Shown here piece by piece: positions 1-64,000 of a stretch of 64,000 nucleotides of DNA (position 1 is the stretch's first letter; each line of letters starts with the position of its first letter). The position numbers and the translations under genes were made by a program. Below the pieces are notes generated by a model. It made no database searches, was not told the DNA's origin, and saw nothing but the letters and a program-made list of their open reading frames with translations. This DNA is from Myxococcaceae bacterium. GTDB taxonomy: Bacteria > Myxococcota > Myxococcia > Myxococcales > Myxococcaceae. The DNA is taken from assembly GCA_016793095.1 (NCBI GenBank), contig JAEUJQ010000043.1, positions 1 through 64,000 on the forward strand. The letters are read 5' to 3'.

Positions 1-512
1 CCTCCTGCACCTCGGCCGACCCGGCCTGGAGCTCCTCCTCCACGCTGCCCTTCAACTTCCGCGGCACCGTCGGCGCTCCCGTCTTCGTCCACGTCGACGA
101 CGACGTCGTCGCGGCTTCTCCCTTCTCCATCGCCGTCTCGCCCGTCACCGCTCCACCCAACGACACCTGCGCCACCGCCACCGCCCTCTCCCTCGCGGCC
201 TCCTCCACGGTGTCCCTCACCAACGCCGTGCACGACGACAGGCCCTGCACCCTGTACGACTCCCTCGCTGGTGACGTCGTCTTCTCCTTCACGCCCTCGG
301 TCACCGGTCCCTACTCCTTCGCGGAGACCTCGAGCGCCAACGTCGACATGTGGCTCAAGTCCTCCTGCGGCGCCACCACCTGCCTCGGCGAGGTCGGCGA
401 CCCGGAGGTCATCAGCACGACGCTCACCGCCGGCCAGACGTATTACCTCTTCGTCGAGTTCAACTACCCGGGCGGCACCGGTAACGTCACCGTCTCCGTC
501 ACGAGCCCGTAG
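1..512 (+). CDS. 3' end of a secreted repeat protein (5' truncated)
   Basis: The reading frame is open from base 3 to the stop at 510-512 (169 residues visible) and its start lies outside the window. The visible part is rich in Ser, Thr and Val and contains a unit beginning around NDTCATATAL followed by beta-strand-like sequence ending in YYLFVEFNYPGG. This resembles the pre-peptidase C-terminal type beta-sandwich units found in secreted myxobacterial proteins. The Cys pairs (CTLYD, SSCGATTC) fit an extracytoplasmic location. An internal GTG at 210 is not a convincing start, because equally good coding continues upstream. The stop codon directly abuts the stop of the convergent TPR gene. Function unknown. 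Confidence 0.75.
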   Translation, partial: SCTSADPAWSSSSTLPFNFRGTVGAPVFVHVDDDVVAASPFSIAVSPVTAPPNDTCATATALSLAASSTVSLTNAVHDDRPCTLYDSLAGDVVFSFTPSVTGPYSFAETSSANVDMWLKSSCGATTCLGEVGDPEVISTTLTAGQTYYLFVEFNYPGGTGNVTVSVTSP

Positions 513-1445
513 TCACCGAGCCGCGAGCTGCGCGCGAACGACCTTCAGCCGCGCCGGCACGCCGAGGTGCGTCGGGTTCAACGCGCGCGCGCGCTCGAAC
601 GCGGCGACGGCCTCCTCGAGGCGGCCCGCGGCGGCGTGGGCTTCGGCCTTGTCCACCCACGCATCGAACGACCGCGGAGTGAGCGCCAGCTGCCGCTCGC
701 TCGCCGCGAGCGCCTCCTCGGGGCGGTGCGCGCGGAGCCAGACGTTGGCCCCACGAAGCCAGACGAGCTCGGCGCCGCCCGCGCCCTGCTCGAGGGAACG
801 GGTGAAGGCTTCCCGTGCGAGGGCGCTCGCTTCGAGCGTCTCGAGGACGACGGCGGGACAGCCGGGCCACTGCACGGTGCGCGCCTCGTCGACGAAGAAG
901 GCGACCCACGTCGCCAGGGCGTCTGCCCGACCGAGGCGCTCGACGCTGCGCGCCCGTAGACAGCGGCAGCGGCTCACCGGGAAGCGCGCGGGGAGGCCGG
1001 CGTCGGAGAGCGCGCGGTCCCACGCGGTGACCGCCTCGGCGTCACGCCCTGCAAGTGAGAGGGCCTCGGCGCGCAGCACGAGCGCCTCGAGGTGGGCGGG
1101 CGACCTCGCGAGCGCCTGGTCGGCCAGCACCACCGTCGCCCCGGTCTGGCCCAGCTTCAGCGACGACGCGGCGGCGGCGACGAGCCTCTCGACGGTCGCG
1201 CCGCCGGTGTGCGCAGCGGCGACCAGCGCGTCCACCGCCTCGTCATGGCGGCCGAGCTTCGCCAGCACGTGGGCGCGGTCGCCCTGGGCGGCGGGGTGGT
1301 TCGGGTCGAGCGCCAGGCACTGCTCGAAGCAGTCGAGCGCGCGGCGGTAGTCGTCCTGCAGGTCGGAGTGCGTGTCGGCGCTCCACGACAGCTCCAACGC
1401 CGCGCGCCCCTGCTCGTACCAGTCCTGGGCAGCGCGCGGTTTCAC
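513..1445 (-). CDS. TPR-repeat protein
   Basis: A 310-residue protein made almost entirely of tetratricopeptide-like helical pairs, for example YRRALDCFEQCLALDPNHP near residues 29-47 and LEEAVAAFERARALNPTH near the C-terminus. No signal peptide or membrane helix is visible, so it is probably cytoplasmic. The GTG start lies one base after the stop of the upstream phosphatase gene (TGA-G-GTG), so the two are probably translationally coupled. TPR proteins are protein-interaction scaffolds; the partner cannot be read from the sequence, though the coupled phosphatase is a candidate. Confidence 0.85.
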   Translation of the reverse strand: MKPRAAQDWYEQGRAALELSWSADTHSDLQDDYRRALDCFEQCLALDPNHPAAQGDRAHVLAKLGRHDEAVDALVAAAHTGGATVERLVAAAASSLKLGQTGATVVLADQALARSPAHLEALVLRAEALSLAGRDAEAVTAWDRALSDAGLPARFPVSRCRCLRARSVERLGRADALATWVAFFVDEARTVQWPGCPAVVLETLEASALAREAFTRSLEQGAGGAELVWLRGANVWLRAHRPEEALAASERQLALTPRSFDAWVDKAEAHAAAGRLEEAVAAFERARALNPTHLGVPARLKVVRAQLAAR

Positions 1446-1446
1446 C

Positions 1447-2127
1447 TCACCTGGGATAGCCGGCGATCTTGCCCGCGGAGAGGTCGGCGCCGAACTGGAG
1501 GATGAAATCGACCTGGTCCGGGAACTTGAGGCCGAAGGCGCTGGCCTCGGCGAGGGCCTTCTCGGGCGGCCACTTCTCGACGGCCATGCGGTAGCAGGCG
1601 ACGGCGACGCCGGTGCGGCCCTTGCCCGCCTGGCAGTGCACGTAGCAGGGCTGGTTCTTCGGCTCGGTGGCGAAGTCGAGGAAGCGCTTCATCTCGTCCG
1701 TCGTCGGAGCGTTGTTGTCGAGGATGCCGATGTTCAGCACCGCGAGGCCCGCCTTCCGGCCCTCGGTGAGGTCCTTCGTCCCTTCGAGCGTCAAATCGAT
1801 GAGGCTCTTGACGCCCTGCTGCTTGAGCTTCTCGTAGCCCTTCGGGTCGTCGATGCGGCTGCCGCGCACGAGGCCGGGAGAGACGCGGAACTCGTAGTTC
1901 GAGACCGGGTAGCGCAGCCCGAAGAGCCCCGCGACGCCGACCGCCTCTCCGCCGAACGTCGAGACGCCGTTCTTCAGGTCCTTCCACACCTCGCGACCGT
2001 CGCCGCTCTTGAGGGCGGCGGCGAGCTCCTTCGCGTCGGCCTTCACATCCTTCGCGAAGTCCTTGAGGCCCTCTTTGATGCGCGAGGCGGTTGAGCGGGG
2101 AGCATCGTTCGTTATGCGCGCGACCAT
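1447..2127 (-). CDS. Dual-specificity/tyrosine protein phosphatase
   Basis: 226 residues with the Cys-based phosphatase signature HCQAGKGRTG (Cys165 nucleophile, Arg171 phosphate binding). Asp137 in NIGILDNNAP is a plausible general acid. The N-terminal 70 residues are charged and helical, then a short hydrophobic stretch precedes the catalytic domain. The ATG at 2127 is preferred over upstream in-frame starts because AGGAG lies 8 bases before it and the upstream residues look non-coding. It is coupled to the TPR gene downstream. Expected to dephosphorylate Tyr or Ser/Thr phosphoproteins, or possibly phosphoinositides; the substrate is unknown. Confidence 0.85.
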   Translation of the reverse strand: MVARITNDAPRSTASRIKEGLKDFAKDVKADAKELAAALKSGDGREVWKDLKNGVSTFGGEAVGVAGLFGLRYPVSNYEFRVSPGLVRGSRIDDPKGYEKLKQQGVKSLIDLTLEGTKDLTEGRKAGLAVLNIGILDNNAPTTDEMKRFLDFATEPKNQPCYVHCQAGKGRTGVAVACYRMAVEKWPPEKALAEASAFGLKFPDQVDFILQFGADLSAGKIAGYPR

Positions 2128-2273
2128 GTTCAGGGCTCCTGACGCTGGGACCTTCAGACTCGCGCATCTCCACCCCCCTCTCAAGGACGCAGGAGTTGCG
2201 CCGACACCCCGCCGCGTCGGCGGAGGGCCATGGCGCGGTTGCTGCACCGTCGTCTTCCGTCAGGAGGCGAGTC

Positions 2274-2585
2274 ATGGACTTCTTCGACGTGCACGCGCAC
2301 GCGTTGCTGTTGTTGTTCGGCCTCGCGGTGTTTCCCCGCATCACGCTCCTCTTCGTCGGAGGGCCGTTCGGCGTCCTCCACTGGCTCGGCTGGGTGTTTG
2401 CGCCCCATCTGCTCGTCGCCATCATCGCGACCACGCGCTACTGGGACACGAACCCGGTGCTCTGCGTCATCGCGTGGTTCATCGCCTTCGCAGGCACGGG
2501 TGGTGAGGGCTCGGCTGCGCGGCGGGGCGTGCGGTGGCGCCGGAAGGTCGTGGTGCACCGCACAGCGGAGCCGCACCACGCGTGA
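2274..2585 (+). CDS. Small integral membrane protein
   Basis: 103 residues. The ATG at 2274 follows a good ribosome binding site (AGGAGG, 5-6 bases upstream). The sequence shows about three hydrophobic segments (HALLLLFGLAVFPRITLLFV, WLGWVFAPHLLVAIIA, VLCVIAWFIAFAG) and a basic Arg/Lys-rich C-terminal tail that should be cytoplasmic. Similar small proteins of unknown function occur widely in bacteria. It is divergent from the phosphatase gene and convergent with the threonine aldolase gene. Confidence 0.75.
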   Translation: MDFFDVHAHALLLLFGLAVFPRITLLFVGGPFGVLHWLGWVFAPHLLVAIIATTRYWDTNPVLCVIAWFIAFAGTGGEGSAARRGVRWRRKVVVHRTAEPHHA

Positions 2586-2626
2586 AGGCGAGCGGGCAGT
2601 CGATCTCACCAGCTCGAGTTCGTCGC

Positions 2627-3646
2627 CTACGCGGACCTGGGCGACGTGAGTGAGTGGATGACCCGCGCCGCGTACTCGACGTCGTCACGCGAGACGTCGA
2701 GGTGCACCACGAGCCGCACCCGCTCGGCGCCCGAGGCGAGCACGCCGTGCTCCGCCAGCCGCGCGACGAAGCCCGTCGTCAACGTGGGCGCGAGGTCGAG
2801 CCACACCATGTTCGTCTGCACCGGCAGGACCGTGACGCCCGCGAGCCCGGCGAGCCGCGAGGCCAGGTGCGCGGCGTTCGCGTGGTCGTCGGCAAGCCGC
2901 GCGACGTGATGTTCGAGCGCGTACAGCCCGGCCGCCGCCAGCACGCCCGCCTGCCGCATGCCGCCGCCGAGCGTCTTCCGCCAGCGCCGCGCTTCGTCGA
3001 TGAAGGGCCGCTCGCCGAGCAGCAGCGAGCCCACCGGCGCGCCGAGCCCCTTCGAGAGGCACAGGCTCACGGAGTCGAACGGCGCCGAGAGCTGCGCCTC
3101 GGACCGTCCGGTCTTCACCACCGCGTTCATCAGCCGGGCGCCGTCGAGGTGCGTGGCGAGGCCGTGCTGCTTCGCCACCGCGCACGCTGCTTCCAGCCGC
3201 TCCTGGGGCACCACCTTGCCGTCGAGCGTGTTCTCGAGCGCGAGCAGGCGCGTGCGGGCGAAGTGCAGGTCCTTCGGCTTGATGGCGCGGCGCACCACGC
3301 TGGCGTCGAGGGAGCCGTCTGCCTCGTTCGGCAGCGCGTGCGAGTGAATGGAGCCGAGCGCCGCAACGCCCCCGCCCTCGTGCAGGAAGGTGTGAGCGTC
3401 GGCGCCGACCAGCACTTCGTCACCGCGCTGGCACCACGTCAGCATCGCGGCGAGGTTCGACTGGGTGCCCGAGGGAAAGAAGAGGGCCGCCTCGAAGTCG
3501 AAGCGCTCCGCCGCCACGGCCTGGAGCCGGTTCACCGTCGGGTCATCGCCCCACACGTCGTCGCCGACCTCGGCCTCGGCCATCACCTTCCGCATCGCCG
3601 CGGTCGGACGGGTGACGGTGTCGCTGCGCAGGTCGACGAGGCGCAC
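2627..3646 (-). CDS. ltaE: Low-specificity L-threonine aldolase
   Basis: A PLP-dependent fold-type I enzyme that cleaves L-threonine or allo-threonine to glycine and acetaldehyde. The N-terminus VDLRSDTVTRPT, the GDDVWGDDPTVNRL segment, HLDGARLMNAVV (PLP-binding Asp, substrate Arg) and SLCLSKGLGAPVGS (PLP Schiff-base Lys) are all diagnostic. The GTG at 3646 gives 339 residues, the normal family length; in-frame sequence further upstream overlaps the preceding gene. It starts 5 bases after the stop of the upstream lipoprotein gene, so it is probably the last gene of a short operon with two exported proteins, which has no evident metabolic logic. Confidence 0.93.
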   Translation of the reverse strand: MRLVDLRSDTVTRPTAAMRKVMAEAEVGDDVWGDDPTVNRLQAVAAERFDFEAALFFPSGTQSNLAAMLTWCQRGDEVLVGADAHTFLHEGGGVAALGSIHSHALPNEADGSLDASVVRRAIKPKDLHFARTRLLALENTLDGKVVPQERLEAACAVAKQHGLATHLDGARLMNAVVKTGRSEAQLSAPFDSVSLCLSKGLGAPVGSLLLGERPFIDEARRWRKTLGGGMRQAGVLAAAGLYALEHHVARLADDHANAAHLASRLAGLAGVTVLPVQTNMVWLDLAPTLTTGFVARLAEHGVLASGAERVRLVVHLDVSRDDVEYAARVIHSLTSPRSA

Positions 3647-3651
3647 GTCGG

Positions 3652-4245
3652 TCAGTCCACGAGGCCGATCTTCTCGTCCTGGTCCTGCTCGGTGAGCTGC
3701 GGCTGCGGCAGCGTGTCCAGCACCGGCCTCAGCACGTTCATCGCCGGCGCGACGTACGGCTCGACCTCGGGGCCCAGCTCGCCCACGTACGTCTTCGTCA
3801 CCTCGACGAGCAGGCTGTCCTTCGTGGGGAAGCTGCCTCCCGCCTCGGCCGTCCACGCCTCCCGGCCGTCCCCGCAGCGCTTGAGCGAGCCCTTCACCTC
3901 AATCTCGAAGCCGTCGCCCTTCCTGGTGAGCGCTGGCGAGAGGAGGAGGACTCCCTCGATGGCGTCCTCACCGCCGCACAGCGACGAGAGGTCGGGCGCG
4001 GCGGCGGCGAACTTCTCCTGCTTCACGAGGAAGTCGCGCTTCATGTTGACGTAGCGGCGCGCGATGCGGGCGAAGAGCTCGCCGGCCTTCTCCTGGCCGT
4101 CGGGGAGCGGCTGGACCAGCACCACCAGGCGCTTCACCTTCGAGCGGTCGGTCGCGGCCCAGTCGTCGCGCACGGTGGAGCGCCTGACGATGGAGCAGCC
4201 GGACAGGAGGGCGAGGACGACCACGGGAGCGAGTGCGCGCGTCAT
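3652..4245 (-). CDS. Lipoprotein, MXAN_6521/LA_1396-like
   Basis: 197 residues with a lipoprotein signal (VVVLALLSGC, Cys17 as lipidation site). The mature part contains KRLVVLVQPLPDG and RRYVNMKRDFLVKQE, which I associate with a lipoprotein family named after Myxococcus MXAN_6521 and Leptospira LA_1396; that assignment is from memory and unverified. Cys90 and Cys123 could form a disulphide. The function of the family is unknown. It lies between another exported protein and ltaE, all on the minus strand. Confidence 0.8.
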   Translation of the reverse strand: MTRALAPVVVLALLSGCSIVRRSTVRDDWAATDRSKVKRLVVLVQPLPDGQEKAGELFARIARRYVNMKRDFLVKQEKFAAAAPDLSSLCGGEDAIEGVLLLSPALTRKGDGFEIEVKGSLKRCGDGREAWTAEAGGSFPTKDSLLVEVTKTYVGELGPEVEPYVAPAMNVLRPVLDTLPQPQLTEQDQDEKIGLVD

Positions 4246-4305
4246 GCGTGACGACCTACTCCGACAGCGCCGCCTCGCGGAACGGCATTCGCGCCGCAGT
4301 GAGCG

Positions 4306-4875
4306 CTACTTGAGCGCCTGCGTGGGCAGGTCCTTGTCCAGCATGGCCTTCGCGAGCTCGAGCAGCTTGCCGCGCGCGGGCTTCACGTCGAAGGAGCCCG
4401 AGGGCAGCCAGCGGCCGCCAGGCTTGCCCAGCATGAAGACGACCTGGTTGCACTTGAAGCTCAGCACGCCCTCGACGGTGTCCACCCCGGCCTGCGCCTG
4501 GAACGAGACGTCGGGTGTGAAGTTGCAGCGCGAGACGTCCTGCTCGAAGCGGTACGACTTGTCGTCGTAGAGGAGCCCGCGCAGGGTGGCGAGCTCGGGG
4601 GCGCCCAGCTCTTTGCCCGCAGCCTCGCGCACCCAGTCGCTGCCGATGGCCTTCGTCGGGTCGGGGCGCACACCCCCGCTCGAGGCGACGCGCCACGCCT
4701 GCACCTTCGTCGCGGTCGTCCACACCTCGAGCACCTTCTCCGACAGGTTCTCCTGCACCTTCGGCATCGGGCTCGTCGGTGGAGGAGGCGGTGGTGGCGG
4801 CGGGGCCTTCTTCTTCTTCGGGGCGGCGACGGCGAGAGAAGCGACGGCGAGAGCGACGGCGACGGTGGAGCGCAT
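4306..4875 (-). CDS. Secreted protein with Lys/Pro-rich neck
   Basis: 189 residues from the ATG at 4875, which gives a clean signal peptide (STVAVALAVASLAVA) followed by a KKKK run, a run of about ten prolines and then a globular domain. The domain has two Cys (CNFTPD and FKCNQV) that may pair. The frame is open further upstream, but those residues do not look like coding sequence. No known domain recognised. It precedes the lipoprotein at 3652-4245 by 60 bases on the same strand. Confidence 0.75.
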   Translation of the reverse strand: MRSTVAVALAVASLAVAAPKKKKAPPPPPPPPPTSPMPKVQENLSEKVLEVWTTATKVQAWRVASSGGVRPDPTKAIGSDWVREAAGKELGAPELATLRGLLYDDKSYRFEQDVSRCNFTPDVSFQAQAGVDTVEGVLSFKCNQVVFMLGKPGGRWLPSGSFDVKPARGKLLELAKAMLDKDLPTQALK

Positions 4876-5231
4876 GGCGCTGCGGACTATCACACGAGCG
4901 CGTTCATTCACGTCACGGGCCGATGACGAGGGGCACGCGTTCGGGTGGCCCGCAGAGAGGCTGGATGAGCACGGAGGCTTCGAGCGCTGGCGCGGTGAGG
5001 AGTCTGCGCTGCCGAAGAGACCGGTGCGGCCACGCGCCGGGAGGCAGCAGTCCATCCTGACAGTGGCTCAGTCGACGCGCTCCGCCACCTCGATCACCAG
5101 GCTGCAGGGCGGCGGTGCAGGCGACTGCTGCTCCGGGGTGCCCGAGCCGTACGCCCTCGCTCGTGCTCACCTCCACTTCTTCACCGAGGCTCTCATCGGC
5201 TCGCCGACGACTGCGTGGCAAGCTGACGCAC
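4876..5231. other. 356-base divergent intergenic region
   Basis: It lies between the minus-strand secreted protein and the plus-strand Rieske gene and should hold both promoters, but no convincing -35/-10 pair stands out. A minus-strand frame of 110 codons (4913-5245) is open, and its two ends have the GC-rich third positions of local genes, whereas its middle does not. A second minus frame (5068-5166) ends in a protein-like tail (CSLVIEVAERVD). The shift between frames could mark a decayed small gene. I do not call it as a gene. Confidence 0.35.
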
Positions 5232-5693
5232 ATGACGAGTCCCACGCGACGTGACGTGCTGGTGTTCGGTGGTTCCGCAACGGCGCTCGGGCTGTCGGGC
5301 TGCGCGATTCTGCGGGGCGGGGCTGTTCACCCGCAGTGGGAGCGGTCGAAGGCGTCGCTCGAGGGCACGGTGCTGAAGTTGTCGCTCGACGAGGTGCGGC
5401 GGGTCGGTGAAGGGCGGGTGCTGGAGGCGAAGCTCGAGCCCCAGTTCAAGGACCTGCTCTTCAGTCCGCAGGCGGACGGCACGGTGCTGGTGGTGACGGC
5501 GGCGTGCACGCACAACGCCTGCACGGTGGACTTCAAGCCCTCGGCGAAGGCGTGGGAGTGCCCCTGCCACGACTCGCTCTTCTCGCTCGACGGCGCGGTG
5601 AAGAAGGGCCCGGCGAAGAAGGCGCTGCTGGTGCCGGCCTCCCGCGTCGAGGAGGACCGCCTCGTGGTGGACCTCGCCCTGCTGAAGCGCTGA
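5232..5693 (+). CDS. Rieske 2Fe-2S protein, TAT/lipoprotein signal
   Basis: 153 residues. The N-terminus has a twin-arginine signal (TRRDVLVFG) ending in a lipobox (LGLSGC, Cys24). The C-terminal domain carries the full high-potential Rieske signature: CTHNAC (ligands Cys92 and His94, disulphide Cys97) and CPCHDSLF (ligands Cys110 and His113, disulphide Cys112). It therefore binds a 2Fe-2S cluster and is exported folded. No cytochrome b or oxygenase gene is adjacent, so its electron partner is unknown. The ATG at 5232 is chosen because it places the RR motif at residues 6-7. Its stop is 6 bases from that of the convergent Cys-repeat gene. Confidence 0.9.
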   Translation: MTSPTRRDVLVFGGSATALGLSGCAILRGGAVHPQWERSKASLEGTVLKLSLDEVRRVGEGRVLEAKLEPQFKDLLFSPQADGTVLVVTAACTHNACTVDFKPSAKAWECPCHDSLFSLDGAVKKGPAKKALLVPASRVEEDRLVVDLALLKR

Positions 5694-5699
5694 GGTTGG

Positions 5700-6176
5700 T
5701 CACTTCGCGGTGAGGCCGAAGCGCCACGCGTCGGACTGCACCAGGCGCACCGGCGGCGGCGGGCCACAGCGGAAGGCCTGCCGGGACAGCTCGAGGCCCC
5801 GCGAGTCGCGAGCCACGAGGTCGGTGCCCTCGCAGCGGCTCGACATGCACGCGGGCGAGAACGAGACGCGGCTGAAGACGACGCCGTATGCGTCGCGACG
5901 CACGAGATCGGCGCCCTCGCACCGCGACGTCACGCACGTGGGCGAGAAGCGCTGGCGGCGGTGCTCGACGCGGCTCGAGCTCTCGCGCGACACCAGGTCC
6001 GGTCCCTCGCACGAGGTGACGAGGCAGGCGCTCGGACGGCGCGACACCTCACGGTGGTCGTGGTCGCGCACCACGAGGTCCGGCCCTTCGCAGCGCGACG
6101 TCGTCGGCGCGACGGTGAGAACCGGCGTCGGCACCGGCATGCAGGCGAGGCTGAGGGCGGCGAGCGTGGTGAGCAT
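5700..6176 (-). CDS. Lipoprotein with four Cys-containing tandem repeats
   Basis: 158 residues. The ATG at 6176 gives a short lipoprotein signal (LAALSLAC, Cys12). The mature chain is four consecutive repeats of about 28 residues, each with a core like SRCEGxDLVxRD followed by a basic, Ser-rich stretch and a second Cys (variants CEGPDLV, CEGPDLV, CEGADLV, CEGTDLV). Each repeat could form one disulphide-closed module. The pattern matches no repeat family I know. No operon partner; it is convergent with the Rieske gene. Confidence 0.75.
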   Translation of the reverse strand: MLTTLAALSLACMPVPTPVLTVAPTTSRCEGPDLVVRDHDHREVSRRPSACLVTSCEGPDLVSRESSSRVEHRRQRFSPTCVTSRCEGADLVRRDAYGVVFSRVSFSPACMSSRCEGTDLVARDSRGLELSRQAFRCGPPPPVRLVQSDAWRFGLTAK

Positions 6177-6372
6177 GGCGCTTTCAACGGGCGGCACGGG
6201 GCACGGATCTACCCGGCAAGTCACCGGAATCATTCAGTGCGCTCCTCGCGCAACCCCACGCAACTCCTCGACACCGTGTACGACAATGTCGGTACGCCGC
6301 CGGTGATCCGTTGCACAGCCGCCGGTGTAGAAGTGTCGCTCCAACAGAACTCGCTCTGGACACCCACCGCCC

Positions 6373-7383
6373 ATGCCCTCGCCCATCTCGAACTCCATCG
6401 CCCGCGTGCTCCGTGACACGAAGATCAGCAACAGCGAGGTGAACAGCCTCATCAGCGAGGCGCGGCGCAACCTGACGCCCGAGGTGAAGGCCGAGCTGAA
6501 CACGCTGCTGCAGCAGCACGGCGACAAGTTCTCGAACGGCGGCAAGCGGGACCTGCAGCGGTTCCTGGGCACGACGAACGTCATCACGCCGCCGTCGCCG
6601 CAGCCGCCGCCTCCGCCGCCGACGCCGAAGGACCTGGCGGACCCGGCGGTGCTGAACAAGCACACCACGGACACGACGTGGAAGCCGGTGCAGGACGGCA
6701 AGCTGTTCGTCGACAGCATCAGCTACGACGACGTGGTGCAGGGCAGCATCGGCGACTGCTACCTCGCGGCGGCGCTCTCGTCGGTCGCGCACGCGAACCC
6801 CGACGCCATCAAGAACGCCATCAAGGACAATGGCGACAACACGTACACGGTGCGCTTCTTCGAGTACGGGCGTGAGGTGAAGGTGACGGTGGACGGCGAC
6901 CTCGCGCAGAGCTCGATGGGCACGCAGCGCTACGCGAAGTCGCGGCAGGGCAACGAGATGTGGGTGGGCCTGCTCGAGAAGGCGTACGCGCAGTGGAAGG
7001 GTGGCTACGAGGCCATCGGCAACGGCGGGCACGCGAGCGCGGTGATGACGGCGCTGACCGGCAAGAGCACCTCGTGGAGCTCGTCCACCGGCAACCTCGA
7101 CGTGCTGTACCAGAGCGTGAAGCGCGGGGCTGACGGGAAGAAGCCGATGGCGGCGCCCACGCACGGCAAGGACTCGGGCGTCGACTACAACGGCACCGGC
7201 GTCTACGCGTGGCACATGTACACGGTGCTCGGCGCGGTCGAAGAGAACGGGCAGAAGTACATCCAGCTGCGCAACCCGTGGGGGCGGTCGGAGCACGGCA
7301 GCGATGGCAAGGACGACGGCATCTTCAAGATGAAGCTCGAGGACTTCGGCAAGCTCTACCAGGGCGTGAACATCGGGTACTGA
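6373..7383 (+). CDS. Calpain-like C2 family cysteine protease
   Basis: 336 residues. The catalytic triad of papain-fold C2 proteases is complete: QGSIGDCYLAAALSSVA (oxyanion Gln123, nucleophile Cys129), YAWHMYTVLG (His281) and LRNPWG (Asn301). An N-terminal helical region (residues 1-66, with DTKISNSEV and GDKFSNGG segments loosely like EF-hand loops) is linked by a Pro-rich stretch (about residues 72-86). No signal peptide is seen, so it acts inside the cell or leaves by a non-Sec route. Bacterial calpain-like proteases are poorly characterised. A direct-repeat region separates it from the beta-helix gene downstream. Confidence 0.9.
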   Translation: MPSPISNSIARVLRDTKISNSEVNSLISEARRNLTPEVKAELNTLLQQHGDKFSNGGKRDLQRFLGTTNVITPPSPQPPPPPPTPKDLADPAVLNKHTTDTTWKPVQDGKLFVDSISYDDVVQGSIGDCYLAAALSSVAHANPDAIKNAIKDNGDNTYTVRFFEYGREVKVTVDGDLAQSSMGTQRYAKSRQGNEMWVGLLEKAYAQWKGGYEAIGNGGHASAVMTALTGKSTSWSSSTGNLDVLYQSVKRGADGKKPMAAPTHGKDSGVDYNGTGVYAWHMYTVLGAVEENGQKYIQLRNPWGRSEHGSDGKDDGIFKMKLEDFGKLYQGVNIGY

Positions 7384-7385
7384 CC

Positions 7386-7468
7386 GTGAGGGCGGAGTCG
7401 ACGAGGCGAACGTCACCTCGTCACCTGAGGCCGAGGAGCGCAGGCCGAACGAAGGCGAAGTCGAACCG
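7386..7468. repeat. 83-bp direct repeat, copy 1
   Basis: This starts 2 bases after the calpain gene stop and is nearly identical to copy 2 (7493-7575), offset by 107 bases. The copies differ only at 7408-7411 (GAAC here, CTTC in copy 2). A 24-base spacer separates them. Confidence 0.9.
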
Positions 7469-7492
7469 GGAAGCCGTGAGACGAAGCCGAGA

Positions 7493-7575
7493 GTGAGGGC
7501 GGAGTCGACGAGGCCTTCGTCACCTCGTCACCTGAGGCCGAGGAGCGCAGGCCGAACGAAGGCGAAGTCGAACCG
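7493..7575. repeat. 83-bp direct repeat, copy 2
   Basis: The second copy ends 6 bases before the start of the beta-helix gene. Its variant CTTC at 7515-7518 creates a perfect 8-bp inverted repeat, GCCTTCGT (7513-7520) with ACGAAGGC (7556-7563), which copy 1 cannot form. The hairpin would lie in the leader of the beta-helix gene. Function unknown; possible roles are terminator or attenuator, or simply a dispersed intergenic repeat. Confidence 0.85.
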
Positions 7576-7581
7576 AGAAAT

Positions 7582-8517
7582 ATGGACCTGCAGCTGGCCC
7601 TCCGCGACGCGAAGCCGAACGACACCATCCAGATTCCGGCGGGCCGCTACACCGGCACGCTCGACCTCACCAAGCCGGTGACGCTGCTGGCGCGCGGGCA
7701 GGTGGTGCTCGACGCGAAGCACGCCGGCCCCTGCGTACGCATCAACACCGACGGCGTGGTGCGCATCTCGGGCTGCACGCTCGTGGGCGGCGCGGCGAAC
7801 GAGGCAGGCGGCGCCATCTCCCTCGAGAAGGGGCGGCTCGAGCTGACGGACTCGGTCGTGCGCTTCAACAAGGCGCCCGCGTACGGCGGCGGAGGCCTCT
7901 TCATCGGCGGCGGCTCGGCCCTCGTGTCGCGCTGCCGCTTCGAGGCGAACACCGGCCGGCAGGGTGGCGCGATTCTCGTCGACCTGGAGGGCGAGCTGCG
8001 GCTCGAGCACTCCACCATCATCCAGAACGCGGCGGTCGAGGGCGGCGGGCTCCGGGTGAAGGAGGGCGCGAAGGTCGACGTCTTCGCCTGCACCATCGCC
8101 GACAACAAGGTGGTGGGTGACGCGGCGAACGGCGGGGCGCTCCACGTGAGCGGCACCACCACCCGCGCGCCGATGGTGACGCTGTCGCACTGCATCGTGT
8201 CCGAGCGGAAGGCGGGCCCGTCGCTCCTCTTCAACTGGCCGAAGCACCCGGGCACGCTGACGGTGACGAAGTGCCTGCTGCCCGAGTGGAGCAAGGGCCT
8301 CGGCGCCGACTGTCTCTACGCATCGGCGGGCTTCGCGATGGAGGGCGTCGAGCCGTACGTGCTGTCGGAGTCGTCCGTTGCCGTCGGCCGCGGCGACCCG
8401 ACGGCGTTCGCCCAGGGCAGCAAGGACGTGACGGGCAAGCCGTGCGTGAAGGGTGGGCGAGCCGACCTTGGCGCGTTCGTCTTCACCCCGAAGAGCTCCT
8501 CGGCCATCGGGTACTGA
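7582..8517 (+). CDS. Right-handed parallel beta-helix protein
   Basis: 311 residues. The opening MDLQLALRDAKPNDTIQIPA and repeating segments such as GGAISLEKGRLELTDSVVRF and GGGLFIGGGSALVSRCRFEA are typical of pectate-lyase-like parallel beta-helices that fold as short coils with GG-rich turns. The fold occurs in polysaccharide lyases, adhesins and structural proteins; catalytic residues cannot be assigned. No signal peptide is seen. The C-terminus (SSSAIGY) resembles that of the upstream calpain (GVNIGY), perhaps by chance. The ribosome binding site is weak. Confidence 0.8.
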   Translation: MDLQLALRDAKPNDTIQIPAGRYTGTLDLTKPVTLLARGQVVLDAKHAGPCVRINTDGVVRISGCTLVGGAANEAGGAISLEKGRLELTDSVVRFNKAPAYGGGGLFIGGGSALVSRCRFEANTGRQGGAILVDLEGELRLEHSTIIQNAAVEGGGLRVKEGAKVDVFACTIADNKVVGDAANGGALHVSGTTTRAPMVTLSHCIVSERKAGPSLLFNWPKHPGTLTVTKCLLPEWSKGLGADCLYASAGFAMEGVEPYVLSESSVAVGRGDPTAFAQGSKDVTGKPCVKGGRADLGAFVFTPKSSSAIGY

Positions 8518-8589
8518 ACGACAGAACGGCAAGCCTGGGCGTCACTGACGAAGACTGACCGCTGACTGCCGCGTTTCGTCACCTGGGCG

Positions 8590-9075
8590 GTGGCGACTCC
8601 CCCGGGCCCCGGGCGCATCGTCGTTGGCGCCCGGCTTGCTTGGCAGGCGCTGGTGCTCCGCCCTGTCGCGCTGGCGTGGTTGTTGTTCGAGGGCGCGTGG
8701 GCGCTCTTCATGGGTCTCACGCGCTGGTCCACCCCCGAAGGGCCCGTGTGGCTGATGGACGTCGGCCTCGTCTATCTCGTCGCGCGACTGCTCCTGCAGG
8801 GCGCCACTCCTGGCCGTGCGCTGCTCCTCGTCGTTGGGATGTTCGTCTGGGCAGTGACGCTCTTCATCGTCACGCCTGGCTGTTTCACGAGGGCCTGGCT
8901 CGTTGGCCAACAGGCCGCGGGGCTGGTGGCGGTCAAGGCGGTGATGCTCCTCAGCGCTGCCTGCTGGCGGGCGTGGCGGAATGCGCGCCGCCGAGCGCGC
9001 GTTCAGACGAGCGGGCCACTGCCCCTCCCACGCGATGCACCTCGAGACGACGACCTCCTTCGACCTGACGCCTGA
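8590..9075 (+). CDS. Four-helix membrane protein
   Basis: 161 residues with four hydrophobic segments (about residues 19-43, 53-68, 74-95 and 106-124) and a basic then acidic C-terminal tail (WRNARRRARVQ, RDDDLLRPDA) that is probably cytoplasmic. No family recognised. The GTG at 8590 is the likely start, with only a weak ribosome binding site. Its last 41 bases overlap the start of the acyl-carrier-like gene, so the two are probably coupled. A weak 7-bp inverted repeat (TGACGAA/TTCGTCA, 8546-8581) just upstream may terminate the previous gene. Confidence 0.7.
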   Translation: MATPPGPGRIVVGARLAWQALVLRPVALAWLLFEGAWALFMGLTRWSTPEGPVWLMDVGLVYLVARLLLQGATPGRALLLVVGMFVWAVTLFIVTPGCFTRAWLVGQQAAGLVAVKAVMLLSAACWRAWRNARRRARVQTSGPLPLPRDAPRDDDLLRPDA

Positions 9076-9307
9076 GCTGCAGGTCGTGCAGCACCTCCTC
9101 TCCCGCCGCCTCGACGTCGACCAGCAGGCCATCGACGCCCGCCAGCGCCTCGGGCAGGACCTCGGCCTCGGGCTGCTCAAGCTCGGCGTGCTCGCCCTCG
9201 AGCTGGAAGACGTGACGGGCGTGCTCTTGCCCTTCGACGCCCTCACCCGCGCCGTCACCGTCGAGGACCTCGCGCGGCTCCTGCACGCGCACCGTCGTCG
9301 GCGCTGA
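9035..9307 (+). CDS. Acyl-carrier-protein-like protein lacking the active serine
   Basis: 90 residues. The segment from DLG at residues 42-44 to LLP lines up without gaps with the acyl carrier protein core, DLGxDSLxxVELVMALEEEF, followed by an IP-like turn and a TVEDL helix. The phosphopantetheine attachment Ser is Leu47 here (DLGLGLLKLG), so it cannot carry a 4'-phosphopantetheine arm in the usual way. The start at 9035 lies inside the upstream membrane protein gene. It could be a structural or regulatory ACP homologue. The assignment rests on pattern only. Confidence 0.6.
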   Translation: MHLETTTSFDLTPELQVVQHLLSRRLDVDQQAIDARQRLGQDLGLGLLKLGVLALELEDVTGVLLPFDALTRAVTVEDLARLLHAHRRRR

Positions 9308-9412
9308 GCGGGAACCCACGCGTCACGGCAGACGTCCCCACCGCGCCGTGGTTTGCTGCACAGCCGACGTTTCCGGTCCGGTCATCGCCGGCCGGACTCC
9401 CGGAGGGGACGC

Positions 9413-11626
9413 ATGAAGCCCATCGACACCCGCGTCGAGACGGTGACGCTGTACCACCGCGGCGCCACCGTTCGCCGCACCGCCAGCCTCGACTTCGCCC
9501 AGGGCCTGCCCAGCGAGCTCGTCATCGCCGGCCTGCCGCTCTCGCTGCTCGACCACACCGTGCGTGCCCGCGTCGACGGCAAGGGCGGCGCGGTGGTGCT
9601 CTCGAACGTGCGCATCGGGCTGTGGGCGCCACCCCGCGGCACGCCCGAGAAGCCGCCCGACCAGAAGGAGCTCGAGGCCACGCGCGCGAAGCTCGAGCTC
9701 ACCCGCGACCGCATCGCGCAGCTCGAGCACGAGCTGGCCCAGCTCGGCGGCGTCGCCGTCAACCCGCGCCCGTCGCCCGAGGAGGGCAAGCCGCCCACGC
9801 CCTCGCCGATGTTCGCGCGCGCCTCGCTCGAGGCCATCATCGAGGACTCTTCGGCGAAGCGCGTCGACCAGCTGCGCACGCTGCGCGCCGAAGAGAAGAA
9901 GCTCGTCGAGGCGCAGGCCGCCCTCGAGCGCCGCATCGCGCTGGCCTCGACGGCCACTGCCGTGCGCCCGGACGAGCTCTCGAAGTCCGTCACCGTCCAG
10001 GTGCTGCAGGGCTCCACCGCGAAGTCCGGCACCCTGGTCCTCGAGTACTTCGTGCTCGGCGCCCGCTGGGCGCCGGCCTACCAGTGCCGCATGGCGCGCG
10101 ACTGCCGCTCCGCCGACCTGCAGCTGCGCGCGATGGTGTGCCAGCGCACCGGCGAAGACTGGCGCGGGGTGAACCTGAAGCTCTCGACCGCCTCGCCCAT
10201 GAGCTGGACCGAGCTGCCCGAGCTCTCCTCGATTCGCATCGGGCGCGCCCAGCCGCCAGCCCCGCCGAAGCGCGGCTTCCGCCCACCGCCCCAGGGCGCG
10301 TCGTCGCTCTTCACCGACTACGACCGCGGCCTCTCCCAGGCGCGCGCGAGCCGGCCCGTCATTCCCACCTGGCAGCCGCCTGAGCTCGAGCTGGCGCCGC
10401 TGCCCTCGCTGCCGGCGCCCGAGCTCGCCACCTCCCGAGGCTTCGCCCCTTCGGCCGACATGGCGCGCGACCTCGACGACGAGGCGTACGCCGAGGAAGA
10501 GGAGTCAGTCGAGCTCGAGCGCGCGCCCGCGAAGGAGCTGAAGAAGATGGCCGCCCGCCGCGAGGCGCCGCCCCCGCCCGCCATGGCCGCGCCCGCCCCG
10601 GCGATGGCCGGCCCGCCGGGCATGGCCATGCGCTCGGCCGTCGGCGCGGCTGGCCTCCGGGCGAAGGCCGCCGACGCGCGCGGCGGTGAGCGACAGTCAG
10701 CCCACGGCGGAGACGAGGAGGGAGCCCTGCTGAGCGCGAGCGTCGACGTGGTGCTGTACGCCTCGCTGCGCCTCAGCGCCGCGTCGGACGGCACGCGCGG
10801 GCACCTCACTCCCGTCGACCGCCGCCGCGCCTTCCTCGACGCGCTCGCCTCGCTGCAGCTCTCCGCGTCCTTCGACGTGCTGTCCGTCGTCGAGGCCGCC
10901 GAGCGCCAGGGCCACGACGTCTACTCGCTGAGCGCGCCCGCCAACACGTCCGACGTGCGCTCCGAGGCCGGCTGGTACGACTACGTCTACCCGACCGACG
11001 CCACCGTCGACGTCCCCTCGGACGGCACCTGGCACTCGGTGCCCGTCAACACGCGCACGGCCACCGGCGACGTGCGCTACGTGGTGGTGCCGCGCGAGGA
11101 CCCGCAGGTGTACCGCGTGGCGATGGTGAAGAACCCGCTGCCCTCGCCGCTGCTCCCCGGGCCCGTCGAGGTGTACGTCGCCGGCGAGTACGTGCTCACG
11201 ACGACGCTGCCCTCGGTGCCGCCCGGCGGCGACTTCAAGCTGTCGCTCGGCGTCGAGCAGGCGGTGAAGGTGGCGCGCAACACGACGTTCTCGGAGCAGC
11301 GCTCGGGCGACAAGGTGGTGGCCACCACCGAGCTGCTGCACGACATCGTCATCGACATCGCCAACAACCTCGACCGCGAGGCCACCTTCGAGGTTCGCGA
11401 GCGCATTCCGCAGCCCGCACCCGAGGCCGAGGTGGTGGTGGACGAGGGCAAGGTGACGCCCACCTGGGAGGCGTACAAGCAGGAGGAGCGCCAGCACGTC
11501 GTGGAGGGCGGGCGCCGGTGGGTCGTCCAGGTGAAGCCCGGCGCGACGCAGACCCTCAAGGCCCACTACCGCGTGAAGCTGTACGCCAACAACGAGCTGG
11601 TCGGCGGCAACCGCCGGGAGGCCTGA
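9413..11626 (+). CDS. MuiA-family protein (DUF4140/DUF4139), first of a tandem pair
   Basis: 737 residues. The N-terminal part (VETVTLYHRGATVRR) matches the DUF4140 beta-domain, followed by a predicted coiled coil (about residues 80-185), then the DUF4139 beta-sandwich region, where SGTLVLEYFVLGARWAPAY, CQRTGEDWRGVNLKLSTASP and later PGPVEVYVAGEYV are characteristic. A long Pro/Ala/Met-rich insert separates the two halves. No signal peptide is evident. The family is called mucoidy inhibitor A-like, but its biochemical role is unknown. The ATG at 9413 has GGAGG 7 bases upstream. The paralogue follows 3 bases after the stop. Confidence 0.88.
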   Translation: MKPIDTRVETVTLYHRGATVRRTASLDFAQGLPSELVIAGLPLSLLDHTVRARVDGKGGAVVLSNVRIGLWAPPRGTPEKPPDQKELEATRAKLELTRDRIAQLEHELAQLGGVAVNPRPSPEEGKPPTPSPMFARASLEAIIEDSSAKRVDQLRTLRAEEKKLVEAQAALERRIALASTATAVRPDELSKSVTVQVLQGSTAKSGTLVLEYFVLGARWAPAYQCRMARDCRSADLQLRAMVCQRTGEDWRGVNLKLSTASPMSWTELPELSSIRIGRAQPPAPPKRGFRPPPQGASSLFTDYDRGLSQARASRPVIPTWQPPELELAPLPSLPAPELATSRGFAPSADMARDLDDEAYAEEEESVELERAPAKELKKMAARREAPPPPAMAAPAPAMAGPPGMAMRSAVGAAGLRAKAADARGGERQSAHGGDEEGALLSASVDVVLYASLRLSAASDGTRGHLTPVDRRRAFLDALASLQLSASFDVLSVVEAAERQGHDVYSLSAPANTSDVRSEAGWYDYVYPTDATVDVPSDGTWHSVPVNTRTATGDVRYVVVPREDPQVYRVAMVKNPLPSPLLPGPVEVYVAGEYVLTTTLPSVPPGGDFKLSLGVEQAVKVARNTTFSEQRSGDKVVATTELLHDIVIDIANNLDREATFEVRERIPQPAPEAEVVVDEGKVTPTWEAYKQEERQHVVEGGRRWVVQVKPGATQTLKAHYRVKLYANNELVGGNRREA

Positions 11627-11629
11627 GCC

Positions 11630-13192
11630 ATGGACACCCTCTTCCCGAAAGACGCCCTCACGCTCGCCGCGCCGGTCGCGAAGGTGACGCTGCTCGAAGA
11701 CCGCGCCCAGGTGCGCCGCGCCGGCACGCTCACCCTCGAGCCCGGCCAGCACAAGGTGCTGGTGCCCGACGTCGCGCCCGTGCTGCAGGACCTCTCCCTG
11801 CGCGCCCAGGCGACGGGTGGCGCCCGCGTCGTCGACGCCCGCGTGCGCCGGGCCCTGCGCGTCACCACCGACGAGAAGCCCGAGGTGGCCCGCGCCCTCG
11901 AGAAGGACATCGAGCTGCTCACCGAGCGCCTCAAGCACCTGTCCGAGGATCGCGCCCTCACCCACCAGCGCCGCATCCGCCTCGAGGAGATCCTCGACCG
12001 CGGCTTCGCCGAGCTGCCCGAGGACATCTCGTGGGGCCTGTCGGCGCCGCAGTGGAAGGAGAGCCTCGAGGGCCTCTACGAGAAGGTGCGCGCGCTGCGG
12101 GAGCGCGGCGTGCAGCTCGACCAGCAGCTCCGCGAGGCCGGCCTCGAGCGCTCGCGCCTCATCACCCAGCGCCAGGCCTTCGACCGCCCCGACACCCGCT
12201 TCACCGCGTGGCTCGAGGCTGACGTGCTGGTGACGGCGAAGGGCAGCGTCGAGGTGTCCTTCGAGTACACGGTGCCCAACGCGCTCTGGCGGCCGCTGCA
12301 CTCGGCCCGCCTCGCCGACGGGGCCCTGCGCTTCGAGAGCCGCGCCTGCGTCTGGCAGAACACCGGCGAGGACTGGAAGGACGCGAAGCTCGTCTTCTCC
12401 ACCGCGCGGGCCTCGCTGGGCATCGAGCCGCCGCTGCTCGACGACGACCTGCTCACCGCGCAGAAGAAGCAGGACAAGGTGGTGGTCGCGGCGCGGGAGG
12501 TCGTCATACAGAAGGCGAAGCCGGGCGGCGGGGGCGCTGGCGGCGCGAAGCCCGCGACGGTGGAGCTGCCGGGCGTCGACGACGGCGGCGAGATTCGTAA
12601 CCTCGAGGCGAGCGGGCCATGCACGGTGCCGTCCGACGGGCGGCCCACCATCGTGCCGCTGTTCGACTTCACCGCGACGCCGAAGACGAAGTACGTCGCC
12701 TTCCCCGAGCTCGAGCTGCGCGTCTTCCTCACCGCGCTCGCGAAGAACGCCGCGCGCTTCCCGGTGCTGGCGGGGCCAGTCGAGCTGCTGCTGCAGAACG
12801 GCTTCGTCGGCTGGACGAAGGTGCTCTTCGTCGCGCCGGGTGAGGAGTTCCAGCTGTCCTTCGGGCCTGACGAGGCGGTGCGCGTCGCCCGCGCCGCGCG
12901 CGAGAAAGAAGCCGAGTCGCACATCGACAAGTGGAAGACGATGTCGCAGTCGGTGTGGCTGTACTTCTCGAACGTCGGCGACGAGGCGCGCACCGTCGAG
13001 GTGAAGGAGCGCATGCCCGTGTCCGAGCTCGAGCAGGTGAAGGTCGAGCTTGGCGTCAAGCGCTCGGCCCCGAAGCCCGACCTCGACAAGAACGGCTTCC
13101 TCACCTGGACGCTCGAGCTCGCGCCGCACAGCCAGCAGCAGGTGAAGTTCGCATACGACGTGTCCACCGCGCCGGGCGTGCAGGGGCTCTGA
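11630..13192 (+). CDS. MuiA-family protein (DUF4140/DUF4139), second of a tandem pair
   Basis: 520 residues with the same architecture as its neighbour but a shorter middle. It has a DUF4140-like start (VAKVTLLEDRAQVRRAG), two helical stretches, then VSFEYTVPNALWRPLHSARL and CVWQNTGEDWKDAKLVFSTA. The C-terminal part has PVELLLQNGFVGWTKVLFVA and KERMPVSELEQVKVELGVK. It starts 3 bases after the first copy, so the two are almost certainly co-translated and may act together. No signal peptide is visible. The two proteins are diverged paralogues rather than a recent duplication. Confidence 0.87.
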   Translation: MDTLFPKDALTLAAPVAKVTLLEDRAQVRRAGTLTLEPGQHKVLVPDVAPVLQDLSLRAQATGGARVVDARVRRALRVTTDEKPEVARALEKDIELLTERLKHLSEDRALTHQRRIRLEEILDRGFAELPEDISWGLSAPQWKESLEGLYEKVRALRERGVQLDQQLREAGLERSRLITQRQAFDRPDTRFTAWLEADVLVTAKGSVEVSFEYTVPNALWRPLHSARLADGALRFESRACVWQNTGEDWKDAKLVFSTARASLGIEPPLLDDDLLTAQKKQDKVVVAAREVVIQKAKPGGGGAGGAKPATVELPGVDDGGEIRNLEASGPCTVPSDGRPTIVPLFDFTATPKTKYVAFPELELRVFLTALAKNAARFPVLAGPVELLLQNGFVGWTKVLFVAPGEEFQLSFGPDEAVRVARAAREKEAESHIDKWKTMSQSVWLYFSNVGDEARTVEVKERMPVSELEQVKVELGVKRSAPKPDLDKNGFLTWTLELAPHSQQQVKFAYDVSTAPGVQGL

Positions 13193-13201
13193 CGACGTGC
13201 G

Positions 13202-13684
13202 ATGAGGCGCTCCATGCGACGCCTCGCGCACCTCGCCCTCGTCTTCGCCGTCACCGCCTGCCAGCCGATGCAGTGGCAGGGCGTGTGGACGGGCACCGCC
13301 ACGCTGAACGACGGCCGCATGCCGACGACGGCGAGCGGCACCCTCACCATCACCAACGGCGCCGGCATTCCCGCGGCGCTCATGTTCGCCTTCAGCGGCA
13401 CCCTGGCCGGCGGCACGAAGACGTTCTCGTGCCCGCCCGTCATCTCGTCGGCGTCGAACACCTCGACGACGCTCACCCTCGCGACGCCTTCGACGCCCTG
13501 CCGCATGACGACGAGCCCCGATGACGGCTGCACGTACGACGTCGTCTTCAACTCGGGGGAGTTCGCGCTCGCGCCCGACAAGCTGACGGGCAGCGGCAAC
13601 GGGCGGTTGAGCGCGGCCTGCCCCAGCATGGGCTCGAGCTCGACGGACTTCGGGTGGACGGTGACGGCGAGCGACCGGAGGTAG
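13202..13684 (+). CDS. Small lipoprotein
   Basis: 160 residues with a lipoprotein signal (LALVFAVTACQP). The mature chain is short, Thr/Ser-rich and beta-like (GVWTGTATLNDG, ASGTLTITNG), with four further Cys that may form disulphides (SCPPV, PCRMT, GCTYD, AACPS). A second in-frame ATG at 13214 is an alternative start. It sits 9 bases after the MuiA pair and 2 bases before the paraoxonase-like gene, so it is in the same transcription unit. Function unknown. Confidence 0.75.
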   Translation: MRRSMRRLAHLALVFAVTACQPMQWQGVWTGTATLNDGRMPTTASGTLTITNGAGIPAALMFAFSGTLAGGTKTFSCPPVISSASNTSTTLTLATPSTPCRMTTSPDDGCTYDVVFNSGEFALAPDKLTGSGNGRLSAACPSMGSSSTDFGWTVTASDRR

Positions 13685-13686
13685 CG

Positions 13687-14760
13687 ATGGCGCTGTCGCC
13701 CCGGAAGGCCCTGGCGCTGTCGGCGGGCTTCCTCGCCCTCGGCGTCCTCGCGGGGCTCGGCTTCCTCCTCGCCGATGCTGGCGTCTTCCGCGCGCTCACG
13801 CCGCACGGCTTCGAGCAGTGCACGCGCGTCGAGGTGGCTGGCTCCGAGGACCTGGTCTTCGACGCGGCGACGGGCCTCGTGCTCATCTCCAGCACCGACT
13901 TCCGCGCGCTCGAGGAGGGCAGCGACGCGGCAGGCGCCATTCTCTCGTGGAACCCCGCTGCGCCCGCGACACCGTCGCCCGTGCCCCACGACTTCAAGGG
14001 CGCGCTGCACCCGCACGGCCTCGCGCTGTGGCCGCTCGACGGTGGCGGCCGGCGCCTCTTCGTCGTCAACCACCCGACCCGCGCCTCGAGCACGGTGGAG
14101 CTGTTCGACGTCCTCGACGGACCCGGGCTCAGGCACCTGCGCACCATCGAGGCGCCCGAGTTCATCAGCATGAACGACCTCGCGCCCGTCGGGCCCGAGG
14201 CCTTCTACGTCACGCTCGACGCCGGCACGCGGGCGGGCACCGCGGGCCGCTTCGCAGAGACTCTCCTCGGGCTGCCCTGGGCAGGGGTGGGCCACTTCGA
14301 CGGCACGAGGGCCACCGTCGTGGCGCGCGACCTGCGCTACTCGAACGGCATCGCGGTGTCGGCCGACGGCGCGACCGTCTTCGTGTCGGAGTCCACCGGG
14401 CACCGGCTGCTCGCGTATGGCCGCGACGTGGCGACCGGCGCGCTCACCCTGCGCGCCCAGCACCGCGAACCAGCGGGGCTCGACAACCTGTCCTTCGACG
14501 CCACGGGCGCGCTGTGGGTCGGCGCACACCCGAAGCTGCTCGACTTCCTCGGCCACGCGCGCGACCCGTCGAAGCCCTCTCCGTCCCAGGTGCTGCGCGT
14601 CACCTTCGACACGACGCAGGGGCGCTTCAACGTGAAGGACATCGGCGTCGACGACGGTGCGCGGCTGTCCGGGGCGAGCGTGGCGCTCCCGCTCGGTGGA
14701 GGGCGCGTGCTCGTGGGCAGCGTCTTCAGTCACGTGCTCGACTGCCGCTTCACCGACTGA
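13687..14760 (+). CDS. Paraoxonase/arylesterase-like beta-propeller enzyme
   Basis: 357 residues. One N-terminal membrane helix (about residues 8-30) precedes a six-bladed propeller. Key segments of the PON family are present: GSEDLVFD (calcium-binding Glu), LHPHGLALWPLD (equivalent of His115), LFVVNHP (His134), SMNDLAPVGPEAFYVTLD (Asn168), YSNGIAVSADGATVFVSES (Asn224) and GLDNLSFDATGALWVGAHP (Asp269/Asn270). It is therefore probably a membrane-anchored calcium-dependent lactonase or esterase. The ATG at 13687 has GGAGG overlapping the upstream stop. Lactones, including acyl-homoserine lactones, are family substrates; the substrate here is inferred only. Confidence 0.9.
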   Translation: MALSPRKALALSAGFLALGVLAGLGFLLADAGVFRALTPHGFEQCTRVEVAGSEDLVFDAATGLVLISSTDFRALEEGSDAAGAILSWNPAAPATPSPVPHDFKGALHPHGLALWPLDGGGRRLFVVNHPTRASSTVELFDVLDGPGLRHLRTIEAPEFISMNDLAPVGPEAFYVTLDAGTRAGTAGRFAETLLGLPWAGVGHFDGTRATVVARDLRYSNGIAVSADGATVFVSESTGHRLLAYGRDVATGALTLRAQHREPAGLDNLSFDATGALWVGAHPKLLDFLGHARDPSKPSPSQVLRVTFDTTQGRFNVKDIGVDDGARLSGASVALPLGGGRVLVGSVFSHVLDCRFTD

Positions 14761-14832
14761 GGAACCGTGGTGTGTGAAGGTGCGCGGGGCACGCCGTAGA
14801 GCCTGCGGTCGGTTCCCGTTAGCCTCGCTGAC

Positions 14833-16998
14833 GTGTGGAAGTCAGCCTTGGCGGTGATGGTGATCGGGCTTGGGGCAGCCGCGGCCCCGTCACAGCCACC
14901 AACCGTCTACGCACCCGCGCGGGACGGTGGGTGGACCGCTCGGCCTCCCTACCTTCGTGCGCAGTACCAGCCGACGATTCCGCTCGACGTGAACCGCTTC
15001 GAGTTCGAGGTGGAGTCTCCTCCCGGCACGCTCATCGCGCGACAGGTGGTGCCGGTGAATCGCGCGTCATCCACCTGGCTGGTGTCCTGGTACTCGCCCT
15101 CACCGCCTGACGCGGGCCTGCACTGGTGGCGCGTGCGCGCGCTCGACGTCAACGACGCCCCCTCGCCGTGGATGGAGTGGGAGTCCTTCCGCATCGACGA
15201 CGGGGCGCCGCCCTACCCCGCCACCGTCACCCTCGACGCGCAGGACGGCGGCCACGTCGCGATGTCGTGCGCGCCGGTGAGCGACCCGCAGAGCGGCCTC
15301 GCCGCCTACCACTGGATGTTCGGCCAGCTCGACATGCCGGACGGCGGCGTCGGCGCGACGTTCAGCGGGCCCACGTCCAGCGCACCTGCGCGGGAGTTCC
15401 GCCTCGGGCCTGGCCGGTGGACGGTGGGCGTGCACGCGCACGACAACGTGGGCAACTCGCTGAGCAGCTCGGCCGTCTGGGTGCCCCTGTCAGGGCCCGC
15501 GCCGACGCTCGGCGCCGTTCCTCCCCTCATCGTCACGCAGTCGAACGGCATGGCGTGGCCGGCGGCGCCCTTCCAGAACGTGAACCGCGCCTACTTCCGG
15601 TTCCCAGCGCTCAGCTTCGATGCAGGGGCCTACACCATCATCCAGTCGCTCGGAGACGCAGGCGTCTGGGGCTTCTCCGTCGACAGCACGACGAGCACCA
15701 CCAACGTCTACCAGAACGACGGGCGCTACGAGTTCCGCTACGCCGCCTTCGTCGGTGGTGAGTCCAGCGCGTGGTCGTCGTCGGTCTTCATCCACGTCGA
15801 CGCGACGCCGCCGGGCTCCACCGGGCGCGTCGATGCGGGCCTGAGCGGGACTGTGGTGTCGCTCTCGTGGGCTGCCGCGCTCGACGCGAACCCGAACACC
15901 ACTGGCAGCGGCATCGGCACCTACGAGGTGAGCCGACAAGCCGGCGATGCGGGAGCGTTGGTCGCCACCGTCTCGTCGAGCGCGGCACTGGTGGCGAGTG
16001 AGACGCCTCCACCTGGCCTCTGGACCTACTTCGTCCACTCGCGGGACCGCGCGCTCAACCGCAGCACCGACGCCGGTCGCGTCGTCGTCTCCGTTCCGCC
16101 CGAGGCGCCAGGCACGCCGCGACCTGGCGCGATGGCGACCGATGGCGCGGTCTCCCTGAGCTGGGACTGGGACGGGGGACCGGCGACGTTCGAGCTCGAC
16201 CGGCTCGACGACGACGGGGGCGTGGTGGCCGTGCAGCTCGCGTTGCCGGCGCCGCGCTTCACCGATACACCCGGCGAGGGCCGCTGGCGGTACGCGAGCC
16301 GCGCGGTCGTGCTGGACGCGCCTGGGCCCTCGAGCGCGCCCTCCGTCAGCGTCATCGTCGACCAGTCGGGGCCCTTCGTCGGCGCGCCGGCGGCCTCACG
16401 CCTCGCCCCGCGCGAGGTGCAGGTGACGTGGAGCGCGACGGACCTGCTGACGTCGGTCTCCTCAGTCGTCGTCGAGCGGGAGACGAACGGCGCCGTGACG
16501 GCGCTCGGGCCCGGCGCCTCGCCGCTGAGCGACTCCCCACCCGATGGCGCCCATCGGTACCGCGTCATCGCCGCGGACGCCGTGGGCAACACCTCGACGT
16601 CGGCCTGGTCGATGCCCATCGACACGCCCGGCGTGGCGCTCGTCATCGCGCCCGTCGAGCCGGTGCAGGCGTCGTGCGGGCGAACCCTGTCAGTCGTCCT
16701 CTCGGCAACCGGTGATGGGCCGGTGCGCTGGAGTCTGCTCGAGGCTCCAGCCGGGGCGACGGTGGATGAGGCGAGCGGCGTCGTCTCATGGACGCCAACG
16801 CCAGCGGAGGCGGGGGCTCACGTCGTGCGGGTGCGGGCCGACGCGCCATCGACGACCGACGAGGAGGCGCTCAACGTCGAGGTGACCTGCCAGCGGGTCG
16901 TGCTCGGCGTGGGCTGCGGCTGCGCGACGCCTGGCGGCGCGTTCGTCTGGGTGCTGGCGGTGCTGCTGGGGCTGCGTCGTCGTCGGGCTGCGAGGTGA
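14833..16998 (+). CDS. Secreted beta-sandwich protein with MYXO-CTERM-like tail
   Basis: 721 residues: signal peptide (residues 3-18), then about six immunoglobulin or fibronectin III-like units, some with the GWTARPPYLRAQY, WWRVRALDVNDAPS and YRVIAADAVGNTSTS signatures of such folds. The C-terminus has a Gly-Cys-Gly-Cys motif, a hydrophobic helix (GGAFVWVLAVLLGL) and an RRRR basic end. This is the layout of the MYXO-CTERM surface-sorting domain of Myxococcota, in which the Cys is the likely processing site. It is probably displayed on the cell surface. GTG start. Confidence 0.85.
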   Translation: MWKSALAVMVIGLGAAAAPSQPPTVYAPARDGGWTARPPYLRAQYQPTIPLDVNRFEFEVESPPGTLIARQVVPVNRASSTWLVSWYSPSPPDAGLHWWRVRALDVNDAPSPWMEWESFRIDDGAPPYPATVTLDAQDGGHVAMSCAPVSDPQSGLAAYHWMFGQLDMPDGGVGATFSGPTSSAPAREFRLGPGRWTVGVHAHDNVGNSLSSSAVWVPLSGPAPTLGAVPPLIVTQSNGMAWPAAPFQNVNRAYFRFPALSFDAGAYTIIQSLGDAGVWGFSVDSTTSTTNVYQNDGRYEFRYAAFVGGESSAWSSSVFIHVDATPPGSTGRVDAGLSGTVVSLSWAAALDANPNTTGSGIGTYEVSRQAGDAGALVATVSSSAALVASETPPPGLWTYFVHSRDRALNRSTDAGRVVVSVPPEAPGTPRPGAMATDGAVSLSWDWDGGPATFELDRLDDDGGVVAVQLALPAPRFTDTPGEGRWRYASRAVVLDAPGPSSAPSVSVIVDQSGPFVGAPAASRLAPREVQVTWSATDLLTSVSSVVVERETNGAVTALGPGASPLSDSPPDGAHRYRVIAADAVGNTSTSAWSMPIDTPGVALVIAPVEPVQASCGRTLSVVLSATGDGPVRWSLLEAPAGATVDEASGVVSWTPTPAEAGAHVVRVRADAPSTTDEEALNVEVTCQRVVLGVGCGCATPGGAFVWVLAVLLGLRRRRAAR

Positions 16999-17153
16999 GT
17001 CTTCTCGACGCGAGGTGAGGCTCCTCGACGCCGCTCCGCCCAACTCCGGCGCTGATACTCGTCTTGCGAGCGCCGCCCGTCGCTGAAGTCGTTCGCCGTG
17101 CCGACCGACCTGCGAGGAGGTGCGCGGGCGCGGCTGCTCGACACGCAGGCACG

Positions 17154-17663
17154 TCAGAGCGCGGTGCCGACGCACAACACCTGCTCGAAGCGATGCTGCA
17201 GCTCACCGGCGGCAGGCAAGAAGACGGCGGCGTAGCCTACGGTCAGCTTGAGGAAGAGCGCGCTGAAGAGCCACTGCTCGACGGAGGCGCTGACGTCGGG
17301 GCCGAGACCTGCGCGAGACTCGGGCGCGTTCAGGTTGAAGAACCCGAGACGAACGCCGAGCCCGACCGCGAGCGTCGTTCGTTCGGCGACAGCCAGGCGG
17401 AAGAAGACCTCGGGCGACAGGCTGCCCTCGGCCGTCGCCGGCGCCGCTCGCGTCAGCCGGCCGACGAGGCCAACGGACAGCACACGCCCCAGGTCCTTCG
17501 CGAGCGCGAGCCGGGTCCGGAAGCCCAGACGCGCAGGCGCTCCGAGCGTCTCGTCCACGCCGACGCCTGCTTCGAGCGTCAGCCCGAGGCCCGCGGCACC
17601 GCGCACGACCGGCGGCGATGGCTGAGCGCAGAGGGCCAGGGACGCGACCAGTGGGGTGAACAC
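17154..17663 (-). CDS. Predicted outer-membrane beta-barrel-like protein
   Basis: 169 residues from the GTG at 17663, which gives a short signal peptide (FTPLVASLALCA). The mature part alternates Gly-rich and hydrophobic strands (GLGLTLEAGVGV, LSVGLVGRLTRA, TTLAVGLGVRLGFF, LKLTVGYAAVFL), typical of small outer-membrane barrels, though the terminal aromatic signature is missing. Convergent with the MYXO-CTERM-like gene and divergent from the two-component operon. Function unknown. Confidence 0.65.
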   Translation of the reverse strand: MFTPLVASLALCAQPSPPVVRGAAGLGLTLEAGVGVDETLGAPARLGFRTRLALAKDLGRVLSVGLVGRLTRAAPATAEGSLSPEVFFRLAVAERTTLAVGLGVRLGFFNLNAPESRAGLGPDVSASVEQWLFSALFLKLTVGYAAVFLPAAGELQHRFEQVLCVGTAL

Positions 17664-17721
17664 GGGCCCGCCATACCAGCTCCTGTGGTTGACGAGCGGA
17701 TGCTGGACGCCGCCCCGCGCG

Positions 17722-17741
17722 CATCCCACAGTCGTGGGATG
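17722..17741. promoter_or_regulatory. Perfect palindrome in front of the NarL-type regulator
   Basis: CATCCCAC (17722-17729) and GTGGGATG (17734-17741) are perfect 8-bp arms around a 4-base centre. The site lies about 34 bases before the preferred start of the response regulator and in the intergenic space of the divergent barrel gene. A dimeric regulator, perhaps the encoded one, could bind here. It could also be a chance hairpin in a leader. Confidence 0.45.
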
Positions 17742-17774
17742 GCTGACCCTGAGGCCGACGAGCGAAGAGTGGCC

Positions 17775-18392
17775 ATGCGGGTCTTTCTTCTCGAAGACGA
17801 CGCCCGGCTCCGGTCCGCCGTCGCCCGGGTGTTGTCACGCCGCTTCGAGGTCGTGGGGGCGGTGGGCTCGGTCGCCGAGGCACGTGCGCGGCTGGCCGGG
17901 CTCAACAACGGCCTCGAGGTGGCGGTCTGTGACCTCGGGCTGCCCGACGGGAGCGGCACCGAGGTCATCCGCCTCATTCGCCAGCGGTTCCCGTCGTGCG
18001 TGACGGTCGCCTTCACCGTGCTCGAGGAGCCGGAGTCCGTCTTCGAGGCGCTGCGCGCCGGCGCGAGGGGCTACCTGCTCAAGAACACCCCACCGGAGCG
18101 GCTCAACGAGCTGCTCGAGGACTGCGCCCGCGGCGGCTCGCCGATGAGCCCACCGGTGGCGCGGCTGGTGGTGCGGTCGTTCGAGACCGGCTCGACGCCG
18201 ACGCGCCTCACGGAGCGCGAGCGTGAGCTGTTGTCGCTGCTCGTCAAGGGGTTGAGCTACAAGCAGGTGGCGCTGGCCCTGGGCATCGGCCTGGGCACCG
18301 TGCAGAGCCACGTGAAGTCCATCTACGAGAAGCTCGAGGTGAGCTCGAAGGCCGAGGCGACGGCGGTGGCCATTCGTGAGGGCCTCGTGTGA
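17775..18392 (+). CDS. NarL/FixJ-type response regulator
   Basis: 205 residues. The receiver domain (residues 1-115) has the acidic pocket LLEDD, the phospho-acceptor Asp in VAVCDLGLPDGSG and the conserved Lys in YLLKNTPPERL. The C-terminal LuxR-type helix-turn-helix is clear (LTERERELLSLLVKGLSYKQ and GTVQSHVKSIYEKLEV). The ATG at 17775 gives the standard N-terminus MRVFLLEDD; the ATG at 17739 would add 12 residues and place the palindrome inside the gene. Its last bases overlap the start of the kinase gene (GTGA). Confidence 0.92.
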   Translation: MRVFLLEDDARLRSAVARVLSRRFEVVGAVGSVAEARARLAGLNNGLEVAVCDLGLPDGSGTEVIRLIRQRFPSCVTVAFTVLEEPESVFEALRAGARGYLLKNTPPERLNELLEDCARGGSPMSPPVARLVVRSFETGSTPTRLTERERELLSLLVKGLSYKQVALALGIGLGTVQSHVKSIYEKLEVSSKAEATAVAIREGLV

Positions 18393-19585
18393 GCGACGCG
18401 ACGGACGCGGTGCGCCAGGCCGTCGATGAGCAGCACCGCTCACTCGTCACCCTCGTGCCCCTGCTGCTGGTGCTGGGTGGGTTGCCGCTGCTGGGCCTGC
18501 TCGCGCCGGTGCGCCTCGCCTTCGGCATCACCGAGGTCGAGCTGGGCATCGCGGCGGCCATCGCCGGCGGCGCCATCACGGTGACGACGGTGGCCTGGCG
18601 GTTTCTGGGCGGCGCGCACCCCGCCTATCGCGTCATCGAAAACGGCGAGACGCTGCTCGTTCAGGCCGGCATTCAGTTCAGCGTCGCCAGCTCGACGCTC
18701 CCCGTCTCGCCGCTCTGGGCGCTGGCGCTCGCGCACGCGGGCTTCGGGGCCATGGCCTACCCGCCGGACCAGCGAACGCGGCAGACTGTCTCGTTCGTGG
18801 CGCCGCCGGTCGTCACCGTCCTCATCGCCACGGCGCAGGGGCGCGTCTCGGCGGCGGTGTTCGGGCTGGTGATGACGGTGGTGATGGTCGCGCTGGTGCT
18901 GGGCGGCGCCGAGGTGGGCCAGCGGCTCGAGACCGCGACCCGTGAACGGCTGGCGCTCGTCCGCGAGCTGGGAGAGCTGTCACTGCTGCGGGAGCGCTCG
19001 CGCATCGCGAGGGACCTGCACGACAGCGTCGGCGCGGCGCTCGCGTCCATCGCGTGGCGGACGGCGGCGGTCGCCTCGGAGGTGCCTGAGTCGTCAAGGG
19101 ACGAGCTGAGGGCCGTGGCGGCGCGCGCCTCCCAGGGCGTGGACGAGCTGCGCACCGTCGTGTGGTCGATTCACAGCCCCGAGCGCAGCTGGAGCGAGCT
19201 GGTCGCCTACGTGCGCAGCCGCGCGAGCGAGCTGTGCGCCGCAGGGCCCGCGCTCGAGCTCGAGGACCTCGGCGCCGACGAGGGGCTGGTGCTGCCGGCG
19301 CGCGTCGTCTCGGACGTCGTCGGCATCTCGCTCGAAGGGGTGCGCAACGCCGTGCAGCACGCGCGGGCCTCGACCGTGCGGCTGGTGCTCGGCGCGAACG
19401 GGCGGCTCGAGGTGCAGGTGTTCGACGACGGGAGCGGGCTGGGCGGCCAGCCGGGAGAGGGCACGGGCCTGCGGTCGATGCGCGAGCGCGCGGCGACGCT
19501 GGGAGGCACGTTCACCCTCGAGGCCCTCGCCCCGGGCACGCGCGTGGCGGTGACGGCCCCGCTGCCTGCGCGGCCCCCGGCCTGA
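18389..19585 (+). CDS. NarL-family sensor histidine kinase
   Basis: 398 residues. The N-terminal half has about five to six membrane helices (residues 20-180) without a large periplasmic loop, so it probably senses a membrane-associated signal. The cytoplasmic part has the HisKA_3 H-box (RIARDLHDSVGAALASIAW, phospho-His), the N-box (EGVRNAVQHARAS) and the G-box (VFDDGSGLGG). It overlaps the response regulator by 4 bases (GTGA) and is certainly its partner. The regulated genes cannot be read from this window. Confidence 0.92.
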   Translation: MSDATDAVRQAVDEQHRSLVTLVPLLLVLGGLPLLGLLAPVRLAFGITEVELGIAAAIAGGAITVTTVAWRFLGGAHPAYRVIENGETLLVQAGIQFSVASSTLPVSPLWALALAHAGFGAMAYPPDQRTRQTVSFVAPPVVTVLIATAQGRVSAAVFGLVMTVVMVALVLGGAEVGQRLETATRERLALVRELGELSLLRERSRIARDLHDSVGAALASIAWRTAAVASEVPESSRDELRAVAARASQGVDELRTVVWSIHSPERSWSELVAYVRSRASELCAAGPALELEDLGADEGLVLPARVVSDVVGISLEGVRNAVQHARASTVRLVLGANGRLEVQVFDDGSGLGGQPGEGTGLRSMRERAATLGGTFTLEALAPGTRVAVTAPLPARPPA

Positions 19586-19589
19586 GGGC

Positions 19590-20114
19590 TCAGCCCGCTG
19601 ACCGGCGCACCTGCAACGAGTGGCGCAGCTCGCGCACGCTCTTGCCGCCGATGGTCTCGACCTTCACCTCGCCGTCGGTCGTCCACCCATGCTTCTCGAA
19701 GAAGCGTCGGGCGCGCTGGTTCTTCTCGAAGACCCACGCGGTGAGCGGCTGGAAGCCGCGGGCGTGCAGGTCCTTCGTCGCCCACGCCAGCAGCGCGGCG
19801 GCGATGCCGCTGCCGGCGATCTCCTTGCGGACGTAGAGCGCGCCCAGCTCTCCGGTGGACGTGCCCGCGCCCGGGTCACGCGAGGGGTTGGTTGACGTGA
19901 AGCCGAGCAGCGCGCCGTCGCGCTCGGCGAGCCACACCCGCATCGCCGGCGTCTCGAGCGCGGCGCGCCACAGCAGCGCGCGGTTGCCCACCTTCATCGT
20001 GTCGAGGAACTCGTCTGGAAACACGTCGCGGTACGCCCACTGCCACGCCTGCACGTGCAGCTCGGCGATGCGGTCGGCGTCGGCCTGGGTGGCCTGGCGA
20101 ATGGAGAACTCCAC
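19590..20114 (-). CDS. GNAT-family N-acetyltransferase
   Basis: 174 residues from a GTG at 20114 (EFSIRQATQADADRIAELHV), the usual GNAT N-terminus. Acetyl-CoA binding is indicated by LGALYVRKEIAGSGIAAALL, in which RKEIAGSGIA is a slightly altered Q/RxxGxG/A motif, followed by TAWVFEKNQRARRFFEKHGW. The protein probably acetylates a small molecule or a protein N-terminus; the substrate is unknown. It stands alone, ending 4 bases from the kinase gene stop. Confidence 0.85.
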   Translation of the reverse strand: MEFSIRQATQADADRIAELHVQAWQWAYRDVFPDEFLDTMKVGNRALLWRAALETPAMRVWLAERDGALLGFTSTNPSRDPGAGTSTGELGALYVRKEIAGSGIAAALLAWATKDLHARGFQPLTAWVFEKNQRARRFFEKHGWTTDGEVKVETIGGKSVRELRHSLQVRRSAG

Positions 20115-20198
20115 GGAGTGGATTCTGCCACTGCTGACCCCACGCACGCTCGTCGTTTCCAGCACCTGCGGCGCCGCGCAGGCCTTGCGCGTTCGCGC

Positions 20199-20214
20199 GT
20201 GACTCCCTTGTGAC
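20199..20214 (+). promoter_or_regulatory. Candidate Pho-box-like direct repeat
   Basis: GTGAC occurs at 20199-20203 and again at 20210-20214, exactly 11 bases apart, about 50 bases before phoB. Sites for PhoB-type regulators are direct repeats with an 11-base period, so the spacing fits autoregulation of the operon. Only five bases are shared, so this could be chance. Confidence 0.35.
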
Positions 20215-20259
20215 GGGGTGGCCATCGCCGCGTCGTGAGCGGCGCGTATTCAACCGCAC

Positions 20260-20961
20260 ATGATGCCCACCATCCTCATCGTCGATGACGAGCCCGACCT
20301 CGCCGGCCTGGTGGAGTTCCACCTTGCGCAGGCAGGCTTCGGGACGGCGGTCGCGACCACCGCGGAACAAGCTCTTCAGCTCGCGGCGAAGGTGAAGCCG
20401 GCGCTGGTGGTGCTCGACCTGATGCTGCCGGACCTCTCGGGACGTGAAGTCTGCCGGCGGCTGAGGGCCGACCCGGCGACGCGCGGCACGGCGGTGCTGA
20501 TGCTGACGGCGCGCGGCGACGAGCACGACCGCATCGACGGCTTCGAGGCGGGCGCTGACGACTACGTCACCAAGCCCTTCAGTCCGCGCGAGCTGCTGCT
20601 GCGGGTGAAGGCGCTCCTGCGCCGCGCCGGCGTCGAGGCGACGGCCGAGAAGGTGGGGCTCGGTCCGGTGGCGCTCGACCTCGGCGCCCACCGCGCCTTC
20701 GTTGCCTCGAATGAGGTGGCGCTGACGGCGTTGGAGTTCAAGCTGCTCCACCACCTGATGGCACGAGCGGGACGGGTGCAGACACGCGAGCAACTGCTCT
20801 CGGACGTCTGGGGCATCACCAGCCCGCTCGAGACGCGCACCGTGGACACCCACGTCATGCGCCTGCGCGAGAAGCTCGGCGAGGCCCGCGAGCTCGTGGA
20901 GACGGTGCGCGGCGTCGGCTACCGCATGGCTTCGGGCTCGCGTGCGGAGGCGCACGGGTGA
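20260..20961 (+). CDS. phoB: PhoB-like response regulator
   Basis: 233 residues. Receiver domain with IVDDEPD, phospho-Asp in LVVLDLMLPDLSG and Lys in YVTKPFSPRELLLRV. The C-terminal OmpR/PhoB winged helix includes LTALEFKLLHHL and TVDTHVMRLREKLGE followed by VRGVGYRM. It is the first gene of an operon with pstSCAB, overlapping pstS by 4 bases, which supports a role in phosphate starvation control. No phoR kinase is present in the window. The start is ATG 20260 or the adjacent ATG 20263. Confidence 0.92.
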   Translation: MMPTILIVDDEPDLAGLVEFHLAQAGFGTAVATTAEQALQLAAKVKPALVVLDLMLPDLSGREVCRRLRADPATRGTAVLMLTARGDEHDRIDGFEAGADDYVTKPFSPRELLLRVKALLRRAGVEATAEKVGLGPVALDLGAHRAFVASNEVALTALEFKLLHHLMARAGRVQTREQLLSDVWGITSPLETRTVDTHVMRLREKLGEARELVETVRGVGYRMASGSRAEAHG

Positions 20962-21782
20962 CGGCCCGCCCGCCAGTGCGCGCCCTCGCGGCGGCGCTCG
21001 CCGTGCTGAGCGCGACTGCGTCGGCGGGGACCCTCACCATCAAGGGCTCGGACACCATGGTGACGCTGGTGCAGCGCTGGGCACGCACCTTCCGCGAGCA
21101 GAACCCCGACGTGCGCATCCAGGTGACGGGCGGTGGCTCGGGCACCGGGCTCGCCGCGCTCGTCGAAGGGTCCACGGACCTCGCGATGAGCAGCCGCCCG
21201 CTCGCGCCTGTCGAGGTCGAGCGCCTCACCGCGAAGACAGGCCACGCGCCAGCCGTCATCTCCGTCGCGCGAGACGGCGTCACCTTCTTCGTCCACCCGT
21301 CGAACCCCATCACGTCGATGACGCCAGGCCGACTGGCCAGCGTGCTGCTGGGCGACGTCGCGCGGTGGTCGGAGCTCGGAGGCCCAGACCGCCGCATCAT
21401 CCTCTACACGCGCGAGACGACGTCGGGCACGTCGGAATACGTGCGCGCCAGCCTGCTCTCACACCAGGACTTCGCCCCGCTCTCGCAGCCGCTGCCGGGA
21501 ACGGGCGCAGTGGTGAACGCCGTCTCGCGAGAACCCTTCGCCCTCGGCTTCGGCGGCGCGGCCTTCGCGAAGGGCGTGCGACCGCTCGCGGTGGAGGTGG
21601 ACGGCCAGGCTGTCGCGCCGACGCCCGACGCGGTGCGCAGCGGGCGCTACCCTTTCACCCGCGCCGTCACCTTCGTCTTCGCGCGGCCGCCCTCGGGCGA
21701 TGCGCGGCGCTTCGTCGAATGGGTGCTCAGCGACGAAGGACAAGCCCTCGCGGTGGCGGCGGGCTTCTTCCCGGTGACCTGA
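20958..21782 (+). CDS. pstS: Phosphate ABC transporter substrate-binding protein PstS
   Basis: 274 residues with a signal peptide (ALAAALAVLSATASA) and the phosphate-binding motifs TLTIKGSDTM, VTGGGSGTGLAAL, STDLAMSSRPL and YTRETTSGTSEYV. No lipobox, so it is a soluble periplasmic protein. It starts inside the phoB stop codon (GTGA) and is followed by pstC after one base, which confirms the pst operon. Confidence 0.93.
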   Translation: MTARPPVRALAAALAVLSATASAGTLTIKGSDTMVTLVQRWARTFREQNPDVRIQVTGGGSGTGLAALVEGSTDLAMSSRPLAPVEVERLTAKTGHAPAVISVARDGVTFFVHPSNPITSMTPGRLASVLLGDVARWSELGGPDRRIILYTRETTSGTSEYVRASLLSHQDFAPLSQPLPGTGAVVNAVSREPFALGFGGAAFAKGVRPLAVEVDGQAVAPTPDAVRSGRYPFTRAVTFVFARPPSGDARRFVEWVLSDEGQALAVAAGFFPVT

Positions 21783-21783
21783 G

Positions 21784-22785
21784 ATGCCCGGCGCCCTTCA
21801 CCCCGCCGTCGTCAGCCGACCGACGCCCCCGGTCGAGGGCGCGCGCCGACGGTCGGCGCACTGGGACAAGGTGGTGGAAGGGCTCGTCACCGTCGCGGGC
21901 GGCGCGGGGCTGGTGCTTCTGGTGCTGATGATGATCTTCGTCGTGCGTGAGGCATTGCCCCTCTTTCTCGACCCGACCCAGCGCGAACACGCGAGCCTGG
22001 CGAAGCTGCTCCTCCCACAACCCTGGCGCGTGGGTCACCCGGAGGCCCTGCTGTGGAACCCGACCTCCCAGGTGCCGAAGGTGAGCCTGTGGCCGCTCGC
22101 CGTGGGCACGCTCAAGGTGACGTTCGTCGCGCTCGTGGTGGCGGCGCCGCTCGGCATCGTGGCGGCGCTCTTCACCTCAGAGTTCGCCGCTCCGCGGCTG
22201 CGCGTCTGGCTCAAGTCTGGCGTCGAGCTGCTCGCCGGCATTCCGTCGGTCGTGCTGGGCGCCTTCGCGTTGATGACGCTCGCGACGGTGCTGCAGACGG
22301 CGTTCGGTCTCGACTTTCGCCTCAACGCCCTGGTGGCCGGAGTGGCGATGTCGCTCGCGATCGTGCCGGTCATCTACACGCTCACCGACGACGCGCTGCG
22401 CGCCGTGCCGCCCACGTACCGCGAGGCGTCGCTGGCGCTGGGCGCGACCCGGTGGGAGACGGCGGTGCGGGTGGTCTTGCCAGCGGCGAGCCCGGGCGTG
22501 CTCGGTGCGCTGGTGCTCGGCGTGGGCCGTGCCGTGGGCGAGACGATGATTGTCCTGATGGCGTCGGGGAATGCGGCGGTGGGCTCGGTCAACCTGGCCG
22601 AGCCGACCCGAACGCTGTCGGCAACCATCGCGGCGGAGATGGGCGAAGCGGTGTCGGGCTCGATGCACGCGTCGCTCCTCTTTCTGCTCGGGGCGCTGCT
22701 GTTCGGCTTCAACCTGCTGCTCAACCTCACCGCCGGCGCCTGGGTGCGCGCGCGGCTCCATCGGCGCGAGCGGGAGCCGGCATGA
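21784..22785 (+). CDS. pstC: Phosphate ABC transporter permease PstC
   Basis: 333 residues with about six membrane helices. The permease signature for docking to the ATPase is present ([20 protein letters not shown]), as is the LAGIPSVVLGAFAL segment typical of PstC. The N-terminus has a large periplasmic loop between the first two helices. It pairs with PstA to form the channel. The stop overlaps the start of pstA (ATGA). Confidence 0.93.
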   Translation: MPGALHPAVVSRPTPPVEGARRRSAHWDKVVEGLVTVAGGAGLVLLVLMMIFVVREALPLFLDPTQREHASLAKLLLPQPWRVGHPEALLWNPTSQVPKVSLWPLAVGTLKVTFVALVVAAPLGIVAALFTSEFAAPRLRVWLKSGVELLAGIPSVVLGAFALMTLATVLQTAFGLDFRLNALVAGVAMSLAIVPVIYTLTDDALRAVPPTYREASLALGATRWETAVRVVLPAASPGVLGALVLGVGRAVGETMIVLMASGNAAVGSVNLAEPTRTLSATIAAEMGEAVSGSMHASLLFLLGALLFGFNLLLNLTAGAWVRARLHRREREPA

Positions 22786-23684
22786 GCGGCGTGACGCGAC
22801 AGCGCGTCGGCCGGGTCTTCGAGGCGCTGAGCGGCGCCGCGGTCGCCCTGCTGCTCCTCGCGTTGCTGGCCGTATTGGTGGACGTGCTGCGTGACGCGAC
22901 CGCGCTGTCGTGGCGTTTCTTCCTCTCGGCGCCCGGCGGGAGCCCTGCCGAAGGCGGCATCTTCCCGGCCATCGTCGGCACCGCGGTGTTGACGCTCCTG
23001 ATGACCGTGCTGGTGATGCCGCTCGGCGTCGCGGCGGCGGTCTACCTGCAGGAATACGCGCCGCCACGAGCGCTCCCGGCGCGGCTGGCGCGGGCGGCGG
23101 TCCACCACCTCGCGGGCGTGCCGTCCATCGTCTACGGCCTCTTCGGGCTCGGCTTCTTCGTGCACGCGGTCGGCCGAGCGCTCGACGGCGCGACCGGGCA
23201 CCAGCTCAAGTGGGGGCAGCCCGGGCTGTTGTGGGCCGCCGCGACGCTCGCCGTGCTGACGCTGCCCACCGTCATCGTCGCGACCGAAGAGGCGCTGCGC
23301 TCGGTGCCGCAGGAGTTGAGGGCGGCGTCTCTGGCGCTCGGGGCGACGAGAGCGCAGACCCTCGCGCGGGTCGTCCTGCCCGCGGCAGGGCCCGGCATTC
23401 TCACCGCTGCAGTGCTGGCGGTGTCGCGCGGGGCTGGTGAGGTCGCGCCAGTGCTGCTGACGGGTGTGGCGTCGTGGCTGCCCGACCTCCCGGACTCGCT
23501 CTCGTCGCAGTTCATGCACCTCGGGTTCCACGCCTACGTGCTCGCGACCCAGAGCCCCGACGTCGATGCCTCACGCGCCGCGCTTTCGGGCACCGTGGCG
23601 GCGCTGCTCGTCGTCACCTTCCTGCTCAACCTGCTCGCCATCGTCCTCCGGGGGCGCCTGCGGCGAACGGCGGAGGGGCTCTGA
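22782..23684 (+). CDS. pstA: Phosphate ABC transporter permease PstA
   Basis: 300 residues with about six membrane helices, starting at an ATG that overlaps the pstC stop. The family segments [16 protein letters not shown] and the docking loop [20 protein letters not shown] are present, together with [20 protein letters not shown]. It forms the permease heterodimer with PstC. pstB begins one base after the stop. Confidence 0.93.
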
Positions 23685-23685
23685 C

Positions 23686-24432
23686 ATGGCCACCATCTGC
23701 GTTGCTGACCTCGCGGTGAAGTACGGCACGAAGCAGGCGCTGCACGGCGTGTCGCTCGAGGTGCACCGTCACGAAGTGCTCGCCCTCATCGGCCCCTCGG
23801 GCTGCGGGAAATCCACGCTGCTGCGCGCTCTCAATCGCATGAACGAGCTGCTCCCGGGCGTGCGCCAGAGCGGGGCCATCACGCTCGAGGGTGAGCGCAT
23901 CGACTCGATGGACGTGGTCGACCTGCGGCGGCGCGTGGGCATGGTCTTCCAGCGGTCGAACCCGTTCGCGAAGAGCATCTTCGAGAACGTCGCCTACGGC
24001 CTGCGCATCGCCGGGCTGAACGACCAGACTGAGCTCGACCGGCGGGTAGAAGAGAGCCTCACGCAGGCGGCGCTGTGGGACGAGGTGAAGGACCGCCTCC
24101 AGGACTCCGCGCTCGCGCTCTCGGGTGGCCAGCAACAACGGCTGTGCATCGCCCGGGCGCTCGCCATCCGCCCCGAGGTCGTCTTGATGGACGAGCCGGC
24201 CAGCGCCCTCGACCCCATCGCGACCGCGCACATCGAGGACCTCATCGGAGCGCTCAAGCGACACGTCACCATCGTCATCGTCACCCACAACATGCAGCAG
24301 GCCGCACGGGTCAGTGACCGCACCGCGTTCCTGTACATGGGAGAGCTCGTCGAGACGGGGCCGACGCAGGTCCTCTTCAACACTCCGGTTCAGCCGCGCA
24401 CGCGCGACTATGTGAGCGGCAAGTTCGGGTGA
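23686..24432 (+). CDS. pstB: Phosphate ABC transporter ATP-binding protein PstB
   Basis: 248 residues, the usual PstB length. Walker A is GPSGCGKST (residues 36-44), the Q-loop is in MVFQRSNPF, the signature is LSGGQQQR, Walker B is [13 protein letters not shown] and the switch His is in [11 protein letters not shown]. The PstB-specific [12 protein letters not shown] segment is present. It energises phosphate import. It is the last gene of the operon; phoU does not follow, which is unusual. Confidence 0.95.
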
Positions 24433-24507
24433 ACGAGCGTCACACCGCGGCGTCGGAGCGCAGCGCCCCATCGACGCGACCGCGCAAGGTGTGGTGAAGC
24501 CGTGAGC

Positions 24508-26370
24508 ATGAAGTCTGCCGTCACCGTTCGCTGCTTCCCGTCCGCAGCCGTCCTCGCCGTCGCCGTCACCGCCTGCGCGCCCGCTGTCGAGCCGCCGCAC
24601 CTGCTCTGGAGCGCGGACGCGCAGAGCCTCGACAACCCCTTCCCGGACGAGCGCCTGGTGCAGGAGGGCAGGCTGACGCTGCGACCGAGGTGGTACCAGC
24701 CGTTCCTGCCGAAGGCCGCGGTGACGGCGGCGGCGACGACCTACTTCAAGTCCGTCGGCGCGCAGGCGGAGCGCGAGGTGTCGTCGCTGGGCGCCTTCGG
24801 GGCTACGTTGCTGCTCGCGAACGAGCCGCTCGACGCGAACACGGTGGCGGGCATCGCGGCGCGGCTGGTGCACGGGGACGACGGGACCTGGCAGGTGCTC
24901 GAGCGCACCGTGGCGGTCGAGCACTCGCGGGCGTTCCTCGAGCGACGCGAGCTCCCCTTTCCCGCTGACGCGCCGCACTTCCTGTTCGTGCGGCCAGCGG
25001 TACCGCTGCCGGGTGGGAAGGACGGCCTCCTCGTCATCCTCACAGGCGCGAAGACGACGTCAGGGGTCGCGCTCGGGCGTGGCTTCGGGTGGCATGCCGC
25101 GCGGGGCGACCTCGCGAGCTCGGCGGCGAACGCGCTCGGAGTCGCCGAGGCAGACGTGCTGCTCGTGGTGCCGCAGCGCGCGCCTGACGTGGTGGCGCCC
25201 CTGCGCACGCTGGCGACGTGGGCCCGCGCGAACCCGCCCGCCGTCACCGTTCCGCCGAAGGGTCTCGCCAGCGACTCGACACGCGTGGGGCGCTGGGCCT
25301 CGACGGACGCCGACTGGACCACCCTCGAGCCGCACCTGACGACGCACGCCTTCAGCCGCCCCGCGACGCACGTGGGCCGCGTCGTCCTCGGAGAGCTCGC
25401 CGCCCGCGACGTGCGGGAGCGCGGCGTCTTCAAGCCCGAGTGGGTCGCGAACCCGTCGCTCGCGCCGGTCGTGCCCCTGCGCTTCGTGCTGACGATTCCG
25501 GCGGGGCCGAAGCCCCCGGGCGGCTGGCCGGTGGTGATGGGCCAGCACGGCGTCGCCGGGCGCAACACGCCGAGAGACGGGTCCACCGACTCGTACTGCC
25601 TCAACCTCGCCGAGGCGCTCGCGGCGCGGGGCCTGGGCTGCATCGGCATCGACGCGCCCGACCACGGCAGCCGCGGCGCCTTCACGAGCTTCTTCGACAT
25701 GAGCGACCTGCCGGTGGTGCGCGACCGCATGCGCGAGATGGTGTTCGACCTGCTGCAGGTGGAGGCGGCGGTCGTCACCATCGACGTGGACGGCGACGGC
25801 ACACCCGACGTGAGGCCCGAGGTGCGGTACTTCGGCAACTCCCTGGGCGCCATCATCGGCACCAGCTTCGTCTCGGTGAGCAACCGCGTGTCCAGCGCGA
25901 TGCTGAACGTGCCCGGTGGCGGGCTCTGCAACCTCATCACCAGCCCCAACCTGCAGGACCTCATCGGCCTCCTGGTGGCAGCGCAGACGGGCCTGGGCTT
26001 CAACACCCCCGAGTACGTCGCGTCGTTCCCGCTCTTCCGCGCGGCCGCCCAGCCCTTCTTCGACCCGGGAGACCCCATCAACCTCGCAGGCTCGATGCGC
26101 CCCGAGGTGGCCGTGCTGCTGCAGTCAGGCAAGGGCGACCGCATCGTGCCGTACGAGACAGGCGTCGACCTCGCGAGAGCGCTGAAGCTGCCCGACATCG
26201 CCGAACGGCCTCAGCGGCGCGCGTTCACGGGCGTCGATCCTGCGCGCTACCTGTCGCCCGCGTCCGTCGCCACGTACAACGGCCACAACGTGATGTGGGA
26301 CTTCGAGCCGGTGCGCGAGCAGGCGCTGCGCTTCCTCGCGTCAGATGGCGCCGAGCTGACCCAGCCGTGA
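24508..26370 (+). CDS. Secreted alpha/beta-hydrolase lipoprotein
   Basis: 620 residues from the ATG at 24508 (GGTGAAG lies 8 bases upstream; a GTG 6 bases earlier is possible). A lipoprotein signal ends at AVTACAP. The N-terminal half (NPFPDERLV onward) resembles the N-terminal domain of bacterial virulence-factor lipases. The C-terminal alpha/beta-hydrolase core has WPVVMGQHGVAGRN, DAPDHGSRG and the nucleophile elbow GNSLGA, with a late His in NGHNVMWDF as candidate catalytic His. It probably hydrolyses esters outside the cytoplasm. A paralogue lies at 31088-33061 on the other strand. Confidence 0.85.
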   Translation: MKSAVTVRCFPSAAVLAVAVTACAPAVEPPHLLWSADAQSLDNPFPDERLVQEGRLTLRPRWYQPFLPKAAVTAAATTYFKSVGAQAEREVSSLGAFGATLLLANEPLDANTVAGIAARLVHGDDGTWQVLERTVAVEHSRAFLERRELPFPADAPHFLFVRPAVPLPGGKDGLLVILTGAKTTSGVALGRGFGWHAARGDLASSAANALGVAEADVLLVVPQRAPDVVAPLRTLATWARANPPAVTVPPKGLASDSTRVGRWASTDADWTTLEPHLTTHAFSRPATHVGRVVLGELAARDVRERGVFKPEWVANPSLAPVVPLRFVLTIPAGPKPPGGWPVVMGQHGVAGRNTPRDGSTDSYCLNLAEALAARGLGCIGIDAPDHGSRGAFTSFFDMSDLPVVRDRMREMVFDLLQVEAAVVTIDVDGDGTPDVRPEVRYFGNSLGAIIGTSFVSVSNRVSSAMLNVPGGGLCNLITSPNLQDLIGLLVAAQTGLGFNTPEYVASFPLFRAAAQPFFDPGDPINLAGSMRPEVAVLLQSGKGDRIVPYETGVDLARALKLPDIAERPQRRAFTGVDPARYLSPASVATYNGHNVMWDFEPVREQALRFLASDGAELTQP

Positions 26371-26383
26371 GAGCGGCCGGCGG

Positions 26384-26974
26384 TCAGCCGTCGATGGCAC
26401 AGACGTCGACCCACCGGACGAGCGCGTCAGCGCTGGCGACCGGCGTCGTGACGCTGTCGGTGTAGTGCGCCTGGACCTGGACTCCATCGACGGTCCACTC
26501 GTCGTAGCTGATCAGCGGAGCATCGACCGGGACCGCGCCCGTCCCCCACAACCACGTCTCGCGCGGAGCCGGCAGGTGGCCGAGCAGCTCACGTCTCAGA
26601 CGAAAGGCGAGCCCGAAGGGCACGTCCCTGAACTGCCGGTGCACGTACTGGGCGCGCGAGCGGGCTGGGCAGCGAGCCGTCGCGACGCCCTCGCCGTAGA
26701 GGCACACCATCCACACCTCGAGCGGCGCGCCGCGCTTCCCGCCACGGGGCTGCAACGCGAGGTCGAAGCCCGCCTCGCGCGCGACGATGAGCCGGCCCTG
26801 CGCCTTCTGGGGAACGAAGAGCGTGCCGGCGCGGCGGAGCACGGCCTTCACGGCCCCGTCGTCCAGTGGCCGCCCCAGCACCTTGCGCAGCGGTGAGAAC
26901 GGCACGTCGTGTCGCTGGGCGCTTCGGGGCTTCGTCCTCGTACGTCGCTTTGCCGGCGGCTTCGGCGTTGCCAT
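26384..26974 (-). CDS. Uncharacterised protein with basic N-terminus
   Basis: 196 residues from the ATG at 26974. The first 25 residues are Lys/Arg/Pro-rich (KPPAKRRTRTKPRS). The rest is a compact mixed domain with several Trp and motifs such as GRLIVAREAGFDLAL and WLWGTGAVPVDAPL. No signal peptide, membrane helix or known domain is seen. Base composition matches its neighbours. It is convergent with the hydrolase lipoprotein and divergent from the metzincin gene. Confidence 0.7.
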   Translation of the reverse strand: MATPKPPAKRRTRTKPRSAQRHDVPFSPLRKVLGRPLDDGAVKAVLRRAGTLFVPQKAQGRLIVAREAGFDLALQPRGGKRGAPLEVWMVCLYGEGVATARCPARSRAQYVHRQFRDVPFGLAFRLRRELLGHLPAPRETWLWGTGAVPVDAPLISYDEWTVDGVQVQAHYTDSVTTPVASADALVRWVDVCAIDG

Positions 26975-27030
26975 GACGCGCGAGGATGCTGCCCTGCAGG
27001 AGCGCGAACAAGGAGGGTGGCCAGAAGGCG

Positions 27031-27058
27031 TTGTGGCGCTGTCGCACACAGGTACACT
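27031..27058 (+). promoter_or_regulatory. Candidate sigma70-type promoter for the metzincin gene
   Basis: TTGTGG (27031-27036) and TACACT (27053-27058) are separated by 16 bases and lie 33 bases before the GTG start at 27091. The -10 element is good, the -35 is a partial match. The position between divergent genes fits. Confidence 0.35.
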
Positions 27059-27090
27059 CGACCGGCTCCGACAGCAGCTGGGAGGGCCTG

Positions 27091-28884
27091 GTGCGAGCAG
27101 CCATTCTGACGCTGGTGTTGGCCACAGCGTGTGCCGTCACGCCCCGCTCACAACAGCAGGAGCGCGTTCGCTCGCTGATGCCAGCGACCGTCGAGCGGTC
27201 GGCGGTGTCGCAGGTCACCTCCATCGTGCTGCGGGTTCGCGCGAGGGTCGCCGAGGACTACCGGAGCCAGGTGCTTCACCCCGAAGAGACCATCTCGGCG
27301 CAGGTCGCGCGGCTCAACGAGTACACGGAGCCGGCGATGGGCGTTCGCCTCGAGCTGACCGAGGTGCGGCCGTGGACGCACCGCGCCGGGCAGAACCTCA
27401 CCGAGTCTCTCGGCGCGCTCGAGACCTTCGATGCAGGCGACGACGTCGACCTCGTGCTCGGCTGGGTGTCAGGGCTGACGGTGGTGGAGCTGAGCCTGGA
27501 CAAGCTCGGCGTCGCCAGGCTCGGAGGTCGGCATGCGGTGCTCCGCGCCGTGGACGATCGCGCCGAGGCAGAGGCCTTCAAGCGCGCGTTCACCGCGCTC
27601 GACCTGGACGAACGCGAGGACTTGAGCCGCGCTCGCCGCCGCCACAAAGAGACGACGTTGCTGCTCCACGAGTGGGCGCACACGCTCGGCGCGCCGCACG
27701 ACGGCCACGAGAGCGGCTGCCTCTTCCCCATGTACACCGAGCAGCAGGCCGGCTTTCACCCGGACACGGTGCGGGTGCTGGCGACGCTCGCAGAGGTGCA
27801 GCACGAGCGGCCACGACCGGCGCGGGCGGCCGCCCGGGTCCGGGACGCCCTCGACGCAGCACGCCCTGGCTTGTTCATCGCCTCGGAGCTCGCCACGTGG
27901 CGAGAGGCGCTCGACGCTCGCGCCAGGAATGCACCTGAGGCCGGGGGCTCCGTGCTCGCTCCCGCGCAGTCGAACCCGAGCCTCGAGGCGGTGCGCGAGG
28001 CGCTCCGCGCCGGCAACCCGACCCGCGCGCGCGCGCTGTTGGAGCCACTGCTCGCGTCGGGCGACCCGGTGGCCCTCGAGCTGGCGTGCGTGCTCGACCT
28101 GCAGACCGACCCGAAGACGGCCGTCCCCACCTGCCGACGGGCGAGCGAGACCCCGAACGCCTCAGGCGACGCCTTCGTCCGGCTCGCAGCGGCGGCCCTG
28201 GCGGCGCAGCAGCCCGAGACGGGCCGTCCTGCCCTCGCCACCGCGTATCAGCGACTCCTGCAGCAGTCCGCGGCTTCTCCCGAGGCGTGGCTCAGGTTCG
28301 TCCAGGTCGCGCAGTCTGCGTCGTGCCTGACGTTGGTGGAGCAGGCGGCCCCACGGCTCGCCAACGCGGCCGACACCACCTCGGTCTTGAACTGGGCGCG
28401 CTCGACGCGGCGCTGGGTCGGGTTGAGCTCGACCGTGCGGACGAAGAGCGAGCCCTGCGAAGGAGCGTTCGTCGAGACGTTCAGGACGGCGGAAGCTGCA
28501 CTCCAGGAGCGTCGCTTCACACCCGTCGCGCTGGCGGTCGTTCGCCTGAAGGACGAGGCGGCAGGTGCGGCCGGCCCGCTGGTGCTCGAGTGTGAGCGGG
28601 CCTTCATGCAGGGGCAGCTCGCCCTCGCGCAGATCCGATGTGGCGCGGCGCTCAGCGCCGACCCCGAGGCCACCCTCGCGCACTACCTCCTCGGCCTCAT
28701 CCACGAGGTGCTCAACGAGGTGCCTCGCGCCATCAAGCGCTATGTGCGCGTCGTCGAGCTCGACGACTCCGTTCGTGACGCGTGGGCTCGCCTGGGCGCC
28801 GCCTACCGACGCACACGGAACGCGGGCGCCCTGAAGGACCTCTCAGACCGCTACCAGGCCCGGTTCGGGCAGCCGCTGCGTTGA
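27091..28884 (+). CDS. Lipoprotein: metzincin-like protease fused to TPR region
   Basis: 597 residues. The GTG at 27091 has GGGAGG just upstream and yields a lipoprotein signal (ILTLVLATAC, Cys14). Residues 193-204 read HEWAHTLGAPHD, a zinc-binding HExxHxxGxxH motif, with a candidate Met-turn at Met214 (CLFPMYTE), which together mark a metzincin-type metalloprotease. The C-terminal half (about 310-597) is helical with TPR-like repeats (LAHYLLGLIHEVLNEVPRA, AWARLGAAYRRTRN). The protease is anchored in the envelope; substrate unknown. The fusion of the two parts is uncommon. Confidence 0.85.
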   Translation: MRAAILTLVLATACAVTPRSQQQERVRSLMPATVERSAVSQVTSIVLRVRARVAEDYRSQVLHPEETISAQVARLNEYTEPAMGVRLELTEVRPWTHRAGQNLTESLGALETFDAGDDVDLVLGWVSGLTVVELSLDKLGVARLGGRHAVLRAVDDRAEAEAFKRAFTALDLDEREDLSRARRRHKETTLLLHEWAHTLGAPHDGHESGCLFPMYTEQQAGFHPDTVRVLATLAEVQHERPRPARAAARVRDALDAARPGLFIASELATWREALDARARNAPEAGGSVLAPAQSNPSLEAVREALRAGNPTRARALLEPLLASGDPVALELACVLDLQTDPKTAVPTCRRASETPNASGDAFVRLAAAALAAQQPETGRPALATAYQRLLQQSAASPEAWLRFVQVAQSASCLTLVEQAAPRLANAADTTSVLNWARSTRRWVGLSSTVRTKSEPCEGAFVETFRTAEAALQERRFTPVALAVVRLKDEAAGAAGPLVLECERAFMQGQLALAQIRCGAALSADPEATLAHYLLGLIHEVLNEVPRAIKRYVRVVELDDSVRDAWARLGAAYRRTRNAGALKDLSDRYQARFGQPLR

Positions 28885-28975
28885 CGGAGAATCGATGTCG
28901 AGAGCTGAGCACGTCAGGAAAGTCTGGGGCGCAGCACCTTGTCGCTCATCAACCGGAGCTGTGAGCTGGTCACAT

Positions 28976-28996
28976 CGGTTCACACCAGCTGAACCG
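28976..28996. other. Perfect inverted repeat in intergenic region
   Basis: CGGTTCA (28976-28982) and TGAACCG (28990-28996) form a 7-bp stem with a 7-base loop, 91 bases after the metzincin-TPR gene and 80 bases before the Gly-linker lipoprotein. An overlapping second pair, AGCTGGT (28964-28970) and ACCAGCT (28984-28990), would give an alternative hairpin. It could be a terminator without a T-run or an operator. The rest of the 190-base gap shows nothing clear. Confidence 0.4.
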
Positions 28997-29076
28997 TAAA
29001 GAGCCCTCACGTCTCCAGCGATCTTCCGCAGTTCGCGCCACAACCCGCTGGCATGTGCGGTGCTGACGGTGCGTGT

Positions 29077-31068
29077 ATGCAAGCGCTCAGACTCGTCGTC
29101 CTCTCGCTCACATGCCTCCTCGCGGCGTGCTCCGGGCCTCCCGGTCCCGACGACGGACAGGGCGGCGGTAGTGGAGGTTCAGCGAGTGGAGGCCAGGCAG
29201 GTGGCAGCTCAGCCGGCCCGGGAGGCGCAGCCGGTGGCAGCGCGGCGGGTGGTGTGGCGGGTGGAGACGGGGGCGGAGGGGTGACCAGTGGCGGCTCGGC
29301 GGGTGGACTGTCTGGTGGCGGGGCTGGCGGGGGCGTCGTCGACGCGGGTGCGCCCGTCGACCTGTGTCCGGCGGCGGAGGCGCGCTGTGTGGGCTCCGAC
29401 CGCCGGCGCTTCTGCGGCGCGACGCCCGGCGGCCTGCGCTGGCTCGACGAGACGTGCCCTGCCGGCAGCGGCTGCGTCCGAGGCGCGTGCGCACAGGGCG
29501 CGTGCAGCGACGAGTGTGATCTGGGCACGAGGGACGGGGGCCGCAGCTGCCAGCTCTACGACCTGACCGCCCGGGCGTGGGTGATTCCCGACGCCGGCGC
29601 CTCGCTGCACGACCGCGCGCGCGACTACAACCGGTGGCTGCGGCGCGACGGCATGCGCCCCGGCAGCGTCGGCAACGCGCGCTACTCCGACCCGCCGACG
29701 TACTCGAACATCACGCGCGTCGACGGCATCGGAGACTCTGCGCTGTGGACAGGCACGTACCTCGCGGCCGAGGCGCTGCGGCTGCAGGCCACCGGAGCGC
29801 CTGACGCGCGCGCGAACGTGCGCTCCCTCGTCGAGCGCGTGCACCTCCTCATGGCGGTGAGCGGCGCGCCCGGCAACCTCGCGCGCTACGCCAAGCTCAC
29901 CAGCTTCACCCCGCCCTTCAGCCTCGGCGACCACGACTGCTCGAACCGGCGCGTGCACTGCGACATCAGCTTCGGGGGCGCTCGCTACGACTACATCGGG
30001 CACGTCAGCCGCGACCAGTACCAGGGCGTGATGCTGGGCTACGCGCTCGCGTGGGACGCGCTCGGCAGCGAGGACCAGGCGCTCAAGGACCTCATCCGCG
30101 CCGACGTCGTCACCTTCGTGAAGGAGCTGATGACGGAGCGCCGCATCGCCCTCTCCATCACCCTCAACGGCGTCACCATGCCGACGACGATGGTGAACGC
30201 GCGCTTCATGACCGTGAACCCCGCCGAGCTCACCAACGGGGCCCTCACGCTCTCAGCCTCGACCAGCGGCGGCGGCGACGGCGAGATGTGGGGCTTCCAG
30301 GAGTTCTACCCGGACCTCGCGCACCTCGTGCGTGAGGTGCCTGGCCTGTCGTGGGTGCCGTCGATTCCCCGCGCCTCGAGCGCCATCATGCTCGCCTCGT
30401 TCTTCCAGGTGGCGTTGCACATGACCGGGAACGACCCTCGCGTCGCCGCCGACCACGCCGCCATCTCCGCGTACTACACGAGCCGCACCGGAACCGGCGG
30501 CAACGTCACCCAGTGGCTCGCCGTCGCGCAGCAGTGGACGGCAGGGACCGGGTGCAACCAGACCTATTACGCGAACAACATCATGATGGAGCCCCTCTAC
30601 AACCTCGCGCGCCTCGAGACCGACCCGGGACGCCGCGCGACGATTCATGGAGCCCTCTTCACCAACCGCATCTGGCCGGCCTTTCTGAACGCCAAGAACC
30701 CGTTCTTCTCGTTCATCTACGCGGGCACGGTGAGCGGGGTCGCGCCGGCGGTCACCACCTCGGCGACGCAGCAGCTGGCCCAGTTTCCCCCGCCGCCGCG
30801 CGTCTACCGCCCGGTCGACCTGCGCAGCGACCCGCGCTACCCGCGTGACGGCAGCTGCCCCGACCAGCTCATGCACTCGATGGCGGTGGACGTCGGAGAG
30901 CGCGTCGTGTCCGACTTCATCTGGCAGCGGGACCCGTGGCAGCTCTACGACGCGGGCGACCTGCAGCAGACCGCGCCAGGCGTCGATTACCTCGTCGCTT
31001 ACTGGCTTGGCCGCAAGCATGGCTTCATCACCGACGACACACCAGGCAAGTGCCTGCGGCTGCGCTGA
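29077..31068 (+). CDS. Large Gly-linker lipoprotein with unknown C-terminal domain
   Basis: 663 residues. A lipoprotein signal (LRLVVLSLTCLLAAC) is followed by a linker of about 75 residues built of GGS/GGA units, then a Cys-rich stretch (about residues 95-150, 10 or more Cys) and a large globular domain of about 500 residues with no family I recognise. Its segments include RVDGIGDSALWTGTYLAAEA, FGGARYDYIGHVSRDQYQG and LGRKHGFITDDTPG. The many aromatic and Asp/Arg-rich helices suggest an alpha/alpha barrel of the glycan-processing kind, which is only a guess. ATG 29053 is an alternative start. Confidence 0.8.
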   Translation: MQALRLVVLSLTCLLAACSGPPGPDDGQGGGSGGSASGGQAGGSSAGPGGAAGGSAAGGVAGGDGGGGVTSGGSAGGLSGGGAGGGVVDAGAPVDLCPAAEARCVGSDRRRFCGATPGGLRWLDETCPAGSGCVRGACAQGACSDECDLGTRDGGRSCQLYDLTARAWVIPDAGASLHDRARDYNRWLRRDGMRPGSVGNARYSDPPTYSNITRVDGIGDSALWTGTYLAAEALRLQATGAPDARANVRSLVERVHLLMAVSGAPGNLARYAKLTSFTPPFSLGDHDCSNRRVHCDISFGGARYDYIGHVSRDQYQGVMLGYALAWDALGSEDQALKDLIRADVVTFVKELMTERRIALSITLNGVTMPTTMVNARFMTVNPAELTNGALTLSASTSGGGDGEMWGFQEFYPDLAHLVREVPGLSWVPSIPRASSAIMLASFFQVALHMTGNDPRVAADHAAISAYYTSRTGTGGNVTQWLAVAQQWTAGTGCNQTYYANNIMMEPLYNLARLETDPGRRATIHGALFTNRIWPAFLNAKNPFFSFIYAGTVSGVAPAVTTSATQQLAQFPPPPRVYRPVDLRSDPRYPRDGSCPDQLMHSMAVDVGERVVSDFIWQRDPWQLYDAGDLQQTAPGVDYLVAYWLGRKHGFITDDTPGKCLRLR

Positions 31069-31090
31069 CCGCTCAGGCCTCCGGCGGTCA
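31066..31090. terminator. Hairpin spanning both stop codons of convergent genes
   Basis: TGACCGC (31066-31072) and GCGGTCA (31084-31090) are perfect 7-bp arms with an 11-base loop. The left arm begins with the stop of the plus-strand gene and the right arm ends with the stop of the minus-strand gene, so one hairpin could serve both directions. There is no T-run. Confidence 0.45.
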
Positions 31091-33061
31091 GTGACAGGGC
31101 GTCGTGCGGGGCGCAGGCGCCACGACGCGTGGACCCGATGGCGTCCCCACTCCGCCGAGGAAACACTCGACCTGGTGCTGCACGTCCTCGCGGTCGAACA
31201 CCACGTAGTGGCCCAGGTCGAACGGCGTCTGCGACTGAGAGCCCCCGACCGTCACGCCGTTCACGTTGCCGCCGATGGGGAACGCGGCGCGCACCGGCAA
31301 CCCGGCGAGCGCGAGCGCGTCGGTCGAGGTCGGGTCGAACACCTCGCCCGCCTGGGTGACGCCGAGCTGCACCGCGACCGCCGTCTGCGCCCACGGGTGA
31401 AAGTAGCCGTCGATGACGCCCTGGGGGAGGAACGCCGCGTGCGCCTGCTTGCCGGGCAACGGCTCCCGCGCGACGTGCCGCGCCTTCGCGCTCGGGTCGG
31501 TGAAGTCCCACAGGCTCTGGAACGCGTGGAGCAGCGGGTGCGCGCGATCGATGAGCTGCGTTCCCTCGAAGCCCAGCAACTGCGAGACGAGCTCCTGCAG
31601 CCTGACCGGGTACGTCGTCGAGGTGGCGATCTCGAGCAAGAGCGCGCCGGCGCCAGAGAAGACGTACGCCTGGATGCGGGGGTCCACGCTGGCCACGGGG
31701 ATGCCGATGGTGCTGCCCATCGAGTGGCCCATCGCGGTCAGCCTCGTCAGGTCGACGCGCGCCACGCCGCCAGCCGTCTGCGCAGTGACGCCGGTGGCGA
31801 GCAGCCGCGTGAGGTGCTGCACCTCCATCGCCGAGACCTGCATGTTGTCCACGCTCGAGTCGACGTCGCCGAAGACGTCGTACAGCATGCGGCCGGTGGT
31901 GTCGGGCGGGCTCTCGCGATCGCCGTGGAGCGGGAAGTCGAAGCCCATCACCGCGACGCCCTTCGCCGCGAGCCAGTCGGCGGGGCCGGTGTTGAGCGGC
32001 GGCTCGCCCTGCTTGTCGCGCGTCGTCGTGGGTGCGAGCGGCCCCCGGTCCATGCCCTCGCGATACTCGCCCCCGCTGCCGTGCAGGTAGAGCATCACCG
32101 GCCAGCCACCGGGCGGCATGGGCGTCTTCGGCACCGACAGCGACAGCCGCACCGACTGCGTCCCCTGCTGCACGGGGGTCTCACCGTCCGCCGCCCAGAC
32201 GATGCGGCCGCGCCCCGGCTTCGGGCCGCTCTGCACGTGCGGCACCCGGTACCGGGCGACGTAGAGGTCGAAGCGGGGAGCGCGCTCGAGCAGCGAGAAC
32301 GGCTCCTCGAGCGTCGGCGTGGGGAGCGTCTCGACCCACCGCGAGAGCCTCGTCAGCGCGGCCATCGGATCGATGGTGGTGAACACCGTCGCGCCCACGA
32401 CCCGACGGCGGTCGAGGCGCTTCGCGTCCAGGAAGGCCCTGAGCGGCTCCAGCGCCTGCGTCGCCTGCGGGTTCGCGTCCTTCGTGGTCTCGAACGCGGC
32501 GTGGAACGCCTCGGAGCGGTCGAGCGGCTGGCCACTGGCGTCCTTCACGCGGTCGGTCACCACCACCGCGTAGGTCGTCTTCGCGCGGCGGGTGAAGCCG
32601 GCGACCGGAACCACCGCGAGCAGGTTCGCCGGGCGGAACGGGGCTGGCTCGACGGTGAAGCCCACCTCGAGAGGAAAGCGCCTGCCGTAGTCGGGTGAGC
32701 CCTGCGTCACGTCCACGAAGAAGACGCTCGCGTCGTCACGCAGCGAGGCCTCGGGTGACGGCAGCGTGGCGGCGTCGATGGCGCCCGAGAGGGGGAAGAA
32801 GGCGCCGGCGTTCACGCCCCACCCGTCCACCCGCGCGTCGATGGCGGTGAGCCATGTCGTCACCAGCTGCGAGCGCATGCCGGGCCAGCGATCGAGGTTG
32901 AAGGTGCCGTCGGCCTGGCGCCTCAGCTCGGACGGCAGCGGAGCGCTCCAGAAGTCGCGCCCGCCCGGCTCGAAGACGACGCGGGTGGCGCGGGGCACGA
33001 AGACGTCCGGTGGCTGACAGGCGACGAGGCAGAGGCACAGCGTGAAGGCGACGCGACCCAT
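31088..33061 (-). CDS. Secreted alpha/beta-hydrolase lipoprotein (paralogue)
   Basis: 657 residues from the ATG at 33061, giving a lipoprotein signal (FTLCLCLVACQP). The N-terminal half resembles the virulence-lipase N-terminal domain (GTFNLDRWPGM, DASVFFVDVTQG). The C-terminal hydrolase has WPVMLYLHGSGGEYREG (oxyanion region), DFPLHGDRES, the nucleophile elbow AMGHSMGSTIGIP and a late His (LGHYVVFDRE). It shares layout with the lipoprotein at 24508-26370. Probable extracytoplasmic esterase or lipase; substrate unknown. Confidence 0.85.
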   Translation of the reverse strand: MGRVAFTLCLCLVACQPPDVFVPRATRVVFEPGGRDFWSAPLPSELRRQADGTFNLDRWPGMRSQLVTTWLTAIDARVDGWGVNAGAFFPLSGAIDAATLPSPEASLRDDASVFFVDVTQGSPDYGRRFPLEVGFTVEPAPFRPANLLAVVPVAGFTRRAKTTYAVVVTDRVKDASGQPLDRSEAFHAAFETTKDANPQATQALEPLRAFLDAKRLDRRRVVGATVFTTIDPMAALTRLSRWVETLPTPTLEEPFSLLERAPRFDLYVARYRVPHVQSGPKPGRGRIVWAADGETPVQQGTQSVRLSLSVPKTPMPPGGWPVMLYLHGSGGEYREGMDRGPLAPTTTRDKQGEPPLNTGPADWLAAKGVAVMGFDFPLHGDRESPPDTTGRMLYDVFGDVDSSVDNMQVSAMEVQHLTRLLATGVTAQTAGGVARVDLTRLTAMGHSMGSTIGIPVASVDPRIQAYVFSGAGALLLEIATSTTYPVRLQELVSQLLGFEGTQLIDRAHPLLHAFQSLWDFTDPSAKARHVAREPLPGKQAHAAFLPQGVIDGYFHPWAQTAVAVQLGVTQAGEVFDPTSTDALALAGLPVRAAFPIGGNVNGVTVGGSQSQTPFDLGHYVVFDREDVQHQVECFLGGVGTPSGPRVVAPAPRTTPCH

Positions 33062-33246
33062 GGGACGCGCGTACGTGGTGCGAACCGACGAAGGAAGCGT
33101 CGCGCGCCCATTCCGCACGCTCGGTTTGTGGCCCCGTCGGACGCCTTCACACCGACGGTGGGCGGCGGTGCAACGCGCGGCCTTCACGGGTCGTCCCGCG
33201 CAGGAGAGCACCGCGGCGATGGCGGGCACTCACGGGGCACCCCACC

Positions 33247-35211
33247 TTGCACGTGGTGACCGTGTGGGGCCGCGTGCCACGCCGGAGTAGCCTGCGCGGC
33301 ATCGACTCATCCACCTCCACGCACCGGCGCGACATCGACGGCTGGCGCGGGCTCGCCGTGGCGCTCGTGTTGCTGTTCCACGCCTGGCCCAGGCTCCTCC
33401 CCGGCGGCTTCGTCGGGGTAGACGTCTTCTTCGTCATCTCGGGCTTCGTGGTGAGCCGCATGGTGCAGCGGCAGCTCGCCGCGGGTTCGTTCCGGGTCAT
33501 CCCGTTCTTCATCCGGCGGGTGAACCGGCTCGCTCCCGCGCTGCTCCTGATGCTGGTGGCGACGTTGGCCTTCGCCGCAGCGTTCCTCTCGCCGAGGTTG
33601 CTCGCGCAGGTGGTGGCGCACGCCGCGGCAGGGCTCGCTCTCGTCGCGAACCTGCTCAGCGCGCTGCAGGCCGGGTACTTCGACCAGCTGGCCGAGGTGA
33701 AGCCGCTGCTGCACCTCTGGTCCCTCGCCGTCGAGGAGCAGTTCTACCTGGTGGTCCCCTTCGCGGTGCTGGCCACCCGACGGCTGGGCCGCGCGACGCA
33801 CGCGCTCACCCTGGCGTTCGCCCTGGCCTCACTCGTGGCGAGCATCTGGCTCACCCGAACGTCACCACCCTGGGCCTACGCGCTGCCGGTGACGCGGGCG
33901 TGGGAGCTGCTCGCGGGCGTGCTGGTCGCGCAACGTGCGCCAGCGACCGCGACCGCGTCGCGACGGCTGCGTGAAGTGGTGTCGGTGCTGGGCCTCTGCG
34001 GCGTGCTCGCGAGCGCGCTCCTCTTCGACAGGACGACGCCCTTCCCCGGCGCGTGGGCCCTGCTGCCCGTCGGCGGCGCGGCGGCGTTGCTGTGGGCCGG
34101 CCCTGACACCCTCGTCGGCGTCGCGGCGAGCAGTCGCCTCCCCGTCAGCCTCGGGCTCATCAGCTACCCCCTCTACCTCTGGCACTGGCCCGCCCTCGTC
34201 CTCGGCCGGTTGACGCTGCCAGCACACCAGCACGCGGTGGCGACGCCGCTCCTCCTCGCTGGCGCGGGCATCGCGGCCTTCCTCACCTGGCGCTTCGTCG
34301 AGCGACCCGTTCGCGCCCGGCAGTCCCGCGTCGTCGCGCTGGTGCTCTCGTCCACGGCGGCCGCGCTGGCGGTGGGCCTCACCGCGCTCCAGCTCGCGCT
34401 CTCCCCAGAGGACTGGGCGTTCGGCGACGCGAGCGCGGCGAGGGTGGCGCACTTCGAGCGCTCCTACGACTACCGCACCGACGCGCGCCTGGGCACCTGC
34501 TGGCTGCTCGACGAGGTTGGCCGCGACGACGCAGAGTGCATGGAGCGCGAGCCGGCCGCCCAGCCCCTCGTCGTCGTCTGGGGCGACTCGCACGCGGCCC
34601 GCTTCACCGCAGGCCTCCGCGCGCTGCAGCACGAGCGCAGCGTCTTCCGCGTCGGCCAGCGCACGCGCTCGAGCTGCCCACCGCTGCTCGAGGTGAGCAG
34701 CCTCGTGTGCCGCGAAGCGAACGAGCAGGTTCTCGACGAGCTGAGCCAGGTTCGGCCCAGCGTCGTCGTGCTCAACGCCCGGTGGAGCGACTCAGGCGAC
34801 GCCCTCCCAGCCCAGCTCCCGCTCCAGCGGCTGCGCGAGGTGCTGCCAGACACGACGGTCGTCGTGGTGGGCGCCGCGCCGGAGTGGCGCTTCTCGTTGC
34901 CGTGGGTGCTGTCGATGCAGGCGGCCCGCGGCGCCGTCCCCGAGCGACTGCGCCTGCCGGACCTCGCCAGACAGCGCGCGCTCGACAAGCGCCTCGCAGA
35001 GGCCACGACCCGGGCGGGGGCGCGCTACGTGTCCGCGCTCGACGGGCTGTGCACCCCTGATGGCGACTGCCTGGTGCGCCTGGCCGAAGAGCCGCTCATG
35101 CTGACGACCTGGGACTACGGACACCTCACCACGCCCGCCGCGAAGGCCCTCGCCCGGCGGGTCGCGCTGGCATGGGAGGGGATTGCCCTTCCGCACGCCC
35201 CGACGGAGTGA
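33247..35211 (+). CDS. Acyltransferase-3 family protein with SGNH domain (OafA-like)
   Basis: About 650 residues. The N-terminal 360 residues hold about ten membrane helices and the acyltransferase-3 signatures RRDIDGWRGLAVALVLLFH, GGFVGVDVFFVISGFV, LLHLWSLAVEEQFYL and SYPLYLWHWPAL. The C-terminal periplasmic domain is of SGNH type (VVWGDSHAARF with the catalytic Ser, DYGHLTTPAA with Asp and His). Such proteins O-acetylate surface polysaccharides or lipids. The start is uncertain: TTG 33247 is the longest, and GTG 33262 or a nearby GTG is also possible. Confidence 0.88.
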   Translation: MHVVTVWGRVPRRSSLRGIDSSTSTHRRDIDGWRGLAVALVLLFHAWPRLLPGGFVGVDVFFVISGFVVSRMVQRQLAAGSFRVIPFFIRRVNRLAPALLLMLVATLAFAAAFLSPRLLAQVVAHAAAGLALVANLLSALQAGYFDQLAEVKPLLHLWSLAVEEQFYLVVPFAVLATRRLGRATHALTLAFALASLVASIWLTRTSPPWAYALPVTRAWELLAGVLVAQRAPATATASRRLREVVSVLGLCGVLASALLFDRTTPFPGAWALLPVGGAAALLWAGPDTLVGVAASSRLPVSLGLISYPLYLWHWPALVLGRLTLPAHQHAVATPLLLAGAGIAAFLTWRFVERPVRARQSRVVALVLSSTAAALAVGLTALQLALSPEDWAFGDASAARVAHFERSYDYRTDARLGTCWLLDEVGRDDAECMEREPAAQPLVVVWGDSHAARFTAGLRALQHERSVFRVGQRTRSSCPPLLEVSSLVCREANEQVLDELSQVRPSVVVLNARWSDSGDALPAQLPLQRLREVLPDTTVVVVGAAPEWRFSLPWVLSMQAARGAVPERLRLPDLARQRALDKRLAEATTRAGARYVSALDGLCTPDGDCLVRLAEEPLMLTTWDYGHLTTPAAKALARRVALAWEGIALPHAPTE

Positions 35212-35223
35212 GATACGTCGGGC

Positions 35224-35742
35224 ATGGTGACTGGCGTGCTGCTCTCGACGCTCGCGCGCCAGTTCCAGGCGCTGGGCACGGCCTTTGGCCCGCGCTACCC
35301 CCACCCGTGGCTCCTCTGGGAGCCGGGCAGCCGCGTCTCGGCGGCGGCGCCCCAGGCGGTTCCCGTCACCACCGTGGTGCCGCTCACTGCCCGACCGAAG
35401 ACGCCTGGCGTCGCCGACCCGGTCTGCTTCCCGCTCGTCGTGGCGACGCCCGGCTCCCCGGTGCGCGTCGGCCGGGCTCCGACGAACGAAATCGTCATCG
35501 ACGACCTCACCGTCTCGCGTGAGCACTTCGAGCTGTGGCTCGACAGCGAGGGCTGGTCCATCACCGTGCGCAGTGAGTCCACTGCGACGACGCTCGTGCG
35601 CAGCATGTCGCTCCAGCCGGGCGAGAAGCTGCGCCTGGTGGACGGCTGCGCCATCGTCGCCGGCGGCGCGCAGCTCACCTTCGTCGCCCAGGGCCGGTTG
35701 CTCCCGAGGCTCATCGCCGCGAACGAGCGGCTGAAGGGCTGA
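35224..35742 (+). CDS. FHA-domain protein
   Basis: 172 residues with a forkhead-associated phosphothreonine-binding domain in the C-terminal half: VRVGRAPTNEIVIDD, then SREHFELWLDSEG, with the conserved Arg, Ser and His. The first 75 residues are Ala/Pro-rich with no domain. FHA proteins read out Ser/Thr kinase signalling, which fits the kinase-rich myxobacterial context; a Ser/Thr kinase lies 23 kb away. It starts 12 bases after the acyltransferase and 3 bases before the next gene. Confidence 0.85.
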   Translation: MVTGVLLSTLARQFQALGTAFGPRYPHPWLLWEPGSRVSAAAPQAVPVTTVVPLTARPKTPGVADPVCFPLVVATPGSPVRVGRAPTNEIVIDDLTVSREHFELWLDSEGWSITVRSESTATTLVRSMSLQPGEKLRLVDGCAIVAGGAQLTFVAQGRLLPRLIAANERLKG

Positions 35743-35745
35743 GCC

Positions 35746-36798
35746 GTGTTCCTCGACCTGCACCGTCACCTCGAGGGCTCCCACAGCCCCCGAGCGCTCG
35801 CGCGCGTCGCCCGCGAAGCCGACCTCCGAACGCCCTTCTTCTTCGACGCGGCGCGAGGGCAGTTCCGCTCGCCGGAAGAGCTCGCGACGGCGCTCACCAT
35901 GGCGGGGCCGTCGGACGACGCGAGCGTCTTCTACCGCTGCATCGTGCTCGCACGGCAGGCGTACGTGAGCGTCGAGGCCATTCGAACGCTCGCCGTCGCG
36001 GCTTTCGAGGAGGCCGCCGCCGAGACCGACGGCTTCGAGCTGCGCATCTCGCTCTTCTCGATGACGCGCACGCTCATCGAGAACCAGGGCCTCGAGTGGC
36101 GCGACGTGCCTCCTCGGGCGTTCAGCGAGCGCTACGCACGGCCGGTGTTGCAGGCGGTCTTGTCGGCCCGGGACGAGGTGCATCGCCGCGCTGCGAAGCC
36201 GATGGTGGTGCGGCTGGGCCTGTCGCGCACCTTCGAGAGCGTTCCGCACTACGAGGCCATGGGCGACGTGGTGCTCGAGCACGCTCGCGAGCTCGTCGGC
36301 CTCGACGTGTTGGGCATCGTCCCGCCGCCTGACACCGAGCCGATGCCAGGGGCCCTGGTGGCCCTGCTCGCGCGCCTGCGGCCGTCGCTGCCCGACCTCA
36401 CGGTGCACGCGGGAGAGTTCGCAGGCCACTCGTCGGTCGACCGGGTGCTCGAGCTCGAGCCGCGCGGCATCGGCCACGGGGTGCGCTCGCTCGAGAGCCC
36501 GGCCACCCTCGAGCGCCTCGCGAGAGACGGCGTCACCCTCGAGGTGTGCCCCACCAGCAACCGGCTGCTCATTCCCTCGGCGCTCGCCTCGCTGAGGGCC
36601 GCGCACGCAGGGCTCGAGCCGCTCCCGGCCCTGCAGCGCGCGCACGTGCACTGCGTGCTGGGCAGCGATGATCCGACGCCCATGGGCACCTCGTTCCCCC
36701 AGGAGCTCGAGGTCGCGCGTTCTCTGGGCGTCGACCTCTCACGGCTCGAGGCGGACATGAAGCGGCGCTGGCGCGAGATGACGGGCGTGACGCTCTGA
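35746..36798 (+). CDS. Adenosine deaminase-like amidohydrolase
   Basis: 350 residues. The metal-binding HxH is in LDLHRHLEGS. HAGEFAGHSS holds the expected His and catalytic Glu, IGHGVRSLESP the next His, and LGSDDPTPMGTSF the metal-binding Asp pair. These are the residues of the adenosine/AMP deaminase superfamily. Members deaminate adenosine, adenine or other purine-like substrates, so the substrate here is open. GTG start. It follows the FHA gene by 3 bases. Confidence 0.88.
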   Translation: MFLDLHRHLEGSHSPRALARVAREADLRTPFFFDAARGQFRSPEELATALTMAGPSDDASVFYRCIVLARQAYVSVEAIRTLAVAAFEEAAAETDGFELRISLFSMTRTLIENQGLEWRDVPPRAFSERYARPVLQAVLSARDEVHRRAAKPMVVRLGLSRTFESVPHYEAMGDVVLEHARELVGLDVLGIVPPPDTEPMPGALVALLARLRPSLPDLTVHAGEFAGHSSVDRVLELEPRGIGHGVRSLESPATLERLARDGVTLEVCPTSNRLLIPSALASLRAAHAGLEPLPALQRAHVHCVLGSDDPTPMGTSFPQELEVARSLGVDLSRLEADMKRRWREMTGVTL

Positions 36799-36822
36799 CG
36801 GCGCTCGTGCTTGAAGGCGCGC

Positions 36823-37425
36823 ATGGCCGACCCACGCGAGTTCTGGAACCACCGGTATGCGATGCCTGGCTTCGCCTACGGCACCGAGCCCAACGACTTC
36901 CTGCGTGAGGTCGCGCCGACGCTGCGAGGCCCGGTGCTGTCGCTTGGCGAGGGGGAAGGCCGCAACGCCGTCTTCCTCGCGCAGCGCGGCCTCGACGTGA
37001 CGGCCGTCGACCTCTCGCCGACGGGCCTCGAGAAGGCCTCGGCGCTCGCGAGAGAGCGCGGCGTGCGACTCACGACCCAGGTGGCTGACCTGGCGGACTA
37101 CGACCTCGGCGCCGACCGCTGGGGCGCCATCGTGGCCCTCTGGTGCCACCTGCCGCCGTGGGTTCGCACGAGGGTGCACCAGGCCGTCGGAAAGGCGCTC
37201 GTCCCCGGCGGCGTCCTCGTGCTCGAGGCATACACGCCGCGGCAGCTCGCCTTCGACACGGGCGGGCCGAAGAACGCCGAGCTGCTGTACGAGCCTGACG
37301 CCGTGCGCGCCGAGCTCGCCGGCCTCGACCTGGAGCGCTGCGTCGAGGTGGAGCGCGAGGTGTCGGAGGGTGAGTGGCACCGGGGGCGCAGCGCCGTGTT
37401 GCAGGTCCTCGCCCGCAAACGATGA
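36823..37425 (+). CDS. SAM-dependent methyltransferase (TehB-like)
   Basis: 200 residues from the ATG at 36823 (a TTG 12 bases earlier is less likely). The start FWNHRYAMPGFAYGTEPNDF and motif I PVLSLGEGEGRNAVFLA are typical of small class I methyltransferases of the TehB/thiopurine type. Acidic residue after motif I (VTAVDLS) and the later WCHLPPWVR and VLVLEAYTP segments agree. It follows the deaminase by 24 bases and overlaps the next gene by 4 bases (ATGA). Substrate unknown. Confidence 0.87.
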   Translation: MADPREFWNHRYAMPGFAYGTEPNDFLREVAPTLRGPVLSLGEGEGRNAVFLAQRGLDVTAVDLSPTGLEKASALARERGVRLTTQVADLADYDLGADRWGAIVALWCHLPPWVRTRVHQAVGKALVPGGVLVLEAYTPRQLAFDTGGPKNAELLYEPDAVRAELAGLDLERCVEVEREVSEGEWHRGRSAVLQVLARKR

Positions 37426-37820
37426 GGCCGCTCGCCTTTCACCACGCCGAGACCGGGTGCTCGCTCGTCATCGATGACGACGGCCGCGTCGCCTGGGCGT
37501 ACCTGCGCAGCCCCGATGACGAGATCGTCGCCGACGTGTGGCTGTACAACCGGGCGCCGTGTGAAGCCCCGCCCGACTGGACCGACGCTTCACAGGCGCC
37601 CTTCCTCAACCCGCCGCAGCTCGCCCGGCCGTTCGAGGGCCGGCTGCCCGTCGCTTCCGAGCTGGAGGTGAGGTGGGCCCTCGACGGCCCGCTGCTCCTC
37701 GCCGACGTGCTGGTCCGGGGTGCCCTGCTGGCCCGGCTCTCACCCGGCGCGGCGCCCGGGTGGAACGTGCTCGCGCTCATCCCGGGGCCATGCGCCGTCC
37801 CCTTCCCGAAGGCGACCTGA
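37422..37820 (+). CDS. Uncharacterised small protein coupled to methyltransferase
   Basis: 132 residues starting at an ATG that overlaps the methyltransferase stop. A beta-rich domain (SLVIDDDGRVAWAYL, ADVWLYNRAP, PVASELEVRWALDGPLLLAD) with no recognised family and no signal peptide. It is coupled to a methyltransferase, which hints at a related task. Its stop lies 8 bases from the stop of the convergent gene. Confidence 0.7.
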   Translation: MRPLAFHHAETGCSLVIDDDGRVAWAYLRSPDDEIVADVWLYNRAPCEAPPDWTDASQAPFLNPPQLARPFEGRLPVASELEVRWALDGPLLLADVLVRGALLARLSPGAAPGWNVLALIPGPCAVPFPKAT

Positions 37821-37828
37821 CCCGAGCG

Positions 37829-38962
37829 TCATTCGGGGCGCTGGGAGAGCAGGCAGCCCAGGGGTGGAGAGGGGCTGGTGGTGGTGGCGCACTCGTGCCA
37901 CTTCCGCTGCAGCACCAGCCTCGTGATCGCCCGGCGCTCGGCCTCGACGACCTTGCTGTGCGCAGCGGGGTCGTCGCGGGTGTTCGCCTCGAGCATGGTG
38001 TGGCCCGTGAGGAGAACCAGGTGGCAGGGAACCGAGTCGGGGAGATCGCGCAGGCAGAGCTCCGCCTCGTGAATGGCGGCGCGCGCGTCGCCGTGCTCGA
38101 TGAAGTCGGCGCCGAGCTTCGCCCGGGCCAGCCAGGTGGCGCGCTCGTCAGGGGACGGCCTCCGCCGCGCATCCGTCGGCAGGCTGCGCTCGATCCACCG
38201 CAGCACGGACAGCAGGGCTGCCGGGCGCTCGAGGCCCTTGCCGGGCGTCCACAAGGCGCTCGAGAGCCCGGTGGCGAACTCCTGGTAGACGGGGTTGCGG
38301 GTCTTCGCGTACCGGTCCTGGTACACCTCGATGAGGCCCGTGAGGCACGTCGAGGGGGCGAGGTCAGCGTCTGCCAGACAGTCGAGGCCGATTCGCGCCG
38401 CCTCGTCGTGCCGCCCTTCGACCGGGAGCTCCCGCAGGAGCTGGGTCGTCACGTCGGCGCGCTGCGACGCGGGCAACGCCTGGTCGAGCGCGGGCATCGT
38501 GTACGACCGCGGCCCGCCTGGCGCGGTGATGGGCGACGGTTGCGACTGGCCGAGGAGCGCCCAGCTGAGACCACCGGCAGCCAGCGCCGCCAGGGCGAGC
38601 CCGGCGATGAGGGCGCGCCGCAACCACCTCGCCCGCTTGCCCACCTCCTCCCGCCGGAGGAGCGCGAGGTCTTCGGGCGGGAGCTGGAGCGCCCACGGGT
38701 AGCCGAGGCGGAGCACCGCGCGCACGATGGCCTCGCGCGCCTCGGGGTGACCGCTGCCGAAGGCCTCGTCGTCGAGCAGGTCGATCAACCGGGCCGCGCT
38801 CGGCGTGAGCTCGGCGAGGGTTGCGCGCTCGAGGCGGGGAATGAGGACAGCGGCGCGCAGCTCGACCTCTCGAGGAGGCAGGCTGAGCAGCTCGACCAGT
38901 GGCTCCGCGGGCTGGAGCGGCTCCGGATCTCTGAGGCTCGCCTGTCGGGTCCCGGTCGCCAC
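37829..38962 (-). CDS. Uncharacterised single-pass membrane protein
   Basis: 377 residues. The cytoplasmic N-terminal part (1-115) has helices with PLVELLSLPPREVELRAAVL. One membrane helix lies at about residues 118-140 (ALIAGLALAALAAGGLSWAL). The C-terminal part (about 230 residues, outside) is helical, with several Cys (GLDCLADADLAPSTC, ELCLRDLPDSVPC) and repeat-like spacing resembling TPR. No enzyme motif seen. GTG start. It sits 42 bases downstream of the enoyl-CoA hydratase gene. Confidence 0.72.
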   Translation of the reverse strand: MATGTRQASLRDPEPLQPAEPLVELLSLPPREVELRAAVLIPRLERATLAELTPSAARLIDLLDDEAFGSGHPEAREAIVRAVLRLGYPWALQLPPEDLALLRREEVGKRARWLRRALIAGLALAALAAGGLSWALLGQSQPSPITAPGGPRSYTMPALDQALPASQRADVTTQLLRELPVEGRHDEAARIGLDCLADADLAPSTCLTGLIEVYQDRYAKTRNPVYQEFATGLSSALWTPGKGLERPAALLSVLRWIERSLPTDARRRPSPDERATWLARAKLGADFIEHGDARAAIHEAELCLRDLPDSVPCHLVLLTGHTMLEANTRDDPAAHSKVVEAERRAITRLVLQRKWHECATTTSPSPPLGCLLSQRPE

Positions 38963-39004
38963 GAGGCGATGCTACAGGAGCCCGCCGCCTTGCACCCTGG
39001 TCGT

Positions 39005-39778
39005 TCAGAACTTCGAGAAGTCAGGCTTCCGCTTCTCGAAGAACGCGCCGATGGCCTCGGCGACCTCCGGCGACTGCAGCTGGGCCACGAAGTGCTCGCC
39101 CTCTCGCACCATGCGGTCGCGCACCGACCCGGCGTCCTTCATCAGCGCCTTCGACAGCTTCACCGCCGTGGGCGCGCGCTCGGCCAGCTTGCGCGCGGTC
39201 TCGAGCGCCTTCGGCATCAGCTGGTCGGGCGTGACGATGGCGTTGGCGAGGCCCCAGCTCACCGCCTGCTGCGCCGAGACGGGCTCTCCGAGGAGCAGCA
39301 CCTCGGCGGCGCGAGCGTGGCCGATGAGGCGCGGCAGCAAGAGCGACGACGCCGCCTCGGGCACCAGGCCCAGGTTGACGAAGGGCGCGACGAGCTGCGC
39401 GCGCTCGGTGAGGTACACGAAGTCGCAGTGCAGCAGCATGGTGAGGCCCAGGCCGATGCCCTTGCCATCGACGGCCGCGATCATCGGCTTCTCGAAGGTG
39501 GCGAGGTGGTTGATGAACTGGAAGACGGGCGACGCCTCGCCCTCGGGCGGCTGCTGCATGAAGTCGCCCAGGTCGTTCCCGGCGGTGAAGGTCTCGCTGG
39601 TGCTGCCGAACACGACAGCGCGAACGGAGCGGTCGGTCGCGGCCTCGGTCATCGCCACGTTCAGGCGCTCGTACATGGCGATGGTGAGCGCGTTCTTCTT
39701 GGCGGGGCGCGCGAAGCGGATGACGAGGGCGCTGCCTTCGCGAGAGGTCTCGATGTCGTTGACGACGGTGGCGGTCAT
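39005..39778 (-). CDS. Enoyl-CoA hydratase/isomerase family protein
   Basis: 257 residues, the usual crotonase length. It shows the oxyanion-hole segments (TFTAGNDLGDF and KGIGLGLTMLLHCDFVYL) and the C-terminal helix pattern (AVSWGLANAIVTPDQL). The second catalytic Glu seems present in LVPEAASSLLLPRLIG. The substrate is an acyl-CoA, but hydratase and isomerase activity cannot be separated by eye. The ATG at 39778 is clear. It lies between the membrane protein and the VWA lipoprotein, all on the minus strand. Confidence 0.88.
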   Translation of the reverse strand: MTATVVNDIETSREGSALVIRFARPAKKNALTIAMYERLNVAMTEAATDRSVRAVVFGSTSETFTAGNDLGDFMQQPPEGEASPVFQFINHLATFEKPMIAAVDGKGIGLGLTMLLHCDFVYLTERAQLVAPFVNLGLVPEAASSLLLPRLIGHARAAEVLLLGEPVSAQQAVSWGLANAIVTPDQLMPKALETARKLAERAPTAVKLSKALMKDAGSVRDRMVREGEHFVAQLQSPEVAEAIGAFFEKRKPDFSKF

Positions 39779-39846
39779 GAGGTCGCGCCTGTAGCGCCGA
39801 AGCACCGGCGAGTCGATGGCGGGCGTGCGTGGAGCAGGGCCGACCG

Positions 39847-40929
39847 CTACTCCGGCAGCTCGCAGCCGCTCGCGAAGCCGGTGGCGTCGAAGGTGCGCGA
39901 CAGCCCGCCGACCAGCGTCTCGCCATCGGCCTTCGTCCACCGCGTCACCACCTTCACGGTGTGCTGGCCCGACCGCTTCGGGCTGCAGTACTCGAGCAGG
40001 TAGAAGCGGTTCGCGCGCGCGGTCACCTTCGCGGCGACGGCCTCGAACGCGTCCGACAGGCCGCCCACCTTCGACACCGGCCAGGAGCCGTCGGGACCGA
40101 GCGCCTTGAGCGTCTTGTCGTCGAGCTCTGCGCCGAGCCCGATGGTGAAGCGCCGCGCCGGAGAGCGGTTGGCCCGCTCGAGCATCTCGAGGGTCGAGAC
40201 GCGGGCCGCCTGGTCGGAGCCGTCGGTGAAGACGACCAGGGCGCCCTCCTTCCACGTCACCGCGTCCTGGTCGAGCGACCCGTCGAGCCTGTCGAGGGCC
40301 TTCACGACAGCGCCGTTGAGGTTGGTGGACTCGTCCACGCACCGCCAGCCGGCGCAGGTCCGGCGGTCGGGGAAGGCCGCGCACTCTGCGTTCGCCGTGC
40401 ACTGGCGCACCTCAAGGGAGTCGAGCGCCTGCAGCGCCGTCGCCTGGTCGGCCGTGAAGTCCACCAGCACGTCAGGGTGTTCGCGCCCATCGAAGGTGAG
40501 GATGGACAGCCGGTGCCCTTCGTCCCGAGCGCCCAGCACCGTGCGAACGTAGCGCGACGCCGCGTCCTTCAGGGTCGGGAAGTCGCCGGACCGCAGCACG
40601 CTGCCGGACAGGTCGAGCAACAGCACCGAGCCCATGCGGTACCGCTGGCCCTTCGGGCGCACGACCCGACGGCTCTCGAGGACTGACAGGGGCTTGCCGT
40701 TCTCCTGCACCTCGAAGGCCTCGGCGGAGAGCCCCGACACGGGCTGCCCGTCGCAGGTGTCCACGCCGAAGAAGAGCGAGACGCGCGCCGGCTGGGACAC
40801 CGTCACCGGCTCCTGCCCTTCAGGCACCGTCAAGGACAGGCAGCGCGAGGCCTGCGTCATGGTGGCGTCGCCACAGCCGAGCAGCAGGGCCAACAGCGCG
40901 GAGCCGGCGTGTCGCACGATGTATCGCAT
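39847..40929 (-). CDS. VWA-domain lipoprotein
   Basis: 360 residues from the ATG at 40929. A lipoprotein signal (SALLALLLGC) precedes a domain with von Willebrand A features: MIDAS motif VLLLDLSGSV (DxSxS), then a long insert with four Cys (CTANAEC, CAGWRC), and VVFTDGSDQAARV with the second metal-ligand Asp. A metal-dependent adhesion or protein-interaction role is likely. It is divergent from the TetR/RND operon and shares its 141-base upstream region. Confidence 0.85.
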   Translation of the reverse strand: MRYIVRHAGSALLALLLGCGDATMTQASRCLSLTVPEGQEPVTVSQPARVSLFFGVDTCDGQPVSGLSAEAFEVQENGKPLSVLESRRVVRPKGQRYRMGSVLLLDLSGSVLRSGDFPTLKDAASRYVRTVLGARDEGHRLSILTFDGREHPDVLVDFTADQATALQALDSLEVRQCTANAECAAFPDRRTCAGWRCVDESTNLNGAVVKALDRLDGSLDQDAVTWKEGALVVFTDGSDQAARVSTLEMLERANRSPARRFTIGLGAELDDKTLKALGPDGSWPVSKVGGLSDAFEAVAAKVTARANRFYLLEYCSPKRSGQHTVKVVTRWTKADGETLVGGLSRTFDATGFASGCELPE

Positions 40930-41002
40930 GGTGCGCCGACGGTAGGGCCGGGTCGCATGAGGGCAACTTTTCGGCCACGCAGATTCTTTCCTGACTGGAA
41001 GT

Positions 41003-41027
41003 TCAGAAATGGGGTTGCGGTTTCTGA
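41003..41027. promoter_or_regulatory. Candidate TetR operator
   Basis: TCAGAAA (41003-41009) and TTTCTGA (41021-41027) are perfect 7-bp arms around an 11-base centre, 44 bases upstream of the tetR start and overlapping the proposed -35 element. A TetR dimer bound here would block transcription, so autorepression of the efflux operon is plausible. The AT-rich arms stand out from the GC-rich background. Confidence 0.55.
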
Positions 41028-41042
41028 CCGGCCGTTTAGTAA
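41015..41042 (+). promoter_or_regulatory. Candidate promoter of the TetR-RND operon
   Basis: TTGCGG (41015-41020) and TAGTAA (41037-41042) with a 16-base spacer lie 28 bases upstream of the ATG at 41071. It overlaps the palindrome at 41003-41027. Sequence match is moderate. Confidence 0.45.
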
Positions 41043-41070
41043 TGCCTCGCCCCCGAGACTGATCAGCGCC

Positions 41071-41802
41071 ATGGCCCGCCCAGCAGACCCCAACGCCCGC
41101 AGTGCCCTGGTCGCGGCCGCGCGAGCGCAGTTCCGTGAGCACGGCATTCAGCGCGCCCGCATCGAAGACATCACCGCCGCCTGCGGGCTCTCGAAGGGCG
41201 CCTTCTACCTGCACTTCGAGTCGAAGGAGGCGCTCTTCACCGAGCTGGTGCTGCAGTTCGAGCGGCAGCTCGACGCCCTCTTCGCCCGCCGCACGGCCGC
41301 AGAGAACGCCTTCTTCTCCAGGTCGGGGCCGTTCCGCTCGAGAGACTTCGCCGACCGCTCCGCGCGCCTGGCAGAGCTCGAGGCCTTTCAGAACGAGCAC
41401 GACCTCGAGACCCTCGAGCTGATGTGGGAGCTGCGTGACGTGATTCACGTGCTGATCAACGGCTGCCAGGGCACGGCGTTCGACGGCGTCATCTGGCACG
41501 CCATCGATCGCGAGAAGCAGCGCGTAGCCGAGGCGGCCGATCGGCTGAAGAAGTTCGGCGTCATTCGTGACGACGTGCCCAGCGACGTGGTGGCGATGAT
41601 GCTGATGGGCGCGTGGGTGCTCACGATGCGGCAGATGGTGTCGCAGCGCGAGAAGCCTGACTTCGCCACCATGGTCACCCACCTCAACAAGCTCATCGGC
41701 GAGGGCCTCTCTCCGGTCGCAGAGCCGCGACGCTCGTCGAAGCCCGCCGCCCGCAAGTCCGCTCCCGTCGCGCGTCGTGTGAGGCGCGCCGCAGTCCTCT
41801 GA
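41071..41802 (+). CDS. TetR-family transcriptional regulator
   Basis: 243 residues from the ATG at 41071. The N-terminal helix-turn-helix is classic (AARAQFREHGIQRARIEDIT and LSKGAFYLHFESKEALFTEL). The C-terminal ligand domain is helical and ends in a basic Lys/Arg-rich tail (about the last 25 residues), which is unusual for the family. It stands 8 bases before the RND adaptor gene, so it most probably represses the efflux operon and its own gene and is released by a substrate of the pump. Confidence 0.92.
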   Translation: MARPADPNARSALVAAARAQFREHGIQRARIEDITAACGLSKGAFYLHFESKEALFTELVLQFERQLDALFARRTAAENAFFSRSGPFRSRDFADRSARLAELEAFQNEHDLETLELMWELRDVIHVLINGCQGTAFDGVIWHAIDREKQRVAEAADRLKKFGVIRDDVPSDVVAMMLMGAWVLTMRQMVSQREKPDFATMVTHLNKLIGEGLSPVAEPRRSSKPAARKSAPVARRVRRAAVL

Positions 41803-41810
41803 GAAAGCCC

Positions 41811-42848
41811 ATGACCCGCTCCGCCCTCGCCCTCGCCCTCGTCGCCGTCACCGCGCTCGCCGCCGAACCGGTCCCCGGCCCGAAGCTGCGGCTCGTGAAG
41901 GCCCGCGAGATGAAGTCGTCGTCGAAGGAGACCGTGACGGGTCAGCTCTTCCCTTCCCGCATGCTGCCGATGGGCTTCGAGGTGGGCGGCCGCCTCGCCA
42001 CCTCGAAGGTGCAGAAGGGCGAGGTGGTGAAGGCCGGGCAGCTGCTCGGGTCGCTGGACACGGAGATCGTCGATGCGCAGGTGGCGCAGGCCGAGGCGGG
42101 CGTGGCGCAGGCCGAAGCGGTCGCGGGCCTCGCTGCCGACGTCGCGAGCCGCAACGAGAAGCTGAAGGCCGAGGGCAGCGTGTCGGACGTGCAGAACCGG
42201 CAGGCCGACGTGAGCTCGAAGCAGGCCCAGGCCGGGCTGGCGCTGGCGAAGGCGCAGCTCGCGCAGGCGCGCGCGGGCCGCAAGCGCCACGAGCTGAAGG
42301 CGCTCTTCACGGGCACCGTCGTCGATGCGCCGGACACCGTGGGCAACATGGTGGGGCCGGGCAACCCCGTGTACGTCGTGATGCAGCTCGACCCGCTCAC
42401 GGTGAAGATCACCGTGCCCGAGCACCTCAGGAGCGCGGTGAAGGCCGGCCAGAAGGTGCGGGTGGAGTCGGTGGGCGGTGGAGCGTCGTCCGACGAGGCG
42501 ACGGTGAAGGTCGTCATCCCCTCGGCTGATCCGCAGACGCGCCGAGTGCCGGTCGAGGTGAGCGTGCCCAACCCGAAGGGTGACTTCGTCGCGAACACCC
42601 TGGCCCGCGTGGTGCTGTCGGTCGGCGAGACGCGCAACGCGTACATCATCGCCTCCACCGCCATGATGAGCGCGGGCGGCGACCACGTGTACGCCGTCGG
42701 CGCGGACGGCATGTTGAAGAAGGTCTACGTCACCGTGCTCGAGCGCCGCGGGTTCGAGGTCGTCGTCACCGCGCCCGAGCCCCTCGACCAGCTCGTGGAC
42801 TACCCCACCGGCGCCCTCGTCGAGGGCACGAAGGTCACGCAGCGCTGA
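41811..42848 (+). CDS. RND efflux periplasmic adaptor (membrane fusion protein)
   Basis: 345 residues with a signal peptide (ALALALVAVTALA). The lipoyl/barrel-sandwich halves (VGGRLATSKVQKGEVVKAGQ and GTVVDAPDTVGNMVGPGN) flank a helical hairpin rich in Ala, Gln and Glu (residues about 85-155), followed by beta-barrel segments. This is the HlyD/AcrA-type adaptor that joins the inner-membrane pump to the outer-membrane channel. Next in line is the pump gene after 21 bases. Confidence 0.93.
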   Translation: MTRSALALALVAVTALAAEPVPGPKLRLVKAREMKSSSKETVTGQLFPSRMLPMGFEVGGRLATSKVQKGEVVKAGQLLGSLDTEIVDAQVAQAEAGVAQAEAVAGLAADVASRNEKLKAEGSVSDVQNRQADVSSKQAQAGLALAKAQLAQARAGRKRHELKALFTGTVVDAPDTVGNMVGPGNPVYVVMQLDPLTVKITVPEHLRSAVKAGQKVRVESVGGGASSDEATVKVVIPSADPQTRRVPVEVSVPNPKGDFVANTLARVVLSVGETRNAYIIASTAMMSAGGDHVYAVGADGMLKKVYVTVLERRGFEVVVTAPEPLDQLVDYPTGALVEGTKVTQR

Positions 42849-42869
42849 CGCGTCGCCCGAGGATCCTCC

Positions 42870-45800
42870 ATGACGCTCTCTGACCTCTCCATCAAGCGGC
42901 CGGTCTTCACGACCATGATGTCGCTGGCGCTGCTGGTGCTGGGCCTGCTGGGCCTCTCGCGCCTCGGCACCAACCTGTTCCCCGACGTCTCGTTTCCCTT
43001 CGTCGCCATCACCACCGTCTACCGGGGCGCTGGCCCGTCGGAGATCGAACAGCAGGTGACGAAGCCGCTCGAAGACGCCGTGGCCGGCATCGGCGGCGTC
43101 GACTCGATTCAGAGCATCACGCGCGAGAACCTGTCGCTGGTGTTCGTGCAGTTCAAGCTGTCGGTGCCGCTCGACCGCGCAGTGCAGGAGGTGCGCGACA
43201 AGGTGGCGGTGGTGCAGCAGGTCTTGCCCCGTGACGTCGACGCCCCGAAGGTGGCGCGCATCGACTTCGGCGCGGCGCCCATCGTCACCTACGCGGTGTC
43301 GGCCACCCTCCCCTCGGCCCAGCTTCGGCAGCTGCTCAAGGACAAGCTCGAGCCCGCGCTCTCGCAGGTCGATGGCGTGGCCCAGGTGCGCATCATCGGC
43401 GGCGACGTGCGCGAGATCCGCGTCGACATCGACCTCGACAAGGCGAAGGCGGCGGGGATCGCGCCCGCGCAGATTGCCGAGCGCATCGGCATGGAGAACG
43501 TGGACGTGCCCGCGGGCCGGCTCGACCTCGGGCCCGCCGAGCTCAACGTGCGCTCGCTCGGCCAGTTCAAGGACGTGGACGAGCTGCGCGCCCTGCCCAT
43601 CGTCCGGAATCAGACCGGCACCCAGGTGCGCCTCGACGAGGTCGCGACGGTGACCGACGGGGTGGGCGACCGTCGCTCCGTCGCGCGCCTCAACGGGAAG
43701 GACGCGGTGGTCGTCGAGGTCATCAAGCAGCCGGGCTCGAACACCATCGAGGTGTCACACGCGGTGCAGGCGAAGATGAGCGAGCTCACCCCGGTGATGG
43801 GCAACGGGTTCGAGCCGTCGCTCATCATCGACAACTCGAAGGTCATCGAAGAGAACACGCACGAGGTCTGGGTCGCGCTGCTGTTCGGCGGCCTGATGGC
43901 CATCGTCATCATCCTGCTGTTCCTGCTCGACGTGCGCGGCACCACCATCAGCGCCCTCGCGCTGCCGACCTCGGTGCTCGGCACGTTCTTCACGATGTAC
44001 CTGCTCGGCTACACGCTCAACCAGATGACGCTGATGGCGCTGTCGCTGGCCATCGGCCTGCTCATCGACGACGCCGTGGTGGTGCGCGAGGCCATCACGC
44101 ATCGGCTCGAGCAGGGTGAGACGCCGCGCGACGCCGCGTCGAACGGCACCCGTGACGTGTACCTCGCGGTGCTCGCCACCACCCTGTCGCTCGTCGCCGT
44201 GTTCGTCCCGGTCGCCTTCATGCCCGGCATCGTGGGGCAGTTCTTCAAGGAGTTCGGCTTCACCATGTCGGTGGCCGTCCTCATCTCGCTCTTCATCAGC
44301 TTCACGCTCGACCCGATGCTGTCGTCGCGGTTCTCGAAGCAGCGCCTGAAGGGCGAAGCCCACCGCGAGAACGTCGTCGCGCGCACCTTGCGGCGCTCCT
44401 TCGAGTGGATGGAGGCGCGCTACGGCGACCTGCTCGGCTGGAGCATCAGGCACCGCTGGCTCACCGCCGGGCTCGTGCTGGCGACGATGGGTGGCGCCAT
44501 CGGCGCGGCGGCCGTCGGCGGGCTCGGGGTCGACTTCGTCAGCCCCGAGGACCGCAGCCAGTTCATGGTGGACCTCAAGCTGCCCGAGGGGACGAGCCTC
44601 GCCGAGACGAAGGCCCGCGCCATCGCCGCCGAAGAGGTGATGCGCACGTACCCTGACGTCATCGACATGTACACGGTGGTGGGCACGTCGTCCGACGGCG
44701 CGGGCTCCGACGCGAACCGCGCGCGCATCCGGGTCATCATCAAGGGCCGCGACCAGCGCCAGCTCACGCTGGCCGGCATTCAGAACGACGTGCGCACCTC
44801 GCTCGTCGCGGCGCTCCCGTCGAGCACCGAGGTCGGCTTGCTCGACCCCCCCGTCATCGAGGGCCTGGGCGACTTCTTCCCCATCATGTTGTCGGTGATG
44901 GGCAACGACTACCAGCAGATCACCGCCGAGGCGCAGCGCGTGGCCGCCATCATGCGCGACTTCAGGGGCCCCAACGGCAAACCCCTGGCGAACGACGTCC
45001 GCGTTGCCGCGAACCCGCCCCGCCCCGAGCTGGCGGTCGTCATCGATCGCAGCCGCGCGAACGACACGGGGCTCACCAGCGGCATGCTGGGCATGCAGCT
45101 TCGGCTCGCGATGAACGGACAGCTCGCGGGCAAGCTGCGCCAGGAAGGCGTCGAGACCGACATCATGGTGCGGCTGTCCGAGAAGGACCGCGCCTCGCCC
45201 GAGGCCCTGCGCACCATGGACGTCTTCACGCCCACGGGGCTCAGACCCATCTCCGACGTCGCCGAGGTCTCCATGCGTGACACGCCGAGCATCATCGAGC
45301 GCTTCAACCGGCAGCGCCGCGTGATGGTGCAGGCGGCCGGCGTGGGTGAAGGCGGCGCGCTGGGTGACCTCGCGACCGCGCTGAAGACCCGCCTCGCGAA
45401 GGAGCCTCCGCCGCCGGGCGTCACCTACTATTACGACGGGCAGATCAAGTCGCTCGACGAGCAGAACGACGCCTTCGGCCTCGTCTTCGCCCTCGCCGGC
45501 ATCTTCGTCTACATGGTGCTCGCCTCGCAGTTCGAGTCCTTCAAGCACCCCTTCACCATCTTGATGTCGGTGCCGCTGGCCTTCGTGGGCGCGGTGCTGG
45601 CGCTGCTGGCGTCGGGCTTCAACGCGAACATGGGCGCCTTCATCGGCGTGGTGCTGCTGATGGGCCTGGTGACGAAGAACGCGATCCTGCTGGTGGACCA
45701 GGTGCTGCAGAACCTGCGGGCGGGCGACGACCTCGACACGGCCATCCTCAAGGCCGGCCCACGCCGGCTGCGGCCCATTCTCATGACGTCGGCGGCGATG

Positions 45801-46091
45801 GCCATCGGCATGGTGCCGACCGCCGTGGGGCGTGGCCAGGGCTTCGAGTTCCGCGCGCCCATGGCCATCACCGTCATCGGCGGCGTCATCTCCTCCACCT
45901 TCCTCACGCTCGTGGTGGTGCCGCTGATCTTCGCCGCGTTCGAGAAGCTGACGCCGCCGAAGTGGCGCATCGGCAAGGACGCAGCCACGAAGGCGCCGCC
46001 CGAGCCCGCGCCTCACGTGACACCGGTGCCTGGCATCGCGGCGCGCACCACCGAGCCCGACGCGGCGCAGCCCGCCGTGCGGCCTGTCTGA
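42870..46091 (+). CDS. RND efflux pump inner-membrane transporter (HAE1/AcrB type)
   Basis: 1073 residues, the normal RND length. N-terminus [20 protein letters not shown] with the [20 protein letters not shown] segment of AcrB-like proteins, and 12 membrane helices in two halves. The proton-relay Asp pair is in helix 4 ([15 protein letters not shown]). Large periplasmic loops follow helices 1 and 7. It uses the proton gradient to export amphiphilic compounds through the adaptor and TolC-type channel. The substrate set cannot be told from sequence. Confidence 0.95.
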
Positions 46092-46101
46092 CGAGACCGC
46101 C

Positions 46102-47607
46102 ATGCGAACGCTCCTCTTCGCCCTCCTCACAGCTGCGAGCCTCGCGGCGGCGCAGGTCTCGCCTGCTCTCACGCCGGCCGCGCCGCCGAGCACCTCGAGC
46201 GCGCCCTCCGGAGTTCAGCAGGCGCTCGCCACCGAGCAGGCCTTCGTCGCGGCGCGCCGGCAGGTGACGCTCAAGGAAGCCCTCACGCTCGCCGAGCAGA
46301 AGAACCCCGACCTGCAGGCCGCCCGCACCGCCATCGCCCAGGCCGCGGCGAAGACCCGGCAGGCGCTGGCCGTCGCGATGCCAGAGCTGTCGCTCTCGGC
46401 GTCCTACGTGCACACCAGCGTGCAGCAAGAGTTCAAAGCGAAGGAGTCGGCGCGCGCCCAGGGCGAGGCCACCGTCGGCCTCGTGCAGTACATCGGGAAC
46501 ACCTTCGGCTTCCCCATCACCGAGGCCCAGCTCGCTCCCCTGCGCACCCAGCAGGCCGAGGCCATCGCGAAGGTGGAGGACATCGTCATCGTCGCGCGGA
46601 ACTCGGTCTACGGGAACGTGCTGCTCTCGCAGGTCCTCTTCTCCCCCAACTTCTTCCTGCTGCCGGCGGCGTTCGAGGGCGGCGACGCGGCGAAGTTGAG
46701 CACCCTGGAAGCCCGCGAGCAGATCCTCCTGGCGGTCGCGCGGGTGTACCTGGGCCTCGAGGGCCTCGGCCAGCTCGAGCAGGCGGCGCGCGAGGCCGAG
46801 CAGGTGGCGCTCAAGCGGGAGCGCGACGCGAAGGCACAGGCGACCGTGGGCACCTCGACCGAGATTGCGGTGCTGCGCGCGCAGTCAGAGACGGCGCAGG
46901 CGCGCGCGACGCTCTCGGCGCTCTCGGGGCAGCGGGTGGCCCTGATGGCGATGCTCGAGGCGCTGGTGGGCGAGCCGGTGCGCCCGGTGGACGACGCGCC
47001 GACGCGCTTCGAGGTGACGCCCGGCCGCGACGAGGACACGCCGTGGGAGCGCTCGTACGCCCTCAAGGCCCAGAGCATCGGCGTGCGGATTCAGGAGCGC
47101 ATCTCGAGCGTGGACCGGCTCACGTGGCTCCCGACCGTCGTGGCGCAGGCCAAGGGCAGCTACAACTCGAACCGCGGCTTCGCTGGCACCAACTTCATCT
47201 TCGACGGCATCGTGGCCGCCCAGTGGTCGCTCTACGACCGCGGCGTGCGGTATGCCCAGTTGCGGGAGAACGACGCGAAGCTCGTGCAGCAGCGGGCGCA
47301 GCTCGAGGGCGCGCGCGCGCGGGCCAGGGCCAACTGGATTGGCGCGAAGACGAACCTCGACGCGGCCATGGTGGCCCTGCAACAGGCCGAGGCGCAGGCG
47401 GCCCTGGCGACGCGCGCACAGAAGCAGGTCGGCGCCGCCTACGAGGCTGGCCTCACCACCTCGCTCGAGGTGAGCGACATCGACAACAAGCGCTTCCTCG
47501 CGGCGTCGTCGGCCGCGCAGTCACGCGCGCAGCTCGAGATTCGCAAGGTCGAGCTCGCCGCCGCCGAGGGCCGGCTCGCCACGCTGCTGGGCCTGCCCGA
47601 GAACTGA
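46102..47607 (+). CDS. TolC-like outer-membrane efflux channel
   Basis: 501 residues with a signal peptide (LLFALLTAASLAAA) and a Pro/Ser-rich spacer. Two outer-membrane efflux protein units are seen: VTLKEALTLAEQKNPDLQAA near residues 54-73 and a second long helical half ending in GLTTSLEVSDIDNKRFLAAS. Large Ala-rich heptad helices fit the TolC tunnel. It completes the tripartite pump encoded by the two preceding genes. Confidence 0.92.
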   Translation: MRTLLFALLTAASLAAAQVSPALTPAAPPSTSSAPSGVQQALATEQAFVAARRQVTLKEALTLAEQKNPDLQAARTAIAQAAAKTRQALAVAMPELSLSASYVHTSVQQEFKAKESARAQGEATVGLVQYIGNTFGFPITEAQLAPLRTQQAEAIAKVEDIVIVARNSVYGNVLLSQVLFSPNFFLLPAAFEGGDAAKLSTLEAREQILLAVARVYLGLEGLGQLEQAAREAEQVALKRERDAKAQATVGTSTEIAVLRAQSETAQARATLSALSGQRVALMAMLEALVGEPVRPVDDAPTRFEVTPGRDEDTPWERSYALKAQSIGVRIQERISSVDRLTWLPTVVAQAKGSYNSNRGFAGTNFIFDGIVAAQWSLYDRGVRYAQLRENDAKLVQQRAQLEGARARARANWIGAKTNLDAAMVALQQAEAQAALATRAQKQVGAAYEAGLTTSLEVSDIDNKRFLAASSAAQSRAQLEIRKVELAAAEGRLATLLGLPEN

Positions 47608-47616
47608 CGCCGGGGC

Positions 47617-48033
47617 ATGACGCGCGTTCAGCAGGTGGTGCTCGCGCTGCTGCTCCTCGCGCTCCTCGTCGGTGGCCTGGCGGCGTTCTTCCTCGCGAAC
47701 GACGGGGTGCTGTGCGTGCCAGCGGTGGGGCCTCGCGCTGGCGCACCTGCCGAGCTGCTCCCGGGCCGCTGGCGCCTCGAGGACGAGCCCTCCTCGAACC
47801 AGCTCCTCGTCCTCCGGCGGGACGGCACCCTGCGCAGCGTTGCGCTGACCGAGGGGCTGGGGCCGGCGGCGGAGACGATTCGGGTCCACACCCGTGACTG
47901 GAGCCTCGATGGGGGCGTGCTCACGCTCGCGGGCGACGACGTCGGGACCTGGCGCGTGGACGTGCACGTGCTCGAGGTGGGCGGCGTCGAGCACCGGAAC
48001 CGTTTTCGTCGGGTGTGGTGCCTCGGTGAGTGA
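47617..48033 (+). CDS. Uncharacterised protein with N-terminal membrane anchor
   Basis: 138 residues. A membrane helix or signal anchor covers residues 6-27 ([20 protein letters not shown]). The rest has a beta-type fold (GRWRLEDEPSSNQLLVLRR, VLTLAGDDVGTWRVDVHVLE) reminiscent of lipocalin-like or small calycin domains but not identifiable. Cys at 33 and near the end (RVWCLGE) could pair. It follows the channel gene by 9 bases, so it may be part of the efflux operon. Confidence 0.7.
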   Translation: MTRVQQVVLALLLLALLVGGLAAFFLANDGVLCVPAVGPRAGAPAELLPGRWRLEDEPSSNQLLVLRRDGTLRSVALTEGLGPAAETIRVHTRDWSLDGGVLTLAGDDVGTWRVDVHVLEVGGVEHRNRFRRVWCLGE

Positions 48034-48056
48034 GCGAGGACCCGCGGGCGTACGGG

Positions 48057-49343
48057 TCATTCGCAGGGAATGATGACGAACTCGACCCGGCGGTTCAGCT
48101 CGCGGCCTTCAGGCGTCGAGTTGTCGTCGAGCGGCAGCTCCGAGCCATACCCCTTCGCGACGAGGCGCTTCGACTCGATGCCCTTCGAGATGAGGTGGTC
48201 GACGACGGCCTGAGAGCGCCCCGACGACAGCTTCAGGTTCTCGGCGGCGCTCCCCTTGCTGTCGGTGTGGCCCTCGACCCGGACGCAGAGCGACGGCCGG
48301 TCCTGGAGCGCCTGCACCACCTCGGCGAGGAGCGGGTCGGACTTCGGCAGGATGGTCGTCTTGCCGAAGGCGAAGTGGATCTTCTGTTTGATCTCGATCT
48401 TCTTCGAGGTGACGACGACCTCCCGGTAGGTGGGGCACCCGCCGTCGTCCTTCTTGCCGAACTTGTCGGGGCAGGCGTCGACGCGGTCGCCGACGCCGTC
48501 GCCGTCGCGGTCAGGACAACCACCGGCACTGTCTGGGCCCTTCTCTTTCGGGCAACCGTCGCGCGCGTCGGGCACCCCGTCGGCGTCGTCGTCGGGGTCT
48601 GGACACCCGTCGTCGTCCTGAAAGCCGTCTTTGTCCTCCGGCTCCGAGGCGCACCGGTCGTCTGCGTCCGGCACCCCGTCCCGGTCGCGGTCAGGCGGTC
48701 CGTCAGCAGACTTTGAAGCACAGCCGTCTGGCTCGGTGCCGGCGGCGTCGGGGCAGGCGTCGGTCTCGTCCGACACGCCGTCTCCATCGCGGTCGGCGGG
48801 CTCCGCTTGCGTGGGGAAGAACTCGGCCGACAGCCCGATGCCCAGCAAGCTCGCGTGGTAGCTGTCGAAGTCAGGCAGGGCGCCGAACTGGAAGACCTGC
48901 TGGAGCCGCACGTGCACGCCGAACCAGATGGGCATCGACTCGTTGAAGCGGAAGAGCGCGCCCGCCGAGGGGACGAGCCCCAGCTTCGGGCCGCCCGTCA
49001 TCGCGAGCTGCAGCCCGACGTCGAGCCACGGGACGACGAGGGCCCCTCGCATGGGTCGCTTCACCCTGGCGCCGGCGCCGAACCCCAACACCGAGCCCGC
49101 CCCACCGACTGGCGAGTTCGCCGCAGGCGTCAACACCGTGTAGGCGAGCTGCGCCTCGAGGTCGAAGAAGGGCAGGACCTGCCAGATGCCAGACGCCTGG
49201 GTCCCGAAGCCGACGCTGAAGTACCTGCTCTGGGGTTGAGAGACGGCGAAGGCTGGCCCGAGATCGAGCCGCGCACCGAAGGGCTCGGCGTGGACCGTCA
49301 CCGCACCGACAGACAGCAGCAGCGCTGGGAGGAGTCGTCTCAT
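48057..49343 (-). CDS. OmpA-family protein with thrombospondin type 3 repeats
   Basis: 428 residues. Signal peptide (LLPALLLSVGAVTVHA), an N-terminal eight-strand-like barrel region (about 20-185), then five or so Asp-rich calcium-binding repeats (DRDGDGVSDETDACPD, DRDRDGVPDADDRC, DPDDDADGVPDARDGC). It ends with an OmpA peptidoglycan-binding domain (VRVEGHTDSKGSAAENLKLS, RRVEFVII). It links the outer membrane to the cell wall with a calcium-stabilised stalk. The start overlaps the stop of the upstream TPR gene by 4 bases, so it is the last gene of the operon. Confidence 0.93.
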   Translation of the reverse strand: MRRLLPALLLSVGAVTVHAEPFGARLDLGPAFAVSQPQSRYFSVGFGTQASGIWQVLPFFDLEAQLAYTVLTPAANSPVGGAGSVLGFGAGARVKRPMRGALVVPWLDVGLQLAMTGGPKLGLVPSAGALFRFNESMPIWFGVHVRLQQVFQFGALPDFDSYHASLLGIGLSAEFFPTQAEPADRDGDGVSDETDACPDAAGTEPDGCASKSADGPPDRDRDGVPDADDRCASEPEDKDGFQDDDGCPDPDDDADGVPDARDGCPKEKGPDSAGGCPDRDGDGVGDRVDACPDKFGKKDDGGCPTYREVVVTSKKIEIKQKIHFAFGKTTILPKSDPLLAEVVQALQDRPSLCVRVEGHTDSKGSAAENLKLSSGRSQAVVDHLISKGIESKRLVAKGYGSELPLDDNSTPEGRELNRRVEFVIIPCE

Positions 49344-50428
49344 GGTTGGCTCGTCTTGAAGAGGGCCGCGAGGAGCTCGGCGCGGCGCCGTTGTGTCGTG
49401 TCTCGCTGCGCGAGCTGGCCGAACTGGGCGGCCAGGGTCCGCGCACCGGCCACGTCACCCGTCTTCGCGAGGATGACGGTAGCGGTGAAGAGCGCGCGGG
49501 GCGTCGCGGGAATCTGTTCGTAGAGGCGGTCGACCGCGGCACGGGCTCGCTCCAGATGTCCCCGCTCGAGTTCGACGGAGGCAAGGGAGAGCGAAGTGGC
49601 GACGTCGGGCCCAGCGCTCAGCGCGCTCCGGAGCTCGCGCTCCGCTTCGTCGAGGCGGCCCAGGTCCAGGTAGGCCTCGCCCAGGCGCCGTCGAAGCGCG
49701 GGAGGGGCCTCGCGGCGGAGCTGCTGCTCGAGCGCGGCCAACGCGAGCTGGGGCCTGCCGAGCTGCTCGGCGGCGTCGGCCATCGACTCGACGAGCACCG
49801 GGTCCTGATGCATCGACAAGGCGCCAGCCATGAATTGCGCAGCGCGCTCGGCCTGACCCATTCGGAGCAGCGCCGTCGCGTAGCCGCGCGCAGACTCGAG
49901 GCTGAGGTCTCCGGCGGTGACCACCTTCTCGAAGAGGGCGAGGGCCTCGGGGTCCTTCCGCTCCTCGAGGTCGAGCGTGGCGAGCACCCGAGCGCTGAGG
50001 GAGTGCGCCGGCGCTTCCCGTCGGGCGATGTCGAGGTCGTTGCGGGCTGCCACGAGGCGGCGCCCGTCGATGGCCAGGCGTGCGCGCGCGGTGAGCAGCG
50101 TCGCGCGGTCAGCGGCGCTCAGGCCTGCCTGGTCGAGCAACAGCCCGAGCTGCAGCGCCAGGGTGGTCTTCTCGGCGGTGCTCTGCGGGAGCGCACCTTC
50201 GGCGACGAAGGCCGCGCGGGTGAGCACAAGCTCGTTCGTGTGCGCCCGTCCGAGGGCGCCAACGAGTGCTCCCGTCTCGGCCTGCGCGAGGGCAGTCGCG
50301 GTGTCGTTCTTCTCGCGCGCAGCACGAGCGGCCTGCCAGTGCTCGACGCCGCGAGCGGGGGCTTCACGCTGGCAGCCAGGAGCCAGCACCACTCCGCCCA
50401 GGACGACCGACCTCAGTAATAGAGCCAC
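49340..50428 (-). CDS. TPR-repeat lipoprotein
   Basis: 362 residues from the GTG at 50428, giving a lipoprotein signal (VVLGGVVLAPGC). Upstream in-frame sequence overlaps the tail of the previous gene and looks non-coding. The mature chain is made of TPR-like pairs (YATALLRMGQAERAAQFMAG, YLDLGRLDEAERELRSALSA). It overlaps the upstream gene by 16 bases and the OmpA gene by 4, so it is strongly coupled to both. Probably a periplasmic scaffold for a surface complex. Confidence 0.82.
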   Translation of the reverse strand: MALLLRSVVLGGVVLAPGCQREAPARGVEHWQAARAAREKNDTATALAQAETGALVGALGRAHTNELVLTRAAFVAEGALPQSTAEKTTLALQLGLLLDQAGLSAADRATLLTARARLAIDGRRLVAARNDLDIARREAPAHSLSARVLATLDLEERKDPEALALFEKVVTAGDLSLESARGYATALLRMGQAERAAQFMAGALSMHQDPVLVESMADAAEQLGRPQLALAALEQQLRREAPPALRRRLGEAYLDLGRLDEAERELRSALSAGPDVATSLSLASVELERGHLERARAAVDRLYEQIPATPRALFTATVILAKTGDVAGARTLAAQFGQLAQRDTTQRRRAELLAALFKTSQP

Positions 50429-52548
50429 ACCAACCCTGGCTGCCCCGCAGAACCCGACCCGAATCCTCCGCCAGTGCACCCATTCGGAGATGAGCCACCA
50501 GAGCCCGACCCCGTGGGAGCGAGCGGCGCAATTCCTCCAGGGGTCGGCGGGGGCTGGTTGTTGTTGACCGCGATCCCAGTGCCGCCAGTCGAACCTGTGA
50601 AGGTGACCGCAGTACCACTTCCGCTGCCCGCCCCACCGGCTCCACCTGGGGCGGCAGCGCAAGCCGAGCTCCGGCTGCCACCTGCTCCGCCGCCGCCTGA
50701 GACCAGCGTGACTGCTCCGACGACGACCGTCGAAGTCCCACCAGACCCTCCGCTGCCCGAGCAGCCCGACGGGCCAGCGCCCGCAGCCCCGGGGCCACCC
50801 ACAGTAATGGACAGGGTCGCTCCAGAGGCGACCGTGAAGATGCCTTCGGCGTAGCCTCCACTACCGCCACCCCCGCCGGGATAGTACTGCAGGTTCGTGC
50901 AATCGATGACCGTGTTGCCGCCACCACCACCGCCGCCCCAGGCGCGGGCCCAGACCTTCGTGACGCCAGTGGGCAGGTTGAGCGTGAACGTACCCGCGGT
51001 CCGATAGATGGCGACGTTGCTGAAGCCCGCCGCCTGATCGACCTCGAAGATCTCGAAGGCATCGACGCGCGTCGTCCCGATGCCAGTCAAGTTCGTGCCG
51101 ACGCACGGCTTGATGTAGCGGGTGCCGGTCGGGAAGTTGTTGTTGGCCCCGCCCTCCGAGGTGACACGCCCGACGAACTGGGTCCAGGTGGTGGCGTTGA
51201 GCGCCGCGGCGGCGACGTTGTTGGCGATGAAGGGAACGCATCGCGTGGTACCCGCGAGGAAAACCGACGCTGGCCCCTGCAGCGGTTGCTTCGCGGCGTC
51301 ATAGGCGATGAAGCCCGCCCAGAAGGTGCCAAGAAAAGTGCCGCTGGTGGACTTCGCCTTGATGCGCCCCTCGTAGACCTTCGTCGGGTCGACCTGGATG
51401 AAGTCGGTGCCCCACACACCGACGATGCCTGTGGAGGCGGCGACGTTGCCGTAGGCAAAGTCGAACGAGCCGTCTCCCTCTGCACTGTCCATCGTGTTGG
51501 CGGTGACGCTCATCGGCGTGCCCGTCGAGGTCGTCGTCCACTGAGCGGGGCTGCTGTCGAAGAGGAAGAGGTTTCGGCCGTTCCCACCGCCGCCCGCGCC
51601 GGCTGCGCCGTTGCAGACGTAGTTGGTCCCCGACGCCGAGGTGAGGCGGACGCCGCCGTTTGCGCAGTTCATGCCAGCCGCCTCGGCAACCACCGCCACC
51701 GACTGCCCTGCTGTCCCCGTCGGTCCCGCGGCGCCGTTGCAGACGTAGTTGGTCCCCGAAGTCGAGGTGAGCCGCAGGCCGCCGGTCGCGCAGTTCATCC
51801 CAGCGGTCTCCGTCGCCACCGTCACGGACTGCCCGGGCGTTCCCTGCATGCCCGTCGCGCCGTTGCAGACGTAGCTGGTGCCCGACACCGAGGTCAGTCG
51901 CACGCCGCCGTTCGCGCAGTTCATGCCGGCTGGCTCGGTCATGGTGGTGACGGACTGCCCGGCGGGCCCCGTCGCAGAGCCGCAGGCCCACTGGTTCGAC
52001 GCGTTCCACACGAGCACCTGCCCCGCCGTGCACGACGGCAGCGAGATGACGTTGTTCGAGTCGATGGTGACGCCGTTGCCTGCCTGGTAGCCGAACGACG
52101 GTGACAGCCGGCCGTTGACGAGCAGGTCCTGCGAGTTGACGCGGATGCCTGTCGCATCCACCGTGCCGCCCCTGACGTTCTTCGCCGTCAGCGCCCAGGG
52201 CACCGAATTGATGAGCTGTCGGGGCACGAGCGCCGAGCCGTTCACCGAGATCTCGAGGTAGCGCGAGCCCGCGGTTGAGCCGTCAAAGACGCTGCCGGGT
52301 ATCGCCGTGCTCGCCCCGAGCGTGGTCGCGTACAGACCGTCGGACGTGAGCATCACCATCTGTTGCTCGGTCCAGAGCTGGCTGCCGCCAGACGCGCTGT
52401 CGTAGAGGCTGAAGGTGAGCGACACGGTGCCCGTCTCTGGCGTGCCGTTCGCTCGAAGCAGTCGGCCCGAATAGCCCAGCCGGTCGGGGACCTGCGCGAA
52501 GGCGAGGCTCGCGAGAAGCACTCCCGCCGCGACGACGTTCTTGTTCAT
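50413..52548 (-). CDS. Secreted repeat protein with glycine-rich tip, tail-fibre-like
   Basis: 711 residues with a signal peptide (VVAAGVLLASLAFA). The N-terminal part (about 20-190) resembles phage tail-fibre or collar segments (LINSVPWALTAKNVRGG). Then follow three 42-residue repeats carrying AGMNCANGGVRLTS and YVCNGA, which resemble DUF7151-like units. The C-terminal 200 residues are a glycine-rich domain (VWARAWGGGGGGG, GGPGAAGAGPSGCSG) like the polyglycine tips of phage receptor-binding proteins. It probably acts as an adhesin. RBS GGAGGG precedes the ATG at 52548. Confidence 0.83.
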   Translation of the reverse strand: MNKNVVAAGVLLASLAFAQVPDRLGYSGRLLRANGTPETGTVSLTFSLYDSASGGSQLWTEQQMVMLTSDGLYATTLGASTAIPGSVFDGSTAGSRYLEISVNGSALVPRQLINSVPWALTAKNVRGGTVDATGIRVNSQDLLVNGRLSPSFGYQAGNGVTIDSNNVISLPSCTAGQVLVWNASNQWACGSATGPAGQSVTTMTEPAGMNCANGGVRLTSVSGTSYVCNGATGMQGTPGQSVTVATETAGMNCATGGLRLTSTSGTNYVCNGAAGPTGTAGQSVAVVAEAAGMNCANGGVRLTSASGTNYVCNGAAGAGGGGNGRNLFLFDSSPAQWTTTSTGTPMSVTANTMDSAEGDGSFDFAYGNVAASTGIVGVWGTDFIQVDPTKVYEGRIKAKSTSGTFLGTFWAGFIAYDAAKQPLQGPASVFLAGTTRCVPFIANNVAAAALNATTWTQFVGRVTSEGGANNNFPTGTRYIKPCVGTNLTGIGTTRVDAFEIFEVDQAAGFSNVAIYRTAGTFTLNLPTGVTKVWARAWGGGGGGGNTVIDCTNLQYYPGGGGGSGGYAEGIFTVASGATLSITVGGPGAAGAGPSGCSGSGGSGGTSTVVVGAVTLVSGGGGAGGSRSSACAAAPGGAGGAGSGSGTAVTFTGSTGGTGIAVNNNQPPPTPGGIAPLAPTGSGSGGSSPNGCTGGGFGSGSAGQPGLVWLYY
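51608..51985. repeat. Three 126-bp tandem repeats
   Basis: The same 12-base block TTGCAGACGTAG begins at 51611, 51737 and 51863, exactly 126 bases apart. It encodes YVCN within each 42-residue unit of the adhesin-like protein. The copies differ at scattered positions, so the expansion is not very recent. Confidence 0.85.
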
Positions 52549-52561
52549 TTCGACCCTCCGG

Positions 52562-53698
52562 TTACCTGTGAAGTCCCTTCAGTCCGCCGACATTGCGATG
52601 CGCTGAATTCGAAGCAGGAGGCCCGCCCGGCTCCTCGCCCACGGCGCCGCTGTGGCGATGAGTCGCGTTGCTCTGCCCGACCGCAGGCGAGGACGAGAGC
52701 CCGCCACCCGCAGTCTCGGCGAGCGGTGGGGTCGTCAGCACCACGGTCCCTCCGTCAGGGAGCGTGCAGGTCAAGCCGTTGCACCGCGACTCGCAGCCTG
52801 GCGTCGCGTCTCCATCGACGTCGAAGAAGCCGGTGGTACAGGGCCCGCGACCGCATCGGCCCGAGACACACCGGGCGCTCGCGTTGAGCGGTGGCGCGCA
52901 GACCGTTCCACACGCGCCGCAGTTGTTGATGTCGTCCTGCACCCCGGCGTCACACCCGCTCGGGGTGATGCAGGTGCCCTGGCTGCAGACCCGGCCAGCG
53001 GAGCACATGACGCCGGTGCACCTCGTATCGGTGCAGACTCCGTTCTCGCAGGTGCTGCCCATCTGACAGGTCATCGCCCCACAGGTCTCCGGGCGACAGG
53101 CCCCCGCAACGCACGTCTCTCCGCTCGGGCAGCGCACGTTGACGCAGCGCCGGTCCTCACACGACACGTCGTTCACGCACACCTGGTTGGGGGCGCAGTC
53201 CGCCATCGGGCAGTCGTTCTTGAAGCACTGGCCGGTAATGCAGGTCGTGGATGAGGGGCACTGCACGCCGACGCACGCGACGTCAGTGCACACCCCGCTG
53301 ACGCAGACGCTGCCGGGAACGCACCGCGTGGCGCCGCACGACTCGGGCTCGCAGACGCCGGCGCGACAGCTCTGCCCGGCGGGACACGTGACGTTCACGC
53401 ACAGACGCTCCTGGCACGCGACGCTGTTCACGCAGACCTGATCCGACGCACAGGTCGCAGAGTCGCAGCTTCGAGGGAGACAGCGGCTGCCGGCGCAGGC
53501 CTGGTTGGTCGGGCACATCACGCCGCACGCGCCGCAGTTGGTGTTGTCGAGCTTCGTGTCGACGCAGGTCGAGCCGCACTGAGTCGTCCCCGTTCCGCAC
53601 GGGCTGCCCGCGTCTTTGCCGAAGTCGGTGACGGACTGGAGGCAACTCAGGCTCGATGCCGCCAGCAGCAGGAGCCCGAAGGCACCACGTGGGTTCAT
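52562..53698 (-). CDS. Cys-rich lipoprotein with tandem CxxGxC-type units
   Basis: 378 residues from the ATG at 53698 (GAGGA 6 bases upstream). A lipoprotein signal (LLLAASSLSC) precedes a chain with about 45 Cys in repeated units such as CGACGVMCPTNQACAGSRC and CVNVTCPAGQSCRAGVC, which suggests a rod of small disulphide modules. Similar myxobacterial proteins are often mislabelled as tryptophan synthase alpha chain; no TIM-barrel motif is present here. It is the first gene of the operon, 13 bases before the adhesin-like gene. Confidence 0.8.
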   Translation of the reverse strand: MNPRGAFGLLLLAASSLSCLQSVTDFGKDAGSPCGTGTTQCGSTCVDTKLDNTNCGACGVMCPTNQACAGSRCLPRSCDSATCASDQVCVNSVACQERLCVNVTCPAGQSCRAGVCEPESCGATRCVPGSVCVSGVCTDVACVGVQCPSSTTCITGQCFKNDCPMADCAPNQVCVNDVSCEDRRCVNVRCPSGETCVAGACRPETCGAMTCQMGSTCENGVCTDTRCTGVMCSAGRVCSQGTCITPSGCDAGVQDDINNCGACGTVCAPPLNASARCVSGRCGRGPCTTGFFDVDGDATPGCESRCNGLTCTLPDGGTVVLTTPPLAETAGGGLSSSPAVGQSNATHRHSGAVGEEPGGPPASNSAHRNVGGLKGLHR

Positions 53699-53792
53699 TC
53701 GTTTCCTCTGGGAGCGGGAGGACGGAATGATCGAAGCCCAACGCGACGCGGTCAAGAAGTGTCGGGAGGTGCGGAACGATGCGACACGAACC

Positions 53793-53812
53793 CGGTTGGT
53801 GAAGATCAACCG
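53793..53812. other. Inverted repeat in divergent intergenic region
   Basis: CGGTTG (53793-53798) and CAACCG (53807-53812) have an 8-base centre. The site lies 95 bases upstream of the Cys-rich gene on the minus strand and 66 bases upstream of the barrel gene on the plus strand. It may be a shared operator; arm length is short. The rest of this 179-base region shows no clear promoter. Confidence 0.3.
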
Positions 53813-53877
53813 CACCTTCTTCAGTGTCGCTGAAACCTCGAATGCCGAGGCGCTGGAGATTCGACTATTGAGCGGCG

Positions 53878-54405
53878 GTGCGAACCGTTCTCCTCGTCGC
53901 TGCGCTCTGGGCGCCTGCCGCTCTGGCCGACCACACCGTCTCGGTCGGCGGCTTCGCCGGCACGACGGCCGCGTCGTTCAACTCGAGCCCCGGCGTCGCA
54001 GGCCCGACGGTGGGCTGGCTGTACACGCGCGGCGTCGTGGGCGTGGGCGCGGGGCTGCGGGCGAGCGCGCCGTCCGCCGTCGTCAAGGTGCCGCTCGAGG
54101 GCTACGCGCGCGGCGTCTTCACCATCGCGCTGGGCCGGTGGGAGCCGCTGCTGGGCCCGGAGCTCGGCCTCAGCGGCCTGCAGGGCTTCTCGCGTCCCCT
54201 CCCCGGCCGCCCGACGGACCTCGCCAACGCCGAGGGCGCGCTCACCGGCTTCTTCTACGTCGCCTTCCACACCGAGGCGGCGCGCTTCCGCTTCGGGCGG
54301 GTGATGCTGAGCCTGCTGGGCTTCGACGTGGGCACGTCGCTCACCGCCGCTGGCGCGACGTTGCGGCTCCAGCTCGACTGGCTGACGGTGGGGGTGCGCT
54401 GGTGA
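53878..54405 (+). CDS. Predicted outer-membrane beta-barrel-like protein
   Basis: 175 residues with a signal peptide (VLLVAALWAPAALA). The mature part has Gly-rich amphipathic strands (TVSVGGFAGTTAASF, GVVGVGAGLRASAP, LTAAGATLRLQLDWLTVGVRW) ending in Trp, which fits an outer-membrane barrel. GTG start. It overlaps the peptidase gene by 4 bases (GTGA), so the two are coupled. Confidence 0.7.
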   Translation: MRTVLLVAALWAPAALADHTVSVGGFAGTTAASFNSSPGVAGPTVGWLYTRGVVGVGAGLRASAPSAVVKVPLEGYARGVFTIALGRWEPLLGPELGLSGLQGFSRPLPGRPTDLANAEGALTGFFYVAFHTEAARFRFGRVMLSLLGFDVGTSLTAAGATLRLQLDWLTVGVRW

Positions 54406-55370
54406 GAACGCTCCTCGTGCTCCTCCTGGTGCCCGCCTGTGCGCCGGGACAGGTCGACGGCCCCACGACGGACAAGGCGCGTGCGCTGGCGATGGACGTG
54501 GATGGCGACCGCGTCTTCTCCGACGTGGTGGCGCTCGCCGGGCTGCACGCGAAGGACACGCGGGTGGACTGCGCGTCGCTCAACTCGCGCGCCGACACCT
54601 GGTGCAACCTCACCAACGACGCCGCGCGCCGCTTCCTCGAGGAGCGCTTCCGCTCGCTGGGCCTCTCGCCGGTCGCCGATGAGGTGATGGACCACCCGGC
54701 CACCCGCAACGTCGTCGTCGACCTGCGCGGCACCTCGAAGCCCGACGAGGTGGTGCTGGTGGGCGCGCACTTCGACGCCTTCTTCATGGGCGCCGACGAC
54801 AACTCGAGCGGCGTGGCGGTGATGCTCGAGCTCGCGCGGCTGCTCGCCACCCGCCCGCTCGCGCGCACCGTGCGCTTCGTCGGCTTCGACCACGAGGAGA
54901 TTGGCCTCGTCGGCAGCACCCGGCACGCACGCGGCCGCCCCGCGCCGAAGGTGTCGCTCGTCTTCGACTGCGTGGGCTACGCGGACTCGACGCCCGGCTC
55001 GCAAGCGAGTCCGGTCGGCTTCCCGTCGTCGCCCGCCGGAGACTTCCTCGCCGTCGTCGCCAACGACGTCTCGCGCTCGCGCGCGGAGGAGGTGCTGCAG
55101 GTCGCCGCTGGCCACGGGGCCCCGCCGCTGGTGCCCATCATCTCACCGGGGCTGGGGGCCGGGCCGCTGTCGGGCAACCTGATGCGCAGCGACCACGCGC
55201 CCTTCTGGCTCGCGGGTGAGAGCGCCGTCTTCTTCACCGACACCGCGAACTTCCGGAACAAGAACTACCACACGCGCCTCGACACGCCCGACACGCTGAA
55301 CCGCCCGTTCCTCACGGGCGTCGCGAAGGCCGCGGCGATGGCGGTGGTCGCCTGGGGAGACGCGCCATGA
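54402..55370 (+). CDS. M28-family zinc aminopeptidase lipoprotein
   Basis: 322 residues from a GTG overlapping the previous stop, with a lipoprotein signal (TLLVLLLVPAC, Cys13). The zinc ligands of the M28 family are all present: AHFDAF (His), GADDNSSG (bridging Asp), FDHEEIGLVGS (Glu-Glu), VFDCVGY (Asp) and NYHTRLDT (His). It should be a lipid-anchored aminopeptidase or carboxypeptidase acting outside the cytoplasm. It is flanked by two small barrel-like proteins in the same operon. Confidence 0.92.
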   Translation: MRTLLVLLLVPACAPGQVDGPTTDKARALAMDVDGDRVFSDVVALAGLHAKDTRVDCASLNSRADTWCNLTNDAARRFLEERFRSLGLSPVADEVMDHPATRNVVVDLRGTSKPDEVVLVGAHFDAFFMGADDNSSGVAVMLELARLLATRPLARTVRFVGFDHEEIGLVGSTRHARGRPAPKVSLVFDCVGYADSTPGSQASPVGFPSSPAGDFLAVVANDVSRSRAEEVLQVAAGHGAPPLVPIISPGLGAGPLSGNLMRSDHAPFWLAGESAVFFTDTANFRNKNYHTRLDTPDTLNRPFLTGVAKAAAMAVVAWGDAP

Positions 55371-55876
55371 GGCCTGCGCTGCTGCTCGCCCTCGTGGCCA
55401 CCTCCTCACTCGCTGAGGAGCCCTTCGCGTCGCGCTTCACGGTGGGCCTCGAGACCCTGGGCGCGATCTCGCTCACCCAGGTGCGCACGCAGGGCGGCTT
55501 TGGCGGGGGCGTCCACGCCTCGTTCTCGCTCGGGCCGCAGTGGCAGGTGCACGCGAAGGCGGCGTGGCTGTGGGGCCTGGGCTCGCACACGCTGGTGCGG
55601 GTCGGCGGCGGCTGGCAGCGTGAGGGCACGTGGCGGCCGCTGCTCTCGGCGAACCTCGCGCTCGGGCTCGGCGGAGCCCTCGACGTCGGCACCCCAGACC
55701 GGCTCCCCGCGCGGGGCCCGACGCTGGGCGCGATGCTGGGCGCCGCGCTCCTGCGCTGGGAGGTGGACGGGCTCATCGTCTCGGCGCTCGAGGTCGAGGC
55801 TGGCCTCTCGACGGAGTTCCTCGCCACCGGCTTCCGGGCGGGCGTCACCGTCTTCTCGCTGGGCGCGCGGCTGTAG
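55367..55876 (+). CDS. Small outer-membrane-like protein
   Basis: 169 residues with a signal peptide (ALLLALVATSSLA). It continues with alternating Gly and hydrophobic strands (FTVGLETLGAISLTQ, WQVHAKAAWLWGLG, SANLALGLGGALDV, VTVFSLGARL), resembling an outer-membrane barrel ending in a short hydrophobic strand. It starts inside the stop of the peptidase gene (ATGA). The 218 bases after it show no promoter, terminator or gene that I can support. Confidence 0.68.
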   Translation: MRPALLLALVATSSLAEEPFASRFTVGLETLGAISLTQVRTQGGFGGGVHASFSLGPQWQVHAKAAWLWGLGSHTLVRVGGGWQREGTWRPLLSANLALGLGGALDVGTPDRLPARGPTLGAMLGAALLRWEVDGLIVSALEVEAGLSTEFLATGFRAGVTVFSLGARL

Positions 55877-56094
55877 CGGCACGCAGCCAGGCCGGCAGTG
55901 CTCTCTGATGAAGCGCACCAACCGCGGACTGGAGTGACGGGCCACGGTCGGCACCGCTGACGGCGCACGCGGACCCGAGCGGCGGCGGGCAGTCCACGCG
56001 TGGCTGCAGCGATGCCCCACGCTGGAGGAGCGACCCGCGCTCGGGCTCGAGGCCCGCGCTTGCGTCCCGCGTCGAACCGGCGCATCACCCCGGC

Positions 56095-56850
56095 GTGCGC
56101 ACCTGGGCCACCGTCTGCCTCCTCATCGCCGGCCTGGCGGGCGCCGAGACGCCGCTGCGCCGCGAGGCCGAGCCGCGCTTCGCCATCGACACCACGTTCC
56201 AGGACAAGGGCGGCGTGCAGTACTTCTACACGCTCGTCGAGCCCGAGGCGGCCGCGAAAGACGTCACCTTCCAGCTGTTCCGGCCCTTCGACGTGCCCGA
56301 CGTGTGGGCGAAGCTCGAAGCCCCGACGCACGTCGTGCTGAGCCGCCTCGTCTACACCGTCGAGAAGGACGTCTCGTTCTTCAACGAGGCCCGCGTTCGG
56401 GACACGCGGTACATCAACGCCGTCGCGAAGGGCATGAACGTCACCCGGCGCGAGGACGGCTCCTTCCAGGTCGCCGCGATGCCTGCGAACAGCTTCACCA
56501 TCGAGTACTTCGACGCCGCGAAGCTCGGCCAGGCGTCGGGGCTGATGCCGGCGGTGCAGCGGGTGCTCGAGCTCACGGGCGTCGCCGAGTCGCCGGTCGC
56601 CATCGTCTTCCAGCACAACCGGGACTTCGCGCGCGTGTTCGGCATGCGCACCGCGGCCGCGGGCTTCACCTGGACGGCGCACTACCCGGTGGGGCCGGGC
56701 CGCACGCGCCTCGTCGTCTTCACCATGAGCTACCTGCACACGCTGCCGCCCTTCTTCCTCGGCGGAGCGAAGCGGGTGTTCCGCGAGTCCACCGACGGTG
56801 CGCGGGTGCTCATCGACGCGCTGCGCGCCTACCAACCTCCGCCGACCTGA
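56095..56850 (+). CDS. Secreted protein of unknown function
   Basis: 251 residues with a signal peptide (TVCLLIAGLAGA). The mature chain has segments FAIDTTFQDKGGVQYFYTLV, VTFQLFRPFDVPDVWAKL, YFDAAKLGQASGLMPAVQRV and LVVFTMSYLHTLPPFFLGG. It has no Cys. The family is not recognised. GTG start. No operon partner within 100 bases. Confidence 0.72.
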   Translation: MRTWATVCLLIAGLAGAETPLRREAEPRFAIDTTFQDKGGVQYFYTLVEPEAAAKDVTFQLFRPFDVPDVWAKLEAPTHVVLSRLVYTVEKDVSFFNEARVRDTRYINAVAKGMNVTRREDGSFQVAAMPANSFTIEYFDAAKLGQASGLMPAVQRVLELTGVAESPVAIVFQHNRDFARVFGMRTAAAGFTWTAHYPVGPGRTRLVVFTMSYLHTLPPFFLGGAKRVFRESTDGARVLIDALRAYQPPPT

Positions 56851-56951
56851 GCTCGCGCCCGGACGGCCGAAGGGGCGCTGCGCCGTCACCACGCGCAAGC
56901 CCTTTCCCTCGTGGTGCGTCTTCGGGCAGGGTGCCGCGGCCAGGAGCGCCC

Positions 56952-58124
56952 ATGTCCCGTCCCCTCCTTCTCCTCACCCTGCTCCTGACGCTCGCCGTTG
57001 CCTGCGGCCGCAACCTCGCACCCGAAGACGCCGACGCCGGCTTCACCACCGTGGTGGATGGTGGCACGGGTGACGGCGGCGGCGCGCTCACCGACGCGGG
57101 CACCCTCGGCGATGCAGGCAGTGACGCGGGCGCAGACACCGACGCGGGCGCAGACACCGACGCGGGCCCGGACGCAGACGCGGGCAGCATGGACGCGGGC
57201 CGCTTTGACGCGGGCCAGCAGCGCCCCGATGCCGGCCCCACGCCGCCCTGGGATGGCGGCCTCACCCCACCACCACCGCTGCCGATGTACGGCGGCACCT
57301 GCCCCACGCTGGTGAGCAGCCACCTCGCGGCGATGGCGCGCAACACCGGCTTCACGTCTCGCGGCGACGCGCGCGAGTTCCTGCTGCTGGTGCCGCAGAG
57401 CTACACGCCGACGAAGCGCTACCCCGTCGTCTATGGCTACCACTGGCTCAACTCGTCGGCGAACAGCGTCGTGCGCGACGCCGAGCTCGAGAGCGCCATC
57501 AACCAGTACGAGTTCATCGCCGTCGTGCCCGAGAACCTGGAGACCGGCGGCCGCAAGGCGTACCAGTTCGACTGGCCCTTCGTGGAGACGATGTTCGCGC
57601 CGAAGGAGCTCGGCTTCTTCGAAGACGTGCTCGCCTGCGTCGGCCAGCAGTTCAGCGTGGACCCGGCGCGCATCCACGTCTTCGGCGCCAGCGCCGGCGG
57701 CCTGTGGACGGCCTACCTCTCGACGACCCCAGCGGTGAACCGCGTGGCCTCGGTGCTGTCCATCTCAGGCGGGCTCGGCCAGGAGTCCCTCACCAACCTC
57801 TGGCGCATCGAGTGGATGCCGCAGCAGAACAAGTTCCCCGCGCTCGTCGTCTGGGGCGGCGCGACGGACTTCTTCATCTTGAACTTCGACCAGGCGTCAC
57901 GCCGCTACCGCGACGCGCTCCGCGCGGACGGCCACTTCGTCACGCAGTGCGTGCACTCGAGCGGCCACGGCATTCCGCCCTTCGCCGCGCCCACCGACGG
58001 GGGCACCCGCTTCCCCATGTTCTGGGAGTTCTTCCGCGACCACCCCTTCGGGCTCCCGCCCAACACCAGCCCGTGGACGCGCCTGCCGCCGTCTTTTCCG
58101 TCGGTGTGCAGCGTCGTGCCGTGA
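56952..58124 (+). CDS. Lipoprotein esterase, PHB-depolymerase-like
   Basis: 390 residues from the ATG at 56952 (AGGAG upstream). A lipoprotein signal (LLTLLLTLAVAC) is followed by a linker rich in Asp-Ala-Gly and Thr-Asp (residues about 20-100), then an alpha/beta-hydrolase domain with YPVVYGYHWLN, VVPENLETGG and the nucleophile elbow HVFGASAGGLW, with a candidate catalytic His in HSSGHGIPPF. It resembles the poly-3-hydroxybutyrate depolymerase/LpqC group. It overlaps the next gene by 4 bases. Confidence 0.85.
   Translation: MSRPLLLLTLLLTLAVACGRNLAPEDADAGFTTVVDGGTGDGGGALTDAGTLGDAGSDAGADTDAGADTDAGPDADAGSMDAGRFDAGQQRPDAGPTPPWDGGLTPPPPLPMYGGTCPTLVSSHLAAMARNTGFTSRGDAREFLLLVPQSYTPTKRYPVVYGYHWLNSSANSVVRDAELESAINQYEFIAVVPENLETGGRKAYQFDWPFVETMFAPKELGFFEDVLACVGQQFSVDPARIHVFGASAGGLWTAYLSTTPAVNRVASVLSISGGLGQESLTNLWRIEWMPQQNKFPALVVWGGATDFFILNFDQASRRYRDALRADGHFVTQCVHSSGHGIPPFAAPTDGGTRFPMFWEFFRDHPFGLPPNTSPWTRLPPSFPSVCSVVP
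57123..57158. repeat. 18-bp tandem repeat encoding the DAGADT linker
   Basis: Two perfect 18-bp copies (57123-57140 and 57141-57158) are followed by a partial third. They encode a repeat of Asp-Ala-Gly-Ala-Asp-Thr in the esterase linker, so the linker length may vary among strains by slippage. Confidence 0.85.
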
Positions 58125-58471
58125 GGGTCCTCCTCGCCATCGCGGTGGGCGCCCTGGGCCTCGCTTGCGAAAGGCGAGCACTGCCCGTGGTGGACGCGGG
58201 GTACGACTGCGATCGCGAGAAGGCTGCGTTGCTGGCCGACATCAAGCAGGAGTGGCCCTGCAGCGCGCCCAGCCAGTGCCAGCTGCTGCTCATCGACGGC
58301 CTCGTCTGTCACACGCCGGTCCCCACGGGCCTGAAAGACGCGCTGCGCGTGCGCGGTCAGGCGTGGCGGAGCCTCTGCAAGCCAAAGCACTTCGACTGCT
58401 TCAACGACGGGCAGGCCGCGTGCGTCGCCGGGCGCTGCGGGTGGGAGCCCTCGCCGCGCTCGTCGTACTGA
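58121..58471 (+). CDS. Small Cys-rich lipoprotein
   Basis: 116 residues from a GTG that overlaps the esterase stop (GTGA). A lipoprotein signal (IAVGALGLAC) is followed by a domain with eight further Cys (YDCDRE, WPCSAPSQCQ, VCHT, LCKPKHFDCF, ACVAGRCGW), which should be disulphide rich. It is translationally coupled to the esterase, so it may be its partner. No family recognised. Its stop is 3 bases from that of the convergent kinase gene. Confidence 0.72.
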   Translation: MRVLLAIAVGALGLACERRALPVVDAGYDCDREKAALLADIKQEWPCSAPSQCQLLLIDGLVCHTPVPTGLKDALRVRGQAWRSLCKPKHFDCFNDGQAACVAGRCGWEPSPRSSY

Positions 58472-58474
58472 GGG

Positions 58475-60382
58475 CTACTTCTTCTTCGGCGGCGTCGACG
58501 GCGGCTTCTTCGGCTCGACCTTCGGCGGCGGTGGCTTCACCGGCGCGGGCGGCGGCTTCGTCGCGGCCACCGTCGTTGGTTTCGGCGCCGGCGCCGGCTT
58601 CGTCGGGGGCGCGGGCTTCTTCACCACCGGCGCTGGCGGGCTGTCGGGCTCAGCCATGAGCGGGGGCAGGGGTGGGGCCGACAGGTGCCTGACGCGGGGG
58701 AGGCCCTGAAAGACGAGGGAGTGAAAGGCGCAGGCGCCGTCGAGACAGCCGAGGGCGGCCCGCGGCGCTTCAGAGAAGGACTCCTTCCAGCCCGTGTCCA
58801 TCCAGTCGGTGCCCAGCCGCAGCCCCTCGCCCAGCACGCGCGCGTCACGGCCTTCTCCGATGACCGCGATGAGCTCACCAGTCAGCGGGTCGAGCTGCAG
58901 CTCGAGCGCCTGGGCCTTCGTCTTCGTGGGCAGCGGCGCGCGCATGTGCCCCTGCTTGTCGGGCCCGAGGTTCCATTCGAGCTCGGGGTGGCCGCCGGAC
59001 CCCGAGATGATGAGCGCGACGTAGCGGCCGCCAGTGCCGAGCAGCATGAGCGCGCTGCGGGCCTCGGGGCGTGGACCGCGAAACAGGGCGAAGAGCGGCT
59101 CGAGGCGCGACGGCTCACCGGCCTCCGTGTCCACCACGGCCGACAGGCGCAGGCCTTCCCCTTCCACCTGCGCGTCCACCAGCGCGCGGCCCGCGGTGAC
59201 GTCGTCTGGCTCGGGGAAGCGCACCCCACCTGCCTCGAGCGTCACCTGGCGCCCGCGCGCCACGACCGTCACCGTGTCGGGCCCTTCACCCAGCGTGAGC
59301 GTCTGGGTCTCCTTGTCCACCCGGCCGGGCGTGGTCAGCGCCGTCTGCGCGCCGTCGTCGCTCATCAGCGCGATGCCGGCAGGCACGCGCTTCGCCTCGA
59401 GCCCGGCGCGAAGGAAGACGGTCGAGACGATGATGGCGGCGAAGGCGACGAGGACGAGGCCGGCGATGCGGCCCACCTTGAACGCGCGCTCCTTCGCGAG
59501 GCGGAGCAGCCGCCGCGCCTTCGTCTCTTTCGACGGCGATGGCGCGAGCGTCATCGGCACCAGCAGCTCGAGCTCGGCGAGGAACGCCGCCACGGTGGGG
59601 TAGCGGTCTTCCGGGGCCGGCTTGAGGCAGCGGGCGACGATGGCGTCGAGGCGCTTGTCCAGGCCCGGCTTCTTCACCGACGGCGGGTCGAAGTGGCCCA
59701 TCGGCAGCTCGCCGGTGACGAGCTCGTACAGCATCACGCCGAGCGCGTAGAGGTCGGCGCGCGGCCCGGCCGTCTTCGCGTCCACGCGCTGCTCTGGCGC
59801 CATGTACGAGGCGGTGCCCATCGCCACGTTCGTCTGCGTCAGGTTCTGTTGGGGCGCCTGCGGGGCCTTGTCGTCGAAGCCGGCGAGCCCGAAGTCGGTC
59901 ACCTTGGGAATGCCGCCCGCCTGCTCGTCGAAGAGGATGTTCTCGGGCTTGAGGTCGCGGTGGATGACGCCGCGCCCGTGGGCGTAGTCGATGGCGCGCG
60001 CGACCTGCGACAGCGTCTTGAGCGCGGCGAGCTGGTCGAAGTCGGGGTCGCGCATGCGCTCGCGCAGCGCCGGGCCGTCCACGAACTCCATCACGAGGAA
60101 GTAGGTCTCGGCCGACTTGCCACGGTCCACGATGCTGACGATGTTCGGGTGCCGCAGCGTCGCGAGCGCCGCGGCTTCCTTCTCGAAGCGCGCGACGAAC
60201 TGCTCGTCGCGGGCGAGGTCAGGCTTGAGCAGCTTCACCGCGACGGTGCGCCCGAGCGAGAGCTGCACGGCCTGGTGCACCTCGCCCATGCCGCCCTTGC
60301 CCACGAGCTGGACGAGCCGGTAGCCAGGAATCAGGTCGTCCTGGCGAAGGCGGGCGACAGCGGTGTCTGCCGGGGCACTCAT
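58475..60382 (-). CDS. Transmembrane Ser/Thr protein kinase
   Basis: 635 residues. Kinase domain at about 20-275: GKGGMGEVH (glycine loop), Lys50 in VAVKLL, Glu69, HRDLKPEN (Asp143, Asn148), DFG (Asp163) and MAPEQR. A single membrane helix follows at about 303-325 and an extracytoplasmic domain of about 220 residues, then a Lys/Pro/Ala-rich tail of about 50 residues which may contact anionic surface polymers or peptidoglycan. It is a PknB-type Hanks kinase that probably senses envelope signals. It is 118 bases downstream of the cyclase gene on the same strand. Confidence 0.92.
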   Translation of the reverse strand: MSAPADTAVARLRQDDLIPGYRLVQLVGKGGMGEVHQAVQLSLGRTVAVKLLKPDLARDEQFVARFEKEAAALATLRHPNIVSIVDRGKSAETYFLVMEFVDGPALRERMRDPDFDQLAALKTLSQVARAIDYAHGRGVIHRDLKPENILFDEQAGGIPKVTDFGLAGFDDKAPQAPQQNLTQTNVAMGTASYMAPEQRVDAKTAGPRADLYALGVMLYELVTGELPMGHFDPPSVKKPGLDKRLDAIVARCLKPAPEDRYPTVAAFLAELELLVPMTLAPSPSKETKARRLLRLAKERAFKVGRIAGLVLVAFAAIIVSTVFLRAGLEAKRVPAGIALMSDDGAQTALTTPGRVDKETQTLTLGEGPDTVTVVARGRQVTLEAGGVRFPEPDDVTAGRALVDAQVEGEGLRLSAVVDTEAGEPSRLEPLFALFRGPRPEARSALMLLGTGGRYVALIISGSGGHPELEWNLGPDKQGHMRAPLPTKTKAQALELQLDPLTGELIAVIGEGRDARVLGEGLRLGTDWMDTGWKESFSEAPRAALGCLDGACAFHSLVFQGLPRVRHLSAPPLPPLMAEPDSPPAPVVKKPAPPTKPAPAPKPTTVAATKPPPAPVKPPPPKVEPKKPPSTPPKKK

Positions 60383-60500
60383 GGCGGGACGCCGCGATGC
60401 GCGCGGCTCACTCCCTTCTATGTCGAAACCCGGTGCGGTTGGTGGCGCGCGTCACCCTGCGGCGCGCTCCGCGCACACGCACGCACAACGAACGCGCTGC

Positions 60501-61940
60501 TCAACGCTGGAGCCGATAGACGCGCGTCTTCCCGCCCACGCCCTTGAGCGACACCTCGTGCTGTTCGCCGCGCCAGCCCCCTGCCTCGAGCAGCGGCTTG
60601 ACGCCCGGCGTGTCCATCACCGGCGTGGTGAGCCAGATCTCCCCCGCCTGCGCGAGGCCCTGCACGCGGGCCGCGACGTTGACGGTCTGACCGAAGTAGT
60701 CGAGGCGCTCCTCGGACGTCACGGCCAGCGCCGAGCCCTCGTGCAGGCCCACCTTGAGGCCGGTGTCGTGCCCCTCGGCCTTCAGCCCGGCGCTGAGCGA
60801 GTCCATGCCACGCATCATCTCGAGGGCGGCCCTGGTGGCGTCGGTGGGCTCGTTGAAGGAGGCCATGATGGCGTCGCCCATCGTCTTGATGATGGCGCCG
60901 TGGTTCCGCTTCACGGCGTCCGTCAACACACGGAAGTGGTCGCGCACGAACCGATACGCGCGGAGATCGCCCGTGCGGTCGTACAGCTCGGTGCTGCCCT
61001 TGAGGTCGGTGAAGAGGAGCGTGAGCGAGCGCAGCCGGAGCTGCAGGTCGGCGTCGAGCGCCTGCACCCGGAACAGATCGCGGAAGGTCTGGTTGTTGAG
61101 CAACATCTTCGCGGTGAGGAACGGCCGCATGCGGCTGGGGAAGCGGGTCACGACGTCGATGAGGCGCTCGCGGTCCACCTCGATGGCCATCACGCCGACG
61201 GTGACGCTGCGTCGGTTGGCGACCCGCACCCTGACTGGCCCTGACGCGATGGACACGTGGCCAGGCCGCAGCCCCTCCGGCAGGGCGACCGCGTCGACCT
61301 CGGTGACGCCGTGTCCCTCGCGCGCTGGCGCCAGCACCACCTGGCTGTGGGTGTCGACCGAGAGCAGCCGGTACGTCTGCCCGGCCCGCGCCTCCAGCTT
61401 CACCAGCGTCTCCTGACCGGGCGGCACGAGCTCGAGAGCCACCGTCACGCTCGCGAGGAACGCCTTGAGCTCGGCGCTGCGCTCGAAGTTCGCCGTGAAG
61501 TAGAAGGACAGGTAGTGCTGCAGGCTGCTGCTGGCGTCGAGCGCGAGATGGCGGACGCCGAGCTCGGGCGTGAAGCTCACCTCGACCCGGTCATCGAGCT
61601 CCGCCTGCAAGAGCCTGTCACAGACGACGCACAGCCACTCGCCAGAGGGCACGGCGTCGATGCGCTCCATCTGGTACTCGACGCCACCGCAACCCGGGCA
61701 CACGAGGTTGAAGCGCAGGTCGAGCAGACCCAGTCGGGCCGCGTGCAGGAAGACGTCGAGCACCTCATCGACTGGCAGGCCGTTCTCCTCGGCCACCCGC
61801 AGGGGGTTGATGCGCAGGCACCGCCAGTCGTCAGGGGCCTCGAGCAGCGCCGCCAGCGCCGAGATCGCCAGGGCCCTGAGGTTCGGCACGGACTCGAGCG
61901 ACGCGAGGCGCTGTTCGAAGAGGGGTCGGTTGAGTGCCAT
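60501..61940 (-). CDS. DUF5939-like class III adenylate/guanylate cyclase
   Basis: 479 residues from the ATG at 61940. The N-terminal part (1-270) is DUF5939-like, with a zinc-ribbon pair (CPGCGG and CVVCDR, residues about 79-105). The C-terminal catalytic domain has LTLLFTDLKGSTELYDRTGD and GAIIKTMGDAIMASF, with the two metal-binding Asp, and YFGQTVNVAARVQ with Asn and Arg for catalysis. It should make cAMP or cGMP from the triphosphate. There is no membrane helix. Confidence 0.9.
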   Translation of the reverse strand: MALNRPLFEQRLASLESVPNLRALAISALAALLEAPDDWRCLRINPLRVAEENGLPVDEVLDVFLHAARLGLLDLRFNLVCPGCGGVEYQMERIDAVPSGEWLCVVCDRLLQAELDDRVEVSFTPELGVRHLALDASSSLQHYLSFYFTANFERSAELKAFLASVTVALELVPPGQETLVKLEARAGQTYRLLSVDTHSQVVLAPAREGHGVTEVDAVALPEGLRPGHVSIASGPVRVRVANRRSVTVGVMAIEVDRERLIDVVTRFPSRMRPFLTAKMLLNNQTFRDLFRVQALDADLQLRLRSLTLLFTDLKGSTELYDRTGDLRAYRFVRDHFRVLTDAVKRNHGAIIKTMGDAIMASFNEPTDATRAALEMMRGMDSLSAGLKAEGHDTGLKVGLHEGSALAVTSEERLDYFGQTVNVAARVQGLAQAGEIWLTTPVMDTPGVKPLLEAGGWRGEQHEVSLKGVGGKTRVYRLQR

Positions 61941-62036
61941 CGGGGGCAGGGAGTGTAGCGGAACGGCATCGCACACCGAGGGACTTCCCGGCCCTGCGGC
62001 GCGACGCCTTCGATTCCCTGCGCTACCATCGAGGTC

Positions 62037-62252
62037 ATGGGACGAATCCTGCTGGTGGTGCTGGCGCTCGCGGTGCTGGGTGGCATCGCCTGGAAGGTGA
62101 TGTACGGCTCAGCCCCGGTGTCTGCCGGTGCCGACGGTCCCTCGCAGCCGAAGCAGCAGCTCGACAACGTTCGGAAGGCGGCCACGCGCATCGAGGCCGA
62201 TCAGCAGAAGGCGGCCGACGACGTCGCGCAGAAAGCCTTCGGCAACGAGTAG
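62037..62252 (+). CDS. Small membrane-anchored protein
   Basis: 71 residues. A membrane anchor (LLVVLALAVLGGIAWKVM, residues 5-22) is followed by a charged helical part (LDNVRKAATRIEADQQKAAD). It lies between the divergent cyclase and convergent PilT-like genes with a clear ATG at 62037. It may be a small structural or regulatory membrane protein. Confidence 0.65.
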   Translation: MGRILLVVLALAVLGGIAWKVMYGSAPVSAGADGPSQPKQQLDNVRKAATRIEADQQKAADDVAQKAFGNE

Positions 62253-62277
62253 CGCTGAGCGTGTCGGCCGACGGGGG

Positions 62278-63918
62278 TCACTCGTCGAGGCGACGCGGAT
62301 CCACCATCCACCGTGCGGCCTCGTCGCGGGTCAGCTCCTGCCGGCGGACCGCGCCGAGCAAGCGGTCGTCCAGCGTCAGGCCTTCAGTCTCGAGCAGCAC
62401 CGGCGGCGCTGGCGTGTCGTTGGCGCGCAGGTGCCGGCGCAGACCTTCGGACGGGAGCAGCAACTCCACCGCGTGCACGAAGCGGCCGGGCGACGAGGGC
62501 GGGCCCTGCGTTCCAGAGGAAGGGGGAATGAGGCGCAGCGACAGCACCGCCGCGAGCGACTCGGACAGCCTCCGCCGCCCGCGCGGCTCGTCGAGCGACG
62601 CCAGCTTGTGAATCACCGCCGCAGCCGAGAGGGCACGCTGGGTGACGAAGACGAGGTGCCCTTCGCTGGCGAGCTCGAGGCCCAGGTGCGCCGACGCGAC
62701 GTCGTCGACGAGGTCGAGCCCAACGACGGCGCGGGGCAGCGTGCGCACGATGGGGGCGAAGCTCGGGAGCCCGACGTCGTCGTGCAGCTCGAGCTGACGG
62801 ACGGGGCCGGTGCGCGACGGCCACGCGATGGGCTCCTCGAGGCTGACGACCTCATCACCGGTCCTGGCGCGCTCCTGCAGCAGGGCCGTCTGGAGCGTGC
62901 TTCGACCATGCCCGGCGGGCGCCGCGATGACGATGAGCCCGCGAGCCACCTTCGCGAGCGGGCCGAGCAGCTCGGGCGGCAGCGAGAGGCCCGAGACGTC
63001 AGGGCGGACGAAGTGCGTCCGGACCGAGAGCGAGGGAACACCACGCTCGACGAGCGCGGTGAGGCGGAAGCGCCCAAGTCCCTCGACGGCGAAGCTCGAG
63101 ACGATGGCGCGCTCCCGCTCGAAGCGCTCCCGATGTGAGGCGTCGAGGGTCAACGCCAGCACCCGCTCGACGTCAGCCGCACGGAGCGGGGGGCCCTCCA
63201 CCTTCCGGCCCGATGGGCCCTGGAGCATGAGCGGTTGGCCGACGATGAGGCTCAGATCAGTCGCGTGGTCGTCCCTCGCGCGCTCGAGCCAGGCGAGCAG
63301 GCCGACCTCAGGCGCCGCTGGCCGCGGCTCCAACACGGGCTCGGGGGTCTCCGCCTCGCCCACCACCTCACGCCAGGTCGGGACGAGCACCAGCAGATCC
63401 TCGGGGCTCTGGCGGGCGCGCAGGGCGGCGCTCTCGAGCAGGTTGAGCAGGTCTTCGTCCCAGCCGCCGCGGAGCAGCCGGCGCGCGGCCTCCTTCGTCT
63501 GCGCGGTGAACTGCCGCGCGATGACGCGCACCGGGAGCGAGCCGAAGAAGTGCCGGCCCGCGCCGAGCCGGTCGAGCACGCCGCCGTCCAAGAGCTTCTG
63601 CGCGGCGCGCTCGTCGTCGAGGGCGATGGTGGTGAGCTCGAGGAAACGCGCGGGGAACTCGTCGGCCTCGCGCGCCTCGACATCGAGGCCACCGAACGAC
63701 ACGCCCGCCTGCAGCACGCAGTCGCAGAGCGCGCAGGCCGCCTCCTCGTCGAGCACGCCGGTGTGCGAGGTGCGCTGCCGGGCGGCGTCGAAGGCCGCCT
63801 CGTCGAAGAAGCGGGTGAAGCGCCGGCCCGGGCGCGTCTCAGCCGACTGCACCACCGCGCCGAGCGCGTCCGGCTCCATGCACCGCGCCATCACGCCGCC
63901 GAGGACGAGCTCTGCCAT
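62278..63918 (-). CDS. PilT-like ATPase with degenerate nucleotide-binding motifs
   Basis: 546 residues from the ATG at 63918. An N-terminal extension of about 210 residues precedes a PilT/PilU-like core (ATDLSLIVGQPLMLQGPSG, FRLTALVERGVPSLSVR). Walker A reads APAGHGRST with Arg in place of the invariant Lys, and the region equivalent to the PilT GEMRD Walker B/Asp box reads VVGLDLVDDVAS. The His-box-like VFVTQRALSAAAVIHKL is partly kept. ATP hydrolysis may be impaired, so it could be a regulatory homologue of the type IV pilus retraction ATPase. Confidence 0.82.
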   Translation of the reverse strand: MAELVLGGVMARCMEPDALGAVVQSAETRPGRRFTRFFDEAAFDAARQRTSHTGVLDEEAACALCDCVLQAGVSFGGLDVEAREADEFPARFLELTTIALDDERAAQKLLDGGVLDRLGAGRHFFGSLPVRVIARQFTAQTKEAARRLLRGGWDEDLLNLLESAALRARQSPEDLLVLVPTWREVVGEAETPEPVLEPRPAAPEVGLLAWLERARDDHATDLSLIVGQPLMLQGPSGRKVEGPPLRAADVERVLALTLDASHRERFERERAIVSSFAVEGLGRFRLTALVERGVPSLSVRTHFVRPDVSGLSLPPELLGPLAKVARGLIVIAAPAGHGRSTLQTALLQERARTGDEVVSLEEPIAWPSRTGPVRQLELHDDVGLPSFAPIVRTLPRAVVGLDLVDDVASAHLGLELASEGHLVFVTQRALSAAAVIHKLASLDEPRGRRRLSESLAAVLSLRLIPPSSGTQGPPSSPGRFVHAVELLLPSEGLRRHLRANDTPAPPVLLETEGLTLDDRLLGAVRRQELTRDEAARWMVDPRRLDE

Positions 63919-64000
63919 GGCCGGCGGATACCTCACCTCCCTCGAGGGCGTCGAGGCTGCGCACGCGCCGTGATCGCTCCGGGCCCGTGCCGGTCACACG

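Follow-up and report, generated by a model that had tools for sequence, protein, structure and literature searches.

A cluster of four genes on the minus strand of a 64,000-nucleotide stretch of myxobacterial DNA (hereafter, the window) is best explained, with reasonable confidence, as encoding a surface fibre together with its dedicated mount, in which an outer-membrane barrel would hold a lipoprotein at the surface, and the tip of that lipoprotein would dock an exchangeable fibre related to the mosaic adhesive trimer (MAT) fibres of Bdellovibrio. Gene 1 (52562-53698) encodes a Cys-rich probable lipoprotein of 378 amino acids with 51 cysteines, the proposed anchor and stalk of the fibre. Gene 2 (50413-52548) encodes the MAT-like fibre itself, a 711-amino acid protein with a signal peptide, an N-domain, linker repeats and a tip. 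Gene 3 (49340-50428) encodes an accessory TPR lipoprotein with a GTG start and the lipobox LAPGC, and gene 4 (48057-49343) an OmpA-type barrel joined to TSP3 repeats and an OmpA_C domain. All positions are those of the window and all features lie on the minus strand.

Arrangement and recurrence of the cluster

Coordinates of the open reading frames confirmed the compact arrangement reported in the initial annotation, with a 13-nt gap between genes 1 and 2, a 16-nt overlap of genes 2 and 3 and a 4-nt overlap (ATGA) of genes 3 and 4. A sigma-70-like promoter, as judged by consensus match only, is present directly 5' of gene 1. Neighbourhoods of Cys-rich, MAT and OmpA genes were also found in four other genomes, one of which carries two copies, and a partial set in six more, including G015 and G056. 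Since this linkage recurs across related genomes, it is not due to chance. The view that the four genes constitute one cluster was thus borne out by their tight packing and recurring linkage, and the proposal of an outer-surface assembly is also supported, although surface display itself remains a putative property. By the initial annotation's own criterion, the operon idea was to be abandoned if the genes were syntenic in no relative. Linkage is conserved and three-gene subsets recur elsewhere, but the exact four-gene order was found in this genome only.

Gene 3 matched several TPR models and had a single syntenic homologue, in G015 (E = 1.6e-11). As it is the least conserved part of the cluster, syntenic only here and in G015, its earlier description as a scaffold finds no support. 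It is a weakly conserved accessory.

The MAT-like fibre and its proposed partner lipoprotein

The N-terminal beta domain of gene 2 (residues 19-140; 52129-52494), which directly follows a Sec-type signal peptide, matched the Bdellovibrio family Bdello_MAT_N (NF053851) with an E-value of 1.5e-8, an identity that had been missed earlier. The score was 34.6 bits for the whole protein and 39.1 bits for the N-domain alone, both below the curated cut-off of 60 bits, and no protein of this genome matched NF053851 above that cut-off. All 17 homologous N-domains matched Bdello_MAT_N (best E = 2.4e-14), while no other NCBIfam family was matched by more than one of them. The tips carried on this same N-domain differ, comprising Gly_rich_2, GH43/32-like, Fibrinogen_C, F5/8-C and Collar domains of Pfam, so that the conserved N-end with mosaic tips by which the broad MAT superfamily is recognised is present. 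Going by its sequence, gene 2 is a member of this broad superfamily that scores outside the curated NF053851 subfamily. The cluster is therefore not without precedent, contrary to the earlier statement that no described system has this composition. The N-domain is followed by DUF7151/GPxGQSV repeats (residues 190-322; 51583-51981; DUF7151, E = 9.9e-9) and by the C-terminal glycine-rich tip (50416-51000; Gly_rich_2, E = 5.8e-10; PF21722), whose match to the phage family phrog_863, annotated as 'tail' (2.4e-12), supports the original reading of a fibre with a phage-tail-like tip. No solved relative of the N-domain was found by sequence, and a Foldseek search of its model against PDB and viral models gave no match below 1e-3.

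Gene 1 matched Pfam only below threshold, and its score against NF041328 (MXAN_6577-like Cys-rich protein) was 34.2 bits, under the 100-bit cut-off. Sequence inspection and BLAST to partner lipoproteins delineated a stalk of Cys-rich repeats (residues 34-305; 52784-53599). The lipobox, SLSC, is non-canonical at -3, the hydrophobic core is present, and several homologues possess good lipoboxes. The Cys-rich stalk on a probable lipid anchor agrees with the original proposal.

The key conserved element is the C-terminal motif region of gene 1 (52565-52708), which was overlooked in the initial annotation and is here the proposed MAT-docking segment. Within this bacterial order, the gene in front of a MAT-like gene often encodes a lipoprotein carrying this conserved motif. 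A lipoprotein gene was present upstream of 19 of 79 MAT genes as compared to a background of 30 of 472 (p = 7e-6). A motif HMM gave 20 matches in 61 genomes, of which 17 adjoin a MAT-N gene (85 MAT-N genes in all) and a further one is truncated by a contig end. Two motif lipoproteins of G056 have no MAT neighbour, and many MAT-N genes have no such partner, including all 22 of G042 and two further ones in this genome. Profile-profile comparison placed the motifs of Cys-rich and plain partners in register but was weak (P = 0.033), and kinship was therefore assessed by a group test, in which the sharing of the motif by partners devoid of a Cys-rich stalk was weak but, at the level of groups, significant (p = 5e-5 and 4e-7 in reciprocal HMM tests). 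A narrowed search of genome contigs returned seven loci, all from deltaproteobacterial/Myxococcales MAGs. Gene 1 is the long-stalked form of these motif lipoproteins.

Docking was modelled with AlphaFold on a homologous pair, L128, rather than on the window's own proteins, as a tethered monomer in which partner and MAT protein form one in-frame read-through chain, with an alignment of only 7 paired rows. In this model the motif block (residues 21-30) had a pLDDT of 91 within otherwise disordered sequence. Structural alignments of the model to single MG/Ig-like domains begin at about model residue 24, and the donated strand would therefore fill the first-strand position of the N-domain; VIA-align Z was below 8, and strand pairing was deduced from pLDDT, DSSP and alignment ranges. 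The model thus predicts with confidence that one strand of the motif takes the first position in the sandwich of the MAT N-domain, in a donor-strand-like docking. The equivalent of this strand in gene 1 is HRHSGAVG (residues 347-354; 52637-52660).

The OmpA-type barrel and the competing explanations

The N-terminal third of gene 4 (residues 22-175; 48819-49280) is a predicted 8-stranded outer-membrane barrel (mean pLDDT 90, pTM 0.81) that had gone unnoticed. Foldseek related it to OmpA, OmpW and NspA with E-values of about 1e-5 to 2e-4 (1.2e-5 for OmpA, 1bxw), and no solved relative was found by sequence. It is followed by TSP3 calcium-type linker repeats (residues 183-305; 48429-48797; TSP_3, E = 5.1e-6) and by a peptidoglycan-binding OmpA_C domain (residues 324-418; 48090-48374; PF00691, E = 1.4e-21), the 77-bit score of which against a cut-off of 27.2 places gene 4 in the OmpA family. 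Peptidoglycan would be gripped by OmpA_C and not, as earlier suggested, by the calcium-type repeats.

A lipoprotein gene directly follows the barrel gene in 20 of 29 members of the barrel family by automatic scoring (22 of 29 by eye), as compared to 40 of 474 in the background (p = 7e-14). Such lipoproteins usually carry a conserved tether peptide behind the lipidated cysteine, which in gene 1 reads, with that cysteine included, CLQSVTDF (53621-53644), showing the common CxxS-Phi-xxF pattern. The strict pattern, defined after the sequences had been seen, was present in 17 of 25 lipoproteins next to a barrel of this family, in none of 18 MAT partners scored without a barrel and in none of 60 other lipoproteins. 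In E. coli, RcsF contacts the periplasmic domain of OmpA and not its barrel (PMC7553776), so that contact of gene 1 with the gene 4 barrel cannot be taken for granted; RcsF-style threading through that barrel was dropped on the same evidence.

We propose that the gene 4 product would sit as an 8-stranded barrel in the outer membrane, with OmpA_C fastening it to peptidoglycan, and that the first residues of gene 1 after the lipidated cysteine would associate with it, whereby the disulphide-rich stalk may be displayed next to the barrel. A beta-strand donated by the C-terminal motif of gene 1 would complete the Ig-like domain at the N-terminus of gene 2 and so keep the fibre on the cell, while the glycine-rich tip may bind a target such as prey, kin or matrix. 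Between loci, the tip would be swapped and the mount kept. Gene 3 probably assists assembly.

A simpler arrangement, in which gene 1 and the fibre constitute a separate two-part adhesin held by lipid alone and gene 4 is a general OmpA-type envelope tether co-transcribed by chance, would suit the many MAT-lipoprotein pairs with no barrel gene nearby (L128, L131, L132, L133, L138 and L178-L209). We consider it doubtful, since barrel genes of this family show a strong association with lipoproteins throughout the phylum, and the tether peptide goes with the presence of the barrel. Less likely still is a TraAB-like pair for kin recognition and outer-membrane exchange between sibling cells, with a Cys-rich receptor and an OmpA-type partner. 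The overall plan is alike, TraA having a Cys-rich surface stalk and TraB a barrel with an OmpA domain, encoded in an operon with a 4-bp overlap (PMC3325183, PMC6626042), and TraB is the best NCBIfam match of the gene 4 product. That match, at 164.5 bits, is far under the 700-bit cut-off and confined to the TSP3/OmpA part (residues 245-426), and neither a PA14 domain nor MYXO-CTERM was found in genes 1 and 2 by Pfam or NCBIfam. The glycine-rich tip with its phage tail matches could also mark gene 2 as a phage tail fibre that was domesticated or survives as a remnant among unrelated neighbours, a reading that is largely refuted and very improbable. A phage origin of the N-domain was rejected, since it matched none of 50,697 phage records and none in plasmids; moreover, gene 2 has a Sec-type signal peptide and its linkage with lipoprotein and OmpA genes recurs.

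Comparison with known systems

In chaperone-usher fimbriae, an incomplete Ig-like domain is completed by a strand of another protein. The docking predicted from the L128 monomer model is alike in that a partner's strand completes an Ig-like domain, but the cluster has no usher, chaperone or pilin homology and the donor is the C-terminus of a lipoprotein. Gene 4 shares with the OmpA family the 8-stranded barrel and OmpA_C, and differs in its TSP3 linker and in that its barrel subfamily is coupled to a gene for a lipoprotein. This coupling through a short peptide bears on how lipoproteins are displayed at the outer membrane. RcsF-OmpA would provide a parallel for a surface lipoprotein binding an OmpA protein, although RcsF serves in stress sensing and its contact is periplasmic (PMC7553776). 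As compared to TraA/TraB of Myxococcus xanthus, the C-terminal TSP3-OmpA part of gene 4 is related to that of TraB whereas its barrel was not matched to TraB, gene 1 has an N-terminal lipoprotein-type signal, and the recognition tip resides on a separate MAT-like fibre.

Taken together, the four genes resemble a complete set of parts by which a myxobacterium, a member of a group known for predation and social life, would display a sticky, phage-tail-like fibre on its cell. If true, the set would amount to a natural mount into which fibre tips can be plugged. Tentatively, it may exemplify a so far undescribed kind of modular display in Myxococcota, wherein an OmpA-type barrel is dedicated to one surface lipoprotein through the post-lipid peptide. 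The lipoprotein would bear an adhesive domain of its own (ice-binding-like, TIG or EGF/Gly-rich) or else a donor strand on which MAT-like fibres can be exchanged; that same anchor by donor strand could then be the surface element that is missing for the MAT fibres of Bdellovibrio.

The MAT fibres of Bdellovibrio bacteriovorus have been reported as prey-surface recognition proteins, and the surface partner of their N-domain 'awaits identification' according to their discoverers (Caulton et al. 2024, PMC10769870). Gene 2 resembles them in having a signal peptide followed by a beta-rich N-domain of about 130 amino acids with significant sequence homology, and in its variable C-terminal tips, some of which are phage-like or lectin-like. 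It differs in its score under the curated cut-off, its occurrence in Myxococcota and its lack of an S74 tip, and the MAT-like genes here lie together with that of a motif lipoprotein and in some cases that of an OmpA-type barrel. The gene 1 lipoprotein and the gene 4 barrel are good candidates for the surface anchor sought for MAT fibres, with a defined strand that is open to mutation.

Gene order within the cluster and among relatives

Four minus-strand genes make up the cluster, and their ORF coordinates confirmed the gap and overlaps claimed for them in the initial annotation: 13 nt separate gene 1 (52562-53698), which encodes a Cys-rich secreted protein, from gene 2 (50413-52548; signal peptide, N-domain, repeats and Gly_rich_2 tip), which overlaps gene 3 (49340-50428; TPR lipoprotein) by 16 nt, and gene 3 overlaps gene 4 (48057-49343; barrel, TSP3 repeats and OmpA_C) by 4 nt. 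A GGAGG-like ribosome site precedes the ATG of gene 2. Gene 1 probably encodes a lipoprotein, albeit one with an imperfect lipobox (SLSC). An RND-type efflux operon (41811-47607, plus strand; AcrB family at 4.6e-245, outer-membrane efflux protein) faces the cluster. As contig 68, the window belongs to a genome of 8.8 Mb (completeness 98.65%) whose relatives are myxobacteria (the named ones being Myxococcaceae bin.172 and Myxococcales UBA5297).

Linkage was surveyed in 60 relatives, denoted by G-numbers with contigs as C-numbers. Subsets of the four genes recur among these relatives, but the exact four-gene order was found in the window genome only. The order Cys-MAT-OmpA in G007:C38 equals that of the window minus the TPR gene, and Cys-MAT-TPR in G015:C7 equals it minus OmpA. 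OmpA-Cys-Cys-MAT was present in G007:C270, OmpA-Cys-MAT in G004:C174 and G027:C76, and OmpA-Cys in G021:C142 and in G002:C386, where the contig then ends. Cys-MAT pairs were seen in G014, G037, G038 (four times), G056 and G007:C273; in G014 and G056 a divergent OmpA-type gene of the gene 4 barrel family adjoins the pair. The cluster is real and conserved, and probably of surface type. For gene 3 one homologue in synteny was found (G015), 27% identical along almost its full length, and profile comparison puts gene 3 next to the PrsT and PilW/Tgl TPR proteins, so that an assembly role for it is a guess.

The MAT-like fibre and its partner lipoprotein

Gene 2 encodes a signal peptide, an N-domain of about 120 residues, three DUF7151/GPxGQSV-type repeats and a C-terminal Gly_rich_2 tip (5.8e-10), whose earlier-noted likeness to phage tails was borne out by a match to phrog_863 (2.4e-12). 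Pfam gave no match to the N-domain. It does match NCBIfam NF053851 (Bdello_MAT_N) at 1.5e-8, but the score falls short of the 60 bits set as curated cut-off, and gene 2 is therefore filed as a MAT-like relative. All 17 aligned homologous N-domains, the window's own and 16 from related genomes, matched NF053851 (best 2.4e-14). Bdellovibrio MAT proteins were described as trimeric surface fibres with diverse tips and one conserved end (PMC10769870). A total of 85 MAT-N genes occur in 24 of 61 genomes, many as paralogues with differing C-termini, the tips including Gly_rich_2, GH43/32-like, Fibrinogen_C, F5/8-C and phage Collar domains. The cluster would work like a MAT fibre. The window's own genome has two further MAT-N genes (G000:C34:27341-27694 and G000:C53:555-968), without an upstream motif lipoprotein.

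A C-terminal motif, approximately ASGxSxG...QxSAxHxNxGVLGExTP...NxGGF, is common to the Cys-rich partners. Its HMM gave 20 matches in 61 genomes, 17 adjoining a MAT-N gene and one cut by a contig end; the HMM was built mainly of proteins picked for adjacency to MAT genes, so this count measures specificity rather than independent discovery. The remaining two, both in G056 (L136:7090-8163 and L171:3800-4702), are Cys-rich lipoproteins without a MAT neighbour, and G056 also has MAT genes without a partner. A search of 195 genomes across the phylum found the motif in nothing beyond the same 10 genomes. Short lipoproteins with similar C-termini and no Cys stalk precede other MAT genes (G036, G010, G029, G041, G058, G006 and others), and reciprocal HMM scoring against about 400 background proteins supported a relation between the two groups (p=5e-5 and 4e-7). 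A lipoprotein-like gene lies upstream of 19/79 MAT genes as compared to 30/472 background genes (p=7e-6). In G042, of the same order, none of 22 MAT-N genes (L189-L202, L211-L220) has a motif lipoprotein directly upstream, so a different anchoring must operate there.

At some loci partner and MAT gene share a frame, and the stop was read as a residue to give a single chain for modelling. In the AlphaFold2 model of one such chain (L128, in G015; tethered monomer, 36 rows, 7 paired), the MAT strands reached pLDDT 90-98 and the motif strand HTNFGVLG (residues 26-33) was confident (block 21-30 mean 91). The other partner sequence was disordered, most of residues 1-16 and 37-65 falling below 50; this unplaced remainder of the same peptide serves as a weak internal control. 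Structurally, the model aligned best with single MG/Ig-like domains (complement C3, alpha-2-macroglobulin, CrdA; Z 6-7.8). Almost all of these alignments run from about residue 24 to near 190-200, so that in the model the partner strand stands in for the first strand of a sandwich whose other strands come from the MAT domain. We read this tethered-monomer prediction as donor-strand-like docking of the motif strand in the MAT N-domain. This strand falls on the motif columns of strongest conservation, which in gene 1 are G351 and G354.

The gene 4 barrel and its lipoproteins

Gene 4 is predicted to form eight strands in its first 180 residues (mean pLDDT 90.3, pTM 0.81), the closest structures being OmpA, OmpW and NspA. 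A profile of seven such domains found 29 members in 19/195 genomes. Among barrel genes that have room downstream, the following gene encodes a lipoprotein in 20/29 by an automatic rule and 22/29 by eye, as compared to 40/474 in the background (p=7e-14). These lipoproteins carry Big_5 plus Ice_binding, eleven TIG repeats, EGF/TIG/Gly_rich_2 or Cys-rich stalks, and most have a CxxS-Phi-xxF-like peptide directly after the lipid Cys: CLQSVTDF in gene 1, and CVDSLVAF, CIDSINRF, CAESINRF, CQDSVNRF and CGQQLVEF elsewhere. The strict pattern occurred in 17/25 barrel-linked lipoproteins, 0/18 MAT partners scored barrel-less and 0/60 other lipoproteins; it was drawn after inspection, which makes p-values optimistic. 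Two of the 18 (L134, L135) do possess a barrel gene, divergently oriented, along with a related peptide, RVVxF, which makes the split a conservative one.

In L267, L274-L278, L280 and L281, from several families of the phylum, the barrel family is paired with Big_5 plus Ice_binding lipoproteins starting CGQQLVEF or similar at the lipid Cys. At L265:2789-7541 and L279:3-4521, a Cys-rich lipoprotein and then a barrel-OmpA gene are followed by a single lipoprotein that combines EGF repeats, TIG and a Gly_rich_2-like tip, fusing in one protein the stalk and the tip that are split in the window. L263:3100-4832 has a barrel gene and a short lipoprotein with both a tether peptide and a docking-like C-terminus; lacking a Cys stalk and an adjoining MAT gene, it bridges the two partner types.

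Proposed assembly and comparison with known systems

The gene 4 barrel would sit in the outer membrane, fastened to the wall, and the lipid and tether peptide would hold the gene 1 lipoprotein beside it. Gene 1 would form a disulphide-rich stalk whose C-terminal strand may complete the MAT N-domain of gene 2, and the gene 2 fibre would end in a swappable tip. RcsF contacts the periplasmic domain of OmpA and not the barrel (PMC7553776), which is a caution for the proposed contact between gene 1 and the gene 4 barrel. The literature searched, subscription papers and preprints lying outside it, gave no account of such an anchor; the cluster names a testable one for MAT-like fibres. The gene 2 N-domain is homologous to that of MAT fibres, short of the curated NF053851 subfamily cut-off. 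TraAB resembles the cluster in overall plan, but the cluster failed the tests for TraB and TraA. In contrast to both MAT fibres and TraAB, the cluster includes a lipoprotein dedicated to it, for which a donor strand is predicted.

Follow-up and report, generated by a model that had tools for sequence, protein, structure and literature searches.

The window analysed here, a stretch of 64,000 nucleotides from a Myxococcaceae bacterium (contig JAEUJQ010000043.1, positions 1 to 64,000), encodes near its end a protein of the PilT lineage whose catalysis is, on well-supported sequence grounds, probably dead. The Walker A Lys is replaced by Arg, and neither the Walker B catalytic Glu nor the His-box His is present. 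These three catalytic positions were lost together, purifying selection maintains the gene in that state, and six paralogues that have the Lys stand beside it in one genome; on these grounds we argue that the protein is a pseudo-ATPase; the replacements, kept across species, probably mark a regulatory "dummy" motor subunit and not an engine. That this subunit serves as a regulator or adaptor, most likely on pilus motors, we consider an evenly balanced proposition, because the link to pili is drawn solely from descent and fold. The PilT family itself is known, and what is new is a probable pseudo-enzyme branch of it with an added domain. Its carriers are uncultured relatives of social soil bacteria, and the protein is a cousin of the motor which retracts pili. 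Kinases have regulatory pseudo-enzymes; if our reading is true, a natural branch dead in three motifs and living beside Lys-bearing paralogues would mean that pilus motors have them as well.

The gene, referred to below as the Arg type, and its parts lie in the window as follows:

62281..63918, minus strand: Arg-type PilT-like gene, 546 amino acids, with the ATG at 63918 and the stop codon at 62278-62280
63361..63918, minus strand: N-terminal domain, residues 1-186, a confident alpha/beta fold (AlphaFold2) with no significant Pfam family
63307..63360, minus strand: low-confidence linker, residues 187-204 (pLDDT <50), where the alignment is variable
62281..63306, minus strand: PilT-like N2D and C2D, residues 205-546 (VIA-align Z 26.7 to PilT4 6ojx)
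62896..62925, minus strand: Walker A region AAPAGHGRST, in which the codon of Arg339 is 62902-62904 and the first Gly of the motif is Ala
62824..62847, minus strand: equivalent of the Asp box, EEP instead of EDP in the alignment with the genome's own PilTs
62710..62730, minus strand: equivalent of Walker B, with Asp402 on the PilT Gly and Leu403 on the PilT catalytic Glu (MAFFT)
62635..62661, minus strand: equivalent of the His box, with Arg428 where the catalytic His stands and His421 on a His
62569..62577, minus strand: Arg-Arg-Arg 448-450, found in 12/12 family members and absent from the distant relative G138
62425..62442, minus strand: LRRHLR segment, the counterpart of PilT AIRNLIRE

Pfam family T2SSE (PF00437) matched residues 322-465 (2.7e-07; 30 bits, above the gathering cut-off of 24.9), and the NCBIfam PilT/PilU model TIGR01420 gave 94.2 bits over residues 208-536, far below its curated cut-off of 319.1. 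The best solved relatives in a sequence search of the PDB were PilT chains (top E 5.8e-24). A full-length model predicted from 12 sequences had a mean pLDDT of 80, with low confidence at residues 187-204 and 470-480, and its PilT half superimposed on 6ojx over 329 residues with an rmsd of 5.1 (VIA-align). The protein has the predicted two-domain fold of the PilT/PilU retraction ATPases and lacks their Walker A Lys, Walker B Glu and His-box His. The preliminary description, made from the letters of the window, had given it an N-terminal extension of 210 residues, and the measured value, about 204 residues ahead of the PilT fold, is close to this.

When 96 genomes of the same family were searched with the protein, 13 gave a match, the window genome among them. 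They comprise six of the seven genomes in the window's genus and five of the six in g4, with a single genome from each of g13 and g26. Extension by a profile search to 145 genomes of the order added the more distant G138, from another family, in which the N-terminal domain and P-loop are present and the C-terminal part is missing. One family gene (G094) lies in two pieces on different contigs, neither of which includes the Walker A region, and was excluded from the motif counts; these refer to 13 rows, namely the 12 family sequences in which the motif can be read, that of the window among them, and G138. In G012 the contig used does not include the first residues of the protein. For 11 of the 13 genes an identical protein, five residues at each end being excluded from the comparison, occurs in named metagenome-assembled genomes (MAGs) labelled Myxococcales, Myxococcaceae, Archangiaceae, Archangium or Myxococcus. 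An alignment query against the named contig records gave 13 loci, 11 with the gene; the other two are a second overlapping fragment of a MAG already counted (L051) and a distant ATPase match only (L052). A query with a single protein against the same records gave no match. No isolate carrying the gene was seen in the scan of these records, all named relatives being MAGs.

Relatives consisting of MAGs throughout might point to a sequencing or assembly artefact. We find this scarcely credible, as the same Arg stands in 11 differently named MAG records, some of which come out of a single study, as well as in G138 and the window genome itself, and is written in three synonymous codons. A frameshift was likewise rejected: the 13 relatives are open, and the single stop counted in the match to G047, and likewise in that to G011, falls beyond the end of the ORF.

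The P-loop of the window protein reads APAGHGRST where PilT has GSGKST, the codon of Arg339 being CGA (62904-62902). This exchange (GHGRST) had been singled out in the preliminary description, which named a Lys in the orthologues, or an artefact, as what would speak against it; position 339 is Arg in 13/13 readable rows, with CGA, CGC or CGG and never AAR as the codon. Among the P-loop glycines, Gly338 is kept in every row and Gly336 in all but G089, which has Ala there (ASGRSA); the first Gly, at position 333, is lost in five rows, all from genus g1, of which four have Ala there and one has Ser. The alteration of Walker B, also claimed beforehand, is real: in the MAFFT alignment with the genome's own six Lys-bearing PilTs the position of the catalytic Glu is Leu (residue 403 of the window protein), Val or His in 13/13, and Asp402 falls on the Gly preceding it, an alignment ambiguous by one residue since phmmer pairs Asp402 with the catalytic Glu itself. 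Of the two His in the His box, the second (H229/H230) is Arg in 12 rows and Ser in one, and the first (His421) is retained by the window protein only. The Asp box has changed from EDP to EEP (12 rows) or DEP (one row), with Glu362 and Pro363 retained throughout. Family members have also gained invariant residues of their own, among them Arg428, His437, Arg448-450 and LRRH. The six PilT-type paralogues of the window genome keep Lys, Glu and His, its three PilB/GspE-type paralogues also keep the Lys, and the PilT marker rows have Lys in 33/33 genomes. The suspected loss or change of ATPase activity is thus well supported, as far as a sequence can speak for it, by the conserved replacement of Lys, catalytic Glu and His-box His.

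The same alignment offers something to an active but rewired NTPase, in which Arg would do the work of Lys, and Asp402 or the Asp-box Glu362 that of the catalytic Glu: Gly338, Glu362, Pro363 and Asp402 are in all 13 rows and Gly336 in 12. Because Glu362 and Pro363 are universal and Asp402 stands in the classical Walker B place, nucleotide binding, and even slow hydrolysis, may indeed remain. The disappearance of the His-box His, the Ala or Ser at the first P-loop Gly in 5/13 rows and the ASGRSA of G089 nevertheless render a rewired enzyme unlikely.

The Arg-type gene is under purifying selection, with NG86 omega values of 0.14-0.40 across eight pairs, and the constraint on its N-terminal domain is similar to that on the ATPase half. 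In a tree of 43 rows the Arg type forms a single group (100/96) which includes the relative from the other family of the order. Two other degenerate PilT types, one with Val or Thr for the Walker A Lys (100/100) and one truncated (100/98), each form one group, and the Arg and truncated types are sisters (89/98), a placement which may be long-branch attraction. The long stem branches of this tree, the missing C-terminal part of G138, the truncation of another degenerate type and the lack of a match to the Arg type in G093 and G013, genomes of carrying genera that are 85% and 79% complete, would suit a decaying paralogue without function. This explanation is very improbable given 13 rows with an open frame, omega well below 1, a shared set of new invariant residues (R428, RRR, LRRH) and an N-terminal domain constrained like the ATPase half.

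When 195 genomes of the phylum were scanned for a PilT-type P-loop with Arg, written as a DNA pattern with CGN, 14 of them matched. With Lys in the pattern 191/195 matched, and with the Arg pattern read backwards 0/195, on which ground chance matching was rejected. The 14 are ten family genomes, G138, G146, G149 and G182; by reading, the match in G182 is an unrelated ATPase and those in G146 and G149 are PilB-like with other damaged motifs. These two loci (L135 and L136, family f11), with a Walker A Arg and changed Asp and His boxes, are a separate instance of the same Lys-to-Arg change. The pattern recovers 10/12 readable family members. The two that escape it are G092, where Ser takes the Gly/Ala position, and G089, which has neither the Gly nor the Thr. 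Two other PilT paralogues bearing Arg are not matched either: L100 of G043, in which the Arg is AGG and which adjoins another PilT gene, and the truncated type of G012. In G043 (L155:4903-7981) two PilT ORFs lie on the same strand about 10 bases apart, one of them long and the other short with Arg (AGG) in its P-loop. As Arg is found in other PilT- and PilB-like proteins as well, the change arose more than once in these ATPases, and among the cases it is the present Arg type that was observed as a conserved group.

The window genome contains two more degenerate PilTs. The first, L085 (G000:C76:101077-102483), has Val for the Walker A Lys; ten aligned rows, L085 among them, divide into five with Val, all g1, and five with Thr, from g4 and g26. 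This type adjoins the same gene, the product of which presumably resembles CapA, in the window genome and in four compared genomes (G091, G010, G011 and G089). The second, L115 (G000:C79:129035-129811), is truncated and its P-loop is erased. By reading of the search result its type occurs in three of 92 genomes (L115, L116 and L117), the P-loop being erased in two and GSGRSG in the G012 relative.

In the same 92 genomes the Arg and Val/Thr types occur together in 11, the Arg type by itself in two (G009 and G047), the Val/Thr type by itself in none and neither in 79; four of the 96 family genomes, all g20 and all without the Arg type, fall outside this count. The Val/Thr type was set apart from other PilTs at about 1e-74 versus 3e-39, a line drawn after inspection of the list. 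Fisher's test gives p 1.5e-12 with relatedness ignored, and on the PilT marker tree, which is weakly resolved (19/30 inner branches open), two changes of carrier label suffice even with G138 included; the co-occurrence is therefore no proof of a functional link. We think it quite improbable that the two separately decayed PilTs are kept together, in one group of myxobacteria, as a non-hydrolysing, possibly mixed ring acting as clutch or brake on active PilT motors. If true, such a joint ring would be a dedicated pseudo-motor layer of pilus control.

Modelled alone, the N-terminal domain is predicted with high confidence (AlphaFold2 pLDDT 94.9, pTM 0.90). A Pfam scan of this domain in 12 members gave no significant match, PF08974 included; a PDB sequence search gave none, and PHROGs none on the domain, one unnamed family matching on the ATPase half. 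In the fold comparison the domain comes closest to YfbM of E. coli (1ryl; DUF1877, PF08974), with a VIA-align Z of 4.9 over 124 residues, a value below the trusted range (next unrelated entry, Z 3.1), and YfbM is also the top Foldseek match (E 0.66). The likeness is weak, and a profile comparison with seven DUF1877 relatives does not support membership (hhalign 2.8%), so that we treat YfbM as a lead and not as a family assignment. A literature search on YfbM and DUF1877 yielded nothing useful. A related domain occurs in 13 genomes of genus g6 (hhalign 97%, E 5e-11), and in the eight of these that were read the protein has no PilT half. The g6 proteins (L077-L084) are about 330 amino acids long from the chosen start, in open frames of 510-518 amino acids, and one copy was without a match in Pfam.

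The neighbours of the Arg-type gene vary between genera. A Pfam scan of ten neighbouring proteins found no pilus protein and, within these ten, no sign of a pilus operon. Five g1 genomes and G047 have a gene for an FAD-monooxygenase/FMN-oxidoreductase fusion upstream on the same strand, with a gap that ranges from tens of bases to some 2 kb. In the g4 genomes G008, G009, G010 and G011 the Arg-type gene follows gyrB (Pfam was run on the G011 copy), and in G011 the gyrB stop and the Arg-type start overlap as TGATG. These surroundings, together with the N-terminal relative which exists without a PilT half, are the evidence for the strongest rival, a pseudo-ATPase outside pili, the PilT scaffold and its N-terminal domain having been recruited to an unrelated process. 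We hold this to be possible but doubtful. The context shifts from genus to genus and hence points to no single alternative pathway, and the C-terminal segment of family members still follows PilT AIRNLIRE.

Several other features of the neighbourhood may be recorded. A small ORF on the plus strand at 62037-62249 (71 amino acids, one hydrophobic stretch) is convergent with the Arg-type gene; it is 58-71% identical in four other genomes of the genus and has no Pfam match. A Ser/Thr protein kinase gene at 58478-60382 stays close by in G091 and G095. Between it and the Arg-type gene lies an ORF at 60504-61976, for which G091 has no room at that place and which may hold a class III cyclase-like stretch.

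Returning to a regulatory or adaptor subunit of pilus motors, we suggest that the Arg-type protein would perform no ATP hydrolysis of use. The P-loop Arg, Arg428 and the RRR segment would keep the pocket charged, and the subunit could thereby hold phosphate, nucleotide or one fixed conformation without turnover. More tentatively, it may form a PilT-type ring or join one, and may dock on the pilus platform or on active PilT as an adaptor or brake, much as a dead PilT does for PilU in Vibrio cholerae; the N-terminal domain might provide localisation or signal input as a regulatory or docking part.

The roles of the PilT motifs are taken from the portions consulted of PMC6858323, PMC6821130 and PMC5065972. 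The Walker A Lys of PilT is described as invariantly conserved in the consulted parts of PMC6821130, according to which Vibrio cholerae PilT K136A still allows PilU-driven retraction and a pilT deletion does not, and E204A reduces retraction frequency to about the level of the double deletion. In Pseudomonas aeruginosa twitching is abolished by PilT E204A or H229A (PMC6858323, in part). A dead PilT can therefore serve as an adaptor, as K136A does, depending on the conformation it holds, but the poor retraction of E204A means that it is not invariably a good one. In open-access literature on PilT paralogues, Walker A Arg and degenerate Walker motifs, represented mostly by the openings of abstracts, we recognised no natural Arg-type PilT.

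Compared with PilT (TIGR01420; 6ojx, 3jvv, 2ewv), the Arg type has the same two-domain fold (residues 204-546), retains two P-loop glycines out of three in almost every row, and shares the Glu-Pro of the Asp box and a recognisable C-terminal A-x-R-x-x-[LI]-R. It differs in its Walker A Arg, in lacking the catalytic Glu and the His-box His, in its additional N-terminal domain and in scoring under the family cut-off. PilU (PDB 9n32) likewise has a PilT-like fold and is a PilT paralogue in an auxiliary role, but its Walker A Lys is conserved and its ATPase activity matters, according to the consulted parts of PMC6821130. The V. cholerae K136A and E204A proteins have lost the same catalytic positions, and the first of them supports retraction through PilU; they are, however, laboratory point mutants with Ala, whereas the Arg type is a natural, conserved lineage with Arg. 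It thus offers natural material for the role of a non-hydrolysing PilT ring, a subject that the sources, as far as consulted, have so far approached by point mutants.
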